Source: Thiomicrorhabdus xiamenensis | GTDB taxonomy: Bacteria; Pseudomonadota; Gammaproteobacteria; Thiomicrospirales; Thiomicrospiraceae | DNA: 64,000 nucleotides | Direction of reading: 5' to 3' | Assembly (NCBI RefSeq): GCF_013282625.1 | Contig: NZ_CP054020.1 | Span: 1,674,001-1,738,000 of the forward strand | Part shown: positions 1 to 64,000 of the stretch, piece by piece | How positions within the stretch are numbered: the first letter of the stretch is position 1 | Layout: each line of letters begins with the position of its first letter | Translations under genes and position numbers: made by a program | The notes under the pieces: model-generated | Told to the model about the DNA's origin: nothing | The model's database searches: none | Seen by the model: the letters and a program-made list of their open reading frames with translations, nothing else

Positions 1-306
1 TATAACAGTCTGCAGCGTGCACAACAGATGCAGCAGGCCGGAGCAGATTATGTCGCTTTCGGGCGTTTCTTCCCTTCCAGGAGCAAACCCCAGGCCCCTC
101 AAGCCGACTTACAGACGTTGATACAGGCCAGAGAGCAACTGGAAATTCCGATTGTTGCCATTGGCGGTATCAACCGGAATAACGCTCACCAGGTAATCGG
201 TAGCGGAGCCGATTCGGTTGCCGTTATTCAAGGGGTCTTTGCACATGAAACACAAACAGCGATTACCGAGGCAAGCCGACAAATCAGCACTCAATTCACG
301 TTATAA
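1..306 (+). CDS. thiE: Thiamine phosphate synthase, C-terminal part (cut by window edge)
   Basis: The reading frame is already open at base 1, so only the C-terminal ~101 residues are visible. ThiE joins HMP-pyrophosphate and thiazole phosphate to give thiamine phosphate in the cytoplasm. The visible part has the end of the TIM barrel: a [13 protein letters not shown] stretch (phosphate-binding loop region), the strand IPIVAIGGI, and the closing [12 protein letters not shown] segment typical of the family. It ends 65 bp before hemL on the same strand, so the two may be cotranscribed. Identification rests on family motifs; the start lies outside the window. Confidence 0.9.
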
Positions 307-371
307 TAGCGCCACTTGAAAAATCTGCCGCGCCCGACTTCCGGTCGGCGCACATAAGAAAGGATATTTTT

Positions 372-1652
372 ATGAGCAAATCACACGACCTGTTTATTGC
401 AGCCCAGAAACATATTCCCGGCGGCGTCAACTCGCCGGTTCGCGCTTTCAAAAGCGTCGGCGGAGATCCGGTCTTCTTCAAGGCGGCAAAAGGTGCCTAT
501 CTGACCGATGAAGACGACAAGCAGTACATTGACTATGTCGGCTCATGGGGTCCAGCGATTCTAGGGCACGCGCATCCGGAAGTGATTCAGGCAGTCCAGG
601 AACGTGCAGTTGACGGCTTGAGCTTCGGCGCACCGACCAAAATCGAAACCACTATGGCGGATCTGGTCTGTGACCTGATCCCGTCAATCGACATGGTGCG
701 CATGGTCAGCTCGGGAACTGAAGCAACCATGACGGCAATCCGTCTGGCACGCGGTTATACGGGGCGCGATAAAATCGTTAAATTCGAAGGCTGTTACCAC
801 GGTCACTCCGACTCGCTTTTGGTGAAAGCCGGTTCCGGCGCCCTGACATTGGGGGTTCCGTCTTCACCTGGCGTGCCAAAAGCGCTGGCAGAATCAACCC
901 TGACACTGACGCATAACGACGCCGACGAGGTCCGTAAGGTCTTCTCCGAAATCGGCGACCAGATCGCCTGTATTATCGTGGAGCCGGTTGCCGGAAATAT
1001 GAACTGCATTCCGCCGGAGGAAGGATTTTTGCAGACCTTGCGCGAGGTATGCGACGAGCACGGCAGTGTATTGATTTTCGACGAAGTCATGTGCGGCTTC
1101 CGCGTACATCTTCAAGGCGCGCAAGGCTACTATGGAATTACTCCGGACTTGACGACTTACGGTAAAGTTATCGGCGGCGGAATGCCGGTCGGTGCCTTCG
1201 GCGGTAAAAAAGAGATCATGTCACACATTGCGCCACTTGGTCCGGTTTATCAGGCCGGAACCCTTTCCGGAAACCCTCTGGCCATGGCGGCCGGTCTGAA
1301 AACGCTGGAGTTGATTTCCGCCTCAGGCTTCTTTGAAGATTTGAGCGCCAAAACCGCCAAACTTTGCGCAGGGCTGCAACAGGCAGCGGACGATGCCGGC
1401 ATTGCGTTCACGACCAACCAAGTCGGTGGCATGTTCGGCTACTTCTTCAGCGAAGAGAAAAATATCTCCCGTTTCGCTCAGGTTGCGCAAGGCGATATGG
1501 AACGTTTCAAAAAGTTCTATCACGGTATGTTAAACGAAGGCGTTTATCTGGCTCCTTCCGCTTTCGAAGCCGGATTCGTTTCTCTGGCGCATAGCGAAGA
1601 AGATATTCAGGCAACCATCGATGCCGCAGCCAGAGTAATGAAAACGCTATAA
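372..1652 (+). CDS. hemL: Glutamate-1-semialdehyde 2,1-aminomutase
   Basis: This is a PLP-dependent class III aminotransferase-fold enzyme that converts glutamate-1-semialdehyde to 5-aminolevulinate, the C5-pathway entry to heme and cobalamin synthesis. Its 426 residues match the family length. N-terminal [12 protein letters not shown], the [15 protein letters not shown] phosphate-binding region, FDEVMCGFR and [16 protein letters not shown] (with the PLP-linking lysine) are all present. The ATG is preceded by AAGGA about 7 bases upstream. A strong terminator follows 28 bp after the stop. The C5 pathway fits the B12-dependent ethanolamine enzymes encoded further along, although no cobalamin genes are in view. 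Confidence 0.97.
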
Positions 1653-1680
1653 TCATAAAATTTAAGCGTTTTTCATCCTA

Positions 1681-1718
1681 AAAGAGCCGCTTCCCCCACC
1701 GGGAAGCGGCTCTTTTTT
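1681..1718 (+). terminator. Rho-independent terminator after hemL
   Basis: A 15-bp perfect stem (1681-1695 with 1701-1715) with a 5-nt loop runs into a T tract. It closes the thiE-hemL transcript. Confidence 0.9.
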
Positions 1719-1780
1719 ATGTATTATCTGACTTTTATTTCAGCTCTCAAAACAAAAAACAAATCCACCGGATTGCGTCA

Positions 1781-2287
1781 TCAACTGGCCGCACGTTTTC
1801 GCAATTTGTCAAAGTCAGCAATCAATCTATCGCGATTGAGCAGTTGTGGAAGCGTATAAATAAAAGTCTTTCCAGTCACTCGCTCAACATTTCCAATCCT
1901 ACTAGAGAGAACTTCTTTCCGGTCATCACCGCAAATTTCTATACGCAACCCTCTGCGATTAAGCGGGAAAATACACTTTTCAATCACACCTATCGAATGC
2001 CATGGAAAATGATAGTAGTCGTTGTAATCGTCACTTTGAATATAAAGTCCTTTCAGGTTGGCCTGCATGGTCACCAGAAAAAAACCTTTGAGATAATTGC
2101 GAACAATCCCAAAAAGAACCAAGGCATACAACGATAGACTTAAAACCTTAAGCCATAAAACAATCGGAAGTAGCAGCAAGGCCAAAGGGAGCGCCAGTAA
2201 TCCCGCCACAACAAACATCTTGGCATACGCAGGCGGGGTGACTTTAATGACGGGAGATTCAATCTCATTTCCATGAATTAACTCCAT
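1781..2287 (-). CDS. Small two-TM membrane protein of unknown function
   Basis: The 168-residue protein has two adjacent hydrophobic segments at about residues 22-65, rich in Leu, Val and Ala. A cytoplasmic-type soluble part follows, with Trp, Tyr and basic residues. The layout resembles small bacterial proteins with a TM hairpin and a PH-like C-terminal half, but I do not recognise a named family. The gene stands alone between hemL (convergent) and hrpB (same strand, ~200 bp upstream). The ATG at 2287 is preceded by a weak purine-rich stretch. Function is unknown. Confidence 0.65.
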   Translation of the reverse strand: MELIHGNEIESPVIKVTPPAYAKMFVVAGLLALPLALLLLPIVLWLKVLSLSLYALVLFGIVRNYLKGFFLVTMQANLKGLYIQSDDYNDYYHFPWHSIGVIEKCIFPLNRRGLRIEICGDDRKEVLSSRIGNVERVTGKTFIYTLPQLLNRDRLIADFDKLRKRAAS

Positions 2288-2485
2288 CCCTTTACCTCAA
2301 AAAATCCGATTAAGTCTCAATATTAAACCTGAATTTGAGTCTAAATATACTTTATCGCTCGCAAATCAACAAAACAGGGACAACCAGTCAAACGACCATA
2401 AAAGATGATTGATTTAATCAAATCAACCGATTCACACAGTCTCGATAAAACAACGTTTCATGAGTCCACTTTTTACACAAATAAC

Positions 2486-4987
2486 TTACTTCCGCTTAAT
2501 CGAAGCGCCCGCTTTTTCTTTTAAGGGTTCGTCCGGCCAGCGATGCTTCGGATAGCGACCCCGCATCTCTTTAGCCACCTCGAAATAGGAGGTTTTCCAG
2601 AAATTAGCTAAATCCGCCGTAGTCTGAATCGGTCTCTGTGCCGGGGAAAGCAGTTCAAACGTCAGGGCGACTTGTCCGCCGCCCACCCTTGGAGAAGCCA
2701 GTTCGCCAAATAACTGTTGCAATTGCAACGAGACTTTAGCCTGAGACTGCGAATAACCAATAACATAATCGCGCCCTGTGGGAGCTGTATAGTGTTGCGG
2801 CGCTTCCTTATCCAGAAGCAGCAAATCGCTGTACGCCAGAATCGACTGTAAAATCTGCGCCAGATTGAGTTTTTGCAACTCGGCCACGCTGCTCATACCC
2901 AGCGTATAAGGTTCGAGCCATTCCAGCGACTCGCTCAATGCTTTCTCGCTTAATGCGTTCAGGGATTCAAAACCGGAAAACTGTGCCAGCCATCCCGCCC
3001 GCTCGACCAGTGATTGTGCCGCTTTGCTCCAGGGAAGCAGACTCAGGTCTTTCTGCACCGCCTGTAATAAACAGGCTTGGGCTGCATCGTTCGGAACCTC
3101 TCCGGATTCCCGAGACTGAATCAGAAGTTGGTCGAGCCAAACCGCTTGCTGCGCCACAACCCGCTGTTTCTGATCATCAAAATACACCGAACATTCTTCG
3201 CGCAGCGGCAGTTCTCGATCAACACTCTCCCAGTCCAGCGCAGCGGCGGAAAAAACTCTGCCCTGCTGAGTTCTACTATCGGTGGCGGCATCAACCTGCA
3301 AAGCAACGATATACTCACTCTGTAAAGCATCGTTCTCCGGCAAGGCTACACCGCGGCCATTCGCCAGCTTGTAATGGCCGGCCCGCCCTCTCTGTTTCCC
3401 GATTCGATCGGAAAATGCCAACGCCAACAGAACGCCAACCTGATCAACCTGTGTTTCACCTGAAAGGTTCTGAACATCCAAATCAAAACGACGATACAGA
3501 CGGCTTCTGGTGCGCTGAAAATTCTGCCAGCGCGCATAATGCAGACGCTTAGCAGCCGTCTTATCTCGCAACGCCTGCCACAGCCAATGCAGTCGCAATT
3601 CAATATCCACGGTATCCGCTTGACTTCGATCCCGAGCAGGATCCCCCTCTTGTAATAAAGCTACCAGATCACATCCCAAAGTGAGGCACTCTTTTTCTCT
3701 GGCCACGAGCAGTAATTTAGCCAGGCGCGGTTCCGGATGCAGCGCCATTGCGGCCTCGCCTTGCGCAGTCAGACGTCCTTGCTCGGTAAGCAATTGCAGT
3801 TGCAACAAAGTCGTCTCTGCCGCCGCAATATGCGCCTTGGGCGGAGGGGTTAACCAGTCGATTTCATCTGCAGTCGCCACACCCCATTGCGCCAACTCCA
3901 TTCGCAGGCTTGCCAGATCGGCGCGACAAATCTCCGGAGCATCGTGTTCATTTAACCCATGCTGCTGCATTTCGCTCCAAAGACGATAGCAATGGCCGGC
4001 CCGAACACGGCCGGCGCGTCCCATTCTCTGAGTAGCCGACGCTTTACTGACGCGCTGTAATTGCAGACGGCTCATGCCGACATTCGGGTCATAGAGCAGG
4101 TTTTTCTGCAATCCCGAGTCGATCACCGCCGTGATGCCTTCCAAGGTAATCGACGTTTCGGCAATATTGGTGCTGAAAATCACTTTTCTCTGCTCTGTCA
4201 CCTTAAAAACCGCATCCTGCTGTTTACTGTTCAGGCTTCCGTATAAAGGCAAAGCCAATACTTCAAACCGGTTACAGATTGACTCGCATTCCTGCATCGC
4301 CTTGAGAATCTCGCTCTGCCCGGCCAGAAACAGCAATATATCGCCATCCGATTCCTGTAATGCCCGCGACAGTACAACTGGAAGCTGCAGAAAACGATTT
4401 AATGGCGTGTGCGGTGGCGCGGGGTAATAGGAGAGCGTCACCGGGAAAGTTCGCCCGGGACAGGAGATAAAACCGGCATCGGGCAAGAAACGCCGGATTT
4501 CGTCTTGATCCAGCGTTGCCGACATAATCAAACATTTCAGATCGTCACGCAGTCCTTGCTGTATCTCCAATAGCAGACTTAGTCCCAAATCAGCCTGCAG
4601 GTTTCGCTCGTGAAATTCATCGAATATGACCAGGCCGATGCTTTCCATTTCAGGATCTTTTTGAATCAGACGGGTCAACACCCCCTCGGTCAGAACTTCC
4701 AGACGGGTCTGCTTTGACACCCTATTTTCGTTGCGAATCCGGTAGCCGACTGTGTGACCGATATCTTCTCCTAACTGCCGCGCCAAAAATTCTGCCAATC
4801 GTTTTGCCGCCAGACGACGCGGTTCCAGCATCAGAATTTTCTTGTTCGCGAAAAGCGGCGATGCGATCAGTGACAAAGGCACCTGAGTCGACTTACCGGC
4901 TCCGGGTTCGGCCTGCAATACAAGCTGTCGGGCATCTCGTAGCTGTTCAAGTAAATCGGGAATAATGGCGTCAATCGGTAGACTCAT
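2486..4987 (-). CDS. hrpB: ATP-dependent RNA helicase HrpB
   Basis: A DEAH-box helicase of the HrpB family. In order: Walker A GAGKST near the N terminus, the DEFH box (motif II), motif III SATL, motif VI QRMGRAGR, then the helicase-associated and HrpB-specific C-terminal domains. The start is set at the ATG at 4987, giving 833 aa beginning MSLPIDAIIPDLL, which matches the usual HrpB N terminus. The frame stays open 25 codons further upstream (to 5062), but that extension is atypical for the family and has no ribosome binding site. The physiological role of HrpB in bacteria is poorly defined. It is probably a monocistronic gene. Confidence 0.93.
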   Translation of the reverse strand: MSLPIDAIIPDLLEQLRDARQLVLQAEPGAGKSTQVPLSLIASPLFANKKILMLEPRRLAAKRLAEFLARQLGEDIGHTVGYRIRNENRVSKQTRLEVLTEGVLTRLIQKDPEMESIGLVIFDEFHERNLQADLGLSLLLEIQQGLRDDLKCLIMSATLDQDEIRRFLPDAGFISCPGRTFPVTLSYYPAPPHTPLNRFLQLPVVLSRALQESDGDILLFLAGQSEILKAMQECESICNRFEVLALPLYGSLNSKQQDAVFKVTEQRKVIFSTNIAETSITLEGITAVIDSGLQKNLLYDPNVGMSRLQLQRVSKASATQRMGRAGRVRAGHCYRLWSEMQQHGLNEHDAPEICRADLASLRMELAQWGVATADEIDWLTPPPKAHIAAAETTLLQLQLLTEQGRLTAQGEAAMALHPEPRLAKLLLVAREKECLTLGCDLVALLQEGDPARDRSQADTVDIELRLHWLWQALRDKTAAKRLHYARWQNFQRTRSRLYRRFDLDVQNLSGETQVDQVGVLLALAFSDRIGKQRGRAGHYKLANGRGVALPENDALQSEYIVALQVDAATDSRTQQGRVFSAAALDWESVDRELPLREECSVYFDDQKQRVVAQQAVWLDQLLIQSRESGEVPNDAAQACLLQAVQKDLSLLPWSKAAQSLVERAGWLAQFSGFESLNALSEKALSESLEWLEPYTLGMSSVAELQKLNLAQILQSILAYSDLLLLDKEAPQHYTAPTGRDYVIGYSQSQAKVSLQLQQLFGELASPRVGGGQVALTFELLSPAQRPIQTTADLANFWKTSYFEVAKEMRGRYPKHRWPDEPLKEKAGASIKRK

Positions 4988-5298
4988 AACAATCGGGCAA
5001 TCGCTGTAAAATAGGACAAATGAATTCTTCTGCGTGGTGATTTTACTTTTTAATGGCTTCAAGGGTGTCGGGATTTCAGTTTTATTGTTATTTAAAGAAT
5101 CCCTTGTTTAACCTGAAAACCGCTTTTAGCTGCATCGGTAAAATCACCATCACTGTTTCCGGAAATAAATTTTGCCCATTACAAGTACTTAAGTTTTTAA
5201 CATTAAAAAAACTTGTATCGCAATAAGATTTTATTTAACCTTATCCGATACACAACACGCTAAAATAAGAATAATTTTTACATTTTTTTGAAATCTAT

Positions 5299-6180
5299 AT
5301 GCCTCAACAGACAGCTGCAAATCCAACCCTACTGAGCAGTGCTTTTAAACACGCCCTAAAGAGTATTCTGAAACCTTTAATCAAGTTACTTCTGAGTAAA
5401 GGAATCACTTACACCTCATTGCTCGAGGCGCTTAAACAGATCTATATTGAGGTTGCAGAAGAATCCTTCAAGCTGGAAGAAAAGCGTTTGACGGACAGTC
5501 GCATCAGTCTCTTGACCGGAATTCACCGTAAGGAAGTCAAACGTCTGCGGGAAAATCTCTCCGACGAGCTCAGTGAACCGGAAATCAAAGCCGGCGTCAG
5601 CGCCGCGATTATTGCATTGTGGCAGGCATCCGAAGATTACACCGATGAAAACCATAAGCCGCGGGTTCTGCCTCGCAGCGGCGAAAAGCCCTCTTTCGAG
5701 AGTCTGGTTTACGACGTATCTAAAGATAAACACTTTCGTTCCGTTCTCGATGACTGGCTCCATCAAGGTTTGGTAACTCAGGATAAGAACAACCAGGTCA
5801 GCCTGTGTGTTGAAAGTTTTGTTCCGGACAAGGACGAAGATGAGAAGATCTTTTTCGCCGGGCGCAATATCCACTATCACATCGAAATCATCAACCATAA
5901 CCTGCATCTGCAGCGCCTGAACAGCAACGAACCGATTGATCCTTTGCAGGCAGCAGCAGCGGCGCCGATGTTCGACCGTTCGGTATATTACAAAAACCTG
6001 ACCCCAAAATCTGTAGAAATACTCGAAAACAAAGCCAAGGAAAGCGCCCTGAATACCCTGTTGGAGATTAATCAGATGGCGAGCCATCTGCAGCAGAAAG
6101 ATCAGGGGCAGGAAGATGCGGTTTCACAAATGCACTTCGGCAGCTATTTCTACCGTAAACTCAAAACACCGGATCAATAG
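5299..6180 (+). CDS. DUF6502-like protein, putative DNA-binding
   Basis: The 293-residue soluble protein has no signal peptide or TM segment. The N-terminal ~100 residues (KSILKPLIKLLLSKGITY, then RISLLTGIHRKEVKRLRE) look like a winged-helix module of the kind seen in DUF6502 proteins: a helix pair followed by an S/T-G-hydrophobic-H/R-KEVKRL helix. The rest is mostly helical and charged, with no catalytic motif I can name. The gene is preceded by a ~230-300 bp AT-rich intergenic region and followed 115 bp later by epmC. A transcription regulator is an inference; the family assignment is from memory of the pattern. Confidence 0.65.
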   Translation: MPQQTAANPTLLSSAFKHALKSILKPLIKLLLSKGITYTSLLEALKQIYIEVAEESFKLEEKRLTDSRISLLTGIHRKEVKRLRENLSDELSEPEIKAGVSAAIIALWQASEDYTDENHKPRVLPRSGEKPSFESLVYDVSKDKHFRSVLDDWLHQGLVTQDKNNQVSLCVESFVPDKDEDEKIFFAGRNIHYHIEIINHNLHLQRLNSNEPIDPLQAAAAAPMFDRSVYYKNLTPKSVEILENKAKESALNTLLEINQMASHLQQKDQGQEDAVSQMHFGSYFYRKLKTPDQ

Positions 6181-6295
6181 AATACAGTCCATTTAGCATT
6201 GAAACCGCAAGACATGGAAAAGCGGATAAACTGGCCAACAACGCCAGAAAAAATGAACGGATTGATCCAAATTCTCTTTTTTTAAAACTTATCTT

Positions 6296-6829
6296 ATGAA
6301 TAACCCATCCAGCGATACCAAGACGCTCATCAAACTGTTTAACACAACTTTCCTTAAGACGCATAACACCGAACTGGTCTGTTGCGAGCCGGAACCTATA
6401 TACCGACCGGCGGATCATGCGTATCCGCATCACCGGATAGTGTTTGCCCACGGTTTTTTCTCTTCAGCTCTGCATGAAATAGCGCATTGGTGTATTGCCG
6501 GAGACGAACGTCGGTTATTAGAAGATTTCGGCTATTGGTATGAACCGGATGGACGAACAGCTGAACGACAGGCCGAATTCGAACGCGTTGAAGTCAAGCC
6601 ACAGGCTTTGGAATGGATTTTTTCGGTTGCCAGCAATCATCAATTTCATTTCAGTGCGGACAACCTTGAAGCCGGCCTTGCGATATCCGAAGAATTTACG
6701 ACAAACGTTCGAAAGCAAGTGGAAGACTATCTTACCGATGGCTTACCCCGTGATGCAGAAATCTGGAAAAATGCGCTCGTCAAACACTATCGCGCGCACA
6801 ACAGTCCTCTCCAGCTTAATGAATTTTGA
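6296..6829 (+). CDS. epmC: Elongation factor P hydroxylase (EpmC/YfcM family)
   Basis: EpmC hydroxylates the beta-lysylated lysine of elongation factor P, the last step of the EpmA/EpmB/EpmC pathway that helps ribosomes pass proline stretches. The 177-residue protein carries the family hallmark HEIAHWCIAG followed by RRLLEDFGYWYEPDGR, which includes the metal-ligating His/Glu pattern, and near the C terminus FSADNLEA. Length fits the family. Neither efp, epmA nor epmB is in the window. The start is the ATG at 6296; its ribosome binding site is weak. Confidence 0.88.
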   Translation: MNNPSSDTKTLIKLFNTTFLKTHNTELVCCEPEPIYRPADHAYPHHRIVFAHGFFSSALHEIAHWCIAGDERRLLEDFGYWYEPDGRTAERQAEFERVEVKPQALEWIFSVASNHQFHFSADNLEAGLAISEEFTTNVRKQVEDYLTDGLPRDAEIWKNALVKHYRAHNSPLQLNEF

Positions 6830-7026
6830 GCATTGGCGGATTTAGCGGCCTGACATTACAAATGTCTGATTAAAGTATTCCTGCAGGTATCTTAAATGCA
6901 CAATCACCTCTTGTTAGGATGGAGTTTCTAGCCTGTCACCATACATGGCTAGCCGCCAAGGTTTAGGGCATTTCGCTTGAAACAGGCGACTGAAACGGAA
7001 CTTCCAAGATTGAAGGGCTTACCGCA

Positions 7027-7524
7027 ATGCTGAAAATCCGCCCCTATCAACCTCAGGATCGGGACAAAGTAAATCAAATAGCGATTGATGCGTTCACTGA
7101 ATTTCAAGAGCATTACAGTGACTGGAAAGCGATTAAATCTGTCGTGAGTAATATGTCTTCCTTAGCCAGCACTTCGGACCTCCTTGTCGCGGAAATCGAT
7201 AGCGAAGTCGTCGGAGCGGTTGCACTGGTTCACCCCGGACAAGACAAAAACGTAAACATCTTACCAACTTGGGCGTCAATTCGTATGCTCGTTGTATCGC
7301 CTTCGCATCGCTCGAAAGGTATCGGCAAACGCCTGGTTCTCGAGTGTCTAAAAAATGCTCGACATCATGGCTATAATGAAATTGCGTTATTTACCAGTCC
7401 TATGATGAAAGTCGCCCTACCGATGTATTTGCGAATGGGCTTCAAGAAAGAAAAAGATATAGAGCCGATTGCAAATGTGGAATATGCTTTATATAAACTA
7501 GAACTGTCCACTCAAACCCTTTGA
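7027..7524 (+). CDS. GNAT-family N-acetyltransferase
   Basis: The 165-residue single-domain GNAT protein has IRMLVVSPSHRSKGIGKRL as motif A (the R/Q-x-x-G-x-G/A acetyl-CoA loop), then the YLRMGFKKEKD C-terminal segment of the fold. N-terminal KIRPYQPQDRDKVNQIA is the usual first strand and helix. It transfers acetyl from acetyl-CoA to an amine; the substrate cannot be read from sequence. It is followed by a DinB-fold gene on the same strand, about 90 bp away. Confidence 0.85.
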   Translation: MLKIRPYQPQDRDKVNQIAIDAFTEFQEHYSDWKAIKSVVSNMSSLASTSDLLVAEIDSEVVGAVALVHPGQDKNVNILPTWASIRMLVVSPSHRSKGIGKRLVLECLKNARHHGYNEIALFTSPMMKVALPMYLRMGFKKEKDIEPIANVEYALYKLELSTQTL

Positions 7525-7613
7525 TATCGCAACCATAAACTGATTGAAACCTTTAAACAATCGCCATTCCAGACTGAAAAAGGGTTATCTCGTCTTACCA
7601 CAAGGACACCAGC

Positions 7614-8147
7614 ATGTCACAATTAAGCGAATTTGCTCTTCAGGCCGACTACAACCGGTTAATGAATCAACGTCAATACAATGCCTGTGCAAACTTGTCG
7701 GAAGCGCAGTTAAAGCAAGATCAAGGCGCTTTTTTCAAATCCGTGCTGGGGACTTTGAATCATATTCTCGTCGGTGACATTATTTGGTTAAAACGTTTCG
7801 CTGCACACCCTTGCTCGCAAAAACCACTTGCTTACGTCAATCAATTGGCCAAACCGGCATCATTGGACAGCCTTTTATTTACCGACTTAAGCGAACTTCA
7901 TAAAGAACGGGACAAAATAGATGCATTCATTATCGATTGGATCGGCAATCTGGACGAAGGTGCAATGCGGGAATGTATCACCTATACCAATATGGCAGGA
8001 GAGCGTTTTTCGAAACCTATGCCAAGTCTGATCACTCACCTCTTTCTGCACCAAGTGCATCACCGGGGACAAGTAACTACTTTGCTGTCACAATACGGCG
8101 TCGATTTTGGCGAAACCGATCTGATTGAATTGATTGATGAATGCTAA
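7614..8147 (+). CDS. DinB-superfamily protein, putative metal-dependent enzyme
   Basis: A four-helix-bundle DinB/YfiT-type protein of 177 aa. The probable metal ligands are the His of LNHILVGD in helix 2 and the two His of HLFLHQVHHRGQ in helix 4, the expected three-His arrangement. NMAGERFSKPM is the short hairpin before the last helix. Members act as thiol-dependent transferases or hydrolases, or in damage responses; no specific substrate can be given. AAGGA lies about 9 bases before the ATG. Confidence 0.85.
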   Translation: MSQLSEFALQADYNRLMNQRQYNACANLSEAQLKQDQGAFFKSVLGTLNHILVGDIIWLKRFAAHPCSQKPLAYVNQLAKPASLDSLLFTDLSELHKERDKIDAFIIDWIGNLDEGAMRECITYTNMAGERFSKPMPSLITHLFLHQVHHRGQVTTLLSQYGVDFGETDLIELIDEC

Positions 8148-8397
8148 AAGCGCCCGACTTTAGCACAGATAATTTCGCCAGTAGAAACACATCAGAGCGA
8201 CGCGTTCCTGCAACCGAAAAAGAGTTTACCCTTTAAAAAGATATTGGATTGAGGTAAGCTTAATTTTCATGCAATTGTCGTTATTCAGGGACGAATTCAG
8301 ATACTAGTGCCGACAGCACTTATCTTGGTTGGAGGACTCAACCCCTTCAATTCCGGTTCATTTACGGCCTTCGGGCTTTAGATATCAGGAGTTGAAT

Positions 8398-8697
8398 ATG
8401 TCCCTTAAACATTCTTTGCAAACATTGGCAGGCAGCTGCCTGCTGAGTTTCTCAAGCGTTTTATTCGCAACCCCGGTAAACGTTAATCTGGCAACCTCCT
8501 ATGAAATTGCCGAATCCCTTCACGTCGAACAACGACTGGCGGAACGAATATCCATCCACTGCCAATATGTCACCTGCCGAAACGCGAAAGACCTGCTCGA
8601 CATCACCGGCATTAACAAAATCATGCTCAAACAGATCGAGAAAGATCTGATTTTCAATATTATGGATAGAGGCACCGGTTACAGCGACGACTGTTAA
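8398..8697 (+). CDS. Small secreted helix-hairpin-helix protein (ComEA-like)
   Basis: The ATG at 8398 (CAGGAG just upstream) gives 99 aa; an upstream in-frame extension looks non-coding. Residues 1-24 form a signal peptide (basic start, Leu/Ser core, LFATP cleavage region). The remainder begins VNVNLATSYEIAESL and ends DLLDITGINKIMLKQI. This is the outline of a ComEA HhH domain, though the first hairpin glycines are degenerate and two cysteines are present. ComEA binds incoming DNA in the periplasm during transformation; this copy may be divergent. The 250 bp upstream contain no other gene. Confidence 0.7.
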   Translation: MSLKHSLQTLAGSCLLSFSSVLFATPVNVNLATSYEIAESLHVEQRLAERISIHCQYVTCRNAKDLLDITGINKIMLKQIEKDLIFNIMDRGTGYSDDC

Positions 8698-8701
8698 ACA
8701 T

Positions 8702-8782
8702 CTAAGCTTTTGGTGGCTTAATCAGCCACCAAATAACAAGAACCAGAATCGCCAACAGGCCAACTTCAAACAAAGCCCACAT
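8702..8782 (-). CDS. Putative 26-aa single-TM microprotein coupled to mpl
   Basis: The ATG overlaps the mpl stop as TGATG, a classic translational-coupling junction. The peptide starts MWALFEVGLLAI, has one hydrophobic helix of ~18 residues, then WW and a basic, proline-containing end (IKPPKA). An inverted repeat (TGGTGGCT/AGCCACCA, about 8711-8731) lies over its last codons. It could be a real small membrane protein or a chance ORF; conservation in relatives would decide. No function is proposed. Confidence 0.4.
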   Translation of the reverse strand: MWALFEVGLLAILVLVIWWLIKPPKA

Positions 8783-10143
8783 CAAGACTGACCGAGCGCG
8801 TCCAACAGTTTCTGATGAAGGCCACCAAAAGCCCCGTTACTCATAATCACCACCCGATCACCCGGCTCAAGAAAACGCGTTAACTTCTGTAGCAGTGTTT
8901 CATAAGCGTCGGCAACCTGTAACGGCTGAGAGAAGTTCTCGGCGGCAAGCTGCCAGTTCCACTGCGGATCGATAAAAGCAAACACCGCATCTGCGTCGGC
9001 AAAAGCATTCGGCAAGGTCTGAGCATGGATTCCCATACGCATGGTATTTGATCGCGGCTCAAAAACCGCAATCAGACGTCCACCATCGGATTCCTTGATC
9101 ATCGACTGTCTGGCCCCTTTAAGCGTGGTCGCAATCGCGGTCGGGTGATGGGCAAAGTCATCGTAGATACGAATTCCGCCGACTTCACCTACCAGAGTCA
9201 TGCGACGCCGGATGCCCTTGAAACGACACAACGCTTCAACCGCAATACGCGCCGGTACCCCACAGTGAACGGCCGCGGCAATCGCACTCAAGGCATTACG
9301 CACATTATGTAGTCCGGTTAAAGGCCAGTTCACCCGGCCGAGACAGCTTCCTTTATACAAAACTTCGAACTCGCTGCCATCGTCCTGATAGAGCCGGAAA
9401 CTCCATTCGGCACCAGAACCCTGACGTTCGATCGGCGTCCAGCATCCCTGATCGATGACTTCCTGCAAAGCCTTATCCTCTTTCGGCACAACGATCAGTC
9501 CGTTCTGCGGAACGGTGCGAACCAGATGATGGAACTGTCTCTGGATGTCTTTAAGCGAGTCAAAAATATCCGCATGATCAAATTCCAGATTATTCAGGAC
9601 ACAGGTTCTCGGATGGTAATGAACGAACTTGGAACGCTTATCAAAAAAAGCCGTATCGTATTCATCGGCTTCAACCACAAAAAACGGACTCGATCCCAGG
9701 CGCGCCGAAACGCCGAAATTCTCCGGAACGCCGCCGATCAGAAAGCCCGGATCCAACCCTGCGTCCTGCAAAATCCAAGCAACCATCGACGAAGTTGAGG
9801 TCTTGCCGTGGGTACCGGCAACGGCGACAACCCAGCGATCCTGCAAAATATTTTCCGCCAGCCACTGCGGGCCGGACAGATATTTCTGCTGGGCGTTCAA
9901 TGTCGCTTCCACCGTCGTCTGACCACGGCTTTTGGCATTTCCGATCACGACGCAATCAGGCTCTTCCTGAAGAAATGCAGTATCTTCGTCATCCGCTACA
10001 GCGATACCGGCCTGTTCCAGCTGAGTGCTCATAGGGGGATAAATCGCCTTATCCGAACCACTGACCTGATCGCCTTTGGCTTTCGCCAGCTGTGCAATGC
10101 CGCCCATAAAAGTACCGGCAATTCCGAGAATATGAATCTTCAC
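8782..10143 (-). CDS. mpl: UDP-N-acetylmuramate:L-alanyl-gamma-D-glutamyl-meso-DAP ligase
   Basis: Mpl reattaches the recycled murein tripeptide to UDP-MurNAc, an ATP-dependent step of peptidoglycan recycling in the cytoplasm. The N terminus KIHILGIAGTFMGGIAQLA and GSDKAIYPPMSTQLE are signature Mpl stretches. The Mur-ligase P-loop is GTHGKTSTSSM, with HADIFDSL and the RRRMTLVGE/DDFAHHPTAI region further on. The GTG at 10143 is chosen: it matches the usual Mpl start and has TTAGGA about 9 bases upstream. That gives 453 aa, the family length. The frame stays open to a TTG at 10182, which I consider unused. rnd is divergent. Confidence 0.94.
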   Translation of the reverse strand: MKIHILGIAGTFMGGIAQLAKAKGDQVSGSDKAIYPPMSTQLEQAGIAVADDEDTAFLQEEPDCVVIGNAKSRGQTTVEATLNAQQKYLSGPQWLAENILQDRWVVAVAGTHGKTSTSSMVAWILQDAGLDPGFLIGGVPENFGVSARLGSSPFFVVEADEYDTAFFDKRSKFVHYHPRTCVLNNLEFDHADIFDSLKDIQRQFHHLVRTVPQNGLIVVPKEDKALQEVIDQGCWTPIERQGSGAEWSFRLYQDDGSEFEVLYKGSCLGRVNWPLTGLHNVRNALSAIAAAVHCGVPARIAVEALCRFKGIRRRMTLVGEVGGIRIYDDFAHHPTAIATTLKGARQSMIKESDGGRLIAVFEPRSNTMRMGIHAQTLPNAFADADAVFAFIDPQWNWQLAAENFSQPLQVADAYETLLQKLTRFLEPGDRVVIMSNGAFGGLHQKLLDALGQS

Positions 10144-10292
10144 CAGAGTGCGTCCTAATCCATTTATACTGAAAATAATCAAAGGGCTATTGTACGCAAA
10201 GCCGCTAAAGAGTGATACCAGTGGAACGAAATACGCATTAAAACAGCCTGAGACAATTGCGCCGCAGCGGACTTCTGGCTAAACTTCGCTGT

Positions 10293-11504
10293 ATGACACA
10301 TCAAGACAGAAAATCCCGCGCCTATCGATATATCGACAGCCATCAGCAGTTAGCCGAACTTTGTTCCCGTTTAAGCGATCAGAGCGACCTCACCTGGCTG
10401 GCGATCGACACCGAGTTTGTCCGCGTCGACACCTATTATCCGCAGCTCAGTCTGGTACAGATTGCGACCCAGGAGCGCGACTTTTATCTGATCGACCCTC
10501 TCGCCATCGAAACCTCATATCAGGACGCATCGGCTAATGAAGCTTCCGCTCTCCGTCCCCTTGTCGACCTTCTACAGAACGAACGTATCTGCAAGGTGTT
10601 TCATAGTGCCCGACAGGATATTGAAGTACTTTATCAGCTGGAAAGCCGCATGCCGCAAAACCTTTTCGACACACAGATTGCGGCGATTTTTCTGGGGCAC
10701 GGAGACCTGGCAGGATTCGCCAGAGTTATCGAAGCGGAGTTGAATATAAAATTGCCGAAGAGCCAGACACGTACCAACTGGCACGCCCGTCCACTCAGCG
10801 AGGAACAGATCGAATACGCTCTGGACGATGTCGATTACCTGGCCTCTCTTTATCAAAAATGTCTGCAAACGCTCGGCGATGACGAGTTACACGCCGTCAC
10901 GGAAGACTGTCAGCAACTGTTACAGCCCCAGCTGTACGATCTCGAACCGGAAAAGGCATGGCTAAAACTCAAAGGCCTCAAACGCTTCAACCCGAAACAG
11001 CTGGCCATCGTGCAAATTTTGGCTCAGTGGCGTGAAGAGTACGCCGTTGAACACAATCAGCCTAAAAAATGGACTTTGAGCGACGAGGTTTTGCTGCAAA
11101 TAGCCAAGCGCCCGCCCAAAACCGTTCAGGCGCTGTACAAGGTACCGAATATCAAAACGTCCAGTGTCCGAGAATTCGGCGAGACCTGGATCGCTCTGAT
11201 TGACCGGGTTTTCGAACAGAATCCGGAAAGTTACCCGACTCTGCCAAAAGCCGGTAAACACCCTTCGGCACAGGAAGAAATTCTGCTCGCCTTAACGCAG
11301 TCGGTCTGTCAGCAAATCAGCCTGCAGTACAAAGTGCAACTCTCGAATCTGAGCAGTAAAGAAGAATTGCTGACGCTGATTCGCCATCCGCACCAATCGC
11401 CGTGGTCGGGGTGGCGTCACCTGCTTATCGGAATTCCATTGCAAAAGCTTCTGGAAGGCCGTGCCTCTCTGAAACTTGAAGGCCAAGAAATCCGGATTCA
11501 ATGA
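10293..11504 (+). CDS. rnd: Ribonuclease D
   Basis: A 3'-5' exoribonuclease for tRNA and small-RNA 3'-end maturation. The DEDDy catalytic set is visible: IDTEFVR (D and E), FHSARQDIEVL (D) and YALDDVDYL (Tyr plus D). An HRDC domain follows in the middle (WREEYAVEHNQPKKWTLSDE). The ATG at 10293 gives 403 aa. An upstream in-frame TTG at 10257 is not favoured. Divergent from mpl, with a ~150-bp promoter region between them. Confidence 0.94.
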   Translation: MTHQDRKSRAYRYIDSHQQLAELCSRLSDQSDLTWLAIDTEFVRVDTYYPQLSLVQIATQERDFYLIDPLAIETSYQDASANEASALRPLVDLLQNERICKVFHSARQDIEVLYQLESRMPQNLFDTQIAAIFLGHGDLAGFARVIEAELNIKLPKSQTRTNWHARPLSEEQIEYALDDVDYLASLYQKCLQTLGDDELHAVTEDCQQLLQPQLYDLEPEKAWLKLKGLKRFNPKQLAIVQILAQWREEYAVEHNQPKKWTLSDEVLLQIAKRPPKTVQALYKVPNIKTSSVREFGETWIALIDRVFEQNPESYPTLPKAGKHPSAQEEILLALTQSVCQQISLQYKVQLSNLSSKEELLTLIRHPHQSPWSGWRHLLIGIPLQKLLEGRASLKLEGQEIRIQ

Positions 11505-11636
11505 ATCTTCTGCAAAGAACGATATCCAATTCTTTATTAATTGACGCCATTTAATATTTTTATAAAGATTTTGCATTAGAATGGAACTTAAGTAATCTCT
11601 AATTATTGATCCGCTAAATTTCGGGAGTTGAAAATC

Positions 11637-12911
11637 ATGCCTAAAGCGAAAAACGTGCTTTATGCTCAAGCCGGTGGAGTGACCGCCGTCATTAATGCCA
11701 GTGCCGCAGCAGTCATCGAAACCGTACAGAAACATCCCGAAACGTTTGGCAAAACCTACGCCGCCATCAACGGCATTAAAGGCGTCCTTGAAGAAGAGTT
11801 GGTCGACTTAAGCGAAATCGATCTGGCGACACTGGAAAAGTTGAAATATCAACCTGGAGCCGCCTTCAAAGCCTGCCGCTTTGATCTCGACCCTCTGGAA
11901 CACAATCCGCAGCAGTATCAACGCGTTTTAGAAGTCTTCAAACACTACGACATCGGTTATTTTTTCTATAACGGCGGCAACGGTTCAATGGTCACGGCGC
12001 AAAAGGTTTCTGACTACTGCTGTGAGCAGGGACATGAAGTGATCTGTATCGGCGTCGCCAAAACGATTGATAACGATCTGGCCTTGTCACATTGCAGCCC
12101 TGGATACGGAAGCGCCGCCAAATATCTGGCAACCAGCTTCATCGAAGCGACGATCGATATTCTCTCAATGCACGATACCTCGACGAAATTTTTCGTCATG
12201 GAAGCAATGGGACGTAACGTCGGTTGGTTAACACTGGCCGCTGGACTGGTCAAAGAGGTTATTCCGGATGCGCCCTTACTGTTGCTGCCGGCCGAACGTC
12301 CCTTCCGACGAGAAGCGTTTCTTAAACGCCTTGAACAGTTAGTCGACGAGAAAGGCTATTGCGTCTGCATGGTTTCCGAAGGTTTACAGGACGAAAACGG
12401 TAACTATGTCAATATCACCGCGGTGGAACACACCATTGAACAGGATTACACCCAACTGGGCGGCGTCGGACAAGTAATCGCCAAAATTGCCGCCGATCAA
12501 CTGGACTGCAAAACCCACTGTGCGATTCCGGATTATCTACAGCGATCCGCCAGCCACTGCGTTTCGCTGACCGACTGGGAAATCGCGTACGGTGCTGGAG
12601 AAGCCGCTGTACTAGCGGCGCTTGAGGGCGAACATGGCACCTTACCGGTGGTGGTAAAAACTTCCGACACCCCGTTCAACTGGACCTTTGAGTCAGTTAC
12701 TCTGCAAGATGTGGCCAACCTCGAGCTCAGGGTACCGGACGAGTTTATCAGCGAGGACGGTATGGATATCAGTGAAGCCGGGTTGAACTATCTGCTTCCG
12801 TTGATTCAAGGAGAGCATCGTCCCGACTACCGTAACGGCCTTCCTGAAGTCAGCCCGATTGACTTTATGCCTGTCAAACCCTGCCTATCCGCCTTTAAAG
12901 CAGTCAAATAA
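11637..12911 (+). CDS. 6-phosphofructokinase, probably pyrophosphate-dependent
   Basis: A 424-aa PFKA-family enzyme acting on fructose-6-phosphate. The phosphoryl-donor region reads NGGNGSMVTAQ and the substrate loop AKTIDNDL. A Lys where ATP-type enzymes have Gly (PGTIDND) is the residue associated with PPi use. The MEAMGRNVGW loop for sugar phosphate is intact. GGNGS differs from both the ATP-type GGDGS and the common PPi-type GGDDS. In methylotrophs and autotrophic sulfur oxidisers, such enzymes run reversibly and can replace fructose bisphosphatase. The start is ATG 11637 with GGGAG upstream. A perfect 15-bp hairpin follows the stop. Confidence 0.85.
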   Translation: MPKAKNVLYAQAGGVTAVINASAAAVIETVQKHPETFGKTYAAINGIKGVLEEELVDLSEIDLATLEKLKYQPGAAFKACRFDLDPLEHNPQQYQRVLEVFKHYDIGYFFYNGGNGSMVTAQKVSDYCCEQGHEVICIGVAKTIDNDLALSHCSPGYGSAAKYLATSFIEATIDILSMHDTSTKFFVMEAMGRNVGWLTLAAGLVKEVIPDAPLLLLPAERPFRREAFLKRLEQLVDEKGYCVCMVSEGLQDENGNYVNITAVEHTIEQDYTQLGGVGQVIAKIAADQLDCKTHCAIPDYLQRSASHCVSLTDWEIAYGAGEAAVLAALEGEHGTLPVVVKTSDTPFNWTFESVTLQDVANLELRVPDEFISEDGMDISEAGLNYLLPLIQGEHRPDYRNGLPEVSPIDFMPVKPCLSAFKAVK

Positions 12912-12920
12912 AATTTGACT

Positions 12921-12955
12921 CTCTAGTGAGCGGTTTCAGTAACCGCTCACTAGAG
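12921..12955. terminator. Perfect 15-bp hairpin after the phosphofructokinase gene
   Basis: Stem 12921-12935 pairs exactly with 12941-12955 around a 5-nt loop, 10 bp after the stop codon. It lacks a T run on either side, so it is either a weak terminator or an mRNA 3'-end stabiliser. Confidence 0.5.
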
Positions 12956-13154
12956 AATTCCCATCTCTAACCACTTAATACCACCCCGCCTAATACCTTC
13001 TCAGCCTCTTTTGCATATTCTCTGCAAAAAGCTCGAAAGCGGTATAAAAATATTACCATTGGATAATTTGTATCTAAAATAGTCATTATATGACATTATT
13101 TTTTGGTAAAAAATTCATACAATGAATATCCAAACCTCTCGGGAATGATAAATC

Positions 13155-13718
13155 ATGCTTGATGAAAATAAACTGCAGCAGCTTCTGTTCGAATGTGCCG
13201 AACAACGCCAAGCCGCTTTAAGTGAACTCTATACGCTGACTTCTCCCAAACTCTACGGCGTTGCCCGTCGTCTGTTACAAAGCCATCCTCAAGCGGCTAA
13301 GGCCTTGCAGGAAGCCTTTGTCTACATCTGGTACCGAGCGTTTGAATATACTCCGGATCAAGGCAGACCCTTTGCCTGGATGACAAGCATTGTCCGCAAT
13401 CAGGCATTCAGACTGATGCGTCTGGAAACGTCACAAGAAAAACGTAATCACTTACTGCTCGGTGAGCGGGAAGTCTATATGCGCAATGACCGTTTTTTTG
13501 ATGAATACCATGCCAGAAGCAATCCGCTTTTAAAAGAATTACAGGAATGCCTGGATGAGCTCGAACCCTCGCAGAGACATGCGATCCTGCTCTCCTATTA
13601 TTACGGCTACTCGCAATATGAGATGGTCAATAAACTTAAGCATCCCGTCGGTACGCTTCGAGCTTGGATTCGTCGCGGTATGAAGAGAGTTCGGAGCGTG
13701 TGCGATGCATATCAATAA
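13155..13718 (+). CDS. ECF-type RNA polymerase sigma factor (SigK-like)
   Basis: The 187-aa sigma factor has region 2 (ALQEAFVYIWYRAFEY, then GRPFAWMTSIVRNQAF, the core-binding and -10 recognition part) and region 4 (LEPSQRHAILLSYYYGYS and VGTLRAWIRRGMKRVR, the -35 helix-turn-helix). There is no region 1 or 3, as in ECF sigmas. It overlaps the next gene by 14 bp; that gene encodes a membrane anti-sigma factor, so the pair is a signal-response module. The ~240-bp AT-rich upstream region contains a GTCAT-TAT-ATGAC palindrome (13082-13094). The inducing signal cannot be read from sequence. Confidence 0.9.
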   Translation: MLDENKLQQLLFECAEQRQAALSELYTLTSPKLYGVARRLLQSHPQAAKALQEAFVYIWYRAFEYTPDQGRPFAWMTSIVRNQAFRLMRLETSQEKRNHLLLGEREVYMRNDRFFDEYHARSNPLLKELQECLDELEPSQRHAILLSYYYGYSQYEMVNKLKHPVGTLRAWIRRGMKRVRSVCDAYQ

Positions 13719-14499
13719 CCCCGAATTACGCCAAAGACTGGCAGACGACTATGTGATCGGCCTGATGACAGCGGAAACCCGACGAAACTTTGAAAAAAGA
13801 CTGCATACCGATCCTCTGCTGAGGGAAGCCCTGCAAAAAAGCGAAGCCTTGTGGAACAACCTTGGCCTCGCCGTTCCAGATGAAATTCCCCCAAAGATGG
13901 TCTGGTCGCGGGTTTCCGAACGCCTATTTGAAGAAAGCGAACAGAACGAGATCACCTTCCTCAGAAACAATTTAGGCTCCTTGTCCGAACCTCAACCGAA
14001 CAAAACCGCCGGCTGGTTGATCGCATGGAGCCTGATCGCAACCTTAAGCCTGATTACACTGCTTCCCTACACGCTCTACCAGCACTATCTTTCTGTCGGT
14101 TCGGACGCCATAGAAGTAGCCAGCCCCCATCATCACTCTCTTTGTGTTCTCTCCTCCAACGTCAAGGGGCCGGGCTGGCTGGTGGAAACAAGCGAAATTA
14201 ACCGCAGCTTACGCATCTATATGCTTCAAGCCACTCCTCTGGACAGTAACCACACCTATCAGCTATGGCTTCTTACCGACTCCGGACAATTAATCAAATC
14301 CTTCGGTTTTATGCCGGAAACCCTGCATTACGAGCGCACCTTAAGCCAGTATGAAATCGAACTGTTAAATGACGCCGTCTACCTGTCAGTCACCATCGAG
14401 CCCGCCGGAGGCTCTCCTAACGGGACGCCCTCAACAGCCCCGATTTTTTTAGGCAAACTTCTGCCAAGTGACATGATTCACCCCGCAACAGATCATTGA
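13705..14499 (+). CDS. Membrane anti-sigma factor (RskA-like)
   Basis: 264 aa. The N-terminal cytoplasmic part (DDYVIGLMTAETRRNFEKRL, the anti-sigma helix bundle) is followed by one TM helix at about residues 109-128. The periplasmic C-terminal half has the RskA-type pattern of repeated YQLWLL and FMPETL strands plus ITIEPAGGSPNGTPS-like closing residues. It would hold the upstream ECF sigma inactive at the inner membrane until released by proteolysis or a signal. No zinc-binding HxxxCxxC motif is seen. The 14-bp overlap with the sigma gene implies cotranslation. A DUF2238 membrane gene follows 96 bp downstream and may be in the same unit. Confidence 0.85.
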   Translation: MHINNPELRQRLADDYVIGLMTAETRRNFEKRLHTDPLLREALQKSEALWNNLGLAVPDEIPPKMVWSRVSERLFEESEQNEITFLRNNLGSLSEPQPNKTAGWLIAWSLIATLSLITLLPYTLYQHYLSVGSDAIEVASPHHHSLCVLSSNVKGPGWLVETSEINRSLRIYMLQATPLDSNHTYQLWLLTDSGQLIKSFGFMPETLHYERTLSQYEIELLNDAVYLSVTIEPAGGSPNGTPSTAPIFLGKLLPSDMIHPATDH

Positions 14500-14595
14500 C
14501 CTGTTTATTGTGAATAGGCGTGTTTAATTTCTTCGCAGGGACGAAAACCGTTATTATTGGTCATGACAAATTCACCGGTCGAACATGGAGCTTTT

Positions 14596-15192
14596 ATGGG
14601 CAAACTTATCTGGCTAACGATTTTTTTTGGTGTGCTGATCTGGTCGGCAATCAACCCGGCCGATCGCTATACCTGGTGGCTTGAAGTTGCTCCAGCTCTG
14701 ATTGCACTGGCGATACTGGTATTCACTTACCGACGTTTTCCACTGACACCGTTAATCTATCAATTGATTCTTGTACACTGCATTATTCTGATGATCGGCG
14801 GGCACTACACCTATGCCGAAGTTCCGCTGTTTAACTGGATGCAGGAGTGGTTTGACTGGAGTCGCAATCATTACGACAAGGTGGGGCATTTTGTACAGGG
14901 ATTTGTTCCAGCGATGGTCGCCCGTGAACTCTTTATCCGTCTTGAGATCATCGATCCCCTGAAAAACGCCTGGCGCAACTTTCTCATCGTCAGCGTCTGT
15001 CTCGCCATCAGCGCCTTCTACGAACTGATCGAGTGGTGGGTTGCCCTGCTCTCGGAACAGGCCGCCGAGTCCTTTTTGGGAACACAGGGTTATGTCTGGG
15101 ACACCCAATCCGACATGTTTTACGCTTTGATCGGAGCCATCATGGCTCTCGCCATACTTGGCAAAACCCACGACCGACAACTTAATCGATAG
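14596..15192 (+). CDS. DUF2238-family inner membrane protein (YjdF-like)
   Basis: 198 aa with about six TM helices. Family hallmarks are INPADRYTWWLE near the N terminus, the GGHYTYAEVPLFNW stretch, HYDKVGHFVQGFVPA, FYELIEWW and WDTQSDMFYALIGA. The last three supply conserved His, Asp, Glu and Gln residues inside the membrane. The ATG at 14596 is chosen because GGAG lies 5 bases upstream and the length then fits E. coli YjdF. An ATG at 14563 is an alternative. Function of the family is unknown. It may belong to the sigma/anti-sigma unit. Confidence 0.85.
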   Translation: MGKLIWLTIFFGVLIWSAINPADRYTWWLEVAPALIALAILVFTYRRFPLTPLIYQLILVHCIILMIGGHYTYAEVPLFNWMQEWFDWSRNHYDKVGHFVQGFVPAMVARELFIRLEIIDPLKNAWRNFLIVSVCLAISAFYELIEWWVALLSEQAAESFLGTQGYVWDTQSDMFYALIGAIMALAILGKTHDRQLNR

Positions 15193-15203
15193 GCTCGAAA
15201 TAC

Positions 15204-15229
15204 AAAAGCCCCATAAAAATGGGGCCTTA
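15204..15229 (-). terminator. Terminator after the eutBC-eat operon
   Basis: On the minus strand a GGCCCCAT/ATGGGGC stem runs into TTTT. It lies between two convergent genes and may also slow + strand transcription from the DUF2238 gene. Confidence 0.7.
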
Positions 15230-15256
15230 TCTCATCTAATACAAGTTTAAGAAAAG

Positions 15257-16678
15257 TTAAGCAACCTCAGAATATCCTCCTAAATCTTCTTTAACATGAG
15301 AAAGCATTTCAAATTCCTCCTTAGCGGATTTAGCCACCAATTGTTTTTGACTGTAAATAAAGTAATAAGCTGCACCAATAGCAAATAGAATCATCGTATA
15401 GTTAAATGCTCTTGGATCAAACGCATAGACTCCAGTCAGAGCCAGCAAAGAAAGTATCAAAGCTATGCCGGATGTAAAGATGCCTCCCGGTGTTTTATAA
15501 GGACGTTCAAGTTCCGGCTGCTTAATTCTCAACAAAATATGACTCAAGGACATTAATGCATAAGAAATGGTCGCACCAACTACCGCCATTGCCAGCATAA
15601 GATCTCCCTCACCACTCAGAGAAGCGATAAAGCCTAGTACACCTGGAATAATTAACGCTCGCGACGGTACTTTCTTTTCATTTGTGATAGAAAGCGATTT
15701 TGGAAGATAGCCTGCTCTGGACAGAGCAAAGACCAGTCGGCTATAACCATAAATAATCGAGAAAAATGAGGCAATCAGTCCGACCAAGGCCAAAACGTTC
15801 ACTAAAGTTGCCAAGCCACTGTACTCAACACTATTCAGTGCATCAACCAGAGGAACCCCGCTTTCACTGATTATTTTGGCGCCTGCAGCACCCGCCAGCA
15901 GCAGCACAACCAATACCGCCGTAACAATCAGGAACAGCATTGCCGCGATAATCCCCTTTGGAACATCTTTAGCAGGTTCTTTTGATTCTTCCGCTGCCAG
16001 AGGCACACCTTCAATTGCCAGAAACAACCACATTGCAAATGGTAATGCCGCCCAGACACCATACCAGCCCATCGGCATGAACTCGGTTGCACCGAAGGCA
16101 TCGGTCACCGGAATATCAAACAAATTGCTAGCATCGAAATGCGTAATCAAGGCAAAACCCGTCGCCAAAATAGCAAATACAGCCAAGCCGCTAATCACCA
16201 TCATAATCTTCAAAGCTTCCCCGACCCCCATTAAGTGAATACCGACAAACACCAAATAAAACAACGCATATATTATGGGCCCGTTAACGCCGATAAGCGC
16301 CTCAACCGCGGAGCCAATGAAGATAACAATTGCCGCTGGCGCCAAGGCATATTCTATTAATACGGCCAGGCCGGTTAAATAGCCGCCGGTTGACCCCATT
16401 GCCTGACGGGCAAAGCTGTAGCCCCCGCCCGCAGTTGGAATCGCCGCCGACATCTCGGCCAACGAGAGGACTAAAGTGAAATACATCAGCGCCATTAAGC
16501 CCGCCGCCATCACAAACCCTCCCCAACCGGCTTGCGCCAATCCGAAATTCCAGCCGGCAAAGTCGCCGGAAATAACATAAGAGACCCCAAGGCCGGCTAA
16601 TAGAAACCAACCGGCTGTCCCCCGTTTTAATTGCCGTTTAGACATATATTCATGATGACTGCTTTCACTGTGACTCAT
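15257..16678 (-). CDS. eat: Ethanolamine permease
   Basis: A 473-aa APC-superfamily transporter with about 12 TM helices. The helix-1 region GLGVSYVISGDFAGWNFGLAQAGWGG is characteristic of Eat-type ethanolamine/amino-acid permeases, followed by AAIPTAGGGYSFARQAMG. It would import ethanolamine for the adjacent ammonia-lyase. ATG 16678 is chosen because CTTGGAGG lies 5 bases upstream; an in-frame start 4 codons earlier is unlikely. It follows eutC by 21 bp on the same strand, so eutB-eutC-eat is one operon. The C terminus is acidic and lies just before a terminator. Confidence 0.92.
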   Translation of the reverse strand: MSHSESSHHEYMSKRQLKRGTAGWFLLAGLGVSYVISGDFAGWNFGLAQAGWGGFVMAAGLMALMYFTLVLSLAEMSAAIPTAGGGYSFARQAMGSTGGYLTGLAVLIEYALAPAAIVIFIGSAVEALIGVNGPIIYALFYLVFVGIHLMGVGEALKIMMVISGLAVFAILATGFALITHFDASNLFDIPVTDAFGATEFMPMGWYGVWAALPFAMWLFLAIEGVPLAAEESKEPAKDVPKGIIAAMLFLIVTAVLVVLLLAGAAGAKIISESGVPLVDALNSVEYSGLATLVNVLALVGLIASFFSIIYGYSRLVFALSRAGYLPKSLSITNEKKVPSRALIIPGVLGFIASLSGEGDLMLAMAVVGATISYALMSLSHILLRIKQPELERPYKTPGGIFTSGIALILSLLALTGVYAFDPRAFNYTMILFAIGAAYYFIYSQKQLVAKSAKEEFEMLSHVKEDLGGYSEVA

Positions 16679-16699
16679 ACTTACCTCCAAGGTTCTTCA

Positions 16700-17581
16700 T
16701 CAATCAAAAAGGTTTACCAAAAAATTTTCTGTTTCGTTCTTGTGTTCGATTACATGCTCATCACTGCGATCCTTTAAGTGAACACCGGAAAGTTGTTTCC
16801 GGCGTGACTCTCGAAGCAGATAAAATGCACGTTCAGCAGCTTCTTTGAAACTTAACCCCATCGGCCGGACATTAGAAATACAGTTTCTACAGGCGTCCGT
16901 CAGACCAACCCGAGGCGCCCAGGTCAAATAAAGTCCAAGGCTATCCGGAGAACTTAACCCCGGTCTTTCACCGATCATCACTAAAACTGCTTTAGCCCGT
17001 AAACTCTCGGCAACTTCATCGCCAATGGCGACCCGCCCCTGTTGCACAACGCTCAAAGGCGCAAGGCGCCACTCTTGACCATCCTGTGTAAGCTCCTCAA
17101 GCAACGCAGCCAAAAACGGCGTTACATTGTTTTGCACCGCTTTGGAGGAGAGTCCGTCAACGACAACCAGAGCCAAGTCGTATTCTTTCCCCGGGCCTGA
17201 GCAATAAGTCGAGAGTAAATCCCGCATGGAATGTTGCAATCGGCGCCCAAGATCCGGACGCTGAAGATAGTGCATGCGATCTTTTGCCTGAGAAGCCAAT
17301 AAAATGGGGGCAGAAGGAAATGTGGCTTGCCGTATAGTCGCCAGTTGCGCCAATAGAGCCGTTACATCCAACGGCGTATGAACCGCATCCCTCGCCTGAG
17401 CGTGCGCCAGCTGGAACTCAAGCATCTCTTCCGTCGGCAAACTTACGCCGGCCCGCCCTAAACCGATTCTGGCCGATGTAAATTGACGTAAACTTTGCCA
17501 GGGGTTTTCGGTCACACTTGCCGTCTCGCACACTTTCTCTACTCGAGATGTTGTTGATTCATGCCGCTGCGTTTGCTTCAT
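16700..17581 (-). CDS. eutC: Ethanolamine ammonia-lyase small subunit
   Basis: The small (beta) subunit of adenosylcobalamin-dependent ethanolamine ammonia-lyase, which splits ethanolamine to acetaldehyde and ammonia. 293 aa. SARIGLGRAGVSLPTEEMLEFQLAHAQARDAVH is the family N-terminal core, VDGLSSKAVQNN and the GERPGLSSPDSLGLYLTW stretch line the cobalamin site, and the late RNCISNVRP completes it. The ~35 residues before NPWQSLRQ are polar and variable. The ATG overlaps the eutB stop by 4 bp, giving tight translational coupling. Confidence 0.95.
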   Translation of the reverse strand: MKQTQRHESTTSRVEKVCETASVTENPWQSLRQFTSARIGLGRAGVSLPTEEMLEFQLAHAQARDAVHTPLDVTALLAQLATIRQATFPSAPILLASQAKDRMHYLQRPDLGRRLQHSMRDLLSTYCSGPGKEYDLALVVVDGLSSKAVQNNVTPFLAALLEELTQDGQEWRLAPLSVVQQGRVAIGDEVAESLRAKAVLVMIGERPGLSSPDSLGLYLTWAPRVGLTDACRNCISNVRPMGLSFKEAAERAFYLLRESRRKQLSGVHLKDRSDEHVIEHKNETENFLVNLFD

Positions 17582-18975
17582 GCTGACACCCTCTTTAGAG
17601 TTGCCGCGAAAGGTTCCGGTATGTCTGAAGCCAAAGTGAACTTACCGCTATCGGAAAAAATTTCCATTCGTTGCAACCACTCGGCAAACTCCGGTGCCGG
17701 AGCCAGATCCAATACGCGGCGCAAATAAAGCGCGTCATGAAAGGAAGTCGTCTGATAATTCAGCATAATGTCATCCGATCCTGGAATCCCCATTACAAAG
17801 GAACAGCCCGCAACCCCCAGAAGAGTCAACAGCGTGTCCATATCGTTCTGGTCGGCTTCGGCATGATTCGTATAACAAACGTCACAGCCCATAGGGAGAC
17901 CGAGTAATTTGCCGCAGAAATGATCCTCAAGAGCGGCACGGGTAATTTGCTTTCCATCAAACAGATATTCAGGCCCAATAAACCCGACAACCGTATTGAC
18001 CAGTAAGGGCGAAAATTTACGCGCCACTGCGTAAGCGCGAGCTTCACAAGTCTGCTGATCAACATTATGGTGCGCATTGGCTGACAAGGCGCTCCCCTGC
18101 CCGGTTTCAAAATACATCACATTTTGACCGACGGTTCCTCGCTTAAGCTCCAGTGCAGCCTGTTGCGCATCGCCCAACATTGCAAGATTAAAACCGAAGC
18201 TACTGTTGGTCGCTTCGGTACCGCCGATGGATTGAAAAACCAAATCCACTGGAGCGCCGCGTTCGATTGCTTCCACTGTATTGGTTACATGAGTCAAAAC
18301 ACAGGACTGTGTTGGTATCTGATAACCCTGAATTACGTCATCAAGCATCTTCAATAACTTAACTGTCTGGTTAACATTGTCGGTTGCCGGATTAATACCG
18401 ATAACCGCATCCCCATTACCGTAAAGCAATCCATCAAAAATGCTGGCTGCAATGCCGTTCAAATCATCGGTCGGATGATTCGGCTGCAAGCGAGTCGACA
18501 AGCGCCCCGGTAGACCGATGCTGCTGCGGAAAGCCGTGCTGACCCGACACTTCTTAGCCACCAGAATCAGATCTTGATTACGCATTATTTTGCTGACAGC
18601 TGCGGCCATTTCCGGCGTAATTCCCGTACTTACCTTGCTTAGGACATCGCTATCGCAATAATCACTCAGTAACCAATTACGAAAGTCTCCGACAGTCAAA
18701 TGCGCTATTTCGCTAAAGGCTTCGAGATCGTGTTCATCCATAATCAAACGCGTTACCTCATCTTCTTCATAAGGAATCAACGCCTCATTCAGAAAATTTT
18801 GTAAAGGCACTTCTGCTAGCGCTAACTGCGCTGCACTGCGTTCAACAGCCGAACAAGCAATCACACCAGCCAGACGGTCACCCGAACGTGCTGGTGTCGC
18901 CTTAGCCATTAAATCGGCCAGATTATTAAAGCGATATCGAGTTTGCCCAAAACTATAGTGGTAAGCGGCGCACAT
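17578..18975 (-). CDS. eutB: Ethanolamine ammonia-lyase large subunit
   Basis: The catalytic alpha subunit, a TIM barrel that binds adenosylcobalamin and ethanolamine. Conserved stretches are SGDRLAGVIA, RLQPNHPTDD, GDAVIGINPATDNV, YFETGQGSALSANAHHN, NTVVGFIGPEYLFDGKQI, GCDVCYTNHAEADQND and PGSDDIMLNYQTTSFHD. The ATG at 18975 gives 465 aa and an N terminus (YHYSFGQTRYRFNNL) aligned with E. coli EutB. AAGGAG lies 11 bases upstream. The frame runs 17 codons further to a TTG, which I reject. The gene is divergent from the AraC-type regulator at 19270. No microcompartment shell genes are present, so acetaldehyde is released freely. I see no AdoCbl riboswitch upstream. Confidence 0.96.
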   Translation of the reverse strand: MCAAYHYSFGQTRYRFNNLADLMAKATPARSGDRLAGVIACSAVERSAAQLALAEVPLQNFLNEALIPYEEDEVTRLIMDEHDLEAFSEIAHLTVGDFRNWLLSDYCDSDVLSKVSTGITPEMAAAVSKIMRNQDLILVAKKCRVSTAFRSSIGLPGRLSTRLQPNHPTDDLNGIAASIFDGLLYGNGDAVIGINPATDNVNQTVKLLKMLDDVIQGYQIPTQSCVLTHVTNTVEAIERGAPVDLVFQSIGGTEATNSSFGFNLAMLGDAQQAALELKRGTVGQNVMYFETGQGSALSANAHHNVDQQTCEARAYAVARKFSPLLVNTVVGFIGPEYLFDGKQITRAALEDHFCGKLLGLPMGCDVCYTNHAEADQNDMDTLLTLLGVAGCSFVMGIPGSDDIMLNYQTTSFHDALYLRRVLDLAPAPEFAEWLQRMEIFSDSGKFTLASDIPEPFAATLKRVSA

Positions 18976-19269
18976 TAACGTTGCGACTCCTTTCAACAAA
19001 ACCTTAGATAGAAAAGATGAATGCAAGCCTTGAAGGCGGTATCAGGAATAAACCTTGCTAACTACCTGCTGTCAAACGCATAGTTAGTACGTCTTTCCAA
19101 CCACTACTTGGCTGCATTCACCTTTATTTTGAGGACAAGCCATAAATATTCCGAGCGGATATCAAGTTTTGGCAAATCAAAATAAATACTTTATTTTCAA
19201 ATACTTAATACGATCCATTTATTTCTTTAAGACAAAAGAAATATTCTTGAATCATGGAGTGGGAGAAAA

Positions 19270-20235
19270 ATGCACCAAGAACAAAATTTACTGCGTCCAA
19301 AAAGATGCATTTTAGAGACCAATGATCTAGAGAATCAGGCTGAAGGCTTAACCAATTGGCAGCAAGAATACGATCAAATCAGCAACGGTAAGTTTTTTGG
19401 TCGAATAGAAAAAGTTGAAAGCGGCGGCATGCATTTCTTTAGCGAATACACCAGCCACACCCTGCATCAGGACTGCCAGATCTGGCAAAATGCAGTCTGG
19501 TTCGGTATTCCACAATTAAATCAGGATATATGTAGGATAAACGGTCAAATAATAGAACAAAATGCCATCGCCTGTCGTAACAGTAAAAGCAGTTTTGAAC
19601 TGATTACACCCGAAAATTTCACCATATACGGCATAGTGCTGGAAGAGAAACTACTGCAAAGGCTTTCCGATAAGCAGGGAATTAATTTAATTGAAAACGC
19701 CCATCTGGGCATTCAGGAACAATTTCGTGTTAACAGTGAACAAAACTATCTTCTGCAATCTATTTTAAGCCGCTTAACTCACCCTCAAGACAGTCAGGTG
19801 GATCAAAGAATCCCTCTGGACTTTTTGACTAACGCTCTGTTAAGCGCCCTGCCACAAGAATTAAGTCGAGAGTATTCTTGTACTCCAAGCTATAAACAAC
19901 GAAAACTTGTCGTTGACCGAGTGCGCGACTACCTAAGCCAATGCCGCGACGACCAACCAATTTCAATGCAAGAGTTATGTGAAATCGCTTGCGTCAGTCG
20001 CCGAACCCTGCAATATAGTTTCGAAACCATTCTCGGCTGCAGCCCTCTCAAGTTTTTACGCGCACTGCGTTTAAACCAGGTACGAAGAAAACTGAAATCG
20101 TCACAGGAAGATGAAACCATTGCCGATATCGCATCCTATTGGGGGTTTTGGCATGCTGGTCAGTTCAGTCGCGATTACAAACTATTATTCGGTGAATCAC
20201 CTTCCCAGACACTGGCAAAAGCCAAAAAAGATTAG
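19270..20235 (+). CDS. eutR: AraC-family transcriptional regulator of ethanolamine use (EutR-like)
   Basis: 321 aa. The C-terminal ~110 residues form two helix-turn-helix motifs: ISMQELCEIACVSRRTLQYSFE and TIADIASYWGFWHAGQFSRDY, the second being the AraC family signature ending in FGESPSQTL. The N-terminal ~200 residues are the sensing domain; in EutR this binds ethanolamine and B12. The start is ATG 19270 with GGAGTGGGAG upstream. It is divergent from eutB across ~290 bp, the expected place for its operator. The specific EutR name rests on neighbourhood as well as family. An Arg-rich recognition helix (SRRTLQYSF) is visible. Confidence 0.88.
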   Translation: MHQEQNLLRPKRCILETNDLENQAEGLTNWQQEYDQISNGKFFGRIEKVESGGMHFFSEYTSHTLHQDCQIWQNAVWFGIPQLNQDICRINGQIIEQNAIACRNSKSSFELITPENFTIYGIVLEEKLLQRLSDKQGINLIENAHLGIQEQFRVNSEQNYLLQSILSRLTHPQDSQVDQRIPLDFLTNALLSALPQELSREYSCTPSYKQRKLVVDRVRDYLSQCRDDQPISMQELCEIACVSRRTLQYSFETILGCSPLKFLRALRLNQVRRKLKSSQEDETIADIASYWGFWHAGQFSRDYKLLFGESPSQTLAKAKKD

Positions 20236-20318
20236 AGCGGAATAAATCCGCTCTTAAAACGCAAAAGACTTGAACAGGTTTCCATCCCTGCAAATATTTT
20301 CAGACATGAGGCAGAGGT

Positions 20319-20423
20319 TTACTCACCGACCTTAGGGCCGATCCAGATCTGCTGAATATTAACAAACTCCATAATGCCGTGCGGCCCGAGTTCGCGGCCG
20401 TAGCCGGAGCGTTTAATCCCCCC
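20319..20423 (-). pseudogene. Aldehyde dehydrogenase C-terminal remnant
   Basis: Reading the minus strand in the frame ending at TAA 20319 gives about 34 residues: GGIKRSGYGREL, then GIMEFVNIQQIWIG. This is the closing segment of an NAD(P)-aldehyde dehydrogenase, in which the KRSGxGRELG and EFVN motifs are diagnostic. The rest of the gene (~450 residues) is gone. It abuts the M20 amidohydrolase fragment in a different frame, so the two were joined by a deletion. In other ethanolamine loci an aldehyde dehydrogenase handles the acetaldehyde, so this may be the lost partner of EutBC. Confidence 0.75.
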
Positions 20424-20662
20424 TGCTCGGCAATCGGTAAAGCATCCATATCCGCTCGAAGAGCAATATGATCACCGGGACGATTGATTCCTAAAATGGC
20501 TACCGTTCCCAAAGTCGCACAGGATCGCCATTCTATTCCCCAATCATCAAGACAGCTACGAATCTTCTCAGCGGTTTGCTCTTCTTCCCAGGTTAATTCC
20601 GGATATTGATGAAACCAATGACGCAATTGAACCGCTTGTTGAACGGCCTCTTTCCAATCCAC
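20424..20662 (-). pseudogene. M20-family amidohydrolase, N-terminal remnant
   Basis: From GTG 20662 (AAGGAG 7 bases upstream, so the expression signals survive) the frame gives ~80 residues of an M20/IAA-amino-acid-type amidohydrolase. These include RHWFHQYPELTWEEEQTAEKI, the family's N-terminal signature, and HIALRADMDALPIAEQ, where the metal-site Asp lies. It then crosses into the aldehyde dehydrogenase fragment in the wrong frame and stops at 20300. The catalytic and dimerisation domains are missing, so it is non-functional. Confidence 0.8.
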
Positions 20663-20929
20663 AGATTTCTCCTTTCCAAGGGTTTCAAACTGCTAATGAA
20701 GAAAAGTCGACCGTTAATCGACCATAAAAAGCTTAACTTTCGACTCGCTTCCCGTACTGACAACCGTCAGATATTCTCCCATCCTATCCTTTCACAACAT
20801 CAGTTTAAAGGCGGCAACGGAAAAACTTTCCGGTAGGGATTCAAGCGACAGCTCATTACAAAAGAAGGTAAACAGGAATTAAAAGTGGTTCAGAAAAGAA
20901 TATAGCAGCGCTTTAAAAACGAAGCGAAA

Positions 20930-21006
20930 TGGCGCGCCCGAGAAGATTCGAACTCCCGGCCTTCCCCTCCGGAGGGGGACGCTCTATCCAGCTGAGCTAC
21001 GGGCGC
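20930..21006 (-). tRNA. tRNA-Arg (anticodon CCG)
   Basis: A complete cloverleaf on the minus strand: acceptor GCGCCCG/CGGGCGC, D arm GCTC...GAGC, anticodon stem TCCCC/GGGGA with loop CTCCGGA, and T arm GGGAG-TTCGAAT. The discriminator is G and CCA is encoded. The length is 77 nt. Confidence 0.95.
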
Positions 21007-21300
21007 GAATAAAGAAGCCAGTATTATAAGGGTTTGCCGATTGGTTTAAAATTTTTTTCTCGGAAAAATAAAATCAACCGTGAGTTTCACTTAAACAACG
21101 GCAAATCAAGCGTACTATATATCCGTTGACAAAGCACTCCTTAAAAAGCTCAACGCGATACGATAACCTTTTAGTCGTACGCTACTTATCCAATCGTATC
21201 TCCTTCTTTACAATTAAAGCCGACAGTACATATTGGCAAAACCCGAATAAAAATGCGATAGTGCAAATACGTCAGTGAAACAATCAGCAATGGAATCAAA

Positions 21301-21783
21301 ATGTGTCGAGATCACGATCATCATAAATGGATGCAGCAAGCGATCGATTTATCGCTTGAAAAAATGAATGCCGGATTTGGCGGCCCTTTTGGTGCCGTTA
21401 TCGTCAAAGACAATAAAATTATTGCGCAAGGTTATAATCAGGTCACCTCACTAATGGATCCAACCGCACATGCCGAAATCACGGCTATCCGTAGCGCATG
21501 CCAAACATTAAATAGCTTTGACCTGTCCGGCTGTGAAATCTACACCAGTTGCGAGCCCTGCCCGATGTGTTTGAGCGCCATCTACTGGGCACGTCTCGAC
21601 AAAATTTACTACGCCAATACGCGACAAGACGCGGCGAAAATCGGTTTTGACGATGAATACTTTTACAAAGAGGTGTGCTCTCCCATTGAACAGAGAAATA
21701 TCCCTTGTATACAGATCGGTCATGAGCAAGGACTCGAAGCCTTTAAAGAATGGCAAAACAAACCGGACAAAGTTCTCTATTAA
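21301..21783 (+). CDS. guaD: Guanine deaminase-type nucleoside/nucleobase deaminase
   Basis: A 160-aa zinc deaminase of the CDA fold. It has HAEITAI (zinc His and catalytic Glu) and SCEPCPMC (two zinc Cys). The IGFDDEYFYKE segment and an N-terminal NAGFGGPFGAVIVKD resemble Bacillus-type guanine deaminase GuaD rather than TadA or cytidine deaminase. GuaD turns guanine into xanthine plus ammonia. No purine genes are adjacent. Specificity for guanine is by similarity of pattern only. Confidence 0.85.
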   Translation: MCRDHDHHKWMQQAIDLSLEKMNAGFGGPFGAVIVKDNKIIAQGYNQVTSLMDPTAHAEITAIRSACQTLNSFDLSGCEIYTSCEPCPMCLSAIYWARLDKIYYANTRQDAAKIGFDDEYFYKEVCSPIEQRNIPCIQIGHEQGLEAFKEWQNKPDKVLY

Positions 21784-21889
21784 AAATAGCCTCAGTATCC
21801 TTCATAGTAAAAACCATATGGAGGCAAATACTAAATTCGCCTAACAAAAAAATTATTAGAATTTACCTGTAAATTATCTTTACTTTTAA

Positions 21890-22171
21890 AGGCCCGTGCA
21901 TAATATAGTGATTTAAAAGGATCGCTTCCAAACGGAAATGATCCAAATAAAGCAATATATGGGTAAGCTGGCTACAAAGTTATTGAGGCACGAATTCAGC
22001 CTTAATTGATCGCCGAAAACAGTTTAATAATAACTGCTACGGCAATATCAAAACCGGGCTGAAAGTATCAAGATCAACCAAGATGGTTAAACCACACTGA
22101 TCACACGATATTTTTTGTGCAAATTACAATAACGATACTCAACCGCCGCGCTATTATGCGCGGCTTTTTAT
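21890..22171 (+). ncRNA. Candidate small RNA or long untranslated region ending in a terminator
   Basis: There is no ORF with coding character between guaD and the adhesin terminator. A GGATC-TTCC/GGAA-GATCC hairpin sits near 21919-21944, and a clear intrinsic terminator closes the region (22145-22171: 7-bp GC stem, TTTTTATTT). A weak -10-like TATAGT precedes at about 21904. The terminator could instead serve guaD. No known RNA family was recognised. Confidence 0.25.
22145..22171 (+). terminator. Rho-independent terminator
   Basis: GCCGCGC (22145-22151) pairs with GCGCGGC (22158-22164) around a 6-nt loop, followed by TTTTTATTT. It ends transcripts from guaD or from a small RNA. Confidence 0.85.
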
Positions 22172-22200
22172 TTCTCTGAAATGCTTTTCAACCGCCTATA

Positions 22201-22227
22201 AAAAAGCCCCGACATATGCCAGGGCCT
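22201..22227 (-). terminator. Terminator after the first giant adhesin gene
   Basis: On the minus strand a GGCCCTG/CGGGGC stem with GU pairing runs into TTTTTT, about 30 bp beyond the adhesin stop. Confidence 0.7.
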
Positions 22228-22257
22228 ATAACCTCATGATTGACTTGAGTCAGAGAT

Positions 22258-25200
22258 TTATTTGCTCAGATCATCTTCCAATTCACTTTCGATAATCTCT
22301 TTCAGAGTTTCATCTGGTGCAGGAGCTTCAGCGACCCCTTCAGGAGCAGCTGTCGTACCTTCTGGAGCGACATCAGGAGACGTTCCTGTCTCACCGGCAA
22401 GCAGATCTTGACCTTCACTCTCAGCGCCTCCTTCAGCAGGCACTTCAGTTGCTACATCGACATCTCCTTCGCCTTCGGCTTGGACGAGGTCTTCCACCGA
22501 AACGCTTTCAACTCTGGCACTTGCTTGAGGTACCATCATGGCTTCGGTTCCGGCAATCGCTTCGAAATCGAATGACTCATCCATTGCCATCATGGCTGCA
22601 TCTACACTGGAAATCACCTCGATATTAAGCGTCGATGTATCCGTATCTTGAGGCGCAGTATCGTTCACATCAACCACGCTATAGCTGATTTCAGGCACTG
22701 AACCGACATAGCCGGCTTCCGGTGTAAAGCTGTAGTTACCATCGGCTTCAACCGTTACCGTTCCGTAACCGGTCATTACCGCGGTATCGCCTGCATCATA
22801 AGTAGTGCCTTCGACCGTAAAGTCATTTACTTCATGGGTTTGATCACTATCATTATCAATGACATTGTCTAGCAGGTTACCTGTCAGAACCGTGCCCTCC
22901 TCAACAATTGCCGATTCGCCGACGTCTTCGAACATCGTATCGTCGTTATCTTCATTGACCTGATCAATACCTACCAGAATTGTGCCATTTGCACTATCGC
23001 CATCCTGATCCGTTCCGGTCGCATCGAAGCCCAGAGCAACATCACTTGGATACAGAGCACTGAAGCCGTCAACGACAATACCGAAGTTTTTACCGGTAAC
23101 ATTACCTGCGCCAGTATCGGCAATGACTCGAACGTAAGCGTAATTCTCATCACCGATAACAGTATAGGTGTAATCGGCAGCAACCAAGATACCAGCACCG
23201 TCAGTATCGATGGAAACATTCCCCAACGTATCTTCAATCCGAACATCAACATCGACCAGATTGCCGTCCAAATCATAGGCTTCAACCGTAAAGGTTGCAC
23301 CTTTCAAATCACTGGCAATCGAAGGGCCACCCGGAATGATGAACGCAAAGTTATTGATAACACTTTCCGTCAAATCCGCTGGGGAAGAAACGGTGATGCC
23401 CAGATCATCGATAACCGTATTACTTGATCCGTTAAGTCCGGAATTTTCATAGAAATCGAACTGCAACCACTCACCGCTATTTAACGATTGACCGCTACCT
23501 GCACCAAACTCGTGTGAGTCAGTATTAACAGTTGTGCTCGCGCTGACGATAACATCGACTCCAGAACCGACAGGATCTGTGTCGGTGCTGCCCAAGTTAG
23601 TCAGACCGAAGTAATCGGCGTTACCACCGGAAACATCCTGGTTGTTTTCAAACGGTACATCATCATCCTGCACCACAAACAAACCATCTACCGCATAGAA
23701 GTCATAAGTACCGTCAGTTGAATCAATCGATAGTGTAAACACAACCATTCCGTCAGCAACCCCTTGAACCTCGGTCGCACTGACTTGATTCCACATCACC
23801 GGATCAAAGTCATTACCAAAGTAAAGAAGCTGACCATCTGCAGTTGTCACCTGACCACCGTCACTGTAGTTACTGATATCTAAGTTATACCCGTTTACAG
23901 CAGCTCGGTCTGCACCAGCCGAGAAGTTCAAAGATACGTCTGCAACCGTTTCGCCTGGTGTTACCACGGAAATTTCCGGCATGAAATCAATTGGCGTATC
24001 ATCATTAATCGTCAGATCGAATGACGTTGTCGCCGGAGATCCATCGGAATCTTCCACCAAAACATCAATCGGAATCTGTAGATTCAACTCTTCCGTATCA
24101 TCCGCCAGGTTCACATCGTGATGACGAACTGCCTGATAGAGTGAGACATCATAGTCGGCACCGGAGTTATCAATGTTATACAACTCCACAGTGAAGACCA
24201 GATAACCTTCATCACCGGGACTGGTACCCTCTTTATAACCAACCAAGGTATGACTTACTTCGTCCCAAGTGGTCAGAACACGGGAACCGTCCAGCGTCGT
24301 AATGCCGGTTGCGTTCAACTCGCTGGCGTAAGTTGTCGAAAGAGCAACGCTACCCAATGTATCGTTACCCAAGACGAAAGCCAATGAGCCCGTTGTATCA
24401 GGAACAATATCACCAACCCCACCTGGGTTACCGATAGTGCCAATATCATCTTCATCAACAGAAACTGTTTCAGCCGTAACGGACGGATTATCCGAATCAT
24501 CCAATATGGTTGTCGTAACAGGACTGCCGATGGAAACATCCTCAAAGTTACCACCAAAGGCGTCCGAAATACTCACCATAAAATCTTCGGGATTTTCCGC
24601 ATTCGGATCATCCAGCGTTTGTACGCTAAAGGTCACCTCGTCACCATTCCCGTCGGTTGGATAGGTATCACCGGCTTTGATGACAAAGTTCTGGGATTCG
24701 GTCACAAGATCGCCTGAATCTGTATCGATATGACTGCTCACCACTGTAACCGTCATATCTGTTTCCGGAGGATTATCAACGCTCAAATGATAGACGGCTG
24801 CTTCACCTTCTACCACAGAGGCAGGACCGGAAATACTCACAGTTGTTGTGTCAATTGAATCAACAATTAAGGTTGATGCGCTGGCGCCACTGTAATCAAC
24901 GTTTTCGTAGTTACCGCCAGTCGTGCCGGTCACATTGACATCAATACTGTCGCTGTCCACATACACATCTTCGAACTCTGCTTCATCAATAGTAACGGAG
25001 GTACTACCGGAGAACTGGTTCGCCAGAATAGTAATACTTTCGCCGTTTGACAGATCAACCGTCATGTCGGTCTGCGGTGCGTTATCCACACTGGCAACGT
25101 AAGTGATCACACCACCGTCTTCAGTCAGTTGTGGCGTCGCCGTCAAACTGACCGTTGTGGTATCAATGGTATCGACAATCGCAGTCGAAGCACTGGCACC

Positions 25201-27555
25201 GCTGTAATCAACGTTTTCGTAGTTACCGCCAGTCGTGCCGGTCACATTGACATCAATACTGTCGCTGTCCACATACACATCTTCGAACTCTGCTTCATCA
25301 ATAGTAACGGAGGTACTACCGGAGAACTGGTTCGCCAGAATAGTAATACTTTCGCCGTTTGACAGATCAACCGTCATGTCGGTCTGCGGTGCGTTATCCA
25401 CACTGGCAACGTAAGTGATCACACCACCGTCTTCAGTCAGTTGTGGCGTCGCCGTCAAACTGACCGTTGTGGTATCAATGGTATCGACAATCGCAGTCGA
25501 AGCACTGGCAGCGCTGTAATCAACGTTTTCGTAGTTACCGCCAGTCGTGCCGGTCACATTGACATCAATACTGTCGCTGTCCACATACACATCTTCGAAC
25601 TCTGACTCATCAATAGTAACGGAGGTACTGCCCGAGAACTGGTTCGCCAGAATGGTAATACTTTCGCCGTTTGACAGATCAACCGTCATGTCGGTCTGCG
25701 GTGCGTTATCCACGCTGGCGGTATACAGAATCACACCACCGTCTTCAGTAAGCTGTGGCGTCGCCGTCAAACTGACCGTTGTGGTATCAATGGTATCAAC
25801 AATCGCAGTCGAAGCACTGGCGCCACTGTAATCAACGTTTTCGTAGTTACCGCCAGTCGTGCCGGTCACATTGACATCAATACTGTCGCTGTCCACATAC
25901 ACATCTTCGAACTCTGCTTCATCAATAGTAACGGAGGTACTACCGGAGAACTGGTTCGCCAGAATAGTAATACTTTCGCCGTTTGACAGATCAACCGTCA
26001 TGTCGGTCTGCGGTGCGTTATCCACACTGGCAACGTAAGTGATCACACCACCGTCTTCAGTCAGTTGTGGCGTCGCCGTCAAACTGACCGTTGTGGTATC
26101 AATGGTATCGACAATTGCAGTCGAAGCACTGGCGCCACTGTAATCGACATTTTCGTAATTACCACCAGTCGCACCGGTCACAGTAACATCAATACTGTCA
26201 CTGTCTTGATAAACATCCTCAAAATCCGATTCATTGACAGTAAACTGTGTACTACCAAAGTTTTGGCCCGCCAAAATAGTAATACTCTGACCATTGGACA
26301 GATCCACAGTCAAGTCCGTTTGAGGTGGGTTGTCCACCGCGGCAATATAGGTAATTACACCACCATCTTCAGTCAAGCTTTCTGTTGCCGCCAAACTGAC
26401 GGTGGTCGTATCAATCGTATCAACGATAAAGGTTGATGCGGTTCCGTAAGTCGTATAGTCATACTCACCTGCGTCACCACCGGTTGCATTAGTGATTTTT
26501 ACAATGATCTCGTCGCTGTCTTTATAAACATCTTCAAAGTCAGATTCTTCAACCATGGTTGAAACCGAACCTGAAGTTTCGCCTTCGGCAATCGTAACAG
26601 ACAGGCCATTATCCAGTGTTACCTCTACATCGCTGCCTTGAGGCGCTTCATTAATGGTAACGGTATAAACGATTTCACCGCCGTCTTCGGTTAATTCCGG
26701 CGTGGCTTCAAGGCGTAAAACAGCGTTATCAGGAACAACGGTAATTCCAACTACCGCATCGGAATAGTTTCCATTACCATCGGTGATTTGATAAGAAAAA
26801 GAATCACTACCGTTGTAATCCTGATTCGGAGTATAGGTATAGGTACCGTTTCCGTTGTCCACAAGTGAACCGTTTTCAGGCTGTGTGACCGAAACGATTG
26901 TCAGGTCATCACCGTCAATATCGGTGTCGTTTGCCAACAAATCTTCAGAGGTAATTACAAGACTGGTATCTTCTTGTGTGATAAAGGCATCATCCGCAGC
27001 AACCGGAGGGTTCTGCAATAGATCCTCGCCTTCCGGAGAGATCAATGCATCCTGCTCAGCAAAAGGATCGGACTCGAATGCCAGAGGATCGGTTGTTTCA
27101 ACCACACGTGCCACCTGAGGCACACCACCTTCGGCCTCATATTGAGCACCTTCGGCATCATCCAGACTGTAAATTTCAAGCGTCATGGCCCCGCCTGCTT
27201 CAGCGGCACCACCACCGGCAGCTGTTGCATCCAAAGCTTCTAACAAATCACCGCCTTCAGGGTTATCAATTGCTGCCAGCGTCTCTTCAAGAGAGCCCGG
27301 CTCAATCACATTGTCACCTTCGGAAGCAACCTGCTCTGACAAAATACTATCCGTCAAAGCCAGAGTCTGATTTGGGCCTATATCAACCTTTTGACCATTG
27401 GTCAGCATAAGCGTGACAGCACCATCCACCCCTGTCTGAATAACATCGCCTAAATTTAAAATATCAGCAACTTCCACTAATCTGGAATTACCATTCTGAT
27501 CATAGACAAGTGCTGAGTTTTGTACGTTGATAATGGTTGCGACTTGAGTTGACAT
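22258..27555 (-). CDS. LapA-type giant adhesin 1 with retention module
   Basis: A 1765-aa acidic, cysteine-poor surface protein. Residues 1-80 form a LapA-type retention module (MSTQVATIINVQNSALV, LGDVIQTGVDGAVTLML, VDIGPNQTLALT). TAAG at 111-114 matches the LapG cleavage motif. Next comes a Bap/cadherin-like domain (~181-275, ending DSFSYQITDGNG). Seven Ig-like repeats of ~104 aa follow, four of them near-identical. A T1SS-143-like region, a late Bap-type domain (LTGNLLDNVIDNDSDQTHEV) and an acidic tail ending PDETLKEIIESEL complete it. No RTX nonapeptides or vWFA domain were seen. GGAGG lies 6 bases upstream of the ATG, and the promoter is shared with the paralogue at 35.8 kb. It is probably exported by the system encoded at 36-41.7 kb and held in the outer membrane. 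Confidence 0.88.
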   Translation of the reverse strand: MSTQVATIINVQNSALVYDQNGNSRLVEVADILNLGDVIQTGVDGAVTLMLTNGQKVDIGPNQTLALTDSILSEQVASEGDNVIEPGSLEETLAAIDNPEGGDLLEALDATAAGGGAAEAGGAMTLEIYSLDDAEGAQYEAEGGVPQVARVVETTDPLAFESDPFAEQDALISPEGEDLLQNPPVAADDAFITQEDTSLVITSEDLLANDTDIDGDDLTIVSVTQPENGSLVDNGNGTYTYTPNQDYNGSDSFSYQITDGNGNYSDAVVGITVVPDNAVLRLEATPELTEDGGEIVYTVTINEAPQGSDVEVTLDNGLSVTIAEGETSGSVSTMVEESDFEDVYKDSDEIIVKITNATGGDAGEYDYTTYGTASTFIVDTIDTTTVSLAATESLTEDGGVITYIAAVDNPPQTDLTVDLSNGQSITILAGQNFGSTQFTVNESDFEDVYQDSDSIDVTVTGATGGNYENVDYSGASASTAIVDTIDTTTVSLTATPQLTEDGGVITYVASVDNAPQTDMTVDLSNGESITILANQFSGSTSVTIDEAEFEDVYVDSDSIDVNVTGTTGGNYENVDYSGASASTAIVDTIDTTTVSLTATPQLTEDGGVILYTASVDNAPQTDMTVDLSNGESITILANQFSGSTSVTIDESEFEDVYVDSDSIDVNVTGTTGGNYENVDYSAASASTAIVDTIDTTTVSLTATPQLTEDGGVITYVASVDNAPQTDMTVDLSNGESITILANQFSGSTSVTIDEAEFEDVYVDSDSIDVNVTGTTGGNYENVDYSGASASTAIVDTIDTTTVSLTATPQLTEDGGVITYVASVDNAPQTDMTVDLSNGESITILANQFSGSTSVTIDEAEFEDVYVDSDSIDVNVTGTTGGNYENVDYSGASASTLIVDSIDTTTVSISGPASVVEGEAAVYHLSVDNPPETDMTVTVVSSHIDTDSGDLVTESQNFVIKAGDTYPTDGNGDEVTFSVQTLDDPNAENPEDFMVSISDAFGGNFEDVSIGSPVTTTILDDSDNPSVTAETVSVDEDDIGTIGNPGGVGDIVPDTTGSLAFVLGNDTLGSVALSTTYASELNATGITTLDGSRVLTTWDEVSHTLVGYKEGTSPGDEGYLVFTVELYNIDNSGADYDVSLYQAVRHHDVNLADDTEELNLQIPIDVLVEDSDGSPATTSFDLTINDDTPIDFMPEISVVTPGETVADVSLNFSAGADRAAVNGYNLDISNYSDGGQVTTADGQLLYFGNDFDPVMWNQVSATEVQGVADGMVVFTLSIDSTDGTYDFYAVDGLFVVQDDDVPFENNQDVSGGNADYFGLTNLGSTDTDPVGSGVDVIVSASTTVNTDSHEFGAGSGQSLNSGEWLQFDFYENSGLNGSSNTVIDDLGITVSSPADLTESVINNFAFIIPGGPSIASDLKGATFTVEAYDLDGNLVDVDVRIEDTLGNVSIDTDGAGILVAADYTYTVIGDENYAYVRVIADTGAGNVTGKNFGIVVDGFSALYPSDVALGFDATGTDQDGDSANGTILVGIDQVNEDNDDTMFEDVGESAIVEEGTVLTGNLLDNVIDNDSDQTHEVNDFTVEGTTYDAGDTAVMTGYGTVTVEADGNYSFTPEAGYVGSVPEISYSVVDVNDTAPQDTDTSTLNIEVISSVDAAMMAMDESFDFEAIAGTEAMMVPQASARVESVSVEDLVQAEGEGDVDVATEVPAEGGAESEGQDLLAGETGTSPDVAPEGTTAAPEGVAEAPAPDETLKEIIESELEDDLSK
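24847..26094. repeat. Four tandem 312-bp repeats in adhesin 1
   Basis: Four near-identical 312-bp units, each coding 104 aa from TTVSLTATPQ to VDTIDT. A few silent or single-residue changes occur (VITYVAS versus VILYTAS, EAEF versus ESEF). Divergent copies flank the array on both sides, so the identical core is a recent amplification or has been gene-converted. Confidence 0.92.
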
Positions 27556-27606
27556 GGTGTCCTCCTACTCGGCCTGAAAAACGAATTTTATTCTTTCTGT
27601 GATTTA

Positions 27607-27684
27607 ATTCTAATTAAGAGAAAACAGTATTTCATCGTACAAAAGTAGCAATTGCCTGTCATTTACTCCATTTCTTGATCGTAA
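27607..27684 (-). promoter_or_regulatory. Promoter and upstream element of adhesin 1
   Basis: On the minus strand, -35 ATGAAA (27630-27635) and -10 TAGAAT (27607-27612) are 17 bp apart. A 12-bp block at 27629-27640 and a 17-bp block at 27668-27684 (TTACGATCAAGAAATGG) recur, 39 bp apart, in front of the second adhesin. TACGAT occurs in both blocks. Predicted 5' UTR is ~45 nt. Confidence 0.6.
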
Positions 27685-27814
27685 ATCATTTTTAGAATGA
27701 AACCCTTCTTCAGACTTTTATTTGACATCAATTTACGTTTTAGGAAGAACTTTGTAACCAGAAAACCCTTCGGATATGGCGTTTTTCCAACTGCTGTTAT
27801 AAGGAGCAAAAAAC

Positions 27815-27844
27815 AAAAAAGCCCCGCTTAAAACGGGGCTTTCT
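27815..27844 (-). terminator. Terminator after adhesin 2
   Basis: Minus strand AAAGCCCCG/CGGGGCTTT stem running into TTTTTT, about 25 bp past the adhesin 2 stop. It separates the two adhesin genes. Confidence 0.88.
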
Positions 27845-27867
27845 ATCTCCAGTCTAACGTTTAATCA

Positions 27868-30800
27868 TTAATTATTGTCTAGCTCGCTATCAATAATCTG
27901 TTTCATGGTTTCATCAGGCCCTTGAACTGCCTCGGAACCTGCAGGGTCAACTGCACCACCAGGAACGCCACCAGCCGAACTGTGATCAGGCACGCCATCA
28001 GGAATATTGGCATTGCCCGCACCGTTTTCGGAAGCTTCCTGAGCAAGGAGATCCTGACCACCTTCATCCGATCCTTCAGCAGGTGATTCAGAACCGAGGG
28101 CAACCTCTCCTTCTGTCTCAGTCTGAACAAGATCTTCAAACGAACCATCAAATTCCGTTCTTAATTCTGCGGAAAGCGTGGTAATTCCCGCTCCAGTTTC
28201 CAACATCGCGTAGTCGAACGATTCTTCAACCATCATGGCGGCAACAGGGGTTGCTACAACTTCGATATTGAGCGTTGAAGTATCGGTATCTTCAGGTGCG
28301 GTATCGTTTACATCCAGCACACTATAGGTAACTTCAGGAACAGCCCCTACGTAACCGGTCTCAGGTGTAAAGCTATAATCACCATTTCCATCTACAGTAA
28401 GGCTACCCACTCCGCTAATGACGGCTGTATCCCCTGCAGCGTAGGTTGTTGCATCACCATCGACTGTGAAGTCGGTTACCTGGTGAGTCTGATCAGCATC
28501 ATTGTCAATAACATTCAATAACAGATTGCCGGACAGAACCGTATCTTGTTCGACAGAAGCCGATTCACTGACATCCTCAAACATTGAGTCATCGTTACCA
28601 TCACTGACCTGATCAATACCAACCACAATAGTTCCGCTGGCACTGTCACCATCCATATCGGTTGCTGTCGCATCAAAGCTCAAAGCGACATCACTCGGAT
28701 TAATTGAACTGAATCCGGAAATGACAACGCTAAAGTTTGTACCTGTGCTATTTCCGTCAACACCTGTAATAACAACATTAGCATAAGGTTCATCACCGAC
28801 TACTTTGTAGTCATACCCTTCTATCGCTGTATAGGAACCATTTAGATTGGTTGCAACCGGAATACCGTTACTATCTACAACCGTAACAGCTACTGCATCG
28901 CCATTAGAGTCATAAGCGGTTACAGAGAATGTAGGCGTTGTATTACTCGCTGTATCTGAAACCGTGAAAGTGAAATTATTAATTTCGCTTTCCGTTGAAC
29001 CAATTCGCGGATCGGTTTCACTACCACCATTCAATGTTGAATCGGAGTAGAACTCGAAATTAAGGAACTGGCCAGCATTTAACGAAGTATTACCTGTACC
29101 AAATTCTACCGAGTTAGTATTTACTGCCCCAGTACCAGTCACGACAACATCCGTATCGGTTCCGCCAAGATCGACAATACCGTAGTAGGTATCGTTACCC
29201 GCTTGCACCGGCTGATCATTAGTAAACGGAACATCGTCAGTTTGAACCAGGAACTGTCCATCAACGGCACTGAAGTTATAGGTACCGTCAGAATTAATGC
29301 TGAGAGTAAACACAGCCTGCTCATCCACTGTGCCGGCATCAACAACCCCTTGTACTTCAGTTGAAGAAACACTGTTCCATGTAATTTCTTTGAATTCAGG
29401 GCCGAAGAACAGCAGCTGTCCATCTGCATTGGTTACTTGCTGACCGTCCGCAACACTGATGCTATAACCATCCGCTCCAGCACCATCCGCACCTGCAGAG
29501 AAGTTCAGCGGAACATCTGTAACGCCATCGCCAGGGGCAACCGCAGAGATATCTGCCATAAAGTTGATTGGCGTATCATCATCAATGGTTAGGTCAAATG
29601 AAGTTGTTGCCTGCAATCCACCAGATGCATTGACGACTACATCAATTGGAAGAACAAGGTCATTCGCTTCGGTATCATCGGCACTGGCTGGTTCGTGATG
29701 CTGTAGCGGCTGATAAAGGGTGATCTCATAACTTGCCCCTGAATTATCCAATGAGGTCACTTCAACCTCAAAGACCAAGTAGTCAGGCAGTCCTTCATCA
29801 CCGGACGGAGCACCATCTTTATAACCGATTAAGGTATTGCTGACTGGATCCCATAGGGTCAGCACAGCCGTACCGTCTACAGTGCTGAGTCCAGTTTGAT
29901 TTAGGCCACCCACATTGGTTGAAAGCATAATACTATCTAGATTCTGGCCACCCAAATCATATGTCAATGTTCCGGAAATGACCGGGGTGGTTAGATCATC
30001 CACTCCGCCTGGATTACCAACAACGCTTGCAATATCATCCTCGTCAACAGAAATATCTGTTGCTAATGCATCGTTATCTAAAATGGTACCGGTTGCAGCT
30101 ACACCGCCTACAGTGACGTCGTAGAACTCTGTACCTTCATAATCAGCATCTTCTTCAGCATAGGTGGTGATATCAAACTCGGTCACACCGGCTGGTACCG
30201 TAATGGTACCGTCGCCATTGTTTACAACACCGTTGGTGAACTGCAGATTACTCCAGTCTTCCGGCTCGGTGGTGTTGTCCGCAATGCTGAAACTGTAGGT
30301 TTCATCATTGATGCTTTCACCACTCATGGTGACGGTATGCGTCAAGGTACTGCCTTCCGGTTGAGTATCGGAAGTCACACTTTCAACTGTGATTTCGCTG
30401 GTATCGGTAATGGTACCGGTCGCCGCAACACCGCCTACCGTGACGTCGTAGAACTCGTCGCCTTCATAGTTCGGGTCGGTCGCAGCATCGGTGGTGATAT
30501 CAAACTCGGTCACACCGGCAGGCACCGTAATGGTACCGTCGCCATTGTTTACAACACCGTTGGTGAACTGCAGATTACTCCAGTCTTCCGGCTCGGTGGT
30601 GTTGTCCGCAATGCTGAAACTGTAGGTTTCATCATTGATGCTTTCACCACTCATGGTGACTGTGTGAGTCAAGGTACTGCCTTCCGGTTGAGTATCGGAA
30701 GTCACACTTTCAACTGTGATTTCGCTGGTATCGGTAATGGTACCGGTCGCCGCAACACCGCCTACCGTGACGTCGTAGAACTCGTCGCCTTCATAGTTCG

Positions 30801-31179
30801 GGTCGGTCGCAGCATCGGTGGTGATATCAAACTCGGTCACACCGGCTGGTACCGTAATGGTACCGTCGCCATTGTTTACAACACCGTTGGTGAACTGCAG
30901 ATTACTCCAGTCTTCCGGCTCGGTGGTGTTGTCCGCAATGCTGAAACTGTAGGTTTCATCATTGATGCTTTCACCACTCATGGTGACGGTATGCGTCAAG
31001 GTACTGCCTTCCGGTTGAGTATCGGAAGTCACACTTTCAACTGTGATTTCGCTGGTATCGGTAATGGTACCGGTCGCCGCAACACCGCCTACCGTGACGT
31101 CGTAGAACTCGTCGCCTTCATAGTTCGGGTCGGTCGCAGCATCGGTGGTGATATCAAACTCGGTCACACCGGCAGGCAC
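27868..31179 (-). CDS. LapA-type giant adhesin 2, C-terminal part (separated by frameshift)
   Basis: This frame continues adhesin 2 after the one-base deletion at about 31196. It holds the rest of repeat 11, repeats 12-14, a junction (TYAEEDADYEGTEF, then ILDNDAL) and a T1SS-143-like region (DDLTTPVISGTLTYDLGG to FDLTIDDDTPI). A late Bap-type domain (LSGNLLLNVIDNDADQTHQV) and an acidic tail ending PDETMKQIIDSELDNN follow. These late domains are clearly paralogous to those of adhesin 1. The leading GTG at 31179 lies inside a repeat and has no ribosome binding site, so it is unlikely to be translated alone. The intact product would be about 2660 aa. No RTX repeats. Confidence 0.8.
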   Translation of the reverse strand: MPAGVTEFDITTDAATDPNYEGDEFYDVTVGGVAATGTITDTSEITVESVTSDTQPEGSTLTHTVTMSGESINDETYSFSIADNTTEPEDWSNLQFTNGVVNNGDGTITVPAGVTEFDITTDAATDPNYEGDEFYDVTVGGVAATGTITDTSEITVESVTSDTQPEGSTLTHTVTMSGESINDETYSFSIADNTTEPEDWSNLQFTNGVVNNGDGTITVPAGVTEFDITTDAATDPNYEGDEFYDVTVGGVAATGTITDTSEITVESVTSDTQPEGSTLTHTVTMSGESINDETYSFSIADNTTEPEDWSNLQFTNGVVNNGDGTITVPAGVTEFDITTYAEEDADYEGTEFYDVTVGGVAATGTILDNDALATDISVDEDDIASVVGNPGGVDDLTTPVISGTLTYDLGGQNLDSIMLSTNVGGLNQTGLSTVDGTAVLTLWDPVSNTLIGYKDGAPSGDEGLPDYLVFEVEVTSLDNSGASYEITLYQPLQHHEPASADDTEANDLVLPIDVVVNASGGLQATTSFDLTIDDDTPINFMADISAVAPGDGVTDVPLNFSAGADGAGADGYSISVADGQQVTNADGQLLFFGPEFKEITWNSVSSTEVQGVVDAGTVDEQAVFTLSINSDGTYNFSAVDGQFLVQTDDVPFTNDQPVQAGNDTYYGIVDLGGTDTDVVVTGTGAVNTNSVEFGTGNTSLNAGQFLNFEFYSDSTLNGGSETDPRIGSTESEINNFTFTVSDTASNTTPTFSVTAYDSNGDAVAVTVVDSNGIPVATNLNGSYTAIEGYDYKVVGDEPYANVVITGVDGNSTGTNFSVVISGFSSINPSDVALSFDATATDMDGDSASGTIVVGIDQVSDGNDDSMFEDVSESASVEQDTVLSGNLLLNVIDNDADQTHQVTDFTVDGDATTYAAGDTAVISGVGSLTVDGNGDYSFTPETGYVGAVPEVTYSVLDVNDTAPEDTDTSTLNIEVVATPVAAMMVEESFDYAMLETGAGITTLSAELRTEFDGSFEDLVQTETEGEVALGSESPAEGSDEGGQDLLAQEASENGAGNANIPDGVPDHSSAGGVPGGAVDPAGSEAVQGPDETMKQIIDSELDNN

Positions 31180-34100
31180 CGTAATGGTACCGTCGCATTG
31201 TTTACAACACCGTTGGTGAACTGCAGATTACTCCAGTCTTCCGGCTCGGTGGTGTTGTCCGCAATGCTGAAACTGTAGGTTTCATCATTGATGCTTTCAC
31301 CACTCATGGTGACGGTATGCGTCAAGGTACTGCCTTCCGGTTGAGTATCGGAAGTCACACTTTCAACTGTGATTTCGCTGGTATCGGTAATGGTACCGGT
31401 CGCCGCAACACCGCCTACCGTGACGTCGTAGAACTCGTCGCCTTCATAGTTCGGGTCGGTCGCAGCATCGGTGGTGATATCAAACTCGGTCACACCGGCA
31501 GGCACCGTAATGGTACCGTCGCCATTGTTTACAACACCGTTGGTGAACTGCAGATTACTCCAGTCTTCCGGCTCGGTGGTGTTGTCCGCAATGCTGAAAC
31601 TGTAGGTTTCATCATTGATGCTTTCACCACTCATGGTGACTGTGTGAGTCAAGGTACTGCCTTCCGGTTGAGTATCGGAAGTCACACTTTCAACTGTGAT
31701 TTCGCTGGTATCGGTAATGGTACCGGTCGCCGCAACACCGCCTACCGTGACGTCGTAGAACTCGTCGCCTTCATAGTTCGGGTCGGTCGCAGCATCGGTG
31801 GTGATATCAAACTCGGTCACACCGGCAGGCACCGTAATGGTACCGTCGCCATTGTTTACAACACCGTTGGTGAACTGCAGATTACTCCAGTCTTCCGGCT
31901 CGGTGGTGTTGTCCGCAATGCTGAAACTGTAGGTTTCATCATTGATGCTTTCACCACTCATGGTGACGGTATGCGTCAAGGTGCTGCCTTCCGGTTGAGT
32001 ATCGGAAGTCACACTTTCAACTGTGATTTCGCTGGTATCGGTAATGGTACCGGTCGCCGCAACACCGCCTACCGTGACGTCGTAGAACTCGTCGCCTTCA
32101 TAGTTCGGGTCGGTCGCAGCATCGGTGGTGATATCAAACTCGGTCACACCGGCAGGCACCGTAATGGTACCGTCGCCATTGTTTACAACACCGTTGGTGA
32201 ACTGCAGATTACTCCAGTCTTCCGGCTCGGTGGTGTTGTCCGCAATGCTGAAACTGTAGGTTTCATCATTGATGCTTTCACCACTCATGGTGACGGTATG
32301 CGTCAAGGTGCTGCCTTCCGGTTGAGTATCGGAAGTCACACTTTCAACTGTGATTTCGCTGGTATCGGTAATGGTACCGGTCGCCGCAACACCGCCTACC
32401 GTGACGTCGTAGAACTCGTCGCCTTCATAGTTCGGGTCGGTCGCCGCATCCGTGGTGATATCAAACTCGGTCACACCGGCAGGCACCGTAATGGTACCGT
32501 CGCCATTGTTTACAACACCGTTGGTGAACTGCAGATTACTCCAGTCTTCCGGCTCGGTGGTGTTGTCCGCAATGCTGAAACTGTAGGTTTCATCATTAAT
32601 GCTTTCACCACTCATGGTGACGGTATGCGTCAAGGTACTGCCTTCCGGTTGAGTATCGGAAGTCACACTTTCAACTGTGATTTCGCTGGTATCGGTAATG
32701 GTACCGGTCGCCGCAACACCGCCTACAGTGACGTCGTAGAACTCGTCGCCTTCATAGTTCGGGTCGGTCGCCGCATCCGTGGTGATATCAAACTCGGTCA
32801 CACCGGCAGGCACCGTAATGGTACCGTCGCCATTGTTTACAACACCGTTGGTGAACTGCAGATTACTCCAGTCTTCCGGCTCGGTGGTGTTGTCCGCAAT
32901 GCTGAAACTGTAGGTTTCATCATTGATGCTTTCACCACTCATGGTGACGGTATGCGTCAAGGTACTGCCTTCCGGTTGAGTATCGGAAGTCACACTTTCA
33001 ACTGTGATTTCGCTGGTATCGGTAATGGTACCGGTCGCCGCAACACCGCCTACCGTGACGTCGTAGAACTCGTCGCCTTCATAGTTCGGGTCGGTCGCAG
33101 CATCGGTGGTGATATCAAACTCGGTCACACCGGCAGGCACCGTAATGGTACCGTCGCCATTGTTTACAACACCGTTGGTGAACTGCAGATTACTCCAGTC
33201 TTCCGGCTCGGTGGTGTTGTCCGCAATGCTGAAACTGTAGGTTTCATCATTGATGCTTTCACCACTCATGGTGACGGTATGCGTCAAGGTGCTGCCTTCC
33301 GGTTGAGTATCGGAAGTCACACTTTCAACTGTGATTTCGCTGGTATCGGTAATGGTACCGGTCGCCGCAACACCGCCTACCGTGACGTCGTAGAACTCGT
33401 CGCCTTCATAGTTCGGGTCGGTCGCCGCATCCGTGGTGATATCAAACTCGGTCACACCGGCAGGCACCGTAATGGTACCGTCGCCATTGTTTACAACACC
33501 GTTGGTGAACTGCAGATTACTCCAGTCTTCCGGCTCGGTGGTGTTGTCCGCAATGCTGAAACTGTAGGTTTCATCATTGATGCTTTCACCACTCATGGTG
33601 ACGGTATGCGTCAAGGTACTGCCTTCCGGTTGAGTATCGGAAGTCACACTTTCAACTGTGATTTCGCTGGTATCGGTAATGGTACCGGTCGCCGCAACAC
33701 CGCCTACCGTGACGTCGTAGAACTCGTCGCCTTCATAGTTCGGGTCGGTCGCAGCATCGGTGGTGATATCAAACTCGGTCACACCGGCAGGCACCGTAAT
33801 GGTACCGTCGCCATTGTTTACAACACCGTTGGTGAACTGCAGATTACTCCAGTCTTCCGGCTCGGTGGTGTTGTCCGCAATGCTGAAACTGTAGGTTTCA
33901 TCATTGATGCTTTCACCACTCATGGTGACGGTATGCGTCAAGGTGCTGCCTTCCGGTTGAGTATCGGAAGTCACACTTTCAACTGTGATTTCGCTGGTAT
34001 CGGTAATGGTACCGGTCGCCGCAACACCGCCTACCGTGACGTCGTAGAACTCGTCGCCTTCATAGTTCGGGTCGGTCGCAGCATCGGTGGTGATATCAAA

Positions 34101-34649
34101 CTCGGTCACACCGGCAGGCACCGTAATGGTACCGTCGCCATTGTTTACAACACCGTTGGTGAACTGCAGATTACTCCAGTCTTCCGGCTCGGTGGTGTTG
34201 TCCGCAATGCTGAAACTGTAGGTTTCATCATTGATGCTTTCACCACTCATGGTGACGGTATGCGTCAAGGTGCTGCCTTCCGGTTGAGTATCGGAAGTCA
34301 CACTTTCAACTGTGATTTCGCTGGTATCGGTAATGGTACCGGTCGCCGCAACACCGCCTACCGTGACGTCGTAGAACTCGTCGCCTTCATAGTTCGGGTC
34401 GGTCGCAGCATCGGTGGTGATATCAAACTCGGTCACACCGGCTGGTACCGTAATGGTACCGTCGCCATTGTTTACAACACCGTTGGTGAACTGCAGATTA
34501 CTCCAGTCTTCCGGCTCGGTGGTGTTGTCCGCAATGCTGAAACTGTAGGTTTCATCATTAATGCTTTCACCACTCATGGTGACTGTGTGAGTCAAGGTAC
34601 TACCTTCCGGTTGAGTATCGGAAGTCACACTTTCAACTGTGATTTCACT
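30072..34649. repeat. Fourteen tandem 327-bp repeats in adhesin 2
   Basis: Fourteen units of 327 bp (109 aa, from SEITVESVTS to TGTITDT), nearly identical at the DNA level. Differences are single third-position changes such as GTACCG/GGCACC, GCAGCATCGG/GCCGCATCCG and tgtgag/tatgcg. Unit 11 lacks one C (CGTCGCATTG in place of CGTCGCCATTG, at 31191-31200). The last unit diverges at its 3' end (TYAEEDADYEGTEF). Arrays this uniform are prone to copy-number change and to collapse in assembly. Confidence 0.95.
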
Positions 34650-35846
34650 GGTATCGGTTATGACCGTGTTAGCCGTATCATTAACACCGATAACAACCTC
34701 TTCGAGACTGCTGTTGTGGCTAACAGAGACGATCTGAGCAACCAGAGGCTCATCGCCCTCATAATTGCTATCGGTCAGGGCTTCAACAGGGAAAGAGGTA
34801 CTTGAGCCACCGGTAATCACTACAGAATCAGGCAGTGTGCTGGTATCGGCCCCGCCGGATGCTTCACCCGACCATTCCAGATTAACGGTGACGGTTTCTC
34901 CTACTGGAACGACAACCGGATTGCCTTGGTCATCAACAAGGTGAACGGTGTAATTAACAATCTCACCTTCCGGAACAGATTCGCTATCGACAATAATTTG
35001 CGCATAAACGGTATCAACAACCGGGGTAACGACAATATTTCCCGTTGCAGTGTCATAGCCGCCATTGCCATCAGTAATTTGATAAGTAAAAGAGTCATCA
35101 CCGTTATAGTCCGGATTCGGTGTATAGGTATAGGTTCCATCACCGTTATCAATAAGCGAACCATTATCAGGCTGAGTTACTGAAACGATGGTCAGACTAT
35201 CGCCATCCGCATCGGAGTCATTAGACAGAAGGTCTTCGGAGGTAATCAAAAGACTGGTATCTTCAGGCGTTGTAAAAGCGTCATCAACAGCAACAGGAGG
35301 AACCTGCAATAGATCTTCACCTTCTGGTGAAATCAATGCATCTTGAGCGGCAAACTCGTCGGATTCAAATGCGAGTGGATCCGTAGTCTCTACAACACGA
35401 GCAACCTGAGGAACACCACCTTCTTCTTGGTATTGCGCGTCAGCAGCATCATCTAGGCTATAAATTTCCAGCGTCATAGCCCCGCCTGCATCAGCGGCTC
35501 CACCACCAGCAGCAGTCGCATCCAAGGCCTCTAACAGGTCGCCACCTTCAGGGTTGTCAATTGCCGCCAATGTCTCTTCCAGAGAATCAACTTCGATCGA
35601 GTTATCCTCAACGGCATTCACTTGCTCTGCCAAAAGGTTACTGCTCAGCGTTAAAACCTGATTCGGGCCAAGACTGACCTTCTGTCCTCCGGTAAGCATC
35701 AACGTTGCTGATCCGTCCTCACCTGTCTGGATAATGTCTCCCAGATGCAATACATCTGCGACTTCTACGAGTTTACTATTTCCGTTCTGATCAGTAACGA
35801 TAACGGAATTCTCTGCTTGAATAATGGTTGCGACTTGAGTTGACAT
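31164..35846 (-). CDS. LapA-type giant adhesin 2, N-terminal part (truncated by frameshift)
   Basis: 1560 aa as read. Residues 1-80 form a retention module closely like that of adhesin 1 (MSTQVATIIQAENSVIV). TAAG is at 111-114, in the same position. A Bap/cadherin-like domain follows at ~180-275, then a single Ig-like Calx-beta-type domain (VYAQIIVDSESVPEGEIVNYTVHL). Ten full 109-aa repeats and 61 residues of an eleventh come next. After that a missing C shifts the frame into ATVPLRCLPV and a stop. AGGAGA lies 7 bases before the ATG. As read, the product lacks the C-terminal tail and would not be secreted if the signal lies there. The frameshift may be a sequencing error or a real on/off switch. 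Confidence 0.82.
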   Translation of the reverse strand: MSTQVATIIQAENSVIVTDQNGNSKLVEVADVLHLGDIIQTGEDGSATLMLTGGQKVSLGPNQVLTLSSNLLAEQVNAVEDNSIEVDSLEETLAAIDNPEGGDLLEALDATAAGGGAADAGGAMTLEIYSLDDAADAQYQEEGGVPQVARVVETTDPLAFESDEFAAQDALISPEGEDLLQVPPVAVDDAFTTPEDTSLLITSEDLLSNDSDADGDSLTIVSVTQPDNGSLIDNGDGTYTYTPNPDYNGDDSFTYQITDGNGGYDTATGNIVVTPVVDTVYAQIIVDSESVPEGEIVNYTVHLVDDQGNPVVVPVGETVTVNLEWSGEASGGADTSTLPDSVVITGGSSTSFPVEALTDSNYEGDEPLVAQIVSVSHNSSLEEVVIGVNDTANTVITDTSEITVESVTSDTQPEGSTLTHTVTMSGESINDETYSFSIADNTTEPEDWSNLQFTNGVVNNGDGTITVPAGVTEFDITTDAATDPNYEGDEFYDVTVGGVAATGTITDTSEITVESVTSDTQPEGSTLTHTVTMSGESINDETYSFSIADNTTEPEDWSNLQFTNGVVNNGDGTITVPAGVTEFDITTDAATDPNYEGDEFYDVTVGGVAATGTITDTSEITVESVTSDTQPEGSTLTHTVTMSGESINDETYSFSIADNTTEPEDWSNLQFTNGVVNNGDGTITVPAGVTEFDITTDAATDPNYEGDEFYDVTVGGVAATGTITDTSEITVESVTSDTQPEGSTLTHTVTMSGESINDETYSFSIADNTTEPEDWSNLQFTNGVVNNGDGTITVPAGVTEFDITTDAATDPNYEGDEFYDVTVGGVAATGTITDTSEITVESVTSDTQPEGSTLTHTVTMSGESINDETYSFSIADNTTEPEDWSNLQFTNGVVNNGDGTITVPAGVTEFDITTDAATDPNYEGDEFYDVTVGGVAATGTITDTSEITVESVTSDTQPEGSTLTHTVTMSGESINDETYSFSIADNTTEPEDWSNLQFTNGVVNNGDGTITVPAGVTEFDITTDAATDPNYEGDEFYDVTVGGVAATGTITDTSEITVESVTSDTQPEGSTLTHTVTMSGESINDETYSFSIADNTTEPEDWSNLQFTNGVVNNGDGTITVPAGVTEFDITTDAATDPNYEGDEFYDVTVGGVAATGTITDTSEITVESVTSDTQPEGSTLTHTVTMSGESINDETYSFSIADNTTEPEDWSNLQFTNGVVNNGDGTITVPAGVTEFDITTDAATDPNYEGDEFYDVTVGGVAATGTITDTSEITVESVTSDTQPEGSTLTHTVTMSGESINDETYSFSIADNTTEPEDWSNLQFTNGVVNNGDGTITVPAGVTEFDITTDAATDPNYEGDEFYDVTVGGVAATGTITDTSEITVESVTSDTQPEGSTLTHTVTMSGESINDETYSFSIADNTTEPEDWSNLQFTNGVVNNGDGTITVPAGVTEFDITTDAATDPNYEGDEFYDVTVGGVAATGTITDTSEITVESVTSDTQPEGSTLTHTVTMSGESINDETYSFSIADNTTEPEDWSNLQFTNGVVNNATVPLRCLPV

Positions 35847-35900
35847 AATTACTCTCCTAACTCTGTCTGAGATTTATGCATGTATTTTTATTGTTATTTG

Positions 35901-35978
35901 ATTGTAAATAACGAAAATCCGCATTTCATCGTACTAAAGTATTAATAAGACTCTATTTACACCATTTCTTGATCGTAA
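35901..35978 (-). promoter_or_regulatory. Promoter and upstream element of adhesin 2
   Basis: -35 ATGAAA (35924-35929), 17-bp spacer, -10 TACAAT (35901-35906). The 12-bp block (35923-35934) and 17-bp block (35962-35978) are the same two found before adhesin 1, again 39 bp apart and at nearly the same distance from the ATG (77 versus 74 bp). The surrounding sequence has diverged, which argues for selection on these elements. Confidence 0.65.
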
Positions 35979-36167
35979 TTTACTTTTGAAACAAAACTTC
36001 ATTAAATCTTTATCGCACAGATGTTTGTACTTTTTTATTGGATATAATCCATAACTATATTAATAATATTTCTTATCGACTAATTAAAGTTGCACAATAG
36101 TTTTATACATTGACTTTCGCAAGAAAGTACAAAAAAAACATAATCACAAGAAAAAAGGATACTCATT

Positions 36168-38015
36168 ATGACTACTCAGCCAGACCGTTCTTTTATTCGT
36201 AAAGGTTTAAAGTTCCTCGCTTTATCCGGAATGATCGTATCTATGCCATCACTGGCGGTTTCTCCAGCGCCTATGTCGCCAAACAACCTTAACGATACGA
36301 TTCAGTACGCCATCGATAAAAACCCTGAAGTTCAAGCACAGTGGCATAACTTCCTAGCGTCACAACAGGATACCAACAGCGCTGAATCCGAGTATCGTCC
36401 AAACCTGGACTTCTTTGCCGATTATGCTTTTATGTACAAAAGCTATACTCAGAACGAGCGTTATGACGGTGCCAGCGCCAAGCTATCGCTGACACAAATG
36501 CTGTACGACGGACACCGCACTGAGAAAAACACGGAAAGCTTTAAAAATACCGAACTGGTTCGCTATTTTGAACTTCTAAGCTCGGTAGAAAACACCGCTC
36601 TGGATACTTATACCGCCTATCAAGATGTCTTGAGATACCGCAAACTGACTGAAATCGCTCAGCAAAACTACCAAAACCACCTGGATGTTTATAAAAAGAT
36701 CGCTGCCGGTGTTGAGACAGGGGCTACGCGACGTGCAGACCTTGAACAAATCAGCGGTCGTCTGGCATTGGCCGAATCCAACCTACTTACTGAAAAAGCG
36801 AACCTGCATGACGTCAGCGCCCGCTTTTTGAGAATTGTCGGCAGCATCCCTTCGAAAGATCTGGCGAATGTCGATTTTGACGAGAACACGCTTCCAACCA
36901 CATTTGACGATGTCATGAATAATGCCTATCAGCACAATGCCGCATTCCATGCCGCAATTCGCAATATTGATGCAAAACGCAGCAGCGTTGAGCGCGAAAG
37001 AGCCGGCTTTAAACCTCGCCTTGACTTGGTCGGCGAATACGGAGCCCAAACTTACGATCTAGAAGGTAATGATGACGCAACCCAAAACGGAAGACTGGCT
37101 TTGGAGTTCCGTTATAACATTTATAACGGTAAACGTACCGACTCCCAAGTTCAACGAGCTTTGGAAGAAGTCAGTAGAGCAACTTATTTGCGCGAAAAAG
37201 CCTGTGTCGATATGCGTCAAAACCTGCAAATTTCTTTTAATGATGTACGCAAGTTAAATGACCAGATGCCAATTCTGAACCAACACTTAGATGCATCCGA
37301 TAAAGTTCGAGTAGCCTTCAAGGATCAATTCTCGATCGGCCAAAGAACCCTGCTGGATTTATTGGATACCGAAATTGAATATTTCCAGGCTGGACGAGCC
37401 TATGCCAATGCGGTTTACGACCGAAACATTTCCACCGCTAAAACTTTGGCGGAAATGGGTCTACTGCTCAGCACACTGAATATTGTCAAAGGCGAAATGC
37501 CAAGTCTTGCCGACCTTGGAGCCGAAGAAATCCCGGTCGATCCTGAAACGACTTGCCCGATTGCTCAAATTCCTGACTTGTACGGCGAAGTCGAGCACCC
37601 AGGCCCACTTGCAATGCCTAAGGCAACAAAATTCGAAGTTCCAGCAGCTGACGATGCAGATGGCAACACTTATCGTTTGACCGTAAACTTCAAATATAAC
37701 TCTTCTATCATTGACCAGAGTTATGCCAATGATATTGCCGAATTGGCTCAGTTCATGAAAGATCACCCTGATACTAAGGTTGAAATTCAGGGGCATGCTT
37801 CACTGGAAGGACCTGACACCTATAACCAATGGCTATCGGAAAGACGAGCAGAAGCCGTTGCAACCGAACTGGTTAAAACGCATCAGATTGAAAAATCTCG
37901 AGTCAGCAGTGTCGGCTTCGGTGAAACGCAACCGATTATCAATGCGATGACACCTGAAGCCCATAAAGCCAACCGACGTGTTGAATCTAAAATCACTTTA
38001 ATCGTCAAAGAGTAA
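36168..38015 (+). CDS. TolC-family outer membrane channel fused to an OmpA domain
   Basis: 615 aa. Residues 1-31 look like a signal peptide (ending SMPSLAVS). Residues ~40-445 are a TolC/LapE-type outer membrane factor with the two-repeat helical layout (NLNDTIQYAIDKNPEVQAQ; LEFRYNIYNGKRTDSQV; FSIGQRTLLDLLDTEIEYFQA). After a Pro/Glu-rich linker, residues ~500-612 are an OmpA-family peptidoglycan-binding domain (VNFKYNSSIID, LSERRAEAVATEL, FGETQPI, NRRVESKI). The usual GHTD of OmpA is GHAS here, so the Asp that contacts diaminopimelate is missing. Divergent from adhesin 2 and upstream of lapB/lapC homologues, it is the likely exit channel for both adhesins. Its own terminator follows. Confidence 0.88.
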   Translation: MTTQPDRSFIRKGLKFLALSGMIVSMPSLAVSPAPMSPNNLNDTIQYAIDKNPEVQAQWHNFLASQQDTNSAESEYRPNLDFFADYAFMYKSYTQNERYDGASAKLSLTQMLYDGHRTEKNTESFKNTELVRYFELLSSVENTALDTYTAYQDVLRYRKLTEIAQQNYQNHLDVYKKIAAGVETGATRRADLEQISGRLALAESNLLTEKANLHDVSARFLRIVGSIPSKDLANVDFDENTLPTTFDDVMNNAYQHNAAFHAAIRNIDAKRSSVERERAGFKPRLDLVGEYGAQTYDLEGNDDATQNGRLALEFRYNIYNGKRTDSQVQRALEEVSRATYLREKACVDMRQNLQISFNDVRKLNDQMPILNQHLDASDKVRVAFKDQFSIGQRTLLDLLDTEIEYFQAGRAYANAVYDRNISTAKTLAEMGLLLSTLNIVKGEMPSLADLGAEEIPVDPETTCPIAQIPDLYGEVEHPGPLAMPKATKFEVPAADDADGNTYRLTVNFKYNSSIIDQSYANDIAELAQFMKDHPDTKVEIQGHASLEGPDTYNQWLSERRAEAVATELVKTHQIEKSRVSSVGFGETQPIINAMTPEAHKANRRVESKITLIVKE

Positions 38016-38035
38016 AGGGTTTTTAAAATCGACTT

Positions 38036-38076
38036 AAAGCCACTAAAACATTCGTTTTAGTGGCTTTTCCTTTTTT
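38036..38076 (+). terminator. Terminator after the TolC-OmpA gene
   Basis: A perfect 14-bp stem (38036-38049 with 38054-38067), 4-nt loop, then TCCTTTTTT. It makes the channel gene a separate transcript. An 8-bp inverted repeat (CTATTTTT/AAAAATAG, 38084-38103) sits just beyond it, in front of the exporter gene. Confidence 0.92.
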
Positions 38077-38169
38077 ATACCGACTATTTTTTGCCAAAAA
38101 TAGCTTTTAACAAGCAAATGTCTATAAAATAGAGCGTAAAAAAATGGAAGATAAATACTGTAGCTTTAT

Positions 38170-40311
38170 ATGAGTACTGATCTGCAACAACACGACCCTC
38201 TGGCAAACTGCCTGCTACACTTGTGCCAGCTTCACGACAGACCAATCTCCAGAGAATCGTTATTGAACGGTTTGCCTCTGGAACAAGGTTTTCTGACTCC
38301 TTCAACTTTTGAAAGAGCTGCCAAAAGAGCCGGTTTAAGCAGTAAAGTACAATCACGTAAACTTCAGCAGATCAATCCTCATCTACTTCCTTGCATATTG
38401 CTATGCAAAAACCCGACCACCGGTGACAACGACGCCTGCATTCTGTATGGGTTCGACGATCACAACGCACAGGTCGCTTTTTCCGAATTACCTGACAGCA
38501 CCGATTCGATTCCACTCGAAGAATTGGAAGAGCAATATATCGGACAGGTGATTTATGTTCGTCCCGAGTTCCTTTATCAGAACCAGTCATTGAAAATCGA
38601 AAAGCCATCATTGCATTGGTTTTGGGGCGTAATTCAGGAAAGCCGGGGACTGTACAAAGACATTATCCTCGCCTCGGTAATGATCAATTTATTTGCAATC
38701 GCCATGCCCCTTTTTGTCATGAATATTTATGACCGCGTAGTGCCGAACCATACAACGGAAACGCTATGGATTCTGGCGGCGGGAATTTTTATCGTCATCG
38801 TGACTGAATTGGTATTGAGATTGATGCGTAGCTGGTTTATCGATCTCGCAGCAACACGCACCGATGTAAAACTTTCCTCAACGATTATGGAGAGAATCCT
38901 GAATATGCAGCTGGCTAACCGCCCATACTCCTCTGGTTCCTTTATCTCCAATGTACAATCGTTTGAAGCCATTCGCAGCTTTATCGGCTCACTGACCGTC
39001 ACCACACTGGTCGATCTGCCGTTTGTCCTGTTATTCACCTTAATTATTGCTTTGATTAACCCGATATTAATCATTCCAATCGTTATCTCGATTATTATCG
39101 TTTTAAGCTATGCCTTAAGTGCACAGCAGAAAATGCATGAACTCTCAATCGATTCCATGGAAGCCAGTGCAACCCGAAACGATACCCTTTACGAAGGGAT
39201 CTCCAACATCGAAACGCTCAAAAGTTTTAATGCGCAAAGCCGCGTGCAGTCACGCTGGGAAAAAGCCACACTTTTTATTACCCGCAATACCGCAAAAATG
39301 CGTTTCCTTTCCGCGTCAATTACCAGCGGTGCCCAATGGATACAGCACCTTGCCGGTGTCAGTGTGATTATTCTTGGCGTTTACCTGATTATCGAGGGTG
39401 AAATCTCCCAAGGTGGACTGATCGCCGCCTATCTTTTAACATCCCGTGCTATGGCGCCAGTCAGCCAAACGGCGGCACTTTTATCTCAATACCATTTTGC
39501 CTCCACCTCTTATCAAGCGCTCGAAGAGATTATGAAACGGCAGGTTGAACGTCCAGCCGGTAAATCCTGGATCAGCCAAGGTAAACTGAGAGGCGAAATT
39601 GATTTCCAACAGATTGATTTCAAATACCCGAATGATGAACGTCATGTATTGAAAGGTGTAAACTTCAAGATTAAGGAAGGTGAACATGTCGCTATTCTTG
39701 GTCGCAATGGCTCCGGCAAGACAACTGTCGAGAAACTGCTTCTTGGATTGTATCAACCAGAAAACGGTAGCATCCTTATTGACGGTATCGACTTGCGTCA
39801 AATCGACCCTGCAGAATTAAGACGCAATATCGGCTACATCCCTCAAGACATTGTTTTATTTAATGGAACCCTTAAAGACAACCTGACCTTTGCTGCACCT
39901 TTAGCCAGCGATGAACAGATTCTGAATGTCAGTAAAATCACCGGTCTTGAGAGTTTAATCCGCTCTCACCCTGAAGGATTCAATATGCAGGTTGGCGAAA
40001 GAGGCCAGCAGCTATCCGGCGGACAGAAACAGATGGTGGCACTGGCCCGTGCATTGATCAACGACCCGCCGATATTGTTATTTGACGAACCGACGGCATC
40101 CTTGGACTTCTCTGCTGAGAATCAATTTAGCCGCAATTTAAAACAGATTATTAAGGGTAAAACCCTGATTACCATTACACACAGAACAAGTTTACTTAAT
40201 TTAGTAGAACGCATTATCGTCTTTGATAAAGGCAGATTGGTTGCCGACGGTCCAAAAGATCAGGTACTTGAGGCGTTGAGACACGGACAAATTGGAAAAA
40301 ATGCATCATGA
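38170..40311 (+). CDS. Type I secretion ABC transporter, LapB-like
   Basis: 713 aa. Residues 1-140 form a C39-peptidase-like domain without the catalytic Cys (DPLANCLLHLCQLHDRP lacks the usual QxxxxCG context), as in LapB/HlyB-type exporters that bind but do not cleave the substrate. The exporter membrane domain follows at ~160-440. The ATPase has Walker A GRNGSGKTT near residue 509, signature LSGGQKQ near 614 and Walker B ILLFDEP near 635. It would drive export of the neighbouring adhesins. It overlaps the adaptor gene by 4 bp. The ribosome binding site before the ATG is weak. Confidence 0.92.
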   Translation: MSTDLQQHDPLANCLLHLCQLHDRPISRESLLNGLPLEQGFLTPSTFERAAKRAGLSSKVQSRKLQQINPHLLPCILLCKNPTTGDNDACILYGFDDHNAQVAFSELPDSTDSIPLEELEEQYIGQVIYVRPEFLYQNQSLKIEKPSLHWFWGVIQESRGLYKDIILASVMINLFAIAMPLFVMNIYDRVVPNHTTETLWILAAGIFIVIVTELVLRLMRSWFIDLAATRTDVKLSSTIMERILNMQLANRPYSSGSFISNVQSFEAIRSFIGSLTVTTLVDLPFVLLFTLIIALINPILIIPIVISIIIVLSYALSAQQKMHELSIDSMEASATRNDTLYEGISNIETLKSFNAQSRVQSRWEKATLFITRNTAKMRFLSASITSGAQWIQHLAGVSVIILGVYLIIEGEISQGGLIAAYLLTSRAMAPVSQTAALLSQYHFASTSYQALEEIMKRQVERPAGKSWISQGKLRGEIDFQQIDFKYPNDERHVLKGVNFKIKEGEHVAILGRNGSGKTTVEKLLLGLYQPENGSILIDGIDLRQIDPAELRRNIGYIPQDIVLFNGTLKDNLTFAAPLASDEQILNVSKITGLESLIRSHPEGFNMQVGERGQQLSGGQKQMVALARALINDPPILLFDEPTASLDFSAENQFSRNLKQIIKGKTLITITHRTSLLNLVERIIVFDKGRLVADGPKDQVLEALRHGQIGKNAS

Positions 40312-41729
40312 GAATGGATAACTCCAAAACAGCCGAAGAAGCAGCATTCAACGAAGTCGGCTCTCTCAGCAATAAAATTGGCGGAAAAGGAAAACCGCTA
40401 ATGGATCTGGCTATTCCAAGAACGAATAAAATTAATGCCAGTGACTGGGTTGTCGATGCCGAATGGGCGCGAATCCAACAGCAACCGATTCGTGCCAAAC
40501 GTGTTCTCTATATGGTTGTAATCACGATTATCCTGCTCATCATTTGGGCAGCCAATGCCAGTCTGGATGAAATTACACGCGGTGTAGGCAAGGTCATCCC
40601 ATCGCAAAAACTGCAAATGGTACAGTCATTGGATGGCGGTGTTATCAAGGAAATACTGGTCGCAGAGGGTCAACAGGTTAAAAAAGGCGATCTGCTGCTG
40701 AAAATTGACGCAACCCGCTCGCAGTCGAATTTTTTTGAAAATGAAGCGCAAAGTCTTGCGCTACAGGCTGAAATTATCCGTCTTCAGGCACTGACGGAAA
40801 ATACTACTTTGGAATTCCCGGAATCATTGGTACAGGCCGCACCGGATATCATTGAACGGGAAAAACGTCTTTACCAGTCAAACCAGTCCGAGTTCAATGA
40901 ACAAAACAAAATTTTACGCTCTCAACTCTATCAGCGCCAGCAAGCACTGCGTGAAGCCGCTGCGGCAGAGGCACAGCATGAACAAAGTATCGCCCTGCTC
41001 TCAAGAGAGCTGGCCGCAACCCGCCCATTGCTTAAATCCGGTGCCGTTTCCCAGGTAGAACTGCTACGTCTGGAAAGAGAACTCAACAGGATGCGCGGTG
41101 ATTTAGCCAAAACGCAAGCTATTATCTCCCGTAACCGCGGCGCCATTAACGAAGCACGGAACAAAATCGCCGAACTTAAGATCACAACGGATAAACGTTG
41201 GCGCGAGCAACTCACCGAAGCTTCGACCAAACTCTCAAGTCTGGAACAAGTGGCAAAAGGGCTGAGAGACGTTGTCGCACAGACTGAAATCAGAGCACCA
41301 ATTAATGGAACGGTTCAGCGTCTTCTGGCCAACACAATCGGAGGGGTTCTCAGTCCTGGACAAACCGCTTTAGAAATCATCCCAACGGACGATAACCTAA
41401 TTATCGAAGCAAAAATTTCTCCTAAAGATATCGCCTTTATTCGAGTCGGTCAGGATGCAACCATTAAATTCAGCGCTTACGATTTCGCAATTTACGGAGG
41501 TATGGACGCGATCGTCATGCAGATCAGTCCGGACTCCATTACCGATGAAAAGAACGAGACCTACTACATGGTAAAATTGCGTAATAACAGTACGGATTTA
41601 TCTGATAAACTAGAGATTATTCCAGGTATGACTGCACAAGTGGATATCATTACCGGCAAAAAAACTGTCCTTGAATATCTTTTCAAACCCATTTTACGCG
41701 CTTCTTCCGAAGCAATGAGAGAGAGATAA
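40308..41729 (+). CDS. Type I secretion membrane fusion protein, LapC-like
   Basis: A 473-aa HlyD-family adaptor. One N-terminal TM helix lies at ~63-84 (VLYMVVITIILLIIWAAN). A biotinyl-lipoyl half-motif (GGVIKEILVAEGQQVKKGDLLLKID), a long coiled-coil hairpin (~140-300) and the second lipoyl and beta-barrel parts (TEIRAPINGTVQRLLANTIGGVLSPGQTALEI) follow. It bridges the ABC exporter and the outer membrane channel. The ATG overlaps the exporter stop (ATGA), and the next gene starts 1 bp after its stop, so lapB-lapC-luxR are one operon. Confidence 0.92.
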   Translation: MRMDNSKTAEEAAFNEVGSLSNKIGGKGKPLMDLAIPRTNKINASDWVVDAEWARIQQQPIRAKRVLYMVVITIILLIIWAANASLDEITRGVGKVIPSQKLQMVQSLDGGVIKEILVAEGQQVKKGDLLLKIDATRSQSNFFENEAQSLALQAEIIRLQALTENTTLEFPESLVQAAPDIIEREKRLYQSNQSEFNEQNKILRSQLYQRQQALREAAAAEAQHEQSIALLSRELAATRPLLKSGAVSQVELLRLERELNRMRGDLAKTQAIISRNRGAINEARNKIAELKITTDKRWREQLTEASTKLSSLEQVAKGLRDVVAQTEIRAPINGTVQRLLANTIGGVLSPGQTALEIIPTDDNLIIEAKISPKDIAFIRVGQDATIKFSAYDFAIYGGMDAIVMQISPDSITDEKNETYYMVKLRNNSTDLSDKLEIIPGMTAQVDIITGKKTVLEYLFKPILRASSEAMRER

Positions 41730-41730
41730 G

Positions 41731-42330
41731 ATGCAACTATTCACCGAAAAAGGCTTTACCACCGATCATTGGAAATCCGTTTTCCCTGACATCCAGGTTG
41801 AATTTGTTGAAGAGATGAATATTGATTCCGATAAAGAGCCAACGCCAAATGGACTGACTTGGATCGTAACGCAAACGCCCGGTTGGCAGAAGCGAATTAG
41901 TCAGTTTGCAAAACAGGGAAATAAAGTCATTGCACTGACCCGACAAGCTGACCTGAACGAATTCAAAGATGCATTTTCTTCAGGCGCAACCGGTTATCTT
42001 GACGCATTATCCAATGCGGAAATGTTGAAGCTAGCGAAACAGACTGTTGAAAAAGGCGCCGTCTGGCTCCCTTCGCCAATCGTAAACGATCTTATCAAAA
42101 GAACCTCTCAGAAAATTGAATCCAAATACCAGCCTAATCTTGATGAATTAACTCAGAAAGAAAAAGAAGTTGCTGAAAAAGTAGCCTTAGGTGAATCGAA
42201 TCATGAAATCGCTGAAGAGATGAAAATTAGCGAAAGAACCGTTAAATCTCATCTAACACAAATCTATAACAAACTGAATCTTCGTGACCGACTGCATCTT
42301 ATGCTTTATATCAGAGGCGCGGTCAATTAA
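41731..42330 (+). CDS. LuxR-family regulator with degenerate receiver-like domain
   Basis: 199 aa. The C-terminal ~65 residues are a LuxR/NarL helix-turn-helix (LTQKEKEVAEKVALGESNHEIAEEMKISERTVKSHLTQIYNKL). The N-terminal ~120 residues follow the receiver outline (TWIVTQTPG, NKVIALTR, SSGATGYLDALSN) but lack the acidic pair and the phosphorylatable Asp. Activity is therefore likely not set by phosphorylation. Its stop-to-start spacing from lapC is 1 bp, so it is transcribed with the export genes. It is a reasonable candidate to bind the shared element before both adhesins; that is inference. Confidence 0.85.
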   Translation: MQLFTEKGFTTDHWKSVFPDIQVEFVEEMNIDSDKEPTPNGLTWIVTQTPGWQKRISQFAKQGNKVIALTRQADLNEFKDAFSSGATGYLDALSNAEMLKLAKQTVEKGAVWLPSPIVNDLIKRTSQKIESKYQPNLDELTQKEKEVAEKVALGESNHEIAEEMKISERTVKSHLTQIYNKLNLRDRLHLMLYIRGAVN

Positions 42331-42428
42331 CAGGACAAACCGGTTTATGATGCTTTTCGGTGACTTCACCGAAAAAAGCACGCACAGCTTCCCACAATAC
42401 AAATAAGAGTAATCAGGTACTAAAAACA

Positions 42429-45356
42429 ATGTTGAGCCAAGGCGAACTACCCTCCCTGACCATGAATGCATGGCAAACTTTACTCAACCTGATGCCCAAT
42501 CCGGTCGCCATACTACAACGGGTTCCTGGCGCGGATAAAGATAATGACGCCTTAATTCTGGTCAATAAATCCTATCTGGAAACCATTGGCTATCCGCTCG
42601 AAGAAACCCCTGATCTCCACACGTGGTTTACAAAGACTTGTCCTGACGACGACTATCGCAATCTGATCACAGAACAATGGAACACACAACTCTCGGCAAA
42701 CAACGACAAAACCCATAATACACTTTCAGTTCCCTGCCATTTAAGCTGTCAGGACGGTGAAAAAAGATGGCTGCAGATATCCACTCACCGTCACTACCCC
42801 ATCACCGATAATCTTCGACTGATGGTCATGCTGGAAACCTCGGAACCCGAAGAGATCATTCAATCGTTACAAGAAACGACAAAAGCCCTGCAAGCCAGTA
42901 ATCATGAACTCCTTAAGCAAAAATCTCTATTAAAACAGACACAAGAGCTGGCCAAAGTAGGAAGCTGGGAATTGGACCTGCAAACCGGGCTGATTAACTG
43001 GTCAGACGAGATATATCAGATGCACGGAGCGGAACCCGGAAGCTTTCAGCCGGATTTGGCTTACTTACTGAATGTTTCCACTGAGGCCGACGAAGCACTG
43101 AAACTCAAAAAAGCATTGGAAACGGCCATCCTTACCGGGGAAAAGCAACACCTTACCCACAAGGTTAAACGTCGCGACGGTAAAACAGGAATTATAGAAC
43201 TAACCGGCCTTATTGAATACGATGAAAACAACAAACCGATAAAAGCCGTAGGTTCTTCGACCGATATCACGCATGCCTTAGAACTGCAGACACAAAACAA
43301 TGAGCTTGCTGAGATCATGGAGCGAGCCTACCAGGAAATCTTTATCTACAGCACTCACAACTCGAAATATCTATACGCCAACAAAGATGCTCTGGAAAGC
43401 CTAGGGTACTCTCTGGAAGAGCTTCAAAAAATGAGTATTGATCAGATCTATCCACATTTGACCAATGGTGAACTCGAGCAATACAGCATTCAAGCCGAGA
43501 AAAACCCCACTCAACAGAAGTTACTTTCACAGGTTCGAAAAAACGGCACCTCCTATCCGGTTAAGGCCAATATTCAGAAAGTCCAATTCAAAGGCGAGGA
43601 AGCCATAGCCCTTTTCAATAGAGACATCAGTGAATTAAAGGAAGTCGAGGAAACGCTGCGCGAACAAAACCAGTTGTTTGAAAACATTTTGCAGACCGTA
43701 CCAACCCGTATTTTCTGGAAAGATAAGAACGGCGATTACCTTGGCGCTAACCAGCATTTCCTGAATGACCTGAAAATAAGCAGTCAGGATGAACTTCGAG
43801 GCAAAAACGATCTGGAAATCGAATGGCCGTCCGGACAAGGAAATGCCTACTTCAAGCAGGACATGTTTGTGCTGAATGAAGGCCGTTCTCTGCTGCAACT
43901 CGAAGACGCGTTCATTGATGACGATGGCAGTATTCAAATCTGGATGATGTCCAAACTTCCCCTCAGAGATGAAACCGGTAAAGTGACCGGCTTGCTGGGT
44001 ACTTATCAGGATATCAGCAGCCACCGGCAGCTGGAAATTAAACTCCGCGAGCAGACTCAGACGCTGCAGCATCAGGCGTACCACGATGCACTAACCCAGC
44101 TTCCGAACCGGGCGCTACTGTATCAACGAATCGAACAGGCGATCCATAGAGCCGAACGCAATAACAGCCAGTTTGCCGTTCTTTTTATCGACCTCGACCA
44201 CTTTAAACAGATCAACGATTCTTTAGGTCACGATACCGGTGACCAAGTACTACAGGCAATGGCCAGACGCCTCAGCGACAGCTTGCGCAAGGACGATACC
44301 ATTTCCCGTTTGGGCGGTGATGAATTCACGATTCTGCAGGAACCGCTAAACGATTACCAGGATGCTTCGGCACTAGCGCAGAAACTGATCAATGCAACCA
44401 GTCAACCATTGACGATTAGAGATCATACTTTTTATCTGTCAAACAGCGTCGGTATCAGTATCTACCCGAAAGATGCCATTACGCCGGACGCGCTGCTCAA
44501 AGCGGCGGATGCCGCCATGTATCGCGCCAAAGATCAGGGGCGTAATAACTTCCAGTTCTATACCAACGATCTGACGGAACAGGCGTTCGAGCATTTGTCG
44601 ATGCAGACGAAAATCCGCCAGGCACTGGATAGCGAAGAATTCATCCCCTACTTCCAGCCGCAGATCAATGCACAAAACGGCAAACTGGTCGGACTGGAAG
44701 TCCTTGTCAGATGGAAAAACAAAGACGGTGACATCATTCCACCAAGCGATTTTATCCCGATCGCGGAAAAAACCGGCCTGATCGTGCAGCTCGACCGACA
44801 AGTGATGCGAAAAGCCATTGAGCACTATACTCAATGGAAAAAACTCGGCGTTATCGAAGGCCGTCTCTCTTTGAATCTTGCCGTCAAGCAAGTACAACAG
44901 AAAGACTTTTTCACCTTTATCTATAACCTGCTGAGTAAGATGCAATGTGAAGGCTCCTGGCTCGAACTGGAACTTACCGAAAGCGATATCATGACCAATC
45001 TTGAAGAGATGTCGCAAAAAATGAATCAGCTTCGCGAACTCGGCATCAAAATTTCCATTGACGACTTCGGTACCGGCTACTCTTCGCTTTCCTACCTTAA
45101 AAAGCTCCCGGTCAGAAAACTTAAAATCGATCGCTCCTTTATCCGCGACTTGCCTGACGACGAGGATGATGCCGTTATCACCAAAACCATTATTTCCATG
45201 GCGGAAAATCTTGGACTGGAGGTTATTGCCGAAGGCGTCGAAACCGTTGAACAACGCGAGTTTCTGTTGCAGAACGGCTGCTATCAATTGCAGGGCTTTC
45301 TGTACAGTAAACCCCTCAATGCCACTGAAACTTTAGCCTACCTTCAGAAGCTGTAA
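42429..45356 (+). CDS. Multi-PAS diguanylate cyclase/phosphodiesterase (GGDEF-EAL)
   Basis: About 975 aa from ATG 42429; a GTG at 42360 would add 23 residues and cannot be excluded. Four PAS-type segments with PAC-like ends run over the first ~530 residues (LMPNPVAILQRVPG; KVGSWELDLQTGLINWSDE; ESLGYSLEELQKMS; TVPTRIFWKDKNGDYLGAN). GGDEF is intact (SRLGGDEFT), with an RKDD inhibitory site five residues before it. In the EAL domain the signature is EVL, but DDFGTGYSSLSYL, NLA, LELTESD and EGVETVEQ are kept. No TM segment is seen, so it is a cytoplasmic enzyme. Placed after the secretion operon, it probably sets local c-di-GMP for adhesin retention. Confidence 0.9.
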   Translation: MLSQGELPSLTMNAWQTLLNLMPNPVAILQRVPGADKDNDALILVNKSYLETIGYPLEETPDLHTWFTKTCPDDDYRNLITEQWNTQLSANNDKTHNTLSVPCHLSCQDGEKRWLQISTHRHYPITDNLRLMVMLETSEPEEIIQSLQETTKALQASNHELLKQKSLLKQTQELAKVGSWELDLQTGLINWSDEIYQMHGAEPGSFQPDLAYLLNVSTEADEALKLKKALETAILTGEKQHLTHKVKRRDGKTGIIELTGLIEYDENNKPIKAVGSSTDITHALELQTQNNELAEIMERAYQEIFIYSTHNSKYLYANKDALESLGYSLEELQKMSIDQIYPHLTNGELEQYSIQAEKNPTQQKLLSQVRKNGTSYPVKANIQKVQFKGEEAIALFNRDISELKEVEETLREQNQLFENILQTVPTRIFWKDKNGDYLGANQHFLNDLKISSQDELRGKNDLEIEWPSGQGNAYFKQDMFVLNEGRSLLQLEDAFIDDDGSIQIWMMSKLPLRDETGKVTGLLGTYQDISSHRQLEIKLREQTQTLQHQAYHDALTQLPNRALLYQRIEQAIHRAERNNSQFAVLFIDLDHFKQINDSLGHDTGDQVLQAMARRLSDSLRKDDTISRLGGDEFTILQEPLNDYQDASALAQKLINATSQPLTIRDHTFYLSNSVGISIYPKDAITPDALLKAADAAMYRAKDQGRNNFQFYTNDLTEQAFEHLSMQTKIRQALDSEEFIPYFQPQINAQNGKLVGLEVLVRWKNKDGDIIPPSDFIPIAEKTGLIVQLDRQVMRKAIEHYTQWKKLGVIEGRLSLNLAVKQVQQKDFFTFIYNLLSKMQCEGSWLELELTESDIMTNLEEMSQKMNQLRELGIKISIDDFGTGYSSLSYLKKLPVRKLKIDRSFIRDLPDDEDDAVITKTIISMAENLGLEVIAEGVETVEQREFLLQNGCYQLQGFLYSKPLNATETLAYLQKL

Positions 45357-45376
45357 ACCGGTAAAGCCCTTCTTTC

Positions 45377-45399
45377 TTTTCCACAGAAACTGTGGATAA
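45377..45399. promoter_or_regulatory. Inverted pair of DnaA-box-like 9-mers
   Basis: TTTTCCACA (45377-45385, one mismatch to TTATCCACA) faces TGTGGATAA (45391-45399, a perfect box on the minus strand) across 5 bp. It lies in the gap after the GGDEF-EAL gene, and the inverted repeat may simply be a short hairpin. Confidence 0.3.
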
Positions 45400-45593
45400 C
45401 TATTTAAAAGATGGGGCGAAAATCAGGCTAAGTTATTCTTTAGCCAACAATTTCTCCAGCAATGCTTAAAGTTTAAGCAATCAGTCAAAATTTGCCCTTT
45501 CCAGAACATAGATTTCGTTGTATTCTGGTGAGTTCAGATTATGCTTCAGCACATCCAATTTCATACGTCTCACCGCAAATAGAAGGAATCTTT

Positions 45594-47411
45594 ATGCGCA
45601 TCTATGCCGAGACCGAAAATACTCCCTCCGTTGATCTATCCAACCGCCCCTACAGTTGGCAACGCATCTTCGATCTGGTGATCCGACATAAAAGCGCACT
45701 TATCAAAGCGCATATCATTGCGCTACTGGCTATGCTGGCAACCGTTCCGCTGCCCCTGCTACTGCCAATTCTGGTTGACGAAGTACTTCTGGACAAACCC
45801 GGCTACATCATCAATACATTGAACACATGGGTGCCTGATGACTGGCACGGACCGATTTACTATATTGCCGCGATTACCGTCATCACCGTCTTCCTTCGCC
45901 TGCTTGGACTCTTATTCGGTGTCTGGCAGATGCAGCAGTTTACCGTCATCGCCAAAGAGGTCACTTTTCAAATCCGTCGAGACCTCTTGTCCAGAGTGCA
46001 GAAAGTAGCTATGTCTCGCTATGAAACCATGGGCAGCGGCAGTATCTCCGCCACCATGGTCAACGACGTCAACACCATCGATAACTTTCTGGGGACCACC
46101 GTCGGCAAGCTGATTATTGCGGTTTTTTCTCTCATAGGCGTCACCGTAATTCTGCTCTGGCTGCACTGGCAACTGGCTTTGTTCATCCTGCTGATGAATC
46201 CTCTGGTTATTCATCTAACGATGCGCCTTGGCCGAATGGTCAAAACGCTCAAACGCGATGAAAACAGCGCGCTGGATATTTTCCAACAAGCTTTAACGGA
46301 AACGCTGGACGCACTGCAGCAGATCCGCGCCTCCAATAAAGATCACTCTTTCTTTGAGCGTATTCGAAGTCAAGCTCAGGATATTCGCACCCACTCTGAA
46401 GCCTATACCTGGAAAAGCGATGCCGCTAGCCGTTTCTCATTTATGGTTTTTCTGGTCGGATTCGACATTTTCCGCGGTGTCAGTATGCTGATGGTTGTTT
46501 TTTCCGACCTTTCTATAGGCGAAATGATGGCGGTCTTCGGTTATCTGTGGTTTATGATGGGACCGGTTCAGGAAATACTCGCGATCCAATACAGCTACAG
46601 TGCGGCCAGCGGTGCTTTACAGCGCATCAATAACGTTCTCGACCTGGAACAGGAACCAAGCTACCCGCTGAAACACAACCCGTTTCTCGGTTCAGAGCCG
46701 GTGGAATTGAAAGTAGAAAACTTACACTTCCACTACCCCAGCCGCGATGAACCGGTACTGAACAACCTTAATTTCACCATCCATCCGGGCGAAAAGCTGG
46801 CACTGGTCGGTGCCAGTGGCGGCGGGAAAACCACCCTGGTACAGCTGCTGCTCGGCTTCTATCAGGCCGATCAGGGAATCATCTCGTACAACGGCATTCC
46901 GGTTGAGGAAATCGGTCAGGATACAATCCGGCAGAATGTCGCGACCGTCCTGCAACACCCGGCGCTGTTCAATCAAAGCATCCGCTTTAACCTGACCTTG
47001 GGATCAGAGATAAACGATGAACAGTTATGGCAAGCTTTAGAACAGGCCCAGTTGGCGGAAAAAATCCGTGAACTGGATAATGGCCTGGAAACCGTTGTCG
47101 GACGCAACGGCATTAAACTCTCCGGAGGCCAGAGACAGCGGCTGGCGATTGCCCGTATGATCCTGCAGGATCCGAAGGTGGTTATCATGGACGAAGCGAC
47201 ATCGGCACTGGATATGCAGACCGAGCGACAGCTTTATCAGGATCTGGCGCCCTTCCTGAAAGGACGCACCACGCTGATTGTCGCCCACCGCCTGAGTTCT
47301 ATTCGACAGGCTGACCGGATCATGGTCTTTGAAGATGGCCAAATTATCGAAAGCGGCAGCCACGATGAATTAATGGCCAATCAGGGAACCTACCACACCC
47401 TGTATCGATAA
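45594..47411 (+). CDS. ABC half-transporter, exporter type (permease-ATPase fusion)
   Basis: 605 aa from ATG 45594 (GAAGGA upstream; the longer frame to 45492 is not favoured). It has six TM helices (~45-330) with typical loops (ETMGSGSISATMVNDVNTIDN). The ATPase has Walker A GASGGGKTT, Q-loop, LSGGQRQRLAIARMIL and Walker B VVIMDEATSALD. Half-transporters like this act as dimers and export lipids, drugs or peptides; the substrate is unknown. It lies 240 bp after the c-di-GMP gene and ends at a bidirectional terminator. A role in the adhesin system is not shown. Confidence 0.92.
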   Translation: MRIYAETENTPSVDLSNRPYSWQRIFDLVIRHKSALIKAHIIALLAMLATVPLPLLLPILVDEVLLDKPGYIINTLNTWVPDDWHGPIYYIAAITVITVFLRLLGLLFGVWQMQQFTVIAKEVTFQIRRDLLSRVQKVAMSRYETMGSGSISATMVNDVNTIDNFLGTTVGKLIIAVFSLIGVTVILLWLHWQLALFILLMNPLVIHLTMRLGRMVKTLKRDENSALDIFQQALTETLDALQQIRASNKDHSFFERIRSQAQDIRTHSEAYTWKSDAASRFSFMVFLVGFDIFRGVSMLMVVFSDLSIGEMMAVFGYLWFMMGPVQEILAIQYSYSAASGALQRINNVLDLEQEPSYPLKHNPFLGSEPVELKVENLHFHYPSRDEPVLNNLNFTIHPGEKLALVGASGGGKTTLVQLLLGFYQADQGIISYNGIPVEEIGQDTIRQNVATVLQHPALFNQSIRFNLTLGSEINDEQLWQALEQAQLAEKIRELDNGLETVVGRNGIKLSGGQRQRLAIARMILQDPKVVIMDEATSALDMQTERQLYQDLAPFLKGRTTLIVAHRLSSIRQADRIMVFEDGQIIESGSHDELMANQGTYHTLYR

Positions 47412-47428
47412 AAACCTTTTCAAAACAC

Positions 47429-47463
47429 AAAAGCCCCGGCTAAATCGTTTAACCGGGGCTTTC
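47429..47463. terminator. Bidirectional terminator between ABC transporter and folD
   Basis: AAAGCCCCGG-TAAA-TCG-TTTA-CCGGGGCTTT, a long near-perfect stem between convergent genes. T runs on the minus strand are stronger. Confidence 0.9.
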
Positions 47464-47488
47464 GCTTGAATGGCTTATCTGTAAATAC

Positions 47489-48358
47489 TTAGGCTTTTTT
47501 AGACTTACAGTCCAGTTTATAGGCCGCCTTCATGGTATTTTCCAGCAAAGTTGCAATGGTCATTGGTCCGACACCACCTGGAACCGGAGTAATCCAGCTG
47601 GCGCGTTCTTTAGCCACTTCAAACTCGACATCACCCACCAGACGGCCGTCTTCAAGCCGGTTAATCCCGACATCAATGACAATCGCTCCCGGCTTGATCC
47701 ACTCGCCTTTAACCATTTCCGGAATCCCGACGCCGACAACGACCAGATCCGCTTGCGCGACTTTTTCCGGCAAGTTTTTGGTTGCGCTGTGGCAGATCGT
47801 TACCGTCGCACGCTCGTTCAGCAATTCCAGCAACTGCGGAACCCCGACAATATTTGATGCACCGACTACAACAGCATCCAATCCTCGCAGCCCGATCCCG
47901 GTTTTGGACAACATGGTCATTACGCCATGCGGCGTACAAGGCGCCATAATCGGCATACGCGTCGCCATACGGCCAACATTGTATGGATGGAAGCCATCGA
48001 CGTCCTTACACGGATCGATACGCTCAATGATCTCCTCCGGGTCGATATGATCCGGAACCGGTAACTGAACAATGATCCCATGAACTTCCGGATCCGCATT
48101 CAGCTTATCAATCAAAGCCAGAACTTCTTCCTGTGTTGTCTCAGCCGGCAGAACCTCGGAAACGTCATTGAAACCGGCTTTTTCACAGGCGATTTTTTTA
48201 TTACGGACATAAACTTGAGAAGCAGGGTCTTCCCCCACCAGAATAACCGCCAGTCCGGGACGACTGTTTCCTGCTGCAACCTGACGATCAACTTCCTGAC
48301 GAATGGATTCCCGCAACTCTGCGGCAATCGCTTTACCATCCAAAATTTGTGCTGACAT
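47489..48358 (-). CDS. folD: Methylenetetrahydrofolate dehydrogenase/cyclohydrolase
   Basis: A bifunctional enzyme of one-carbon metabolism that interconverts methylene-, methenyl- and formyl-THF. 289 aa from the ATG at 48358 (start MSAQILDGK). [14 protein letters not shown] carries the catalytic Lys. [40 protein letters not shown] (nucleotide loop) and [11 protein letters not shown] are all present. An upstream extension of 13 codons to 48397 is rejected. Standalone gene convergent with the ABC transporter. Confidence 0.97.
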
Positions 48359-48747
48359 AAGAGGCACCCACTCCTTAATTGATAGGAAAAATTGCATTGT
48401 ATGATACCGTAAAATGTCACATAAATTTCACTGCAAACATAGCTTCTGTTTATAAGAAAGATAAAAAAACCTTTAGAGCTCAATTCTCTCGACAACACCG
48501 GCGAATTTTCCTCGCCGTTCCGACCGGTTTGATCACATGAAATTTGCGAAAAGATGGTATCTCAAGCGTAACCTTCGGCCTTATAAAACCTCGCTGTTGT
48601 CACATATTTAAATCCACGATAAAAAAAATATATCTTTGATTTATAAAGTTTTTATTACCCCCATCAGTATTATTTCTCTTGTATTCCCCTACAAAAAAGG
48701 GGAAAATTACCTTACAAACAGATGGGAAATAAAATAAGAAGATAGAC
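48359..48747. other. Intergenic region without a gene
   Basis: AT-rich divergent promoter region of folD and the PilZ gene. A GGCGA-7 nt-TCGCC hairpin lies near 48500-48517. An AT-only stretch precedes the PilZ gene, and CCCCT/AGGGG (about 48687-48702) could pair. Nothing else was recognised. Confidence 0.5.
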
Positions 48748-49131
48748 ATGGGAAATCAATACGACAGACGCAGTAGTCAGCGCTATTCAGTACGCATACC
48801 ATGCCGTGTTATTTGTAACGGCGTACAAGTCAAGGCAACGCTGGTTGACATCAGTGAAGAGGGTTTGGGGTTTGTGACTTCGATGCCTTTTCTGTATGAA
48901 GGGCGAAATGTCGAGGTGGTCTTTGAAGTAGGCCAACTGCACACCGACGAGAAAGATGGTGCTTTGCATCTGACACTGGAGATTCGCAATCAATTCAGCG
49001 ACTCCTTTGCCAAACGCTTCGGCGCAAAACTTCGGGAAATTCCGCAGGATTACCTGCGCTATCTCAAAAATATACTTAATAAAAGCCGCTGCAACCTGCT
49101 GTGCGACGTTATGGCAAAAACTGCTGTTTAA
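48748..49131 (+). CDS. PilZ-domain c-di-GMP-binding protein
   Basis: 127 aa, a single PilZ domain. The c-di-GMP ligands are visible: RRSSQR (RxxxR) at residues ~7-12 and DISEEGLGF (D/NxSxxG) at ~35-43. The remaining beta-barrel strands (RNVEVVFEV, HLTLEIRNQF, FGAKLRE) complete the domain. It has no output domain, so it probably acts through a protein partner. It sits 1.4 kb after the large adhesin/GGDEF-EAL region, in keeping with c-di-GMP control of attachment. The ATG follows a weak AAGA-rich leader. Confidence 0.9.
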   Translation: MGNQYDRRSSQRYSVRIPCRVICNGVQVKATLVDISEEGLGFVTSMPFLYEGRNVEVVFEVGQLHTDEKDGALHLTLEIRNQFSDSFAKRFGAKLREIPQDYLRYLKNILNKSRCNLLCDVMAKTAV

Positions 49132-49196
49132 TTCTATTCGCTAGCATTCAATAGTCGAGACGATCGATAGGCCTTTCAGCTCAATTTGCTAAAGGT

Positions 49197-50093
49197 CTAT
49201 TTTTGTTTCAGACGTTCCTGCAGAACCGGGAAACTGATGACGGCAGCCACGCCCCAGACAAAAATATAGACCCAGAGAGGGAAATCATCCAGCGCAAACA
49301 AGAGTACCGAGGCCATCACCCCCAACACCAAAGCGCCTAGGGCACTCCTTTCGGCAACCCCCATAGCTTGCCAAGTAGACAGTATTCCAATCATCCAATT
49401 TTTTTCAAAATCACCCGCTTGCGGCTCATGCAAACTCTCCAGAATAGAACTTTCGCTCTCAAGCGCAGTCAATATTTCACTGTCATTGACAAACTGCACC
49501 CTATCCCCCAGAGCGTTCTTAATAACGACCAGCTTTTGATCATTATTCAAACCTACATTTTCCAGAGCCTCGACCGCAAGCCCGAGATAAACCTTTGCCA
49601 AACGGTGCAAATGACGCATATACATCTGATTGGGAGCGGCATAAGTTGGTATCAAGTCCGGACTGAGATTAGGCAAAAGTTGTTCAATCATTTGGGCCTT
49701 GGTAGGCAAAACCGATAGCTCGAACTGCTCGCTTAATGCCTCCAGCTCATCTTTGCTTAAAAGTTGTAGCGAAAGTTCACGAACTTGTCTGGTTTTTGGT
49801 AACGGATCAAGAAACCCCTTTTGCAACAACCATTTATCACGTTCCGTTAATACAAAAAACGGTGTTGGGTAATCCTGATAAAGTTCCAAAATCTGCGGAT
49901 GACAAGGTATCTGCACTCTCTGCCAAAAGCGGCTGTTTTCAATAACCCTTGCAAACGACGTTAAAACCGGGAAAGAACCTATTTCGGAAGTTTCCGAAAC
50001 CTGAACAGGGGAAGAATGAAGGCCAAGCGAACTCGCCTCTTTTTGCACGTCACTGGGATTTAAGTCTTCGGCAGCATTGTTGGTTTCAGGCAT
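49197..50093 (-). CDS. Membrane-anchored protein of unknown function with SAP-like segment
   Basis: 298 aa. Residues ~1-40 are disordered and polar. A soluble region contains LSKDELEALSEQFELSVLPTKAQMIEQLL (~114-143), which resembles a SAP-type helix-turn-helix. The C-terminal ~50 residues form two TM helices (SALGALVLGVMASVLLFAL; WVYIFVWGVAAVISFPVL) ending in a basic tail. The ATG has GAGGAGG upstream. I do not recognise a family. It is the only gene of its strand here, and no partner is implied. Confidence 0.7.
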   Translation of the reverse strand: MPETNNAAEDLNPSDVQKEASSLGLHSSPVQVSETSEIGSFPVLTSFARVIENSRFWQRVQIPCHPQILELYQDYPTPFFVLTERDKWLLQKGFLDPLPKTRQVRELSLQLLSKDELEALSEQFELSVLPTKAQMIEQLLPNLSPDLIPTYAAPNQMYMRHLHRLAKVYLGLAVEALENVGLNNDQKLVVIKNALGDRVQFVNDSEILTALESESSILESLHEPQAGDFEKNWMIGILSTWQAMGVAERSALGALVLGVMASVLLFALDDFPLWVYIFVWGVAAVISFPVLQERLKQK

Positions 50094-50467
50094 TCAAGCC
50101 TCCTCATCAAGAACACGAAAACACGATTTCTGTGTCACAAAAACGTTTTGAGAATCACCCCATTAAAACCCATTAATCCTTGAAAGAGTGAACAAATATC
50201 GTCTGCGAAACAAACTAAGTGTCCATTAAATGATTAAAATCATTCTATCGGTTTACAAGCAATTGAAAATAAGCGCATATCCTGCCAACCTATCTGAAGC
50301 AGCCATAGAATTCTCTAACGACGTCAAAGTCTGGAAAACGTCGGTTAAAACGACTATCGATTATTTATTGGCTTTGCTCTGTCGAATACCGGCATAACGT
50401 CTTAAAAATATTCATATTTTCGCACTCCGCTTTCAAACCTATTCAATCGCCATGGGGAGTTTTTCCA
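50094..50467. other. Intergenic region without a gene
   Basis: Divergent promoter region between the membrane protein gene and the H+-ATPase gene. GGGGAG lies just before the ATPase start at 50468. No ORF, repeat or RNA was recognised. Confidence 0.5.
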
Positions 50468-53098
50468 ATGAGCAAAACCACGGACTTCTACTCACAACAG
50501 TCACCCGAGGTCTCTATCAACCAGCTGCAGTCCAAGCGTAAAATCGGTTTAAGCGAAAAACAGGTTCGGGATCGACTTGAAGAATACGGATTGAATGAGG
50601 TTCAGGCTACCGAGGAAAGCGTTCTTAAAAGACTGATGAAACGTTTCTGGGGACCTATTCCCTGGATGATCGAAGCGGCTGCACTGCTTTCGGCCAGTGC
50701 CCAGAAATGGGAAGACTTCAGCATTATTATCGTGATGCTGCTGGTGAATGCCGTGCTCGACTTCCTACAGGAACATCGAGCTCTTAATGCACTAAAAGTC
50801 CTTAAGCACAATCTTGAAACGGAGACCCATGTTTTAAGGAATGGAAAATTCCAGACCATTCCCAGCAAATACCTTGTCCCCGGCGATATTATCGAACTGA
50901 AAATAGGTGACCGGGTTCCTGCCGATGTTCAACTGATCGACGGGGAGTATTTACTCCTCGACGAATCGGCACTTACCGGTGAATCACTCCCCGTCAGTAA
51001 AGAAACAGGCCAAGTCGCGTACACCAATACTCTGGTCAAACAGGGACAAATGCAGGCTATTGTAGTCAATACTGCGACAAAGACACGCTTCCATTCCGTA
51101 GTCGCTCTGATTACGAAAACACAACAGAAAGAGACGAGTCATTTCCAAAAAATGGTCCTTAAAATCGGGCATTTTCTGATCGGTTTTACACTTCTACTGG
51201 CCATTATTATCGTTCTGGTCGCACTTAGGAACGGAGATCCTTTCAGCGAAATACTGCAGTTTGTTCTAGTGTTGACCGTTGCTTCGATCCCGGTTGCCCT
51301 GCCGGCAGTTTTATCCGTCACCATGGCGGTCGGTGCAATGAATCTGGCCAAAAAGCAGGCAATCGTCTCTAAACTGACCGCGATTGAAGAGATGGCTGGC
51401 ATTGACATTTTCTGCTCCGACAAAACCGGGACACTGACTCAGAATAAAATGCAGATTTCCGACCCTATACTGCTTCCCGGCTATGAATTGGATACACTTT
51501 TCCTGAATGCAATTATGGCTTCAAAGGAAACCAACCGCGATCCGATCGAAATCCCCATCTTCGACTATGCACAGAAAAGCTTCCCGGAGCTGCTGTCTTC
51601 TTTACCCGAACAATCGAGCTTCACCCCCTTTAATCCACATGATAAATACACAAAAGGCGGTTACCAGAAAAACGGCAACCACTATATCGCCCTGAAGGGC
51701 GCTCCTCAGGTAATTTTCAAACTCTGCAATCTCTCCCCTGAAGGACTTGAGCAGATGCTGAAACAGGTCGATGAACTGGCAGCCCACGGCTATCGGACCC
51801 TGGCCATAGCCCGGCAATCCGAAATGCAAATCGAGTTGATCGGGCTCTTACCGCTTTATGATCCGCCGAGGGAAGACTCCAAAGACACGATTGACCGTAT
51901 GGAATCTCATGGCGTTCAGGTCAAAATGATTACTGGCGACAACCTCGCTATTGCACGCGAGATAGGTAAGCTTTTGGGACTCAAAGGCGCTGGAATTCAA
52001 GCGTCCAAGCTCAGCGGCGGCGGCGGACAAACCCTTCTGGAACTGGCGCAAGTCTTGACTCAATCCATCTATCAGAACTTAAAGCAGGATGTTACGCATA
52101 CTGAAGCGGGACAGTTTGCCGACAAAGTCATTCAACAACTCAAAGAAATGTACGACACCCGACTACTGGATCGTGAATTCATCTACCAGCATGAATCGGC
52201 GATTGTCGAACTGATTGAAAGCACCGAGATCTTTGCCGAAGTCATACCGGAAGATAAATACAGAATCGTCGATACACTGCAAAAAGGCGGACATATCGTC
52301 GGCATGACAGGCGATGGTGTCAATGATGCTCCAGCCTTGAAAAAAGCCGATTGCGGAATTGCAGTTTCGGGGGCTACAGATGTCGCACGAGCCTCTGCGG
52401 ATATCATTCTGACTCAACCGGGGCTTTCCGTCATCAACGATGCCATTATCCAATCCAGAGAGACCTTCAAGCGCATGCAGACCTATGCGACTTTTCGCAT
52501 TGCCGAGACCATTCGTTTGATTCTGTTTATCACTCTCGCAATCAGCGTCTTCAATTTTTATCCCATCACGGCAATTATGGTCATTCTTCTGGCCCTGCTG
52601 AACGACATTCCGATACTTACCCTGGCCTACGATCACGTAAAAAGCAATGGTACGCCTGTCCGCTGGCAGATGAAGCGGCTCTTAACCCTATCCACCGTTC
52701 TCGGCATTTCCGGCGTCATTTCCTCATTTCTGCTGTTTTTGATCCTGGAAGCCGAAGGCTTTGAGCAGGATATCATTCAAACAATGATCTTTCTAAAACT
52801 GGTCGTAGCCGGCCATATGACTCTGTGGATATTACGGAATGACGGCTGGTTCTGGGAAAAGCCCTACCCTTCTCCACTACTACTCGGCGCTATTTTGACA
52901 ACTGAAATAATCGGAACACTCTTCGCGGTCTATGGTCTGTTCGTGACGGCGATCGGTTGGGAAATGGCTCTGCTGGTTTGGAGTTATGCCATTGCATGGA
53001 TGTTGATCAACAATGCGGTAAAAATCGTCACCGTCAAGTTGCTGAATCGCTACCAGAAAGAAGAAACCGAAAAACCTTCTGCGGCTTTTTCCCAATGA
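50468..53098 (+). CDS. Plasma-membrane-type H+-translocating P-type ATPase
   Basis: An 876-aa P3A-type ATPase, like fungal and plant proton pumps and some bacterial and archaeal homologues. The actuator has TGES (LDESALTGESLPVS) and phosphorylation is at DKTGTLTQNK. The hinge reads MTGDGVNDAPALKKAD. About ten TM helices are present: four before the catalytic loop and six after (from ETIRLILFITLAISVFNF). It would pump protons out at the cost of ATP, relevant to pH or salt stress. It stands just upstream of the sucrose operon but has its own promoter region. Its relatively short C terminus lacks the plant autoinhibitory domain. Confidence 0.9.
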   Translation: MSKTTDFYSQQSPEVSINQLQSKRKIGLSEKQVRDRLEEYGLNEVQATEESVLKRLMKRFWGPIPWMIEAAALLSASAQKWEDFSIIIVMLLVNAVLDFLQEHRALNALKVLKHNLETETHVLRNGKFQTIPSKYLVPGDIIELKIGDRVPADVQLIDGEYLLLDESALTGESLPVSKETGQVAYTNTLVKQGQMQAIVVNTATKTRFHSVVALITKTQQKETSHFQKMVLKIGHFLIGFTLLLAIIIVLVALRNGDPFSEILQFVLVLTVASIPVALPAVLSVTMAVGAMNLAKKQAIVSKLTAIEEMAGIDIFCSDKTGTLTQNKMQISDPILLPGYELDTLFLNAIMASKETNRDPIEIPIFDYAQKSFPELLSSLPEQSSFTPFNPHDKYTKGGYQKNGNHYIALKGAPQVIFKLCNLSPEGLEQMLKQVDELAAHGYRTLAIARQSEMQIELIGLLPLYDPPREDSKDTIDRMESHGVQVKMITGDNLAIAREIGKLLGLKGAGIQASKLSGGGGQTLLELAQVLTQSIYQNLKQDVTHTEAGQFADKVIQQLKEMYDTRLLDREFIYQHESAIVELIESTEIFAEVIPEDKYRIVDTLQKGGHIVGMTGDGVNDAPALKKADCGIAVSGATDVARASADIILTQPGLSVINDAIIQSRETFKRMQTYATFRIAETIRLILFITLAISVFNFYPITAIMVILLALLNDIPILTLAYDHVKSNGTPVRWQMKRLLTLSTVLGISGVISSFLLFLILEAEGFEQDIIQTMIFLKLVVAGHMTLWILRNDGWFWEKPYPSPLLLGAILTTEIIGTLFAVYGLFVTAIGWEMALLVWSYAIAWMLINNAVKIVTVKLLNRYQKEETEKPSAAFSQ

Positions 53099-53209
53099 AT
53101 AAATACATGACAAGGGTATCTCACAGGCTCATTAAAACCCTCAAGCGAAGACAGACTTTTTTCAGATCAAGGAAAAAGTGGATCCAAGAAAAACATTAAG
53201 CAGCTCAAC

Positions 53210-53252
53210 TTGTTAAGTAAAGCACAATAGGTTTATAGTAATTATCATTATG
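53210..53252 (+). promoter_or_regulatory. Predicted promoter of the sucrose operon with Fur-box-like overlap
   Basis: -35 TTGTTA (53210-53215), 18-bp spacer, -10 TATAGT (53234-53239). A 19-bp Fur-box-like match, 15 of 19 on the minus strand, spans 53234-53252 over the -10. AT-richness makes a chance match possible. Predicted leader ~145 nt. Confidence 0.35.
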
Positions 53253-53391
53253 GAGAAAAATCTGCATATATTTCTTTTTTCGTTTCTTACAACGAAAATC
53301 TTCTCTACACACAAACGCGATCCGGGCAATGAACTGATGATATCTTCGCCCGACATAGACATTTTCGACTCAAACAACAAACCGGAAGACT

Positions 53392-55566
53392 ATGAAACCA
53401 TCCAGCGATGCCTCCAGCGACGCACTGCATATTGCTCTAATCAGTATTCACGGATTAATCAGAGGCCATGACCTAGAGTTAGGTCGCGATGCCGATACCG
53501 GAGGACAAACACTCTATGTCCTCGAACTGGCTCAAGCCTTGGCCAGGCGCCCCGGCGTAGCCGAAGTCGAACTTTTCACCCGTCGCGTTGAAGACCCTGC
53601 CGTTTCCGACGACTATGCCCAGCAGACCGAACAACTCAATGATAAATTAAAAATTGTCCGTATTGATGCCGGCCCCAAGGCCTATATTTCCAAAGAACAG
53701 CTTTGGGATCATCTCGATGTTTTTGCCGATAATATGGCTAACTATTTCCGCCGTAAAGCGAGGCTGCCGGATATCGTGCACAGTCATTACGCCGACGCAG
53801 GCTATGTCGGCTCCCTGCTGGCCAACCAGTTTTCGATCCCGCTGATTCATACCGGCCATTCTTTAGGTCGTGTAAAGCGCGCCCGGCTGATCGCCAGCGG
53901 GCTGAATACCGATCAGATTGAAAACCTCTATAACATGTCGAGACGAATCGATGCCGAAGAACATACGCTCGCAACCGCCGAAAGAGTTATTACCAGCACT
54001 CATCAGGAAATCGAAGAGCAGTATGAAATCTATGATTTCTACCAACCGGAACAGATGCGGGTCATTCCTCCGGGCACCAACCTGCAACATTTCAAACCGC
54101 CACAGGGAAACGAGCTTTCCGGCGAACTATATCAACGCCTGAGCCAACATCTGAAGGAACCGGACAAACCGATTATTCTCGCCTTGTCGCGCCCCGATCA
54201 ACGCAAGAACATTTCCGCTCTGGTCGAAGCCTACGGAGAATCTTCACAACTGCAGGACAAAGCCAATCTGGTGATCGTTGCCGGAAACCGTGACGATGTA
54301 GACGATCTCGAAAGCGGTGCCCAAGAGGTATTCCATAAACTCTGGGCGAGCATTGACCGCTACGACCTGTACGGAAAAGTCGCCTTGCCCAAGCACCACT
54401 ACCGCAGCGAAGTTCCCGAAATTTATCGTATTGCAGCCGCGTCAGGCGGTGTTTTTGTCAATCCGGCTTTAACCGAGCCCTTCGGCTTAACGTTGATTGA
54501 AGCCGCGGCTTCCGGTCTGCCGATTGTCGCAACCGAAGATGGCGGCCCGCGAGATATTCTGTCTAACTGCCACAACGGCATTCTGATCGACCCGCTCGAA
54601 CCCAAAACCATTACCAGTGCGCTAGAAGATATTCTGGCGCACGCTGCCAAAACAAAAGAAATGATCCAACAGGGTTTGCAAGGCGTTCAGACGCATTATT
54701 CCTGGGAAGCACATACGCAAAGCTATCTGGAAATGATCTGCCCGATCATCAAGGAAGCGGAACGTCTCGAGCGCAAACCGCTCACCCGACGTCAGGGGCT
54801 TTATAAGGACCGCGCTTTTGTCAGTACCCTGGATCAGAATCTGATGGAGTATCCGCAAGCACTACAGCAAATGCTGGCAAAATTGAAAGAGAACCGCAAA
54901 ACAACGCTGTTTATCATTGCTACCGGCCGTCGATTGGATTCAGCACTTCGACTGTTAAAACAACACCGGATTCCGGAGCCGGATGTTTTGATTACCAGCG
55001 GAGGAACCGAAATTAACTATGCTCCGAAACTGACCACCGATAAAGCCTGGGAACATCACCTGGACTATCATTGGATGCCGCATAGAGTTCGTGCCATACT
55101 AAAAGATTACCCTGGTCTCAAATTACAGCCAAAATCGGAACAAACACACTTCAAAGTCAGTTATTTCATTGATACTGAAATTGCCAATCTGGAAGAAATC
55201 AAATGCCTGTTGCATCAGGAAGAGCAGTCCGTCAATGCAATGCTGTCATTTGGACAATATCTCGACATTCTGCCGATACGCGCCTCGAAAGGAATGGCTT
55301 TGCGCTACGTTGCCGACCGCTGGCAGATTCCGTTGGAAAAAATTCTTGTCGCCGGCGGCTCCGGTGCCGATGAGGACATGATGCGCGGCAATGCCCTGGC
55401 GGTTGTAGTCGCCAACCGGCACGACGAGGAACTCTCGCAGCTGACGGACCTTAAACACATCTACTTTGCCAAAAACAGTTACGAGAAAGGCATCTTGGAA
55501 GCCTTTGACTACTACGATTTTTTCGGTACCTGCCAGTCACCGCTTACTGCGCCAAAGGAGGGATGA
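53392..55566 (+). CDS. Sucrose-phosphate synthase
   Basis: A 724-aa GT-B glycosyltransferase (GT4) making sucrose-6-phosphate from a nucleotide-glucose and fructose-6-phosphate. The N-terminal domain has SIHGLIRGHDLELGRDADTGGQT, and donor binding is by EPFGLTLIEAAASGLPIVATEDGGPRDI. Residues ~470-720 are a HAD/SPP-like domain. Its nucleophile region reads VSTLDQNL where the active phosphatase has CTDLDRTL, so the first Asp is lost and the domain is probably structural. ATG 53392 follows GGAAG. It overlaps the SPP gene (ATGATGA junction). Sps-spp-fructokinase-amylosucrase is the layout known from halotolerant methylotrophs. Confidence 0.93.
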   Translation: MKPSSDASSDALHIALISIHGLIRGHDLELGRDADTGGQTLYVLELAQALARRPGVAEVELFTRRVEDPAVSDDYAQQTEQLNDKLKIVRIDAGPKAYISKEQLWDHLDVFADNMANYFRRKARLPDIVHSHYADAGYVGSLLANQFSIPLIHTGHSLGRVKRARLIASGLNTDQIENLYNMSRRIDAEEHTLATAERVITSTHQEIEEQYEIYDFYQPEQMRVIPPGTNLQHFKPPQGNELSGELYQRLSQHLKEPDKPIILALSRPDQRKNISALVEAYGESSQLQDKANLVIVAGNRDDVDDLESGAQEVFHKLWASIDRYDLYGKVALPKHHYRSEVPEIYRIAAASGGVFVNPALTEPFGLTLIEAAASGLPIVATEDGGPRDILSNCHNGILIDPLEPKTITSALEDILAHAAKTKEMIQQGLQGVQTHYSWEAHTQSYLEMICPIIKEAERLERKPLTRRQGLYKDRAFVSTLDQNLMEYPQALQQMLAKLKENRKTTLFIIATGRRLDSALRLLKQHRIPEPDVLITSGGTEINYAPKLTTDKAWEHHLDYHWMPHRVRAILKDYPGLKLQPKSEQTHFKVSYFIDTEIANLEEIKCLLHQEEQSVNAMLSFGQYLDILPIRASKGMALRYVADRWQIPLEKILVAGGSGADEDMMRGNALAVVVANRHDEELSQLTDLKHIYFAKNSYEKGILEAFDYYDFFGTCQSPLTAPKEG

Positions 55567-56423
55567 TGACCTCAATTTTATTATGTACCGATCTTGATCG
55601 AACCCTTATCCCGAACGGAACCCAACCGGAGCACCCCATGGCTCGACCTCTGTTTCGGGAACTATGCGAACTGCCGGAGATAAGCTTGGCGTATGTCACC
55701 GGGCGCCACCTGGAGCTGATGCAAAGCGCCATTAAAAACTTCCAGCTGCCGCAACCCAACTACGCCATTACCGATGTCGGCACCAAAATCTATCACCGGG
55801 ATTATCAAGACTGGCACCCGATGCGGGTCTGGGAAAATGAAATCGATCAAGGCTGGTCCGAACAGAACCTTGAGCAGATACAAACATCACTGCGAAAAAT
55901 TTCCGGACTGAGGCTCCAGGAGCCGTCCAAACAGAATACCCACAAAATCAGTTTTTACGCGGACTTGCAACGACAGGATTCGAGCGATTATCTGTCGCAA
56001 ACCAAAGAGTGTCTTGACCGGTTCGGACTGACGCACAGCCTGATCTGGAGTATCGATGAAACCATTGATCTGGGGCTTTTGGACATATTGCCGCCGAATG
56101 CCACGAAGCTGCACGCGATCGAATTTTTGCGGGATTATCTGAACTTTCCGTATCAGGCTACGGTGTTCTCGGGTGACAGCGGCAACGATCTGCCAGTGCT
56201 GATCAGCCCCATCCAATCAATACTGGTCGCCAACGCCACCGACGAGCTGAAATTTCAAGCGTACAGTGAAGCGCAGCAGAACGGAAACCAGCTACAGTTT
56301 TTTCAGGCGGAAAATACCCACCATTCCAACGGCAACTATGCCGCTGGCATTTTGCAAGGCGTCGAACATTACTTTCCGCATATCAAAGAACGATTACACG
56401 ATTGGGATAAACTTTATGACTGA
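55566..56423 (+). CDS. Sucrose-6-phosphate phosphatase
   Basis: A HAD-superfamily (Cof-type cap) phosphatase of 285 aa that releases free sucrose from sucrose-6-phosphate. The nucleophile motif is CTDLDRTLIP, motif II is VTGR, and motif III/IV is FSGDSGNDLPVL. ATGs at 55563 and 55566 both sit on the junction with the SPS stop; the second has better spacing from GGAGG. It overlaps the fructokinase gene by 8 bp at its end. Confidence 0.93.
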   Translation: MTSILLCTDLDRTLIPNGTQPEHPMARPLFRELCELPEISLAYVTGRHLELMQSAIKNFQLPQPNYAITDVGTKIYHRDYQDWHPMRVWENEIDQGWSEQNLEQIQTSLRKISGLRLQEPSKQNTHKISFYADLQRQDSSDYLSQTKECLDRFGLTHSLIWSIDETIDLGLLDILPPNATKLHAIEFLRDYLNFPYQATVFSGDSGNDLPVLISPIQSILVANATDELKFQAYSEAQQNGNQLQFFQAENTHHSNGNYAAGILQGVEHYFPHIKERLHDWDKLYD

Positions 56424-57291
56424 TTTCAACTCCGTCACGATTTTCGGCGAGGTTCTGTTTGATTGTTTTCCGAACGGAGAAAAAGTACTCGGCGGCGCGC
56501 CTTTTAATATCTGCTGGCATCTACAGGCTTTCGGCGACAGTCCGGTTTTTGTTTCACGCATCGGACAGGATGATCTCGGCACGCAAATTCTAAACAACGC
56601 CAGAGACTGGGGGATTGAAACACAATTTATTCAACAGGATTCCCTACACCCTACCGGCCAGGTGCAGATCGAGTTGACTGACAATGAGCCGCATTATGAC
56701 ATTACAGCCCACAGTGCCTATGACTTTATCCGTTTTGACGAAATGAATTTAAACCATCTCGGCGGCATTCTTTATCACGGCTCCCTGGCTCTGCGTTCAG
56801 CCGATTCCAAAGAGCAATTTGCGCGTTTACAAAAAGCCGCCGACTGGTCCGTTTTTCTCGATGTAAACCTACGAGCGCCCTGGTGGGACAAAACCTCGCT
56901 TTTCGAGTGGCTTCATGTCGCCAAATGGGTCAAACTTAATATCGACGAGCTGCATGAACTTGGATTCAACAATCCTGATCTGCAAAAAGCCATGCATGAC
57001 TTTCGCAACAAATTTGCTTGCCAGCAATTGATTGTCACCCAAGGAGCCGAAGGTTCGTCAGTACTGTGCGAAGAAGGATTTTTCCGCCAAACACCGCCGA
57101 AGATAAAACACTTTGTCGATACCGTCGGCGCCGGTGATGCTTTTACCTCCGTCTACATTCACGGACTGCTCCATGACTGGCCAATACAAAAGACGCTGCA
57201 ACAAGCACAGACTTTCGCCGCAAAAATCATCGGTTTGCGCGGAGCCTTGAGCACAGACCCGGATTTTTACCGCAACGCTTTCATGCAATAA
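56416..57291 (+). CDS. Fructokinase (PfkB family)
   Basis: A 291-aa ribokinase-fold sugar kinase that phosphorylates the fructose freed when amylosucrase uses sucrose. The N terminus has GEVLFDCFPNGEKVLGGAPFN, the sugar-binding GG region. The C-terminal catalytic signature is DTVGAGDAF with the catalytic Asp. The start is ATG 56416, inside the SPP stop (ATGACTGA overlap). A longer open frame back to 56266 is a shadow. Specificity for fructose follows from the operon. Confidence 0.92.
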   Translation: MTDFNSVTIFGEVLFDCFPNGEKVLGGAPFNICWHLQAFGDSPVFVSRIGQDDLGTQILNNARDWGIETQFIQQDSLHPTGQVQIELTDNEPHYDITAHSAYDFIRFDEMNLNHLGGILYHGSLALRSADSKEQFARLQKAADWSVFLDVNLRAPWWDKTSLFEWLHVAKWVKLNIDELHELGFNNPDLQKAMHDFRNKFACQQLIVTQGAEGSSVLCEEGFFRQTPPKIKHFVDTVGAGDAFTSVYIHGLLHDWPIQKTLQQAQTFAAKIIGLRGALSTDPDFYRNAFMQ

Positions 57292-57369
57292 GCTGCTAAG
57301 ATAAAAATTCCTTCGAACTTTTTTCGACGAAAAACAGACAAAAACCGGACAACCCCCGACGAGAGCCCT

Positions 57370-59325
57370 ATGTACGAGCAAATTTCACACTCGCTGCTGA
57401 ACGACATTCTTAACCAAATCAAACCCGAAATATCCGATCAGGATTTACGTCATTTCTATACCCGGCTTGGTGCCAACTTTTACGCCATTCACGGCTTGTT
57501 TGAACGCCTTTACGGAGACCGACCCGATTTCAATGAACAGGCATTGAAACTGGTTGAGACCATGGCCCGTAAATACATTAAACGTTCGGAGAAACTCAAA
57601 CAGATCGATATCGACCGGGAAAAAGACTACAACTGGTTCCTGAGCCAAAAATGGGTCGGTATGGCGCTTTACGCCAACGGATTTGCCGGCGATCTCAAAG
57701 GAATGAAAAACCATCTGAATTATTTTCAGGAACTGGGCATTAATATGGTTCATATTATGCCGATCATGGAATGTCCTGACGGACGAAGTGACGGTGGTTA
57801 TGCCGTCAGTGACTTCCGCGCCATCGATGACCGTGTCGGAACGCTCGAAGACTTGCAAGCGCTCTCCAAAGAAATGCACTCTCGGGATATCTTGCTGGCT
57901 CTGGATGTGGTGCTCAACCATACATCCGATGAGCATGAGTGGGCGCAGAAAGCCCGGGCCGGCGACGAAACTTATCAGGATTACTACTACACCTTCAAAA
58001 CCCGTAACATCCCGGATATGTTCGAAGAAAGCATGCTTGAAGTTTTCCCCGAAACCGCTCCGGGCAACTTCACCTGGGATGAGGAAATGCAACGCTGGGT
58101 AATGACCGTCTTCAACGATTACCAATGGGATTTGAACTACAGCAATCCATCGGTCTTTATCGAAATGCTCGACATTATTCTCTACTGGGCCAATCAGGGA
58201 GCAGACATTCTACGCCTCGACGCAGTCGCCTTTTTATGGAAGAAAATCGGCAGCACCTGCCAGAACGAGCACGAAGCGCACCTGATTCTGCAGTTGCTCA
58301 AAGACTGCTGCCAAGTGACGGCTCCGGGCGTACTATTTATCGCCGAAGCGATTGTCGCACCGGTTGAAGTCACAAAGTATTTTGGCGAAGATGCCGTTAT
58401 CGCCAAAGAGTGCGAGATCGCCTATAACGCAACCTTTATGGCTCTGCTGTGGGATGCGGTTGCGACCAAAAATGCCAACCTTCTGACTCAGGGAATCAAA
58501 AGTTTGCCGGTTAAACTGGAACGTGCGACCTGGCTCAACTATATTCGCTGCCATGATGATATCGGTCTGGGGTTCGATAATCAGGACATCATTCAAGCCG
58601 GTTACGATCCAAACTCTCACCGACGCTTCCTGATCGACTTTCTGACTGGAAGATACGAAAATTCGCATTCGCACGGTCTGCCGTTCGCCGAAAACTCAAA
58701 AACCGGAGACGCCCGTATTTCAGGCTCACTGGCGTCACTGGTCGGACTCGAATATGCTCTGAAGAACAACGATATTCAGGCACAACAGGATGCCATCCAG
58801 ATTATCACCCTGCTGCACAGCATGATCCTTTCGTTCGGTGGAATCCCTCTTCTTTATTACGGTGATGAAATCGGCACCTTGAACGACGACTCCTATCTCG
58901 AAGATCCGAACAAAATGGATGATAATCGCTGGGTTCACCGTCCGTTTATTGACTGGGATAAAGCCGAAAAACGGAATACCCCTGGAACGGTTGAATATGA
59001 AATCTTCAGCGCGATCAAAAAAATGATCAGCGTCCGTAAAGAGATCGAAGTGTTTTCCGACTTCAATAACCGCGAACTGATTGACGTCGGCAATCCGAAC
59101 CTATTCGTTTTCAATCGCTATAGCAGTCAACGATATAACGAACAGGTACTTGTGGTCGCGAATTTCAACAACCAGCCGCAAAAACTGGATATGCAGGATG
59201 TCGCCGGCTGCATGAAAGAACGCGAGTGCCAGTTTATCGACCTTTATACGCGCCAGAAGCCGGAGATATTCAATAACACCTTGGTTATTCCCCGTTTCGG
59301 CTTTTACTGGCTAAGCACGATCTAG
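57370..59325 (+). CDS. Amylosucrase (GH13)
   Basis: A 651-aa GH13 enzyme that makes alpha-1,4-glucan and fructose from sucrose, or hydrolyses sucrose. The N-terminal helical domain contains FYTRLGANFYAIHGLFERLYG. The barrel has LALDVVLNHTS, ILRLDAVAFLWK (nucleophile Asp), FIAEAIVAPVE (acid/base Glu) and YIRCHDDIGLGF (transition-state Asp). The amylosucrase-type B' region and GGIPLLYYGDEIG are also present. It sits 78 bp after fructokinase in the same operon, closing a sucrose/glucan cycle. Glycogen synthesis from stored sucrose is an inference. Confidence 0.93.
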   Translation: MYEQISHSLLNDILNQIKPEISDQDLRHFYTRLGANFYAIHGLFERLYGDRPDFNEQALKLVETMARKYIKRSEKLKQIDIDREKDYNWFLSQKWVGMALYANGFAGDLKGMKNHLNYFQELGINMVHIMPIMECPDGRSDGGYAVSDFRAIDDRVGTLEDLQALSKEMHSRDILLALDVVLNHTSDEHEWAQKARAGDETYQDYYYTFKTRNIPDMFEESMLEVFPETAPGNFTWDEEMQRWVMTVFNDYQWDLNYSNPSVFIEMLDIILYWANQGADILRLDAVAFLWKKIGSTCQNEHEAHLILQLLKDCCQVTAPGVLFIAEAIVAPVEVTKYFGEDAVIAKECEIAYNATFMALLWDAVATKNANLLTQGIKSLPVKLERATWLNYIRCHDDIGLGFDNQDIIQAGYDPNSHRRFLIDFLTGRYENSHSHGLPFAENSKTGDARISGSLASLVGLEYALKNNDIQAQQDAIQIITLLHSMILSFGGIPLLYYGDEIGTLNDDSYLEDPNKMDDNRWVHRPFIDWDKAEKRNTPGTVEYEIFSAIKKMISVRKEIEVFSDFNNRELIDVGNPNLFVFNRYSSQRYNEQVLVVANFNNQPQKLDMQDVAGCMKERECQFIDLYTRQKPEIFNNTLVIPRFGFYWLSTI

Positions 59326-59340
59326 GAGCACTAAAACCCT

Positions 59341-59913
59341 ATGCGCAGCTTTATCGCTCTTCCCGTTGATAATAAAACCTCGGAATCGCTGTCGATAATT
59401 AGTAAACGTCTACAAACATTGCCCTGGGCAGATCAAGTTCGCTGGTTTCCTGAAGAGAATTATCATCTGACTTTGCAGTTTCTCGGATCGAAAGTGCCGC
59501 CAGAAAAAATACAGCAGGTAATGGACTCAATGGAGGAGTGGTTTTCCGAGGGGATGAGTTTTTTCGACGCCGAGGTACGGCAGATTCAGCTGTTTCCGAC
59601 GCCGAACAAACCGCATACCGTAATCGCATCTCTGGATGCGACCCTACCGATGCAATATCTGGTCAGAGAAATCGAACAACACCTGAAACCCATCGGCCTG
59701 GAAGCCCGTAAACAGACCTTCCGGCCGCATATCAGCCTGGGCAGAATCAAAACCCATAGTGATCCAAGCGCAATACACATTCCAGCCGATATCGGGCAAC
59801 TTGATGATGTCTGGCTTAAAGTTGAACGGATTACGCTCTATAAGAGCCAATTAACGCACACATCCCCCATCTACACGCCATTAAAAAGCATACAGCTGGA
59901 AACCTATGATTAA
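59341..59913 (+). CDS. thpR: RNA 2',3'-cyclic phosphodiesterase
   Basis: A 190-aa 2H-phosphoesterase. The two catalytic motifs are YHLTLQFLG (HxTx) and RPHISLGRI (HxSx). It opens 2',3'-cyclic phosphates on RNA ends; a physiological role is unclear. It is 15 bp after amylosucrase, with AGGAG overlapping that stop, so it may be read through from the sucrose operon. The stop abuts the convergent gene at 59914. Confidence 0.9.
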   Translation: MRSFIALPVDNKTSESLSIISKRLQTLPWADQVRWFPEENYHLTLQFLGSKVPPEKIQQVMDSMEEWFSEGMSFFDAEVRQIQLFPTPNKPHTVIASLDATLPMQYLVREIEQHLKPIGLEARKQTFRPHISLGRIKTHSDPSAIHIPADIGQLDDVWLKVERITLYKSQLTHTSPIYTPLKSIQLETYD

Positions 59914-60183
59914 TCAGTTGATGGCGTCTGACGCTTTATTGAATACCGAACGAATTTCATGGGACGCAATTTCCCCATCCGAATAAAGTGCAGGAACATG
60001 ATCCTTCAAAAAAGCACTATTTTGCTTGCCTTCATAGACGGAAAAACCGCCAAAGATTAATAGTGATACACCAATAATCGTCAGTATTTGATATTTGGTT
60101 TTATTAGAAATATAGAAAAGAATCAGCGCGTAAATTATAGAAATGGCACCCATCGCCAGGATCAGATCACCGTTTGCAAACAT
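59914..60183 (-). CDS. Small two-TM membrane protein of unknown function
   Basis: 89 aa. Two hydrophobic helices lie near residues 8-24 (LILAMGAISIIYALILFYI) and 31-49 (YQILTIIGVSLLIFGGFSV). A polar C-terminal tail of ~40 residues follows. The ATG at 60183 has GGAT upstream. Its stop touches the thpR stop with no gap. No family recognised. Confidence 0.6.
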   Translation of the reverse strand: MFANGDLILAMGAISIIYALILFYISNKTKYQILTIIGVSLLIFGGFSVYEGKQNSAFLKDHVPALYSDGEIASHEIRSVFNKASDAIN

Positions 60184-60586
60184 AGATTATCCAGTTATTG
60201 GTTAAACAGAAACAGACTCGTACTAAGCAATTGCGTTGTCTTATCGTCAACAGCCTCTTTATCGGTTCTATGCCGATCAGTGAAAACATTATCTTGTGTC
60301 AGGCAACAACACAACAACTTTTTCAAATTGGTCACGTCAGATTGAAATACAGCCTATGGCTGCAACGGAAGTATTGCGAACGCCTAAACCAAATTACGAC
60401 GAGTAACAGTATCCGTTTCACTATGCTTTGCAAACACACTTAAGCAACTGTCTGCGTCTAAAAGAAATTAAAAATCAGCTTTAAGATTCTGAAAGAACTG
60501 GGAAAGCAAAAAGATAAGACTAGTCTTGGACTATAAAAATTCAGGAAAAAGCAAAAAACAAAAAGGAAATAAAAGAAGAAAATAAA
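60184..60586. other. Intergenic region without a gene
   Basis: About 400 bp between a small membrane protein gene and the tRNA cluster. Short open frames here have no ribosome binding site and no recognisable product. Polyadenine-rich sequence near 60541-60586 would read as a T-rich end for the tRNA transcript. Confidence 0.5.
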
Positions 60587-60663
60587 TGGTCGGAGTAGAG
60601 GGATTTGAACCCCCGACCACCTGTACCCAAAACAGGTGCGCTACCAGGCTGCGCTATACTCCG
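60587..60663 (-). tRNA. tRNA-Pro (anticodon UGG), downstream copy
   Basis: A 77-nt cloverleaf on the minus strand: acceptor CGGAGTA/TACTCCG, anticodon stem CCTGT/ACAGG, loop TTTGGGT, encoded CCA. Identical to the copy at 60954-61030. Confidence 0.95.
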
Positions 60664-60735
60664 AAACAGAAAGCTAAGTCTAGAGAAAAACTTAACTTTT
60701 GTTGAAAACCCGAAAAGAATCGAATCTTCAGAATG

Positions 60736-60812
60736 TGGGGCGAATGACGGGGATCGAACCCGCGACAACAGGAATCACAATCCTGGGCTCTACCAACTGA
60801 GCTACATCCGCC
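60736..60812 (-). tRNA. tRNA-His (anticodon GUG)
   Basis: Cloverleaf with the extra 5' G of histidine tRNAs opposite the discriminator C. Anticodon stem CAGGA/TCCTG with loop TTGTGAT. CCA is encoded. Confidence 0.95.
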
Positions 60813-60839
60813 GTAATGTATTGATTGACACGCCGTAAA

Positions 60840-60916
60840 TGGCACGCCCATCAGGATTCGAACCTGAAACCCTCGCCTTAGAAGGGCGATGCACTATCCA
60901 GTTGTGCTATGGGCGC
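60840..60916 (-). tRNA. tRNA-Arg (anticodon UCU)
   Basis: 77 nt: acceptor GCGCCCA/TGGGCGT, anticodon stem TCGCC/GGCGA, loop CTTCTAA, encoded CCA. Part of a Pro-Arg-His-Pro cluster like the argX-hisR-proM region of enterics. Confidence 0.95.
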
Positions 60917-60953
60917 ATAATATCGAACCACAAATACCTTGGACCAAATTGAA

Positions 60954-61030
60954 TGGTCGGAGTAGAGGGATTTGAACCCCCGACCACCTGTACCCAAAAC
61001 AGGTGCGCTACCAGGCTGCGCTATACTCCG
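60954..61030 (-). tRNA. tRNA-Pro (anticodon UGG), upstream copy
   Basis: First gene of the cluster in transcription order. The sequence is identical over its length to 60587-60663, so the two copies bracket the arginine and histidine genes as direct repeats. Confidence 0.95.
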
Positions 61031-61154
61031 AAATCAAGATGTGGCGTATTGTATAGAGCGTAGCCTAGGGTGTCAACTGGCAAATTACAAAATAATTTAT
61101 TTTTTTCCCATAAATGCCAAAGCTCGTTAAAACGCCCTTTTCAAGCCCCTAAAA

Positions 61155-61190
61155 AGAAAAAACCGCACTCGGCGAAAACCGAGTGCGGGC
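61155..61190 (-). terminator. Terminator after the membrane protein gene at 61307-61678
   Basis: A 10-bp perfect stem (61163-61172 with 61179-61188) runs into TTTTTT on the minus strand. It lies between the gene at 61307-61678 and the tRNA cluster, so the cluster needs its own promoter (61031-61155). Confidence 0.85.
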
Positions 61191-61306
61191 TTTGATAATA
61201 AGACATAATTGCAGTGAGATTAGAGGTTATAGGAAAAATTTCAACGATGGAAGTTTTCAGCCTCATAACCTGCAAGCAATCAGCAAGAAAAATTTTCTCT
61301 CTGATT

Positions 61307-61678
61307 TTATCTCAACAGCCCCTCTCTGGATTCTTGCAGTTCCTTGAGCATACACTCGACATCCGTTGATCCTGCCATGCACTCGTCGTTGTCTCGATGA
61401 TTCAACTTATCCTGACTTGGACCGGCTCCGGTTGCTTCCAATGAATCAAAATCAATCCCCAGATCTTCGTCCGCAGCTGAAGCTTGAGCAATGTTATGGG
61501 ATGAAAGCTTCTCTCCGTCAACACCGTAATCCGTAACCCAGGAAAGCATGATTAGCGAAGCCAACATACCACCATATATCGAGAAAAACGAGGAGTATAC
61601 AAACCTCCCCATTATTTTACTGAAAACGACCCATAAACCTAAAAACAGGAGTATAAGAAATAAAATGGAATCCATCAT
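61307..61678 (-). CDS. Small two-TM membrane protein of unknown function
   Basis: 123 aa. The first helix is SILFLILLFLGLWVVF (~4-19) and the second is FFSIYGGMLASLIML (~31-45). A polar acidic C-terminal region (EDLGIDFDSLEATGAG) follows, containing two Cys near the end. The start could be 61678 or one codon later. No family recognised; a terminator follows ~120 bp downstream. Confidence 0.6.
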   Translation of the reverse strand: MMDSILFLILLFLGLWVVFSKIMGRFVYSSFFSIYGGMLASLIMLSWVTDYGVDGEKLSSHNIAQASAADEDLGIDFDSLEATGAGPSQDKLNHRDNDECMAGSTDVECMLKELQESREGLLR

Positions 61679-62050
61679 TTAAAACCCAATAACTGCAAAC
61701 TTAACCCGATTAAAAACAAACGGTTATGAGTTCATGGTACAGAAATAACAGCTAAAGGTAAAAATATTTTACTTACTAAATTCATATATTTTGATGTCAT
61801 GTTCGGTTTCTGATGCGTGAAAAAAACGCTTAAAAAAGCGTACACACCGCGCGAACAGGGCTTCAATAAAGGAAGAATATCTCTGATACTTATAAAGGAC
61901 TGAAAAACTCTTCTGGCAAGGCTTGATGGCGCGCATCGATAAAAAGAATAATCGCAATGCCAGGCTTTAACTGAGTTATTCAAGAGAGAATCTTGATCAC
62001 CCTTTAGGCGTATTTGCAGGACAATAAATAAATGTGGATTTTAAAAACGA
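61679..62050. other. Intergenic region without a recognised gene
   Basis: About 370 bp. An open frame at 61732-61983 on the minus strand (83 codons, Cys- and Phe-rich) has no convincing ribosome binding site or domain. I see no repeat or RNA. Confidence 0.45.
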
Positions 62051-62080
62051 AAAAAGCCGAACATTTCTGTTCAGCTTTTT
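62051..62080 (-). terminator. Terminator downstream of tRNA-Ser
   Basis: AAAAAGC-GAACA/TGTTC-GCTTTTT with one internal mismatch. On the minus strand it begins 8 nt after the tRNA 3' end. Confidence 0.8.
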
Positions 62081-62087
62081 GAAATAA

Positions 62088-62178
62088 TGGCGGTGGACTA
62101 GGGATTCGAACCCCAGGTAGGCTACTAACCTACAACGGTTTTCAAGACCGCCGCCTTCAACCACTCAGCCAGTCCACC
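62088..62178 (-). tRNA. tRNA-Ser (anticodon UGA)
   Basis: 91 nt with the long variable arm of serine tRNAs (TGTAGG/CCTACC region). Acceptor GGTGGAC/GTCCACC, anticodon loop CTTGAAA, encoded CCA. It lies 500 bp from serS, which charges it. Confidence 0.95.
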
Positions 62179-62281
62179 TTGTCTTGATGGGTGCGTATTA
62201 TAGAGTGCCTACGAAGATTTGCAAGGCAATTTTGTCATTTTTTACTAAAATATTTGGATATTTTTTTAAGCGCCGTCCGTC

Positions 62282-62614
62282 ATGAAAAAAGACCTTAATA
62301 AAAACAGTCACTTAAGCTTTTCGGAACAGGTTTATCAGTTACTACTGGATGTTCCCAAAGGCAAGGTGACAACCTATGCCGCTCTGGCTCATGCTCTTGA
62401 TAGCCGTGCCTATCGGGCCGTCGGCAGCGCCATGGCCAAAAACCGCCTGCCGTTGATTATCCCCTGCCATAGAGTGATCAAAAACAACGGTGAAATCGGC
62501 AATTATGCTCTGGGTAAAAAGACTAAAGAAAAGCTGCTGAAGCTGGAAGGAATCCGGATTAAGGATGGTAAAGTGCTGGACTTGGAACAGGTACTGTTTG
62601 TTTTCGGCAAATAA
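62282..62614 (+). CDS. Short MGMT-family protein (methylated-DNA-protein alkyltransferase-like)
   Basis: 110 aa, only the C-terminal DNA-binding/active-site domain of O6-alkylguanine transferases. IPCHRVIKNNGEIGNYALG carries the acceptor Cys in PCHRV; alkyltransferase-like ATL/YbaZ proteins of similar length have Trp here. An RAVGSAMAKNRLP stretch, corresponding to the Arg-finger helix, is also present. It may therefore be an active short repair protein or a regulator. Start ATG 62282; no strong ribosome binding site. Confidence 0.85.
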   Translation: MKKDLNKNSHLSFSEQVYQLLLDVPKGKVTTYAALAHALDSRAYRAVGSAMAKNRLPLIIPCHRVIKNNGEIGNYALGKKTKEKLLKLEGIRIKDGKVLDLEQVLFVFGK

Positions 62615-62642
62615 AAAGCCCGGCTGTTGAGACCGCCGGGCT
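62613..62642 (-). terminator. Terminator after serS
   Basis: AGCCCGGC (62617-62624) pairs with GCCGGGCT (62635-62642). On the minus strand it runs into TTTTTATTT. It lies between convergent genes. Confidence 0.88.
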
Positions 62643-62673
62643 AATCACTTCACTGTAGAAGAACAGAGATGAA

Positions 62674-63960
<1,287 letters not shown>

Positions 63961-64000
63961 TTATCTATCCTAAGTAAAATTTCAAACAAATCATTTTCAA

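Follow-up and report, generated by a model that had tools for sequence, protein, structure and literature searches.

A short ORF composed of two gene remnants

The window, that is the whole stretch of 64,000 nucleotides of Thiomicrorhabdus xiamenensis DNA that was analysed, contains on its minus strand an ORF of 120 amino acyl residues (20300-20662) that starts with GTG and is preceded by AAAGGAG, a stretch resembling a ribosome-binding site. In profile searches, codons 1-80 of this ORF (20662-20423) match positions 1-78 of the NCBIfam model NF038260 for DoeB2 (E 4e-30) and also the amidohydrolase model TIGR01891 (E 2e-18). With 105 bits over 78 of the 378 model positions, the DoeB2 remnant is too short to reach the cut-off of 550, and its 80 residues are 88.75% identical to the corresponding part of an intact gene of 389 codons in the congener G026. 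The DNA that follows belongs to the end of an aldehyde dehydrogenase (ALDH) gene. The frame starting at 20423 reads GGIKRSGYGRELGPHGIMEFVNIQQIWIGPKVGE and then a stop (20423-20319, 34 codons), and of the residues encoded by the first 33 of these codons 32 are identical to those that close the undamaged ALDH of G026. The ORF itself runs beyond the junction to 20300 in the wrong frame, the stop of the ALDH gene (doeC) at 20319 being in the other frame. Family models and the alignment with G026 thus confirm what the first-pass annotation had read from the letters, namely an amidohydrolase of about 80 residues that crosses at a run of six G into the final ~34 codons of an ALDH in another frame, with the expression signals (GTG start and AAAGGAG stretch) left intact.

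The G6 run is unique, as nowhere else in the whole window do six G or six C follow one another. It was considered as a product of the junction and rejected as such, as the intact doeC of G026 already contains the same run. One G, at 20423, can be assigned to either parent gene. Near the join there is an imperfect short repeat, TGCCGAGCAG on the doeB2 side of the scar versus TGCCGAGCGG in doeC of G026, and the deletion join may sit at this repeat. The number of G residues at the repeat does not agree with a simple in-register exchange, and G026 stands in for the ancestor in this comparison, so that our claim is limited to one G shared by both sides. A promoter scan found 1 site versus 1.0 expected, and a terminator scan found 4 versus 1.3 expected. 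On the other side of the deaminase-like gene (Table 1), two very long minus-strand ORFs (22258-31179) consist by eye of many near-identical repeats of about 100 amino acyl residues, presumably of the kind found in large secreted adhesins.

Table 1. Features at and around the scar; positions are those of the window.
Feature	Position	Strand	Basis or remark
Membrane-protein gene (named by eye), directly after doeC in G026	14557..15192	+	94% identity
Stretch with the eut cassette, without counterpart at the G026 locus	15180..20325	.	blastn of window versus L025
eat, ethanolamine permease	15257..16690	-	TIGR00908, 501.5 bits, cut-off 381.75
eutC	16700..17581	-	NF003971, 337 bits, cut-off 230
eutB	17578..18966	-	NF011649, 725 bits, cut-off 554
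eutR-like AraC-type regulator	19270..20235	+	Best model NF007522 (EutR), 195 bits, below cut-off 319
Fused, frame-shifted ORF of 120 residues (scar)	20300..20662	-	ORF list; part after the junction in wrong frame
doeC remnant, last 34 codons of ALDH and stop, out of frame with doeB2	20319..20423	-	Alignment with G026
G6 run at the junction	20418..20423	-	Also in intact doeC of G026
doeB2 remnant, codons 1-80 of M20 N-acetyl-diaminobutyrate deacetylase, with GTG and ribosome site	20423..20662	-	NF038260, E 4e-30
tRNA-Arg(CCG), immediately upstream of the doe locus as in G026	20930..21006	-	
Deaminase-like gene (named by eye), adjoins doeB2 in G026 too	21301..21783	+	93.75% identity

The undeleted locus in a congener

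Among congeners, the nearest match to the DoeB2 N-terminus is that of G026 (88%), in which doeB2 (389 residues), doeD (418), doeA (426), and doeC (462) lie between the same two flanking genes as in the window, the membrane-protein gene beyond doeC and, at the doeB2 end, the deaminase-like gene together with tRNA-Arg(CCG). Three of the four products exceed the cut-offs of their models: DoeB2 with 627 bits versus 550, the ectoine hydrolase DoeA (NF038259) with 758 versus 575, and the diaminobutyrate transaminase DoeD (NF006733) with 606 versus 438, the last of these also reaching 546 bits with TIGR02407 for EctB, just below 552. The fourth belongs to the ALDH family, and its best model is the succinate semialdehyde dehydrogenase (SSADH)-like NF006915 with 489 of 730 bits; among the 25 of 40 NCBIfam families listed, no model above its cut-off names it, and with the ExaC model NF050026 it scores 238 bits, far below the cut-off of 900. 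The lost ALDH is DoeC, the putative aspartate-semialdehyde-oxidising enzyme of the operon, a candidate identity given by operon position and by none of the family models listed.

In a blastn comparison of the window with the G026 locus, the match stops at L025:4583 and resumes at L025:9443, the break falling at the scar. Measured on G026, with the shared G counted once, the loss amounts to 4,867 bp and comprises codons 81-389 of doeB2, the whole of doeD and doeA, and codons 1-428 of doeC; codon 429 of doeC now follows directly on codon 80 of doeB2. That a deletion had fused parts of an M20 and an ALDH gene had been proposed beforehand, and the undeleted locus in G026 bears this out. The extent then estimated, at least ~1.3 kb of the ALDH gene and most of the amidohydrolase gene, stands as a minimum, but the real size is about 4.9 kb and two further whole genes are gone. 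Intact M20 and ALDH genes, to be sought in relatives after eutR according to the first-pass annotation, are indeed both present in G026, as parts of the doe operon, but the eut cassette is absent there.

In 4 of 9 complete doe loci scanned (L025:4040-4116, L027:4637-4713, L026:15775-15973, and L032:9453-9529), one end of the operon has a tRNA gene no more than about 400 bases away, and these tRNAs differ from one another. The doe operon may move between tRNA-side sites.

Distribution of doe genes and of the fused ORF

An 81-residue query for the DoeB2 N-terminus was searched in 95 genomes, consisting of the window's own genome, 31 congeners, and others of the family and class, and it matches in 22 of them. 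Seven of the 31 other congeners have a match, all of them with frames of 387-421 residues; seven of the 31 are less than 90% complete, and absence from these weighs less. The four genes occur in the order doeB2-doeD-doeA-doeC at 13 of 15 doeB2 loci retrieved together with broad flanks (9 of 11 plus 4 of 4), a count that leaves out seven class-level DoeB2 matches at 28-48% identity. At the two exceptions doeB2 stands alone; one (L033) is a second copy in G023, and the other (L034) is from G013, where doeD-doeA-doeC is situated on another contig. In eight other congeners, the 20 kb fetched around the membrane-protein gene contain no match to doe, eut, or the deaminase gene, and therefore G026 is the only one among the congeners examined that shares the doe position of the window.

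Among the 32 genomes of the genus, only the window genome has one DNA match that spans the two halves of the scar; matches from the other genomes extend past the junction by no more than about 14 bases. The same short ORF in relatives under purifying selection had been named beforehand as the mark of a real gene; no such ORF turned up in the 31 other congeners, with the completeness given above.

The neighbouring ethanolamine cassette

The eat-eutC-eutB/eutR cassette lies between the last codons of doeC and the 3' end of the membrane-protein gene, and the last codons of the latter are not the same in the window as in G026. EutB, for which G026 has no match at E 1e-10, is present in 11 of the 95 genomes, the own one included, and five others (G055, G057, G018, G021, and G027) carry the same eut type with eutR and eat. 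The EutB of the window is 82% identical to that of two genomes of another genus and 79-80% identical to those of the same-type congeners, and this closeness to another genus hints at a horizontal arrival of the cassette. Matches were obtained in 265 plasmid records; in the 10 of these that were listed, the matches show 66-73% identity and lie over eut genes in six and over no annotated feature in four.

As ethanolamine lyase makes acetaldehyde, the first-pass annotation had suggested that the deletion may have taken its usual oxidising partner. The ALDH remnant and the eut genes do adjoin in the window, and two of the five same-type relatives (G021 and G027) possess an ExaC-type acetaldehyde dehydrogenase elsewhere in their genomes, whereas the window genome has none. 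The scores with NF050026 are 909 bits for G014, 902 for G021, and 835 for G027 versus the cut-off of 900, each of these enzymes being given as 467 residues only. However, the lost type of ALDH closes the four-gene doe operon at the 13 of 15 loci mentioned above, the G026 locus has no eut cassette, and in the 20 kb retrieved around eut in the five same-type relatives, some 9 kb to either side, neither a doe gene nor an ALDH was detected with DoeC and the general ALDH as ALDH queries at E 1e-5. Three of these five lack both DoeC and ExaC, and G021 and G027 possess doe and eut modules in separate places. Around the more distant EutB of G059, G014, G031, and G076, the same 20-kb fetch yielded no ALDH in any of the four; near EutB of G059 there is a 25% aminotransferase match to DoeD. 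From at least 595 named eutB loci, 80 were kept, and nine of these 80 have an ALDH (E 1e-10) in the fetched flank, several flanks being short; in about four of the nine the ALDH is close by, three of them in Pseudomonas. We therefore consider it very improbable that the deletion removed an acetaldehyde dehydrogenase serving the adjacent ethanolamine pathway. The proposal is functionally tempting, but a piece of an ALDH beside ethanolamine genes is no evidence for a lost acetaldehyde enzyme, and the eut module is a neighbour of the scar and not part of the deleted operon.

How the window genome might deal with acetaldehyde can be outlined from its gene content. It encodes one full-length ALDH (C1:409487-410848), which is SSADH-like and above no NCBIfam cut-off among the matches listed, a split weak ALDH-family match that is a putative ProA, and acetyl-CoA synthetase. 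It gave no match to TIGR03215, the model for acylating acetaldehyde dehydrogenase, but this absence carries little weight, as the model responded in 2 of 14 controls and in none of them above its cut-off. The search of the rest of the genome for another acetaldehyde dehydrogenase, as recommended at the outset, has thus returned one general ALDH and one ProA-like frame. The same set is present in G055, G057, and G018, which have neither DoeC nor ExaC, the ProA-like match of G057 containing two stops. Orthologues of the general ALDH (76-99% identity) are encoded in all nine relatives examined, including G026, which lacks eut. Between the window genome and G026 this single general ALDH (L001:1501-2862, L185) is 99% identical, in contrast to about 94% at the protein level for two doe-flanking genes. 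Acetaldehyde derived from ethanolamine is probably handled by the general ALDH together with acetyl-CoA synthetase, or else ethanolamine probably serves mainly as a nitrogen source.

The available text of a report on Acinetobacter baumannii (PMC9426561) describes eutBC without a metabolosome, ethanolamine as sole nitrogen source, and a lyase that functioned in Salmonella without EutE, from which it follows, as far as that text goes, that eutBC can do without a partner enzyme of its own. The module in the window resembles the A. baumannii module, as described in that text, in being a non-microcompartment eutBC; its own gene content is eat-eutC-eutB plus an eutR-like regulator.

The eut cassette is a separate module with no visible link to the scar. 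It has a size (5.1 kb) similar to that of the deletion, and one might imagine that the tRNA-adjacent site swapped modules, doe being inactivated while eut arrived beside it. We regard such a swap as unlikely; if it did take place, an organic nitrogen source would have been exchanged and ectoine left as a one-way product.

Origin and age of the scar

We are confident that the ORF at 20300-20662 is a non-functional deletion scar of an operon of the doeBDAC type for the degradation of ectoine, a salt protectant, and as such it is an ordinary and well-resolved case of gene loss. In the lineage leading to the window genome, the loss of about 4.87 kb, presumably by illegitimate recombination, joined codon 80 of doeB2 out of frame to codon 429 of doeC and removed doeD and doeA entirely. 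With start codon, ribosome site, and leader intact, a useless peptide of about 120 residues may still be made.

The deletion is read from the assembled sequence of one strain, and a doe operon that is present but was collapsed or dropped during assembly would be an alternative. Such an artefact is hardly credible, since the window genome is a single contig of 2.59 Mb at 100% completeness, the break points on G026 share only short similarity, and no stray doeA or doeB2 start was found elsewhere in the genome.

Neither remnant contains an internal stop or an indel, and the deletion looks recent on account of this undecayed state. Relative to G026, dN and dS are 0.058 and 1.08 for the doeB2 remnant and 0.013 and 0.20 for the doeC remnant, and four flanking genes have dS values of 0.41-0.50. 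The nine amino acid differences between the doeB2 part and G026 fall on the window genome in two cases and on G026 in five, two being ambiguous; here six relatives decided the polarity by simple majority, and the evidence is weak. As most differences are not on the window lineage, most of the divergence of the remnants seems to predate the deletion. The dS of the doeB2 remnant is about twice that of the flanking genes (Fisher p 0.003, from rounded counts) and is not accounted for by simple vertical descent, whereas that of the doeC remnant is below theirs; the raised value may stem from an exchange with a relative at this place.

That the junction created a genuine small gene under selection deserves practically no credence, despite the intact start signals of the fused ORF and the low dN/dS of its doeB2 part. 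The ORF was found in 1 of 32 genomes of the genus, selection that acted while the genes were still whole accounts for the low dN/dS, and the ORF ends the DoeB2 part before the HACGHDGH stretch of the intact protein, which we take to have a role in metal binding, and continues to a C-terminal end in the wrong frame.

Ectoine synthesis genes and the probable loss of the doe pathway

The window genome contains ectC within a series of ORFs read as ectA-ectB-ectC-aspartokinase, the other three names being given by eye. It contains no second DoeB2 N-terminus at E 0.001, nothing resembling DoeA beyond an 18.7-bit match of 21% identity, and one other M20-family gene (C1:1412766-1413692), which does not match the DoeB2 N-terminus at E 0.001. 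With synthesis kept and neither a second DoeB2 N-terminus nor DoeA present, the organism can probably make ectoine yet not degrade it by the doe pathway; other ectoine catabolic routes were searched for by homology only. The deletion would accordingly have left ectoine synthesis in place while degradation by the doe route was lost, and the phenotype we infer is a loss of ectoine catabolism.

Synthesis without degradation is common in the genus rather than rare, as 15 of the 23 genomes of the genus that have ectC lack any match to DoeB2. What the scar offers is a clean and apparently recent case from nature in which ectoine catabolism was lost from a genome that encodes ectoine synthesis, and raising the yield of ectoine by preventing its degradation is the subject, as far as the available text goes, of PMC11067125. 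Our literature search found no paper on DoeB2 with ectoine, on ectoine degradation with doeA in sulfur-oxidizing bacteria, or on loss or pseudogenes of doe genes, the one paper listed for the last of these having another subject by its title.

The order doeBDAC is that of the ectoine-degradation operon of halotolerant methylotrophs (PMC7192451). According to the part of that paper available to us, every halophilic or halotolerant methylotroph that makes ectoine had homologues of the genes for its degradation. Within the same limits, the operon considered here resembles theirs in its B-D-A-C order, in its set of enzymes, and in having no regulator in the cluster, and the window genome also has ectoine synthesis genes as they do. 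Unlike the methylotroph operon as described there, that of the window genome has kept only its two ends.
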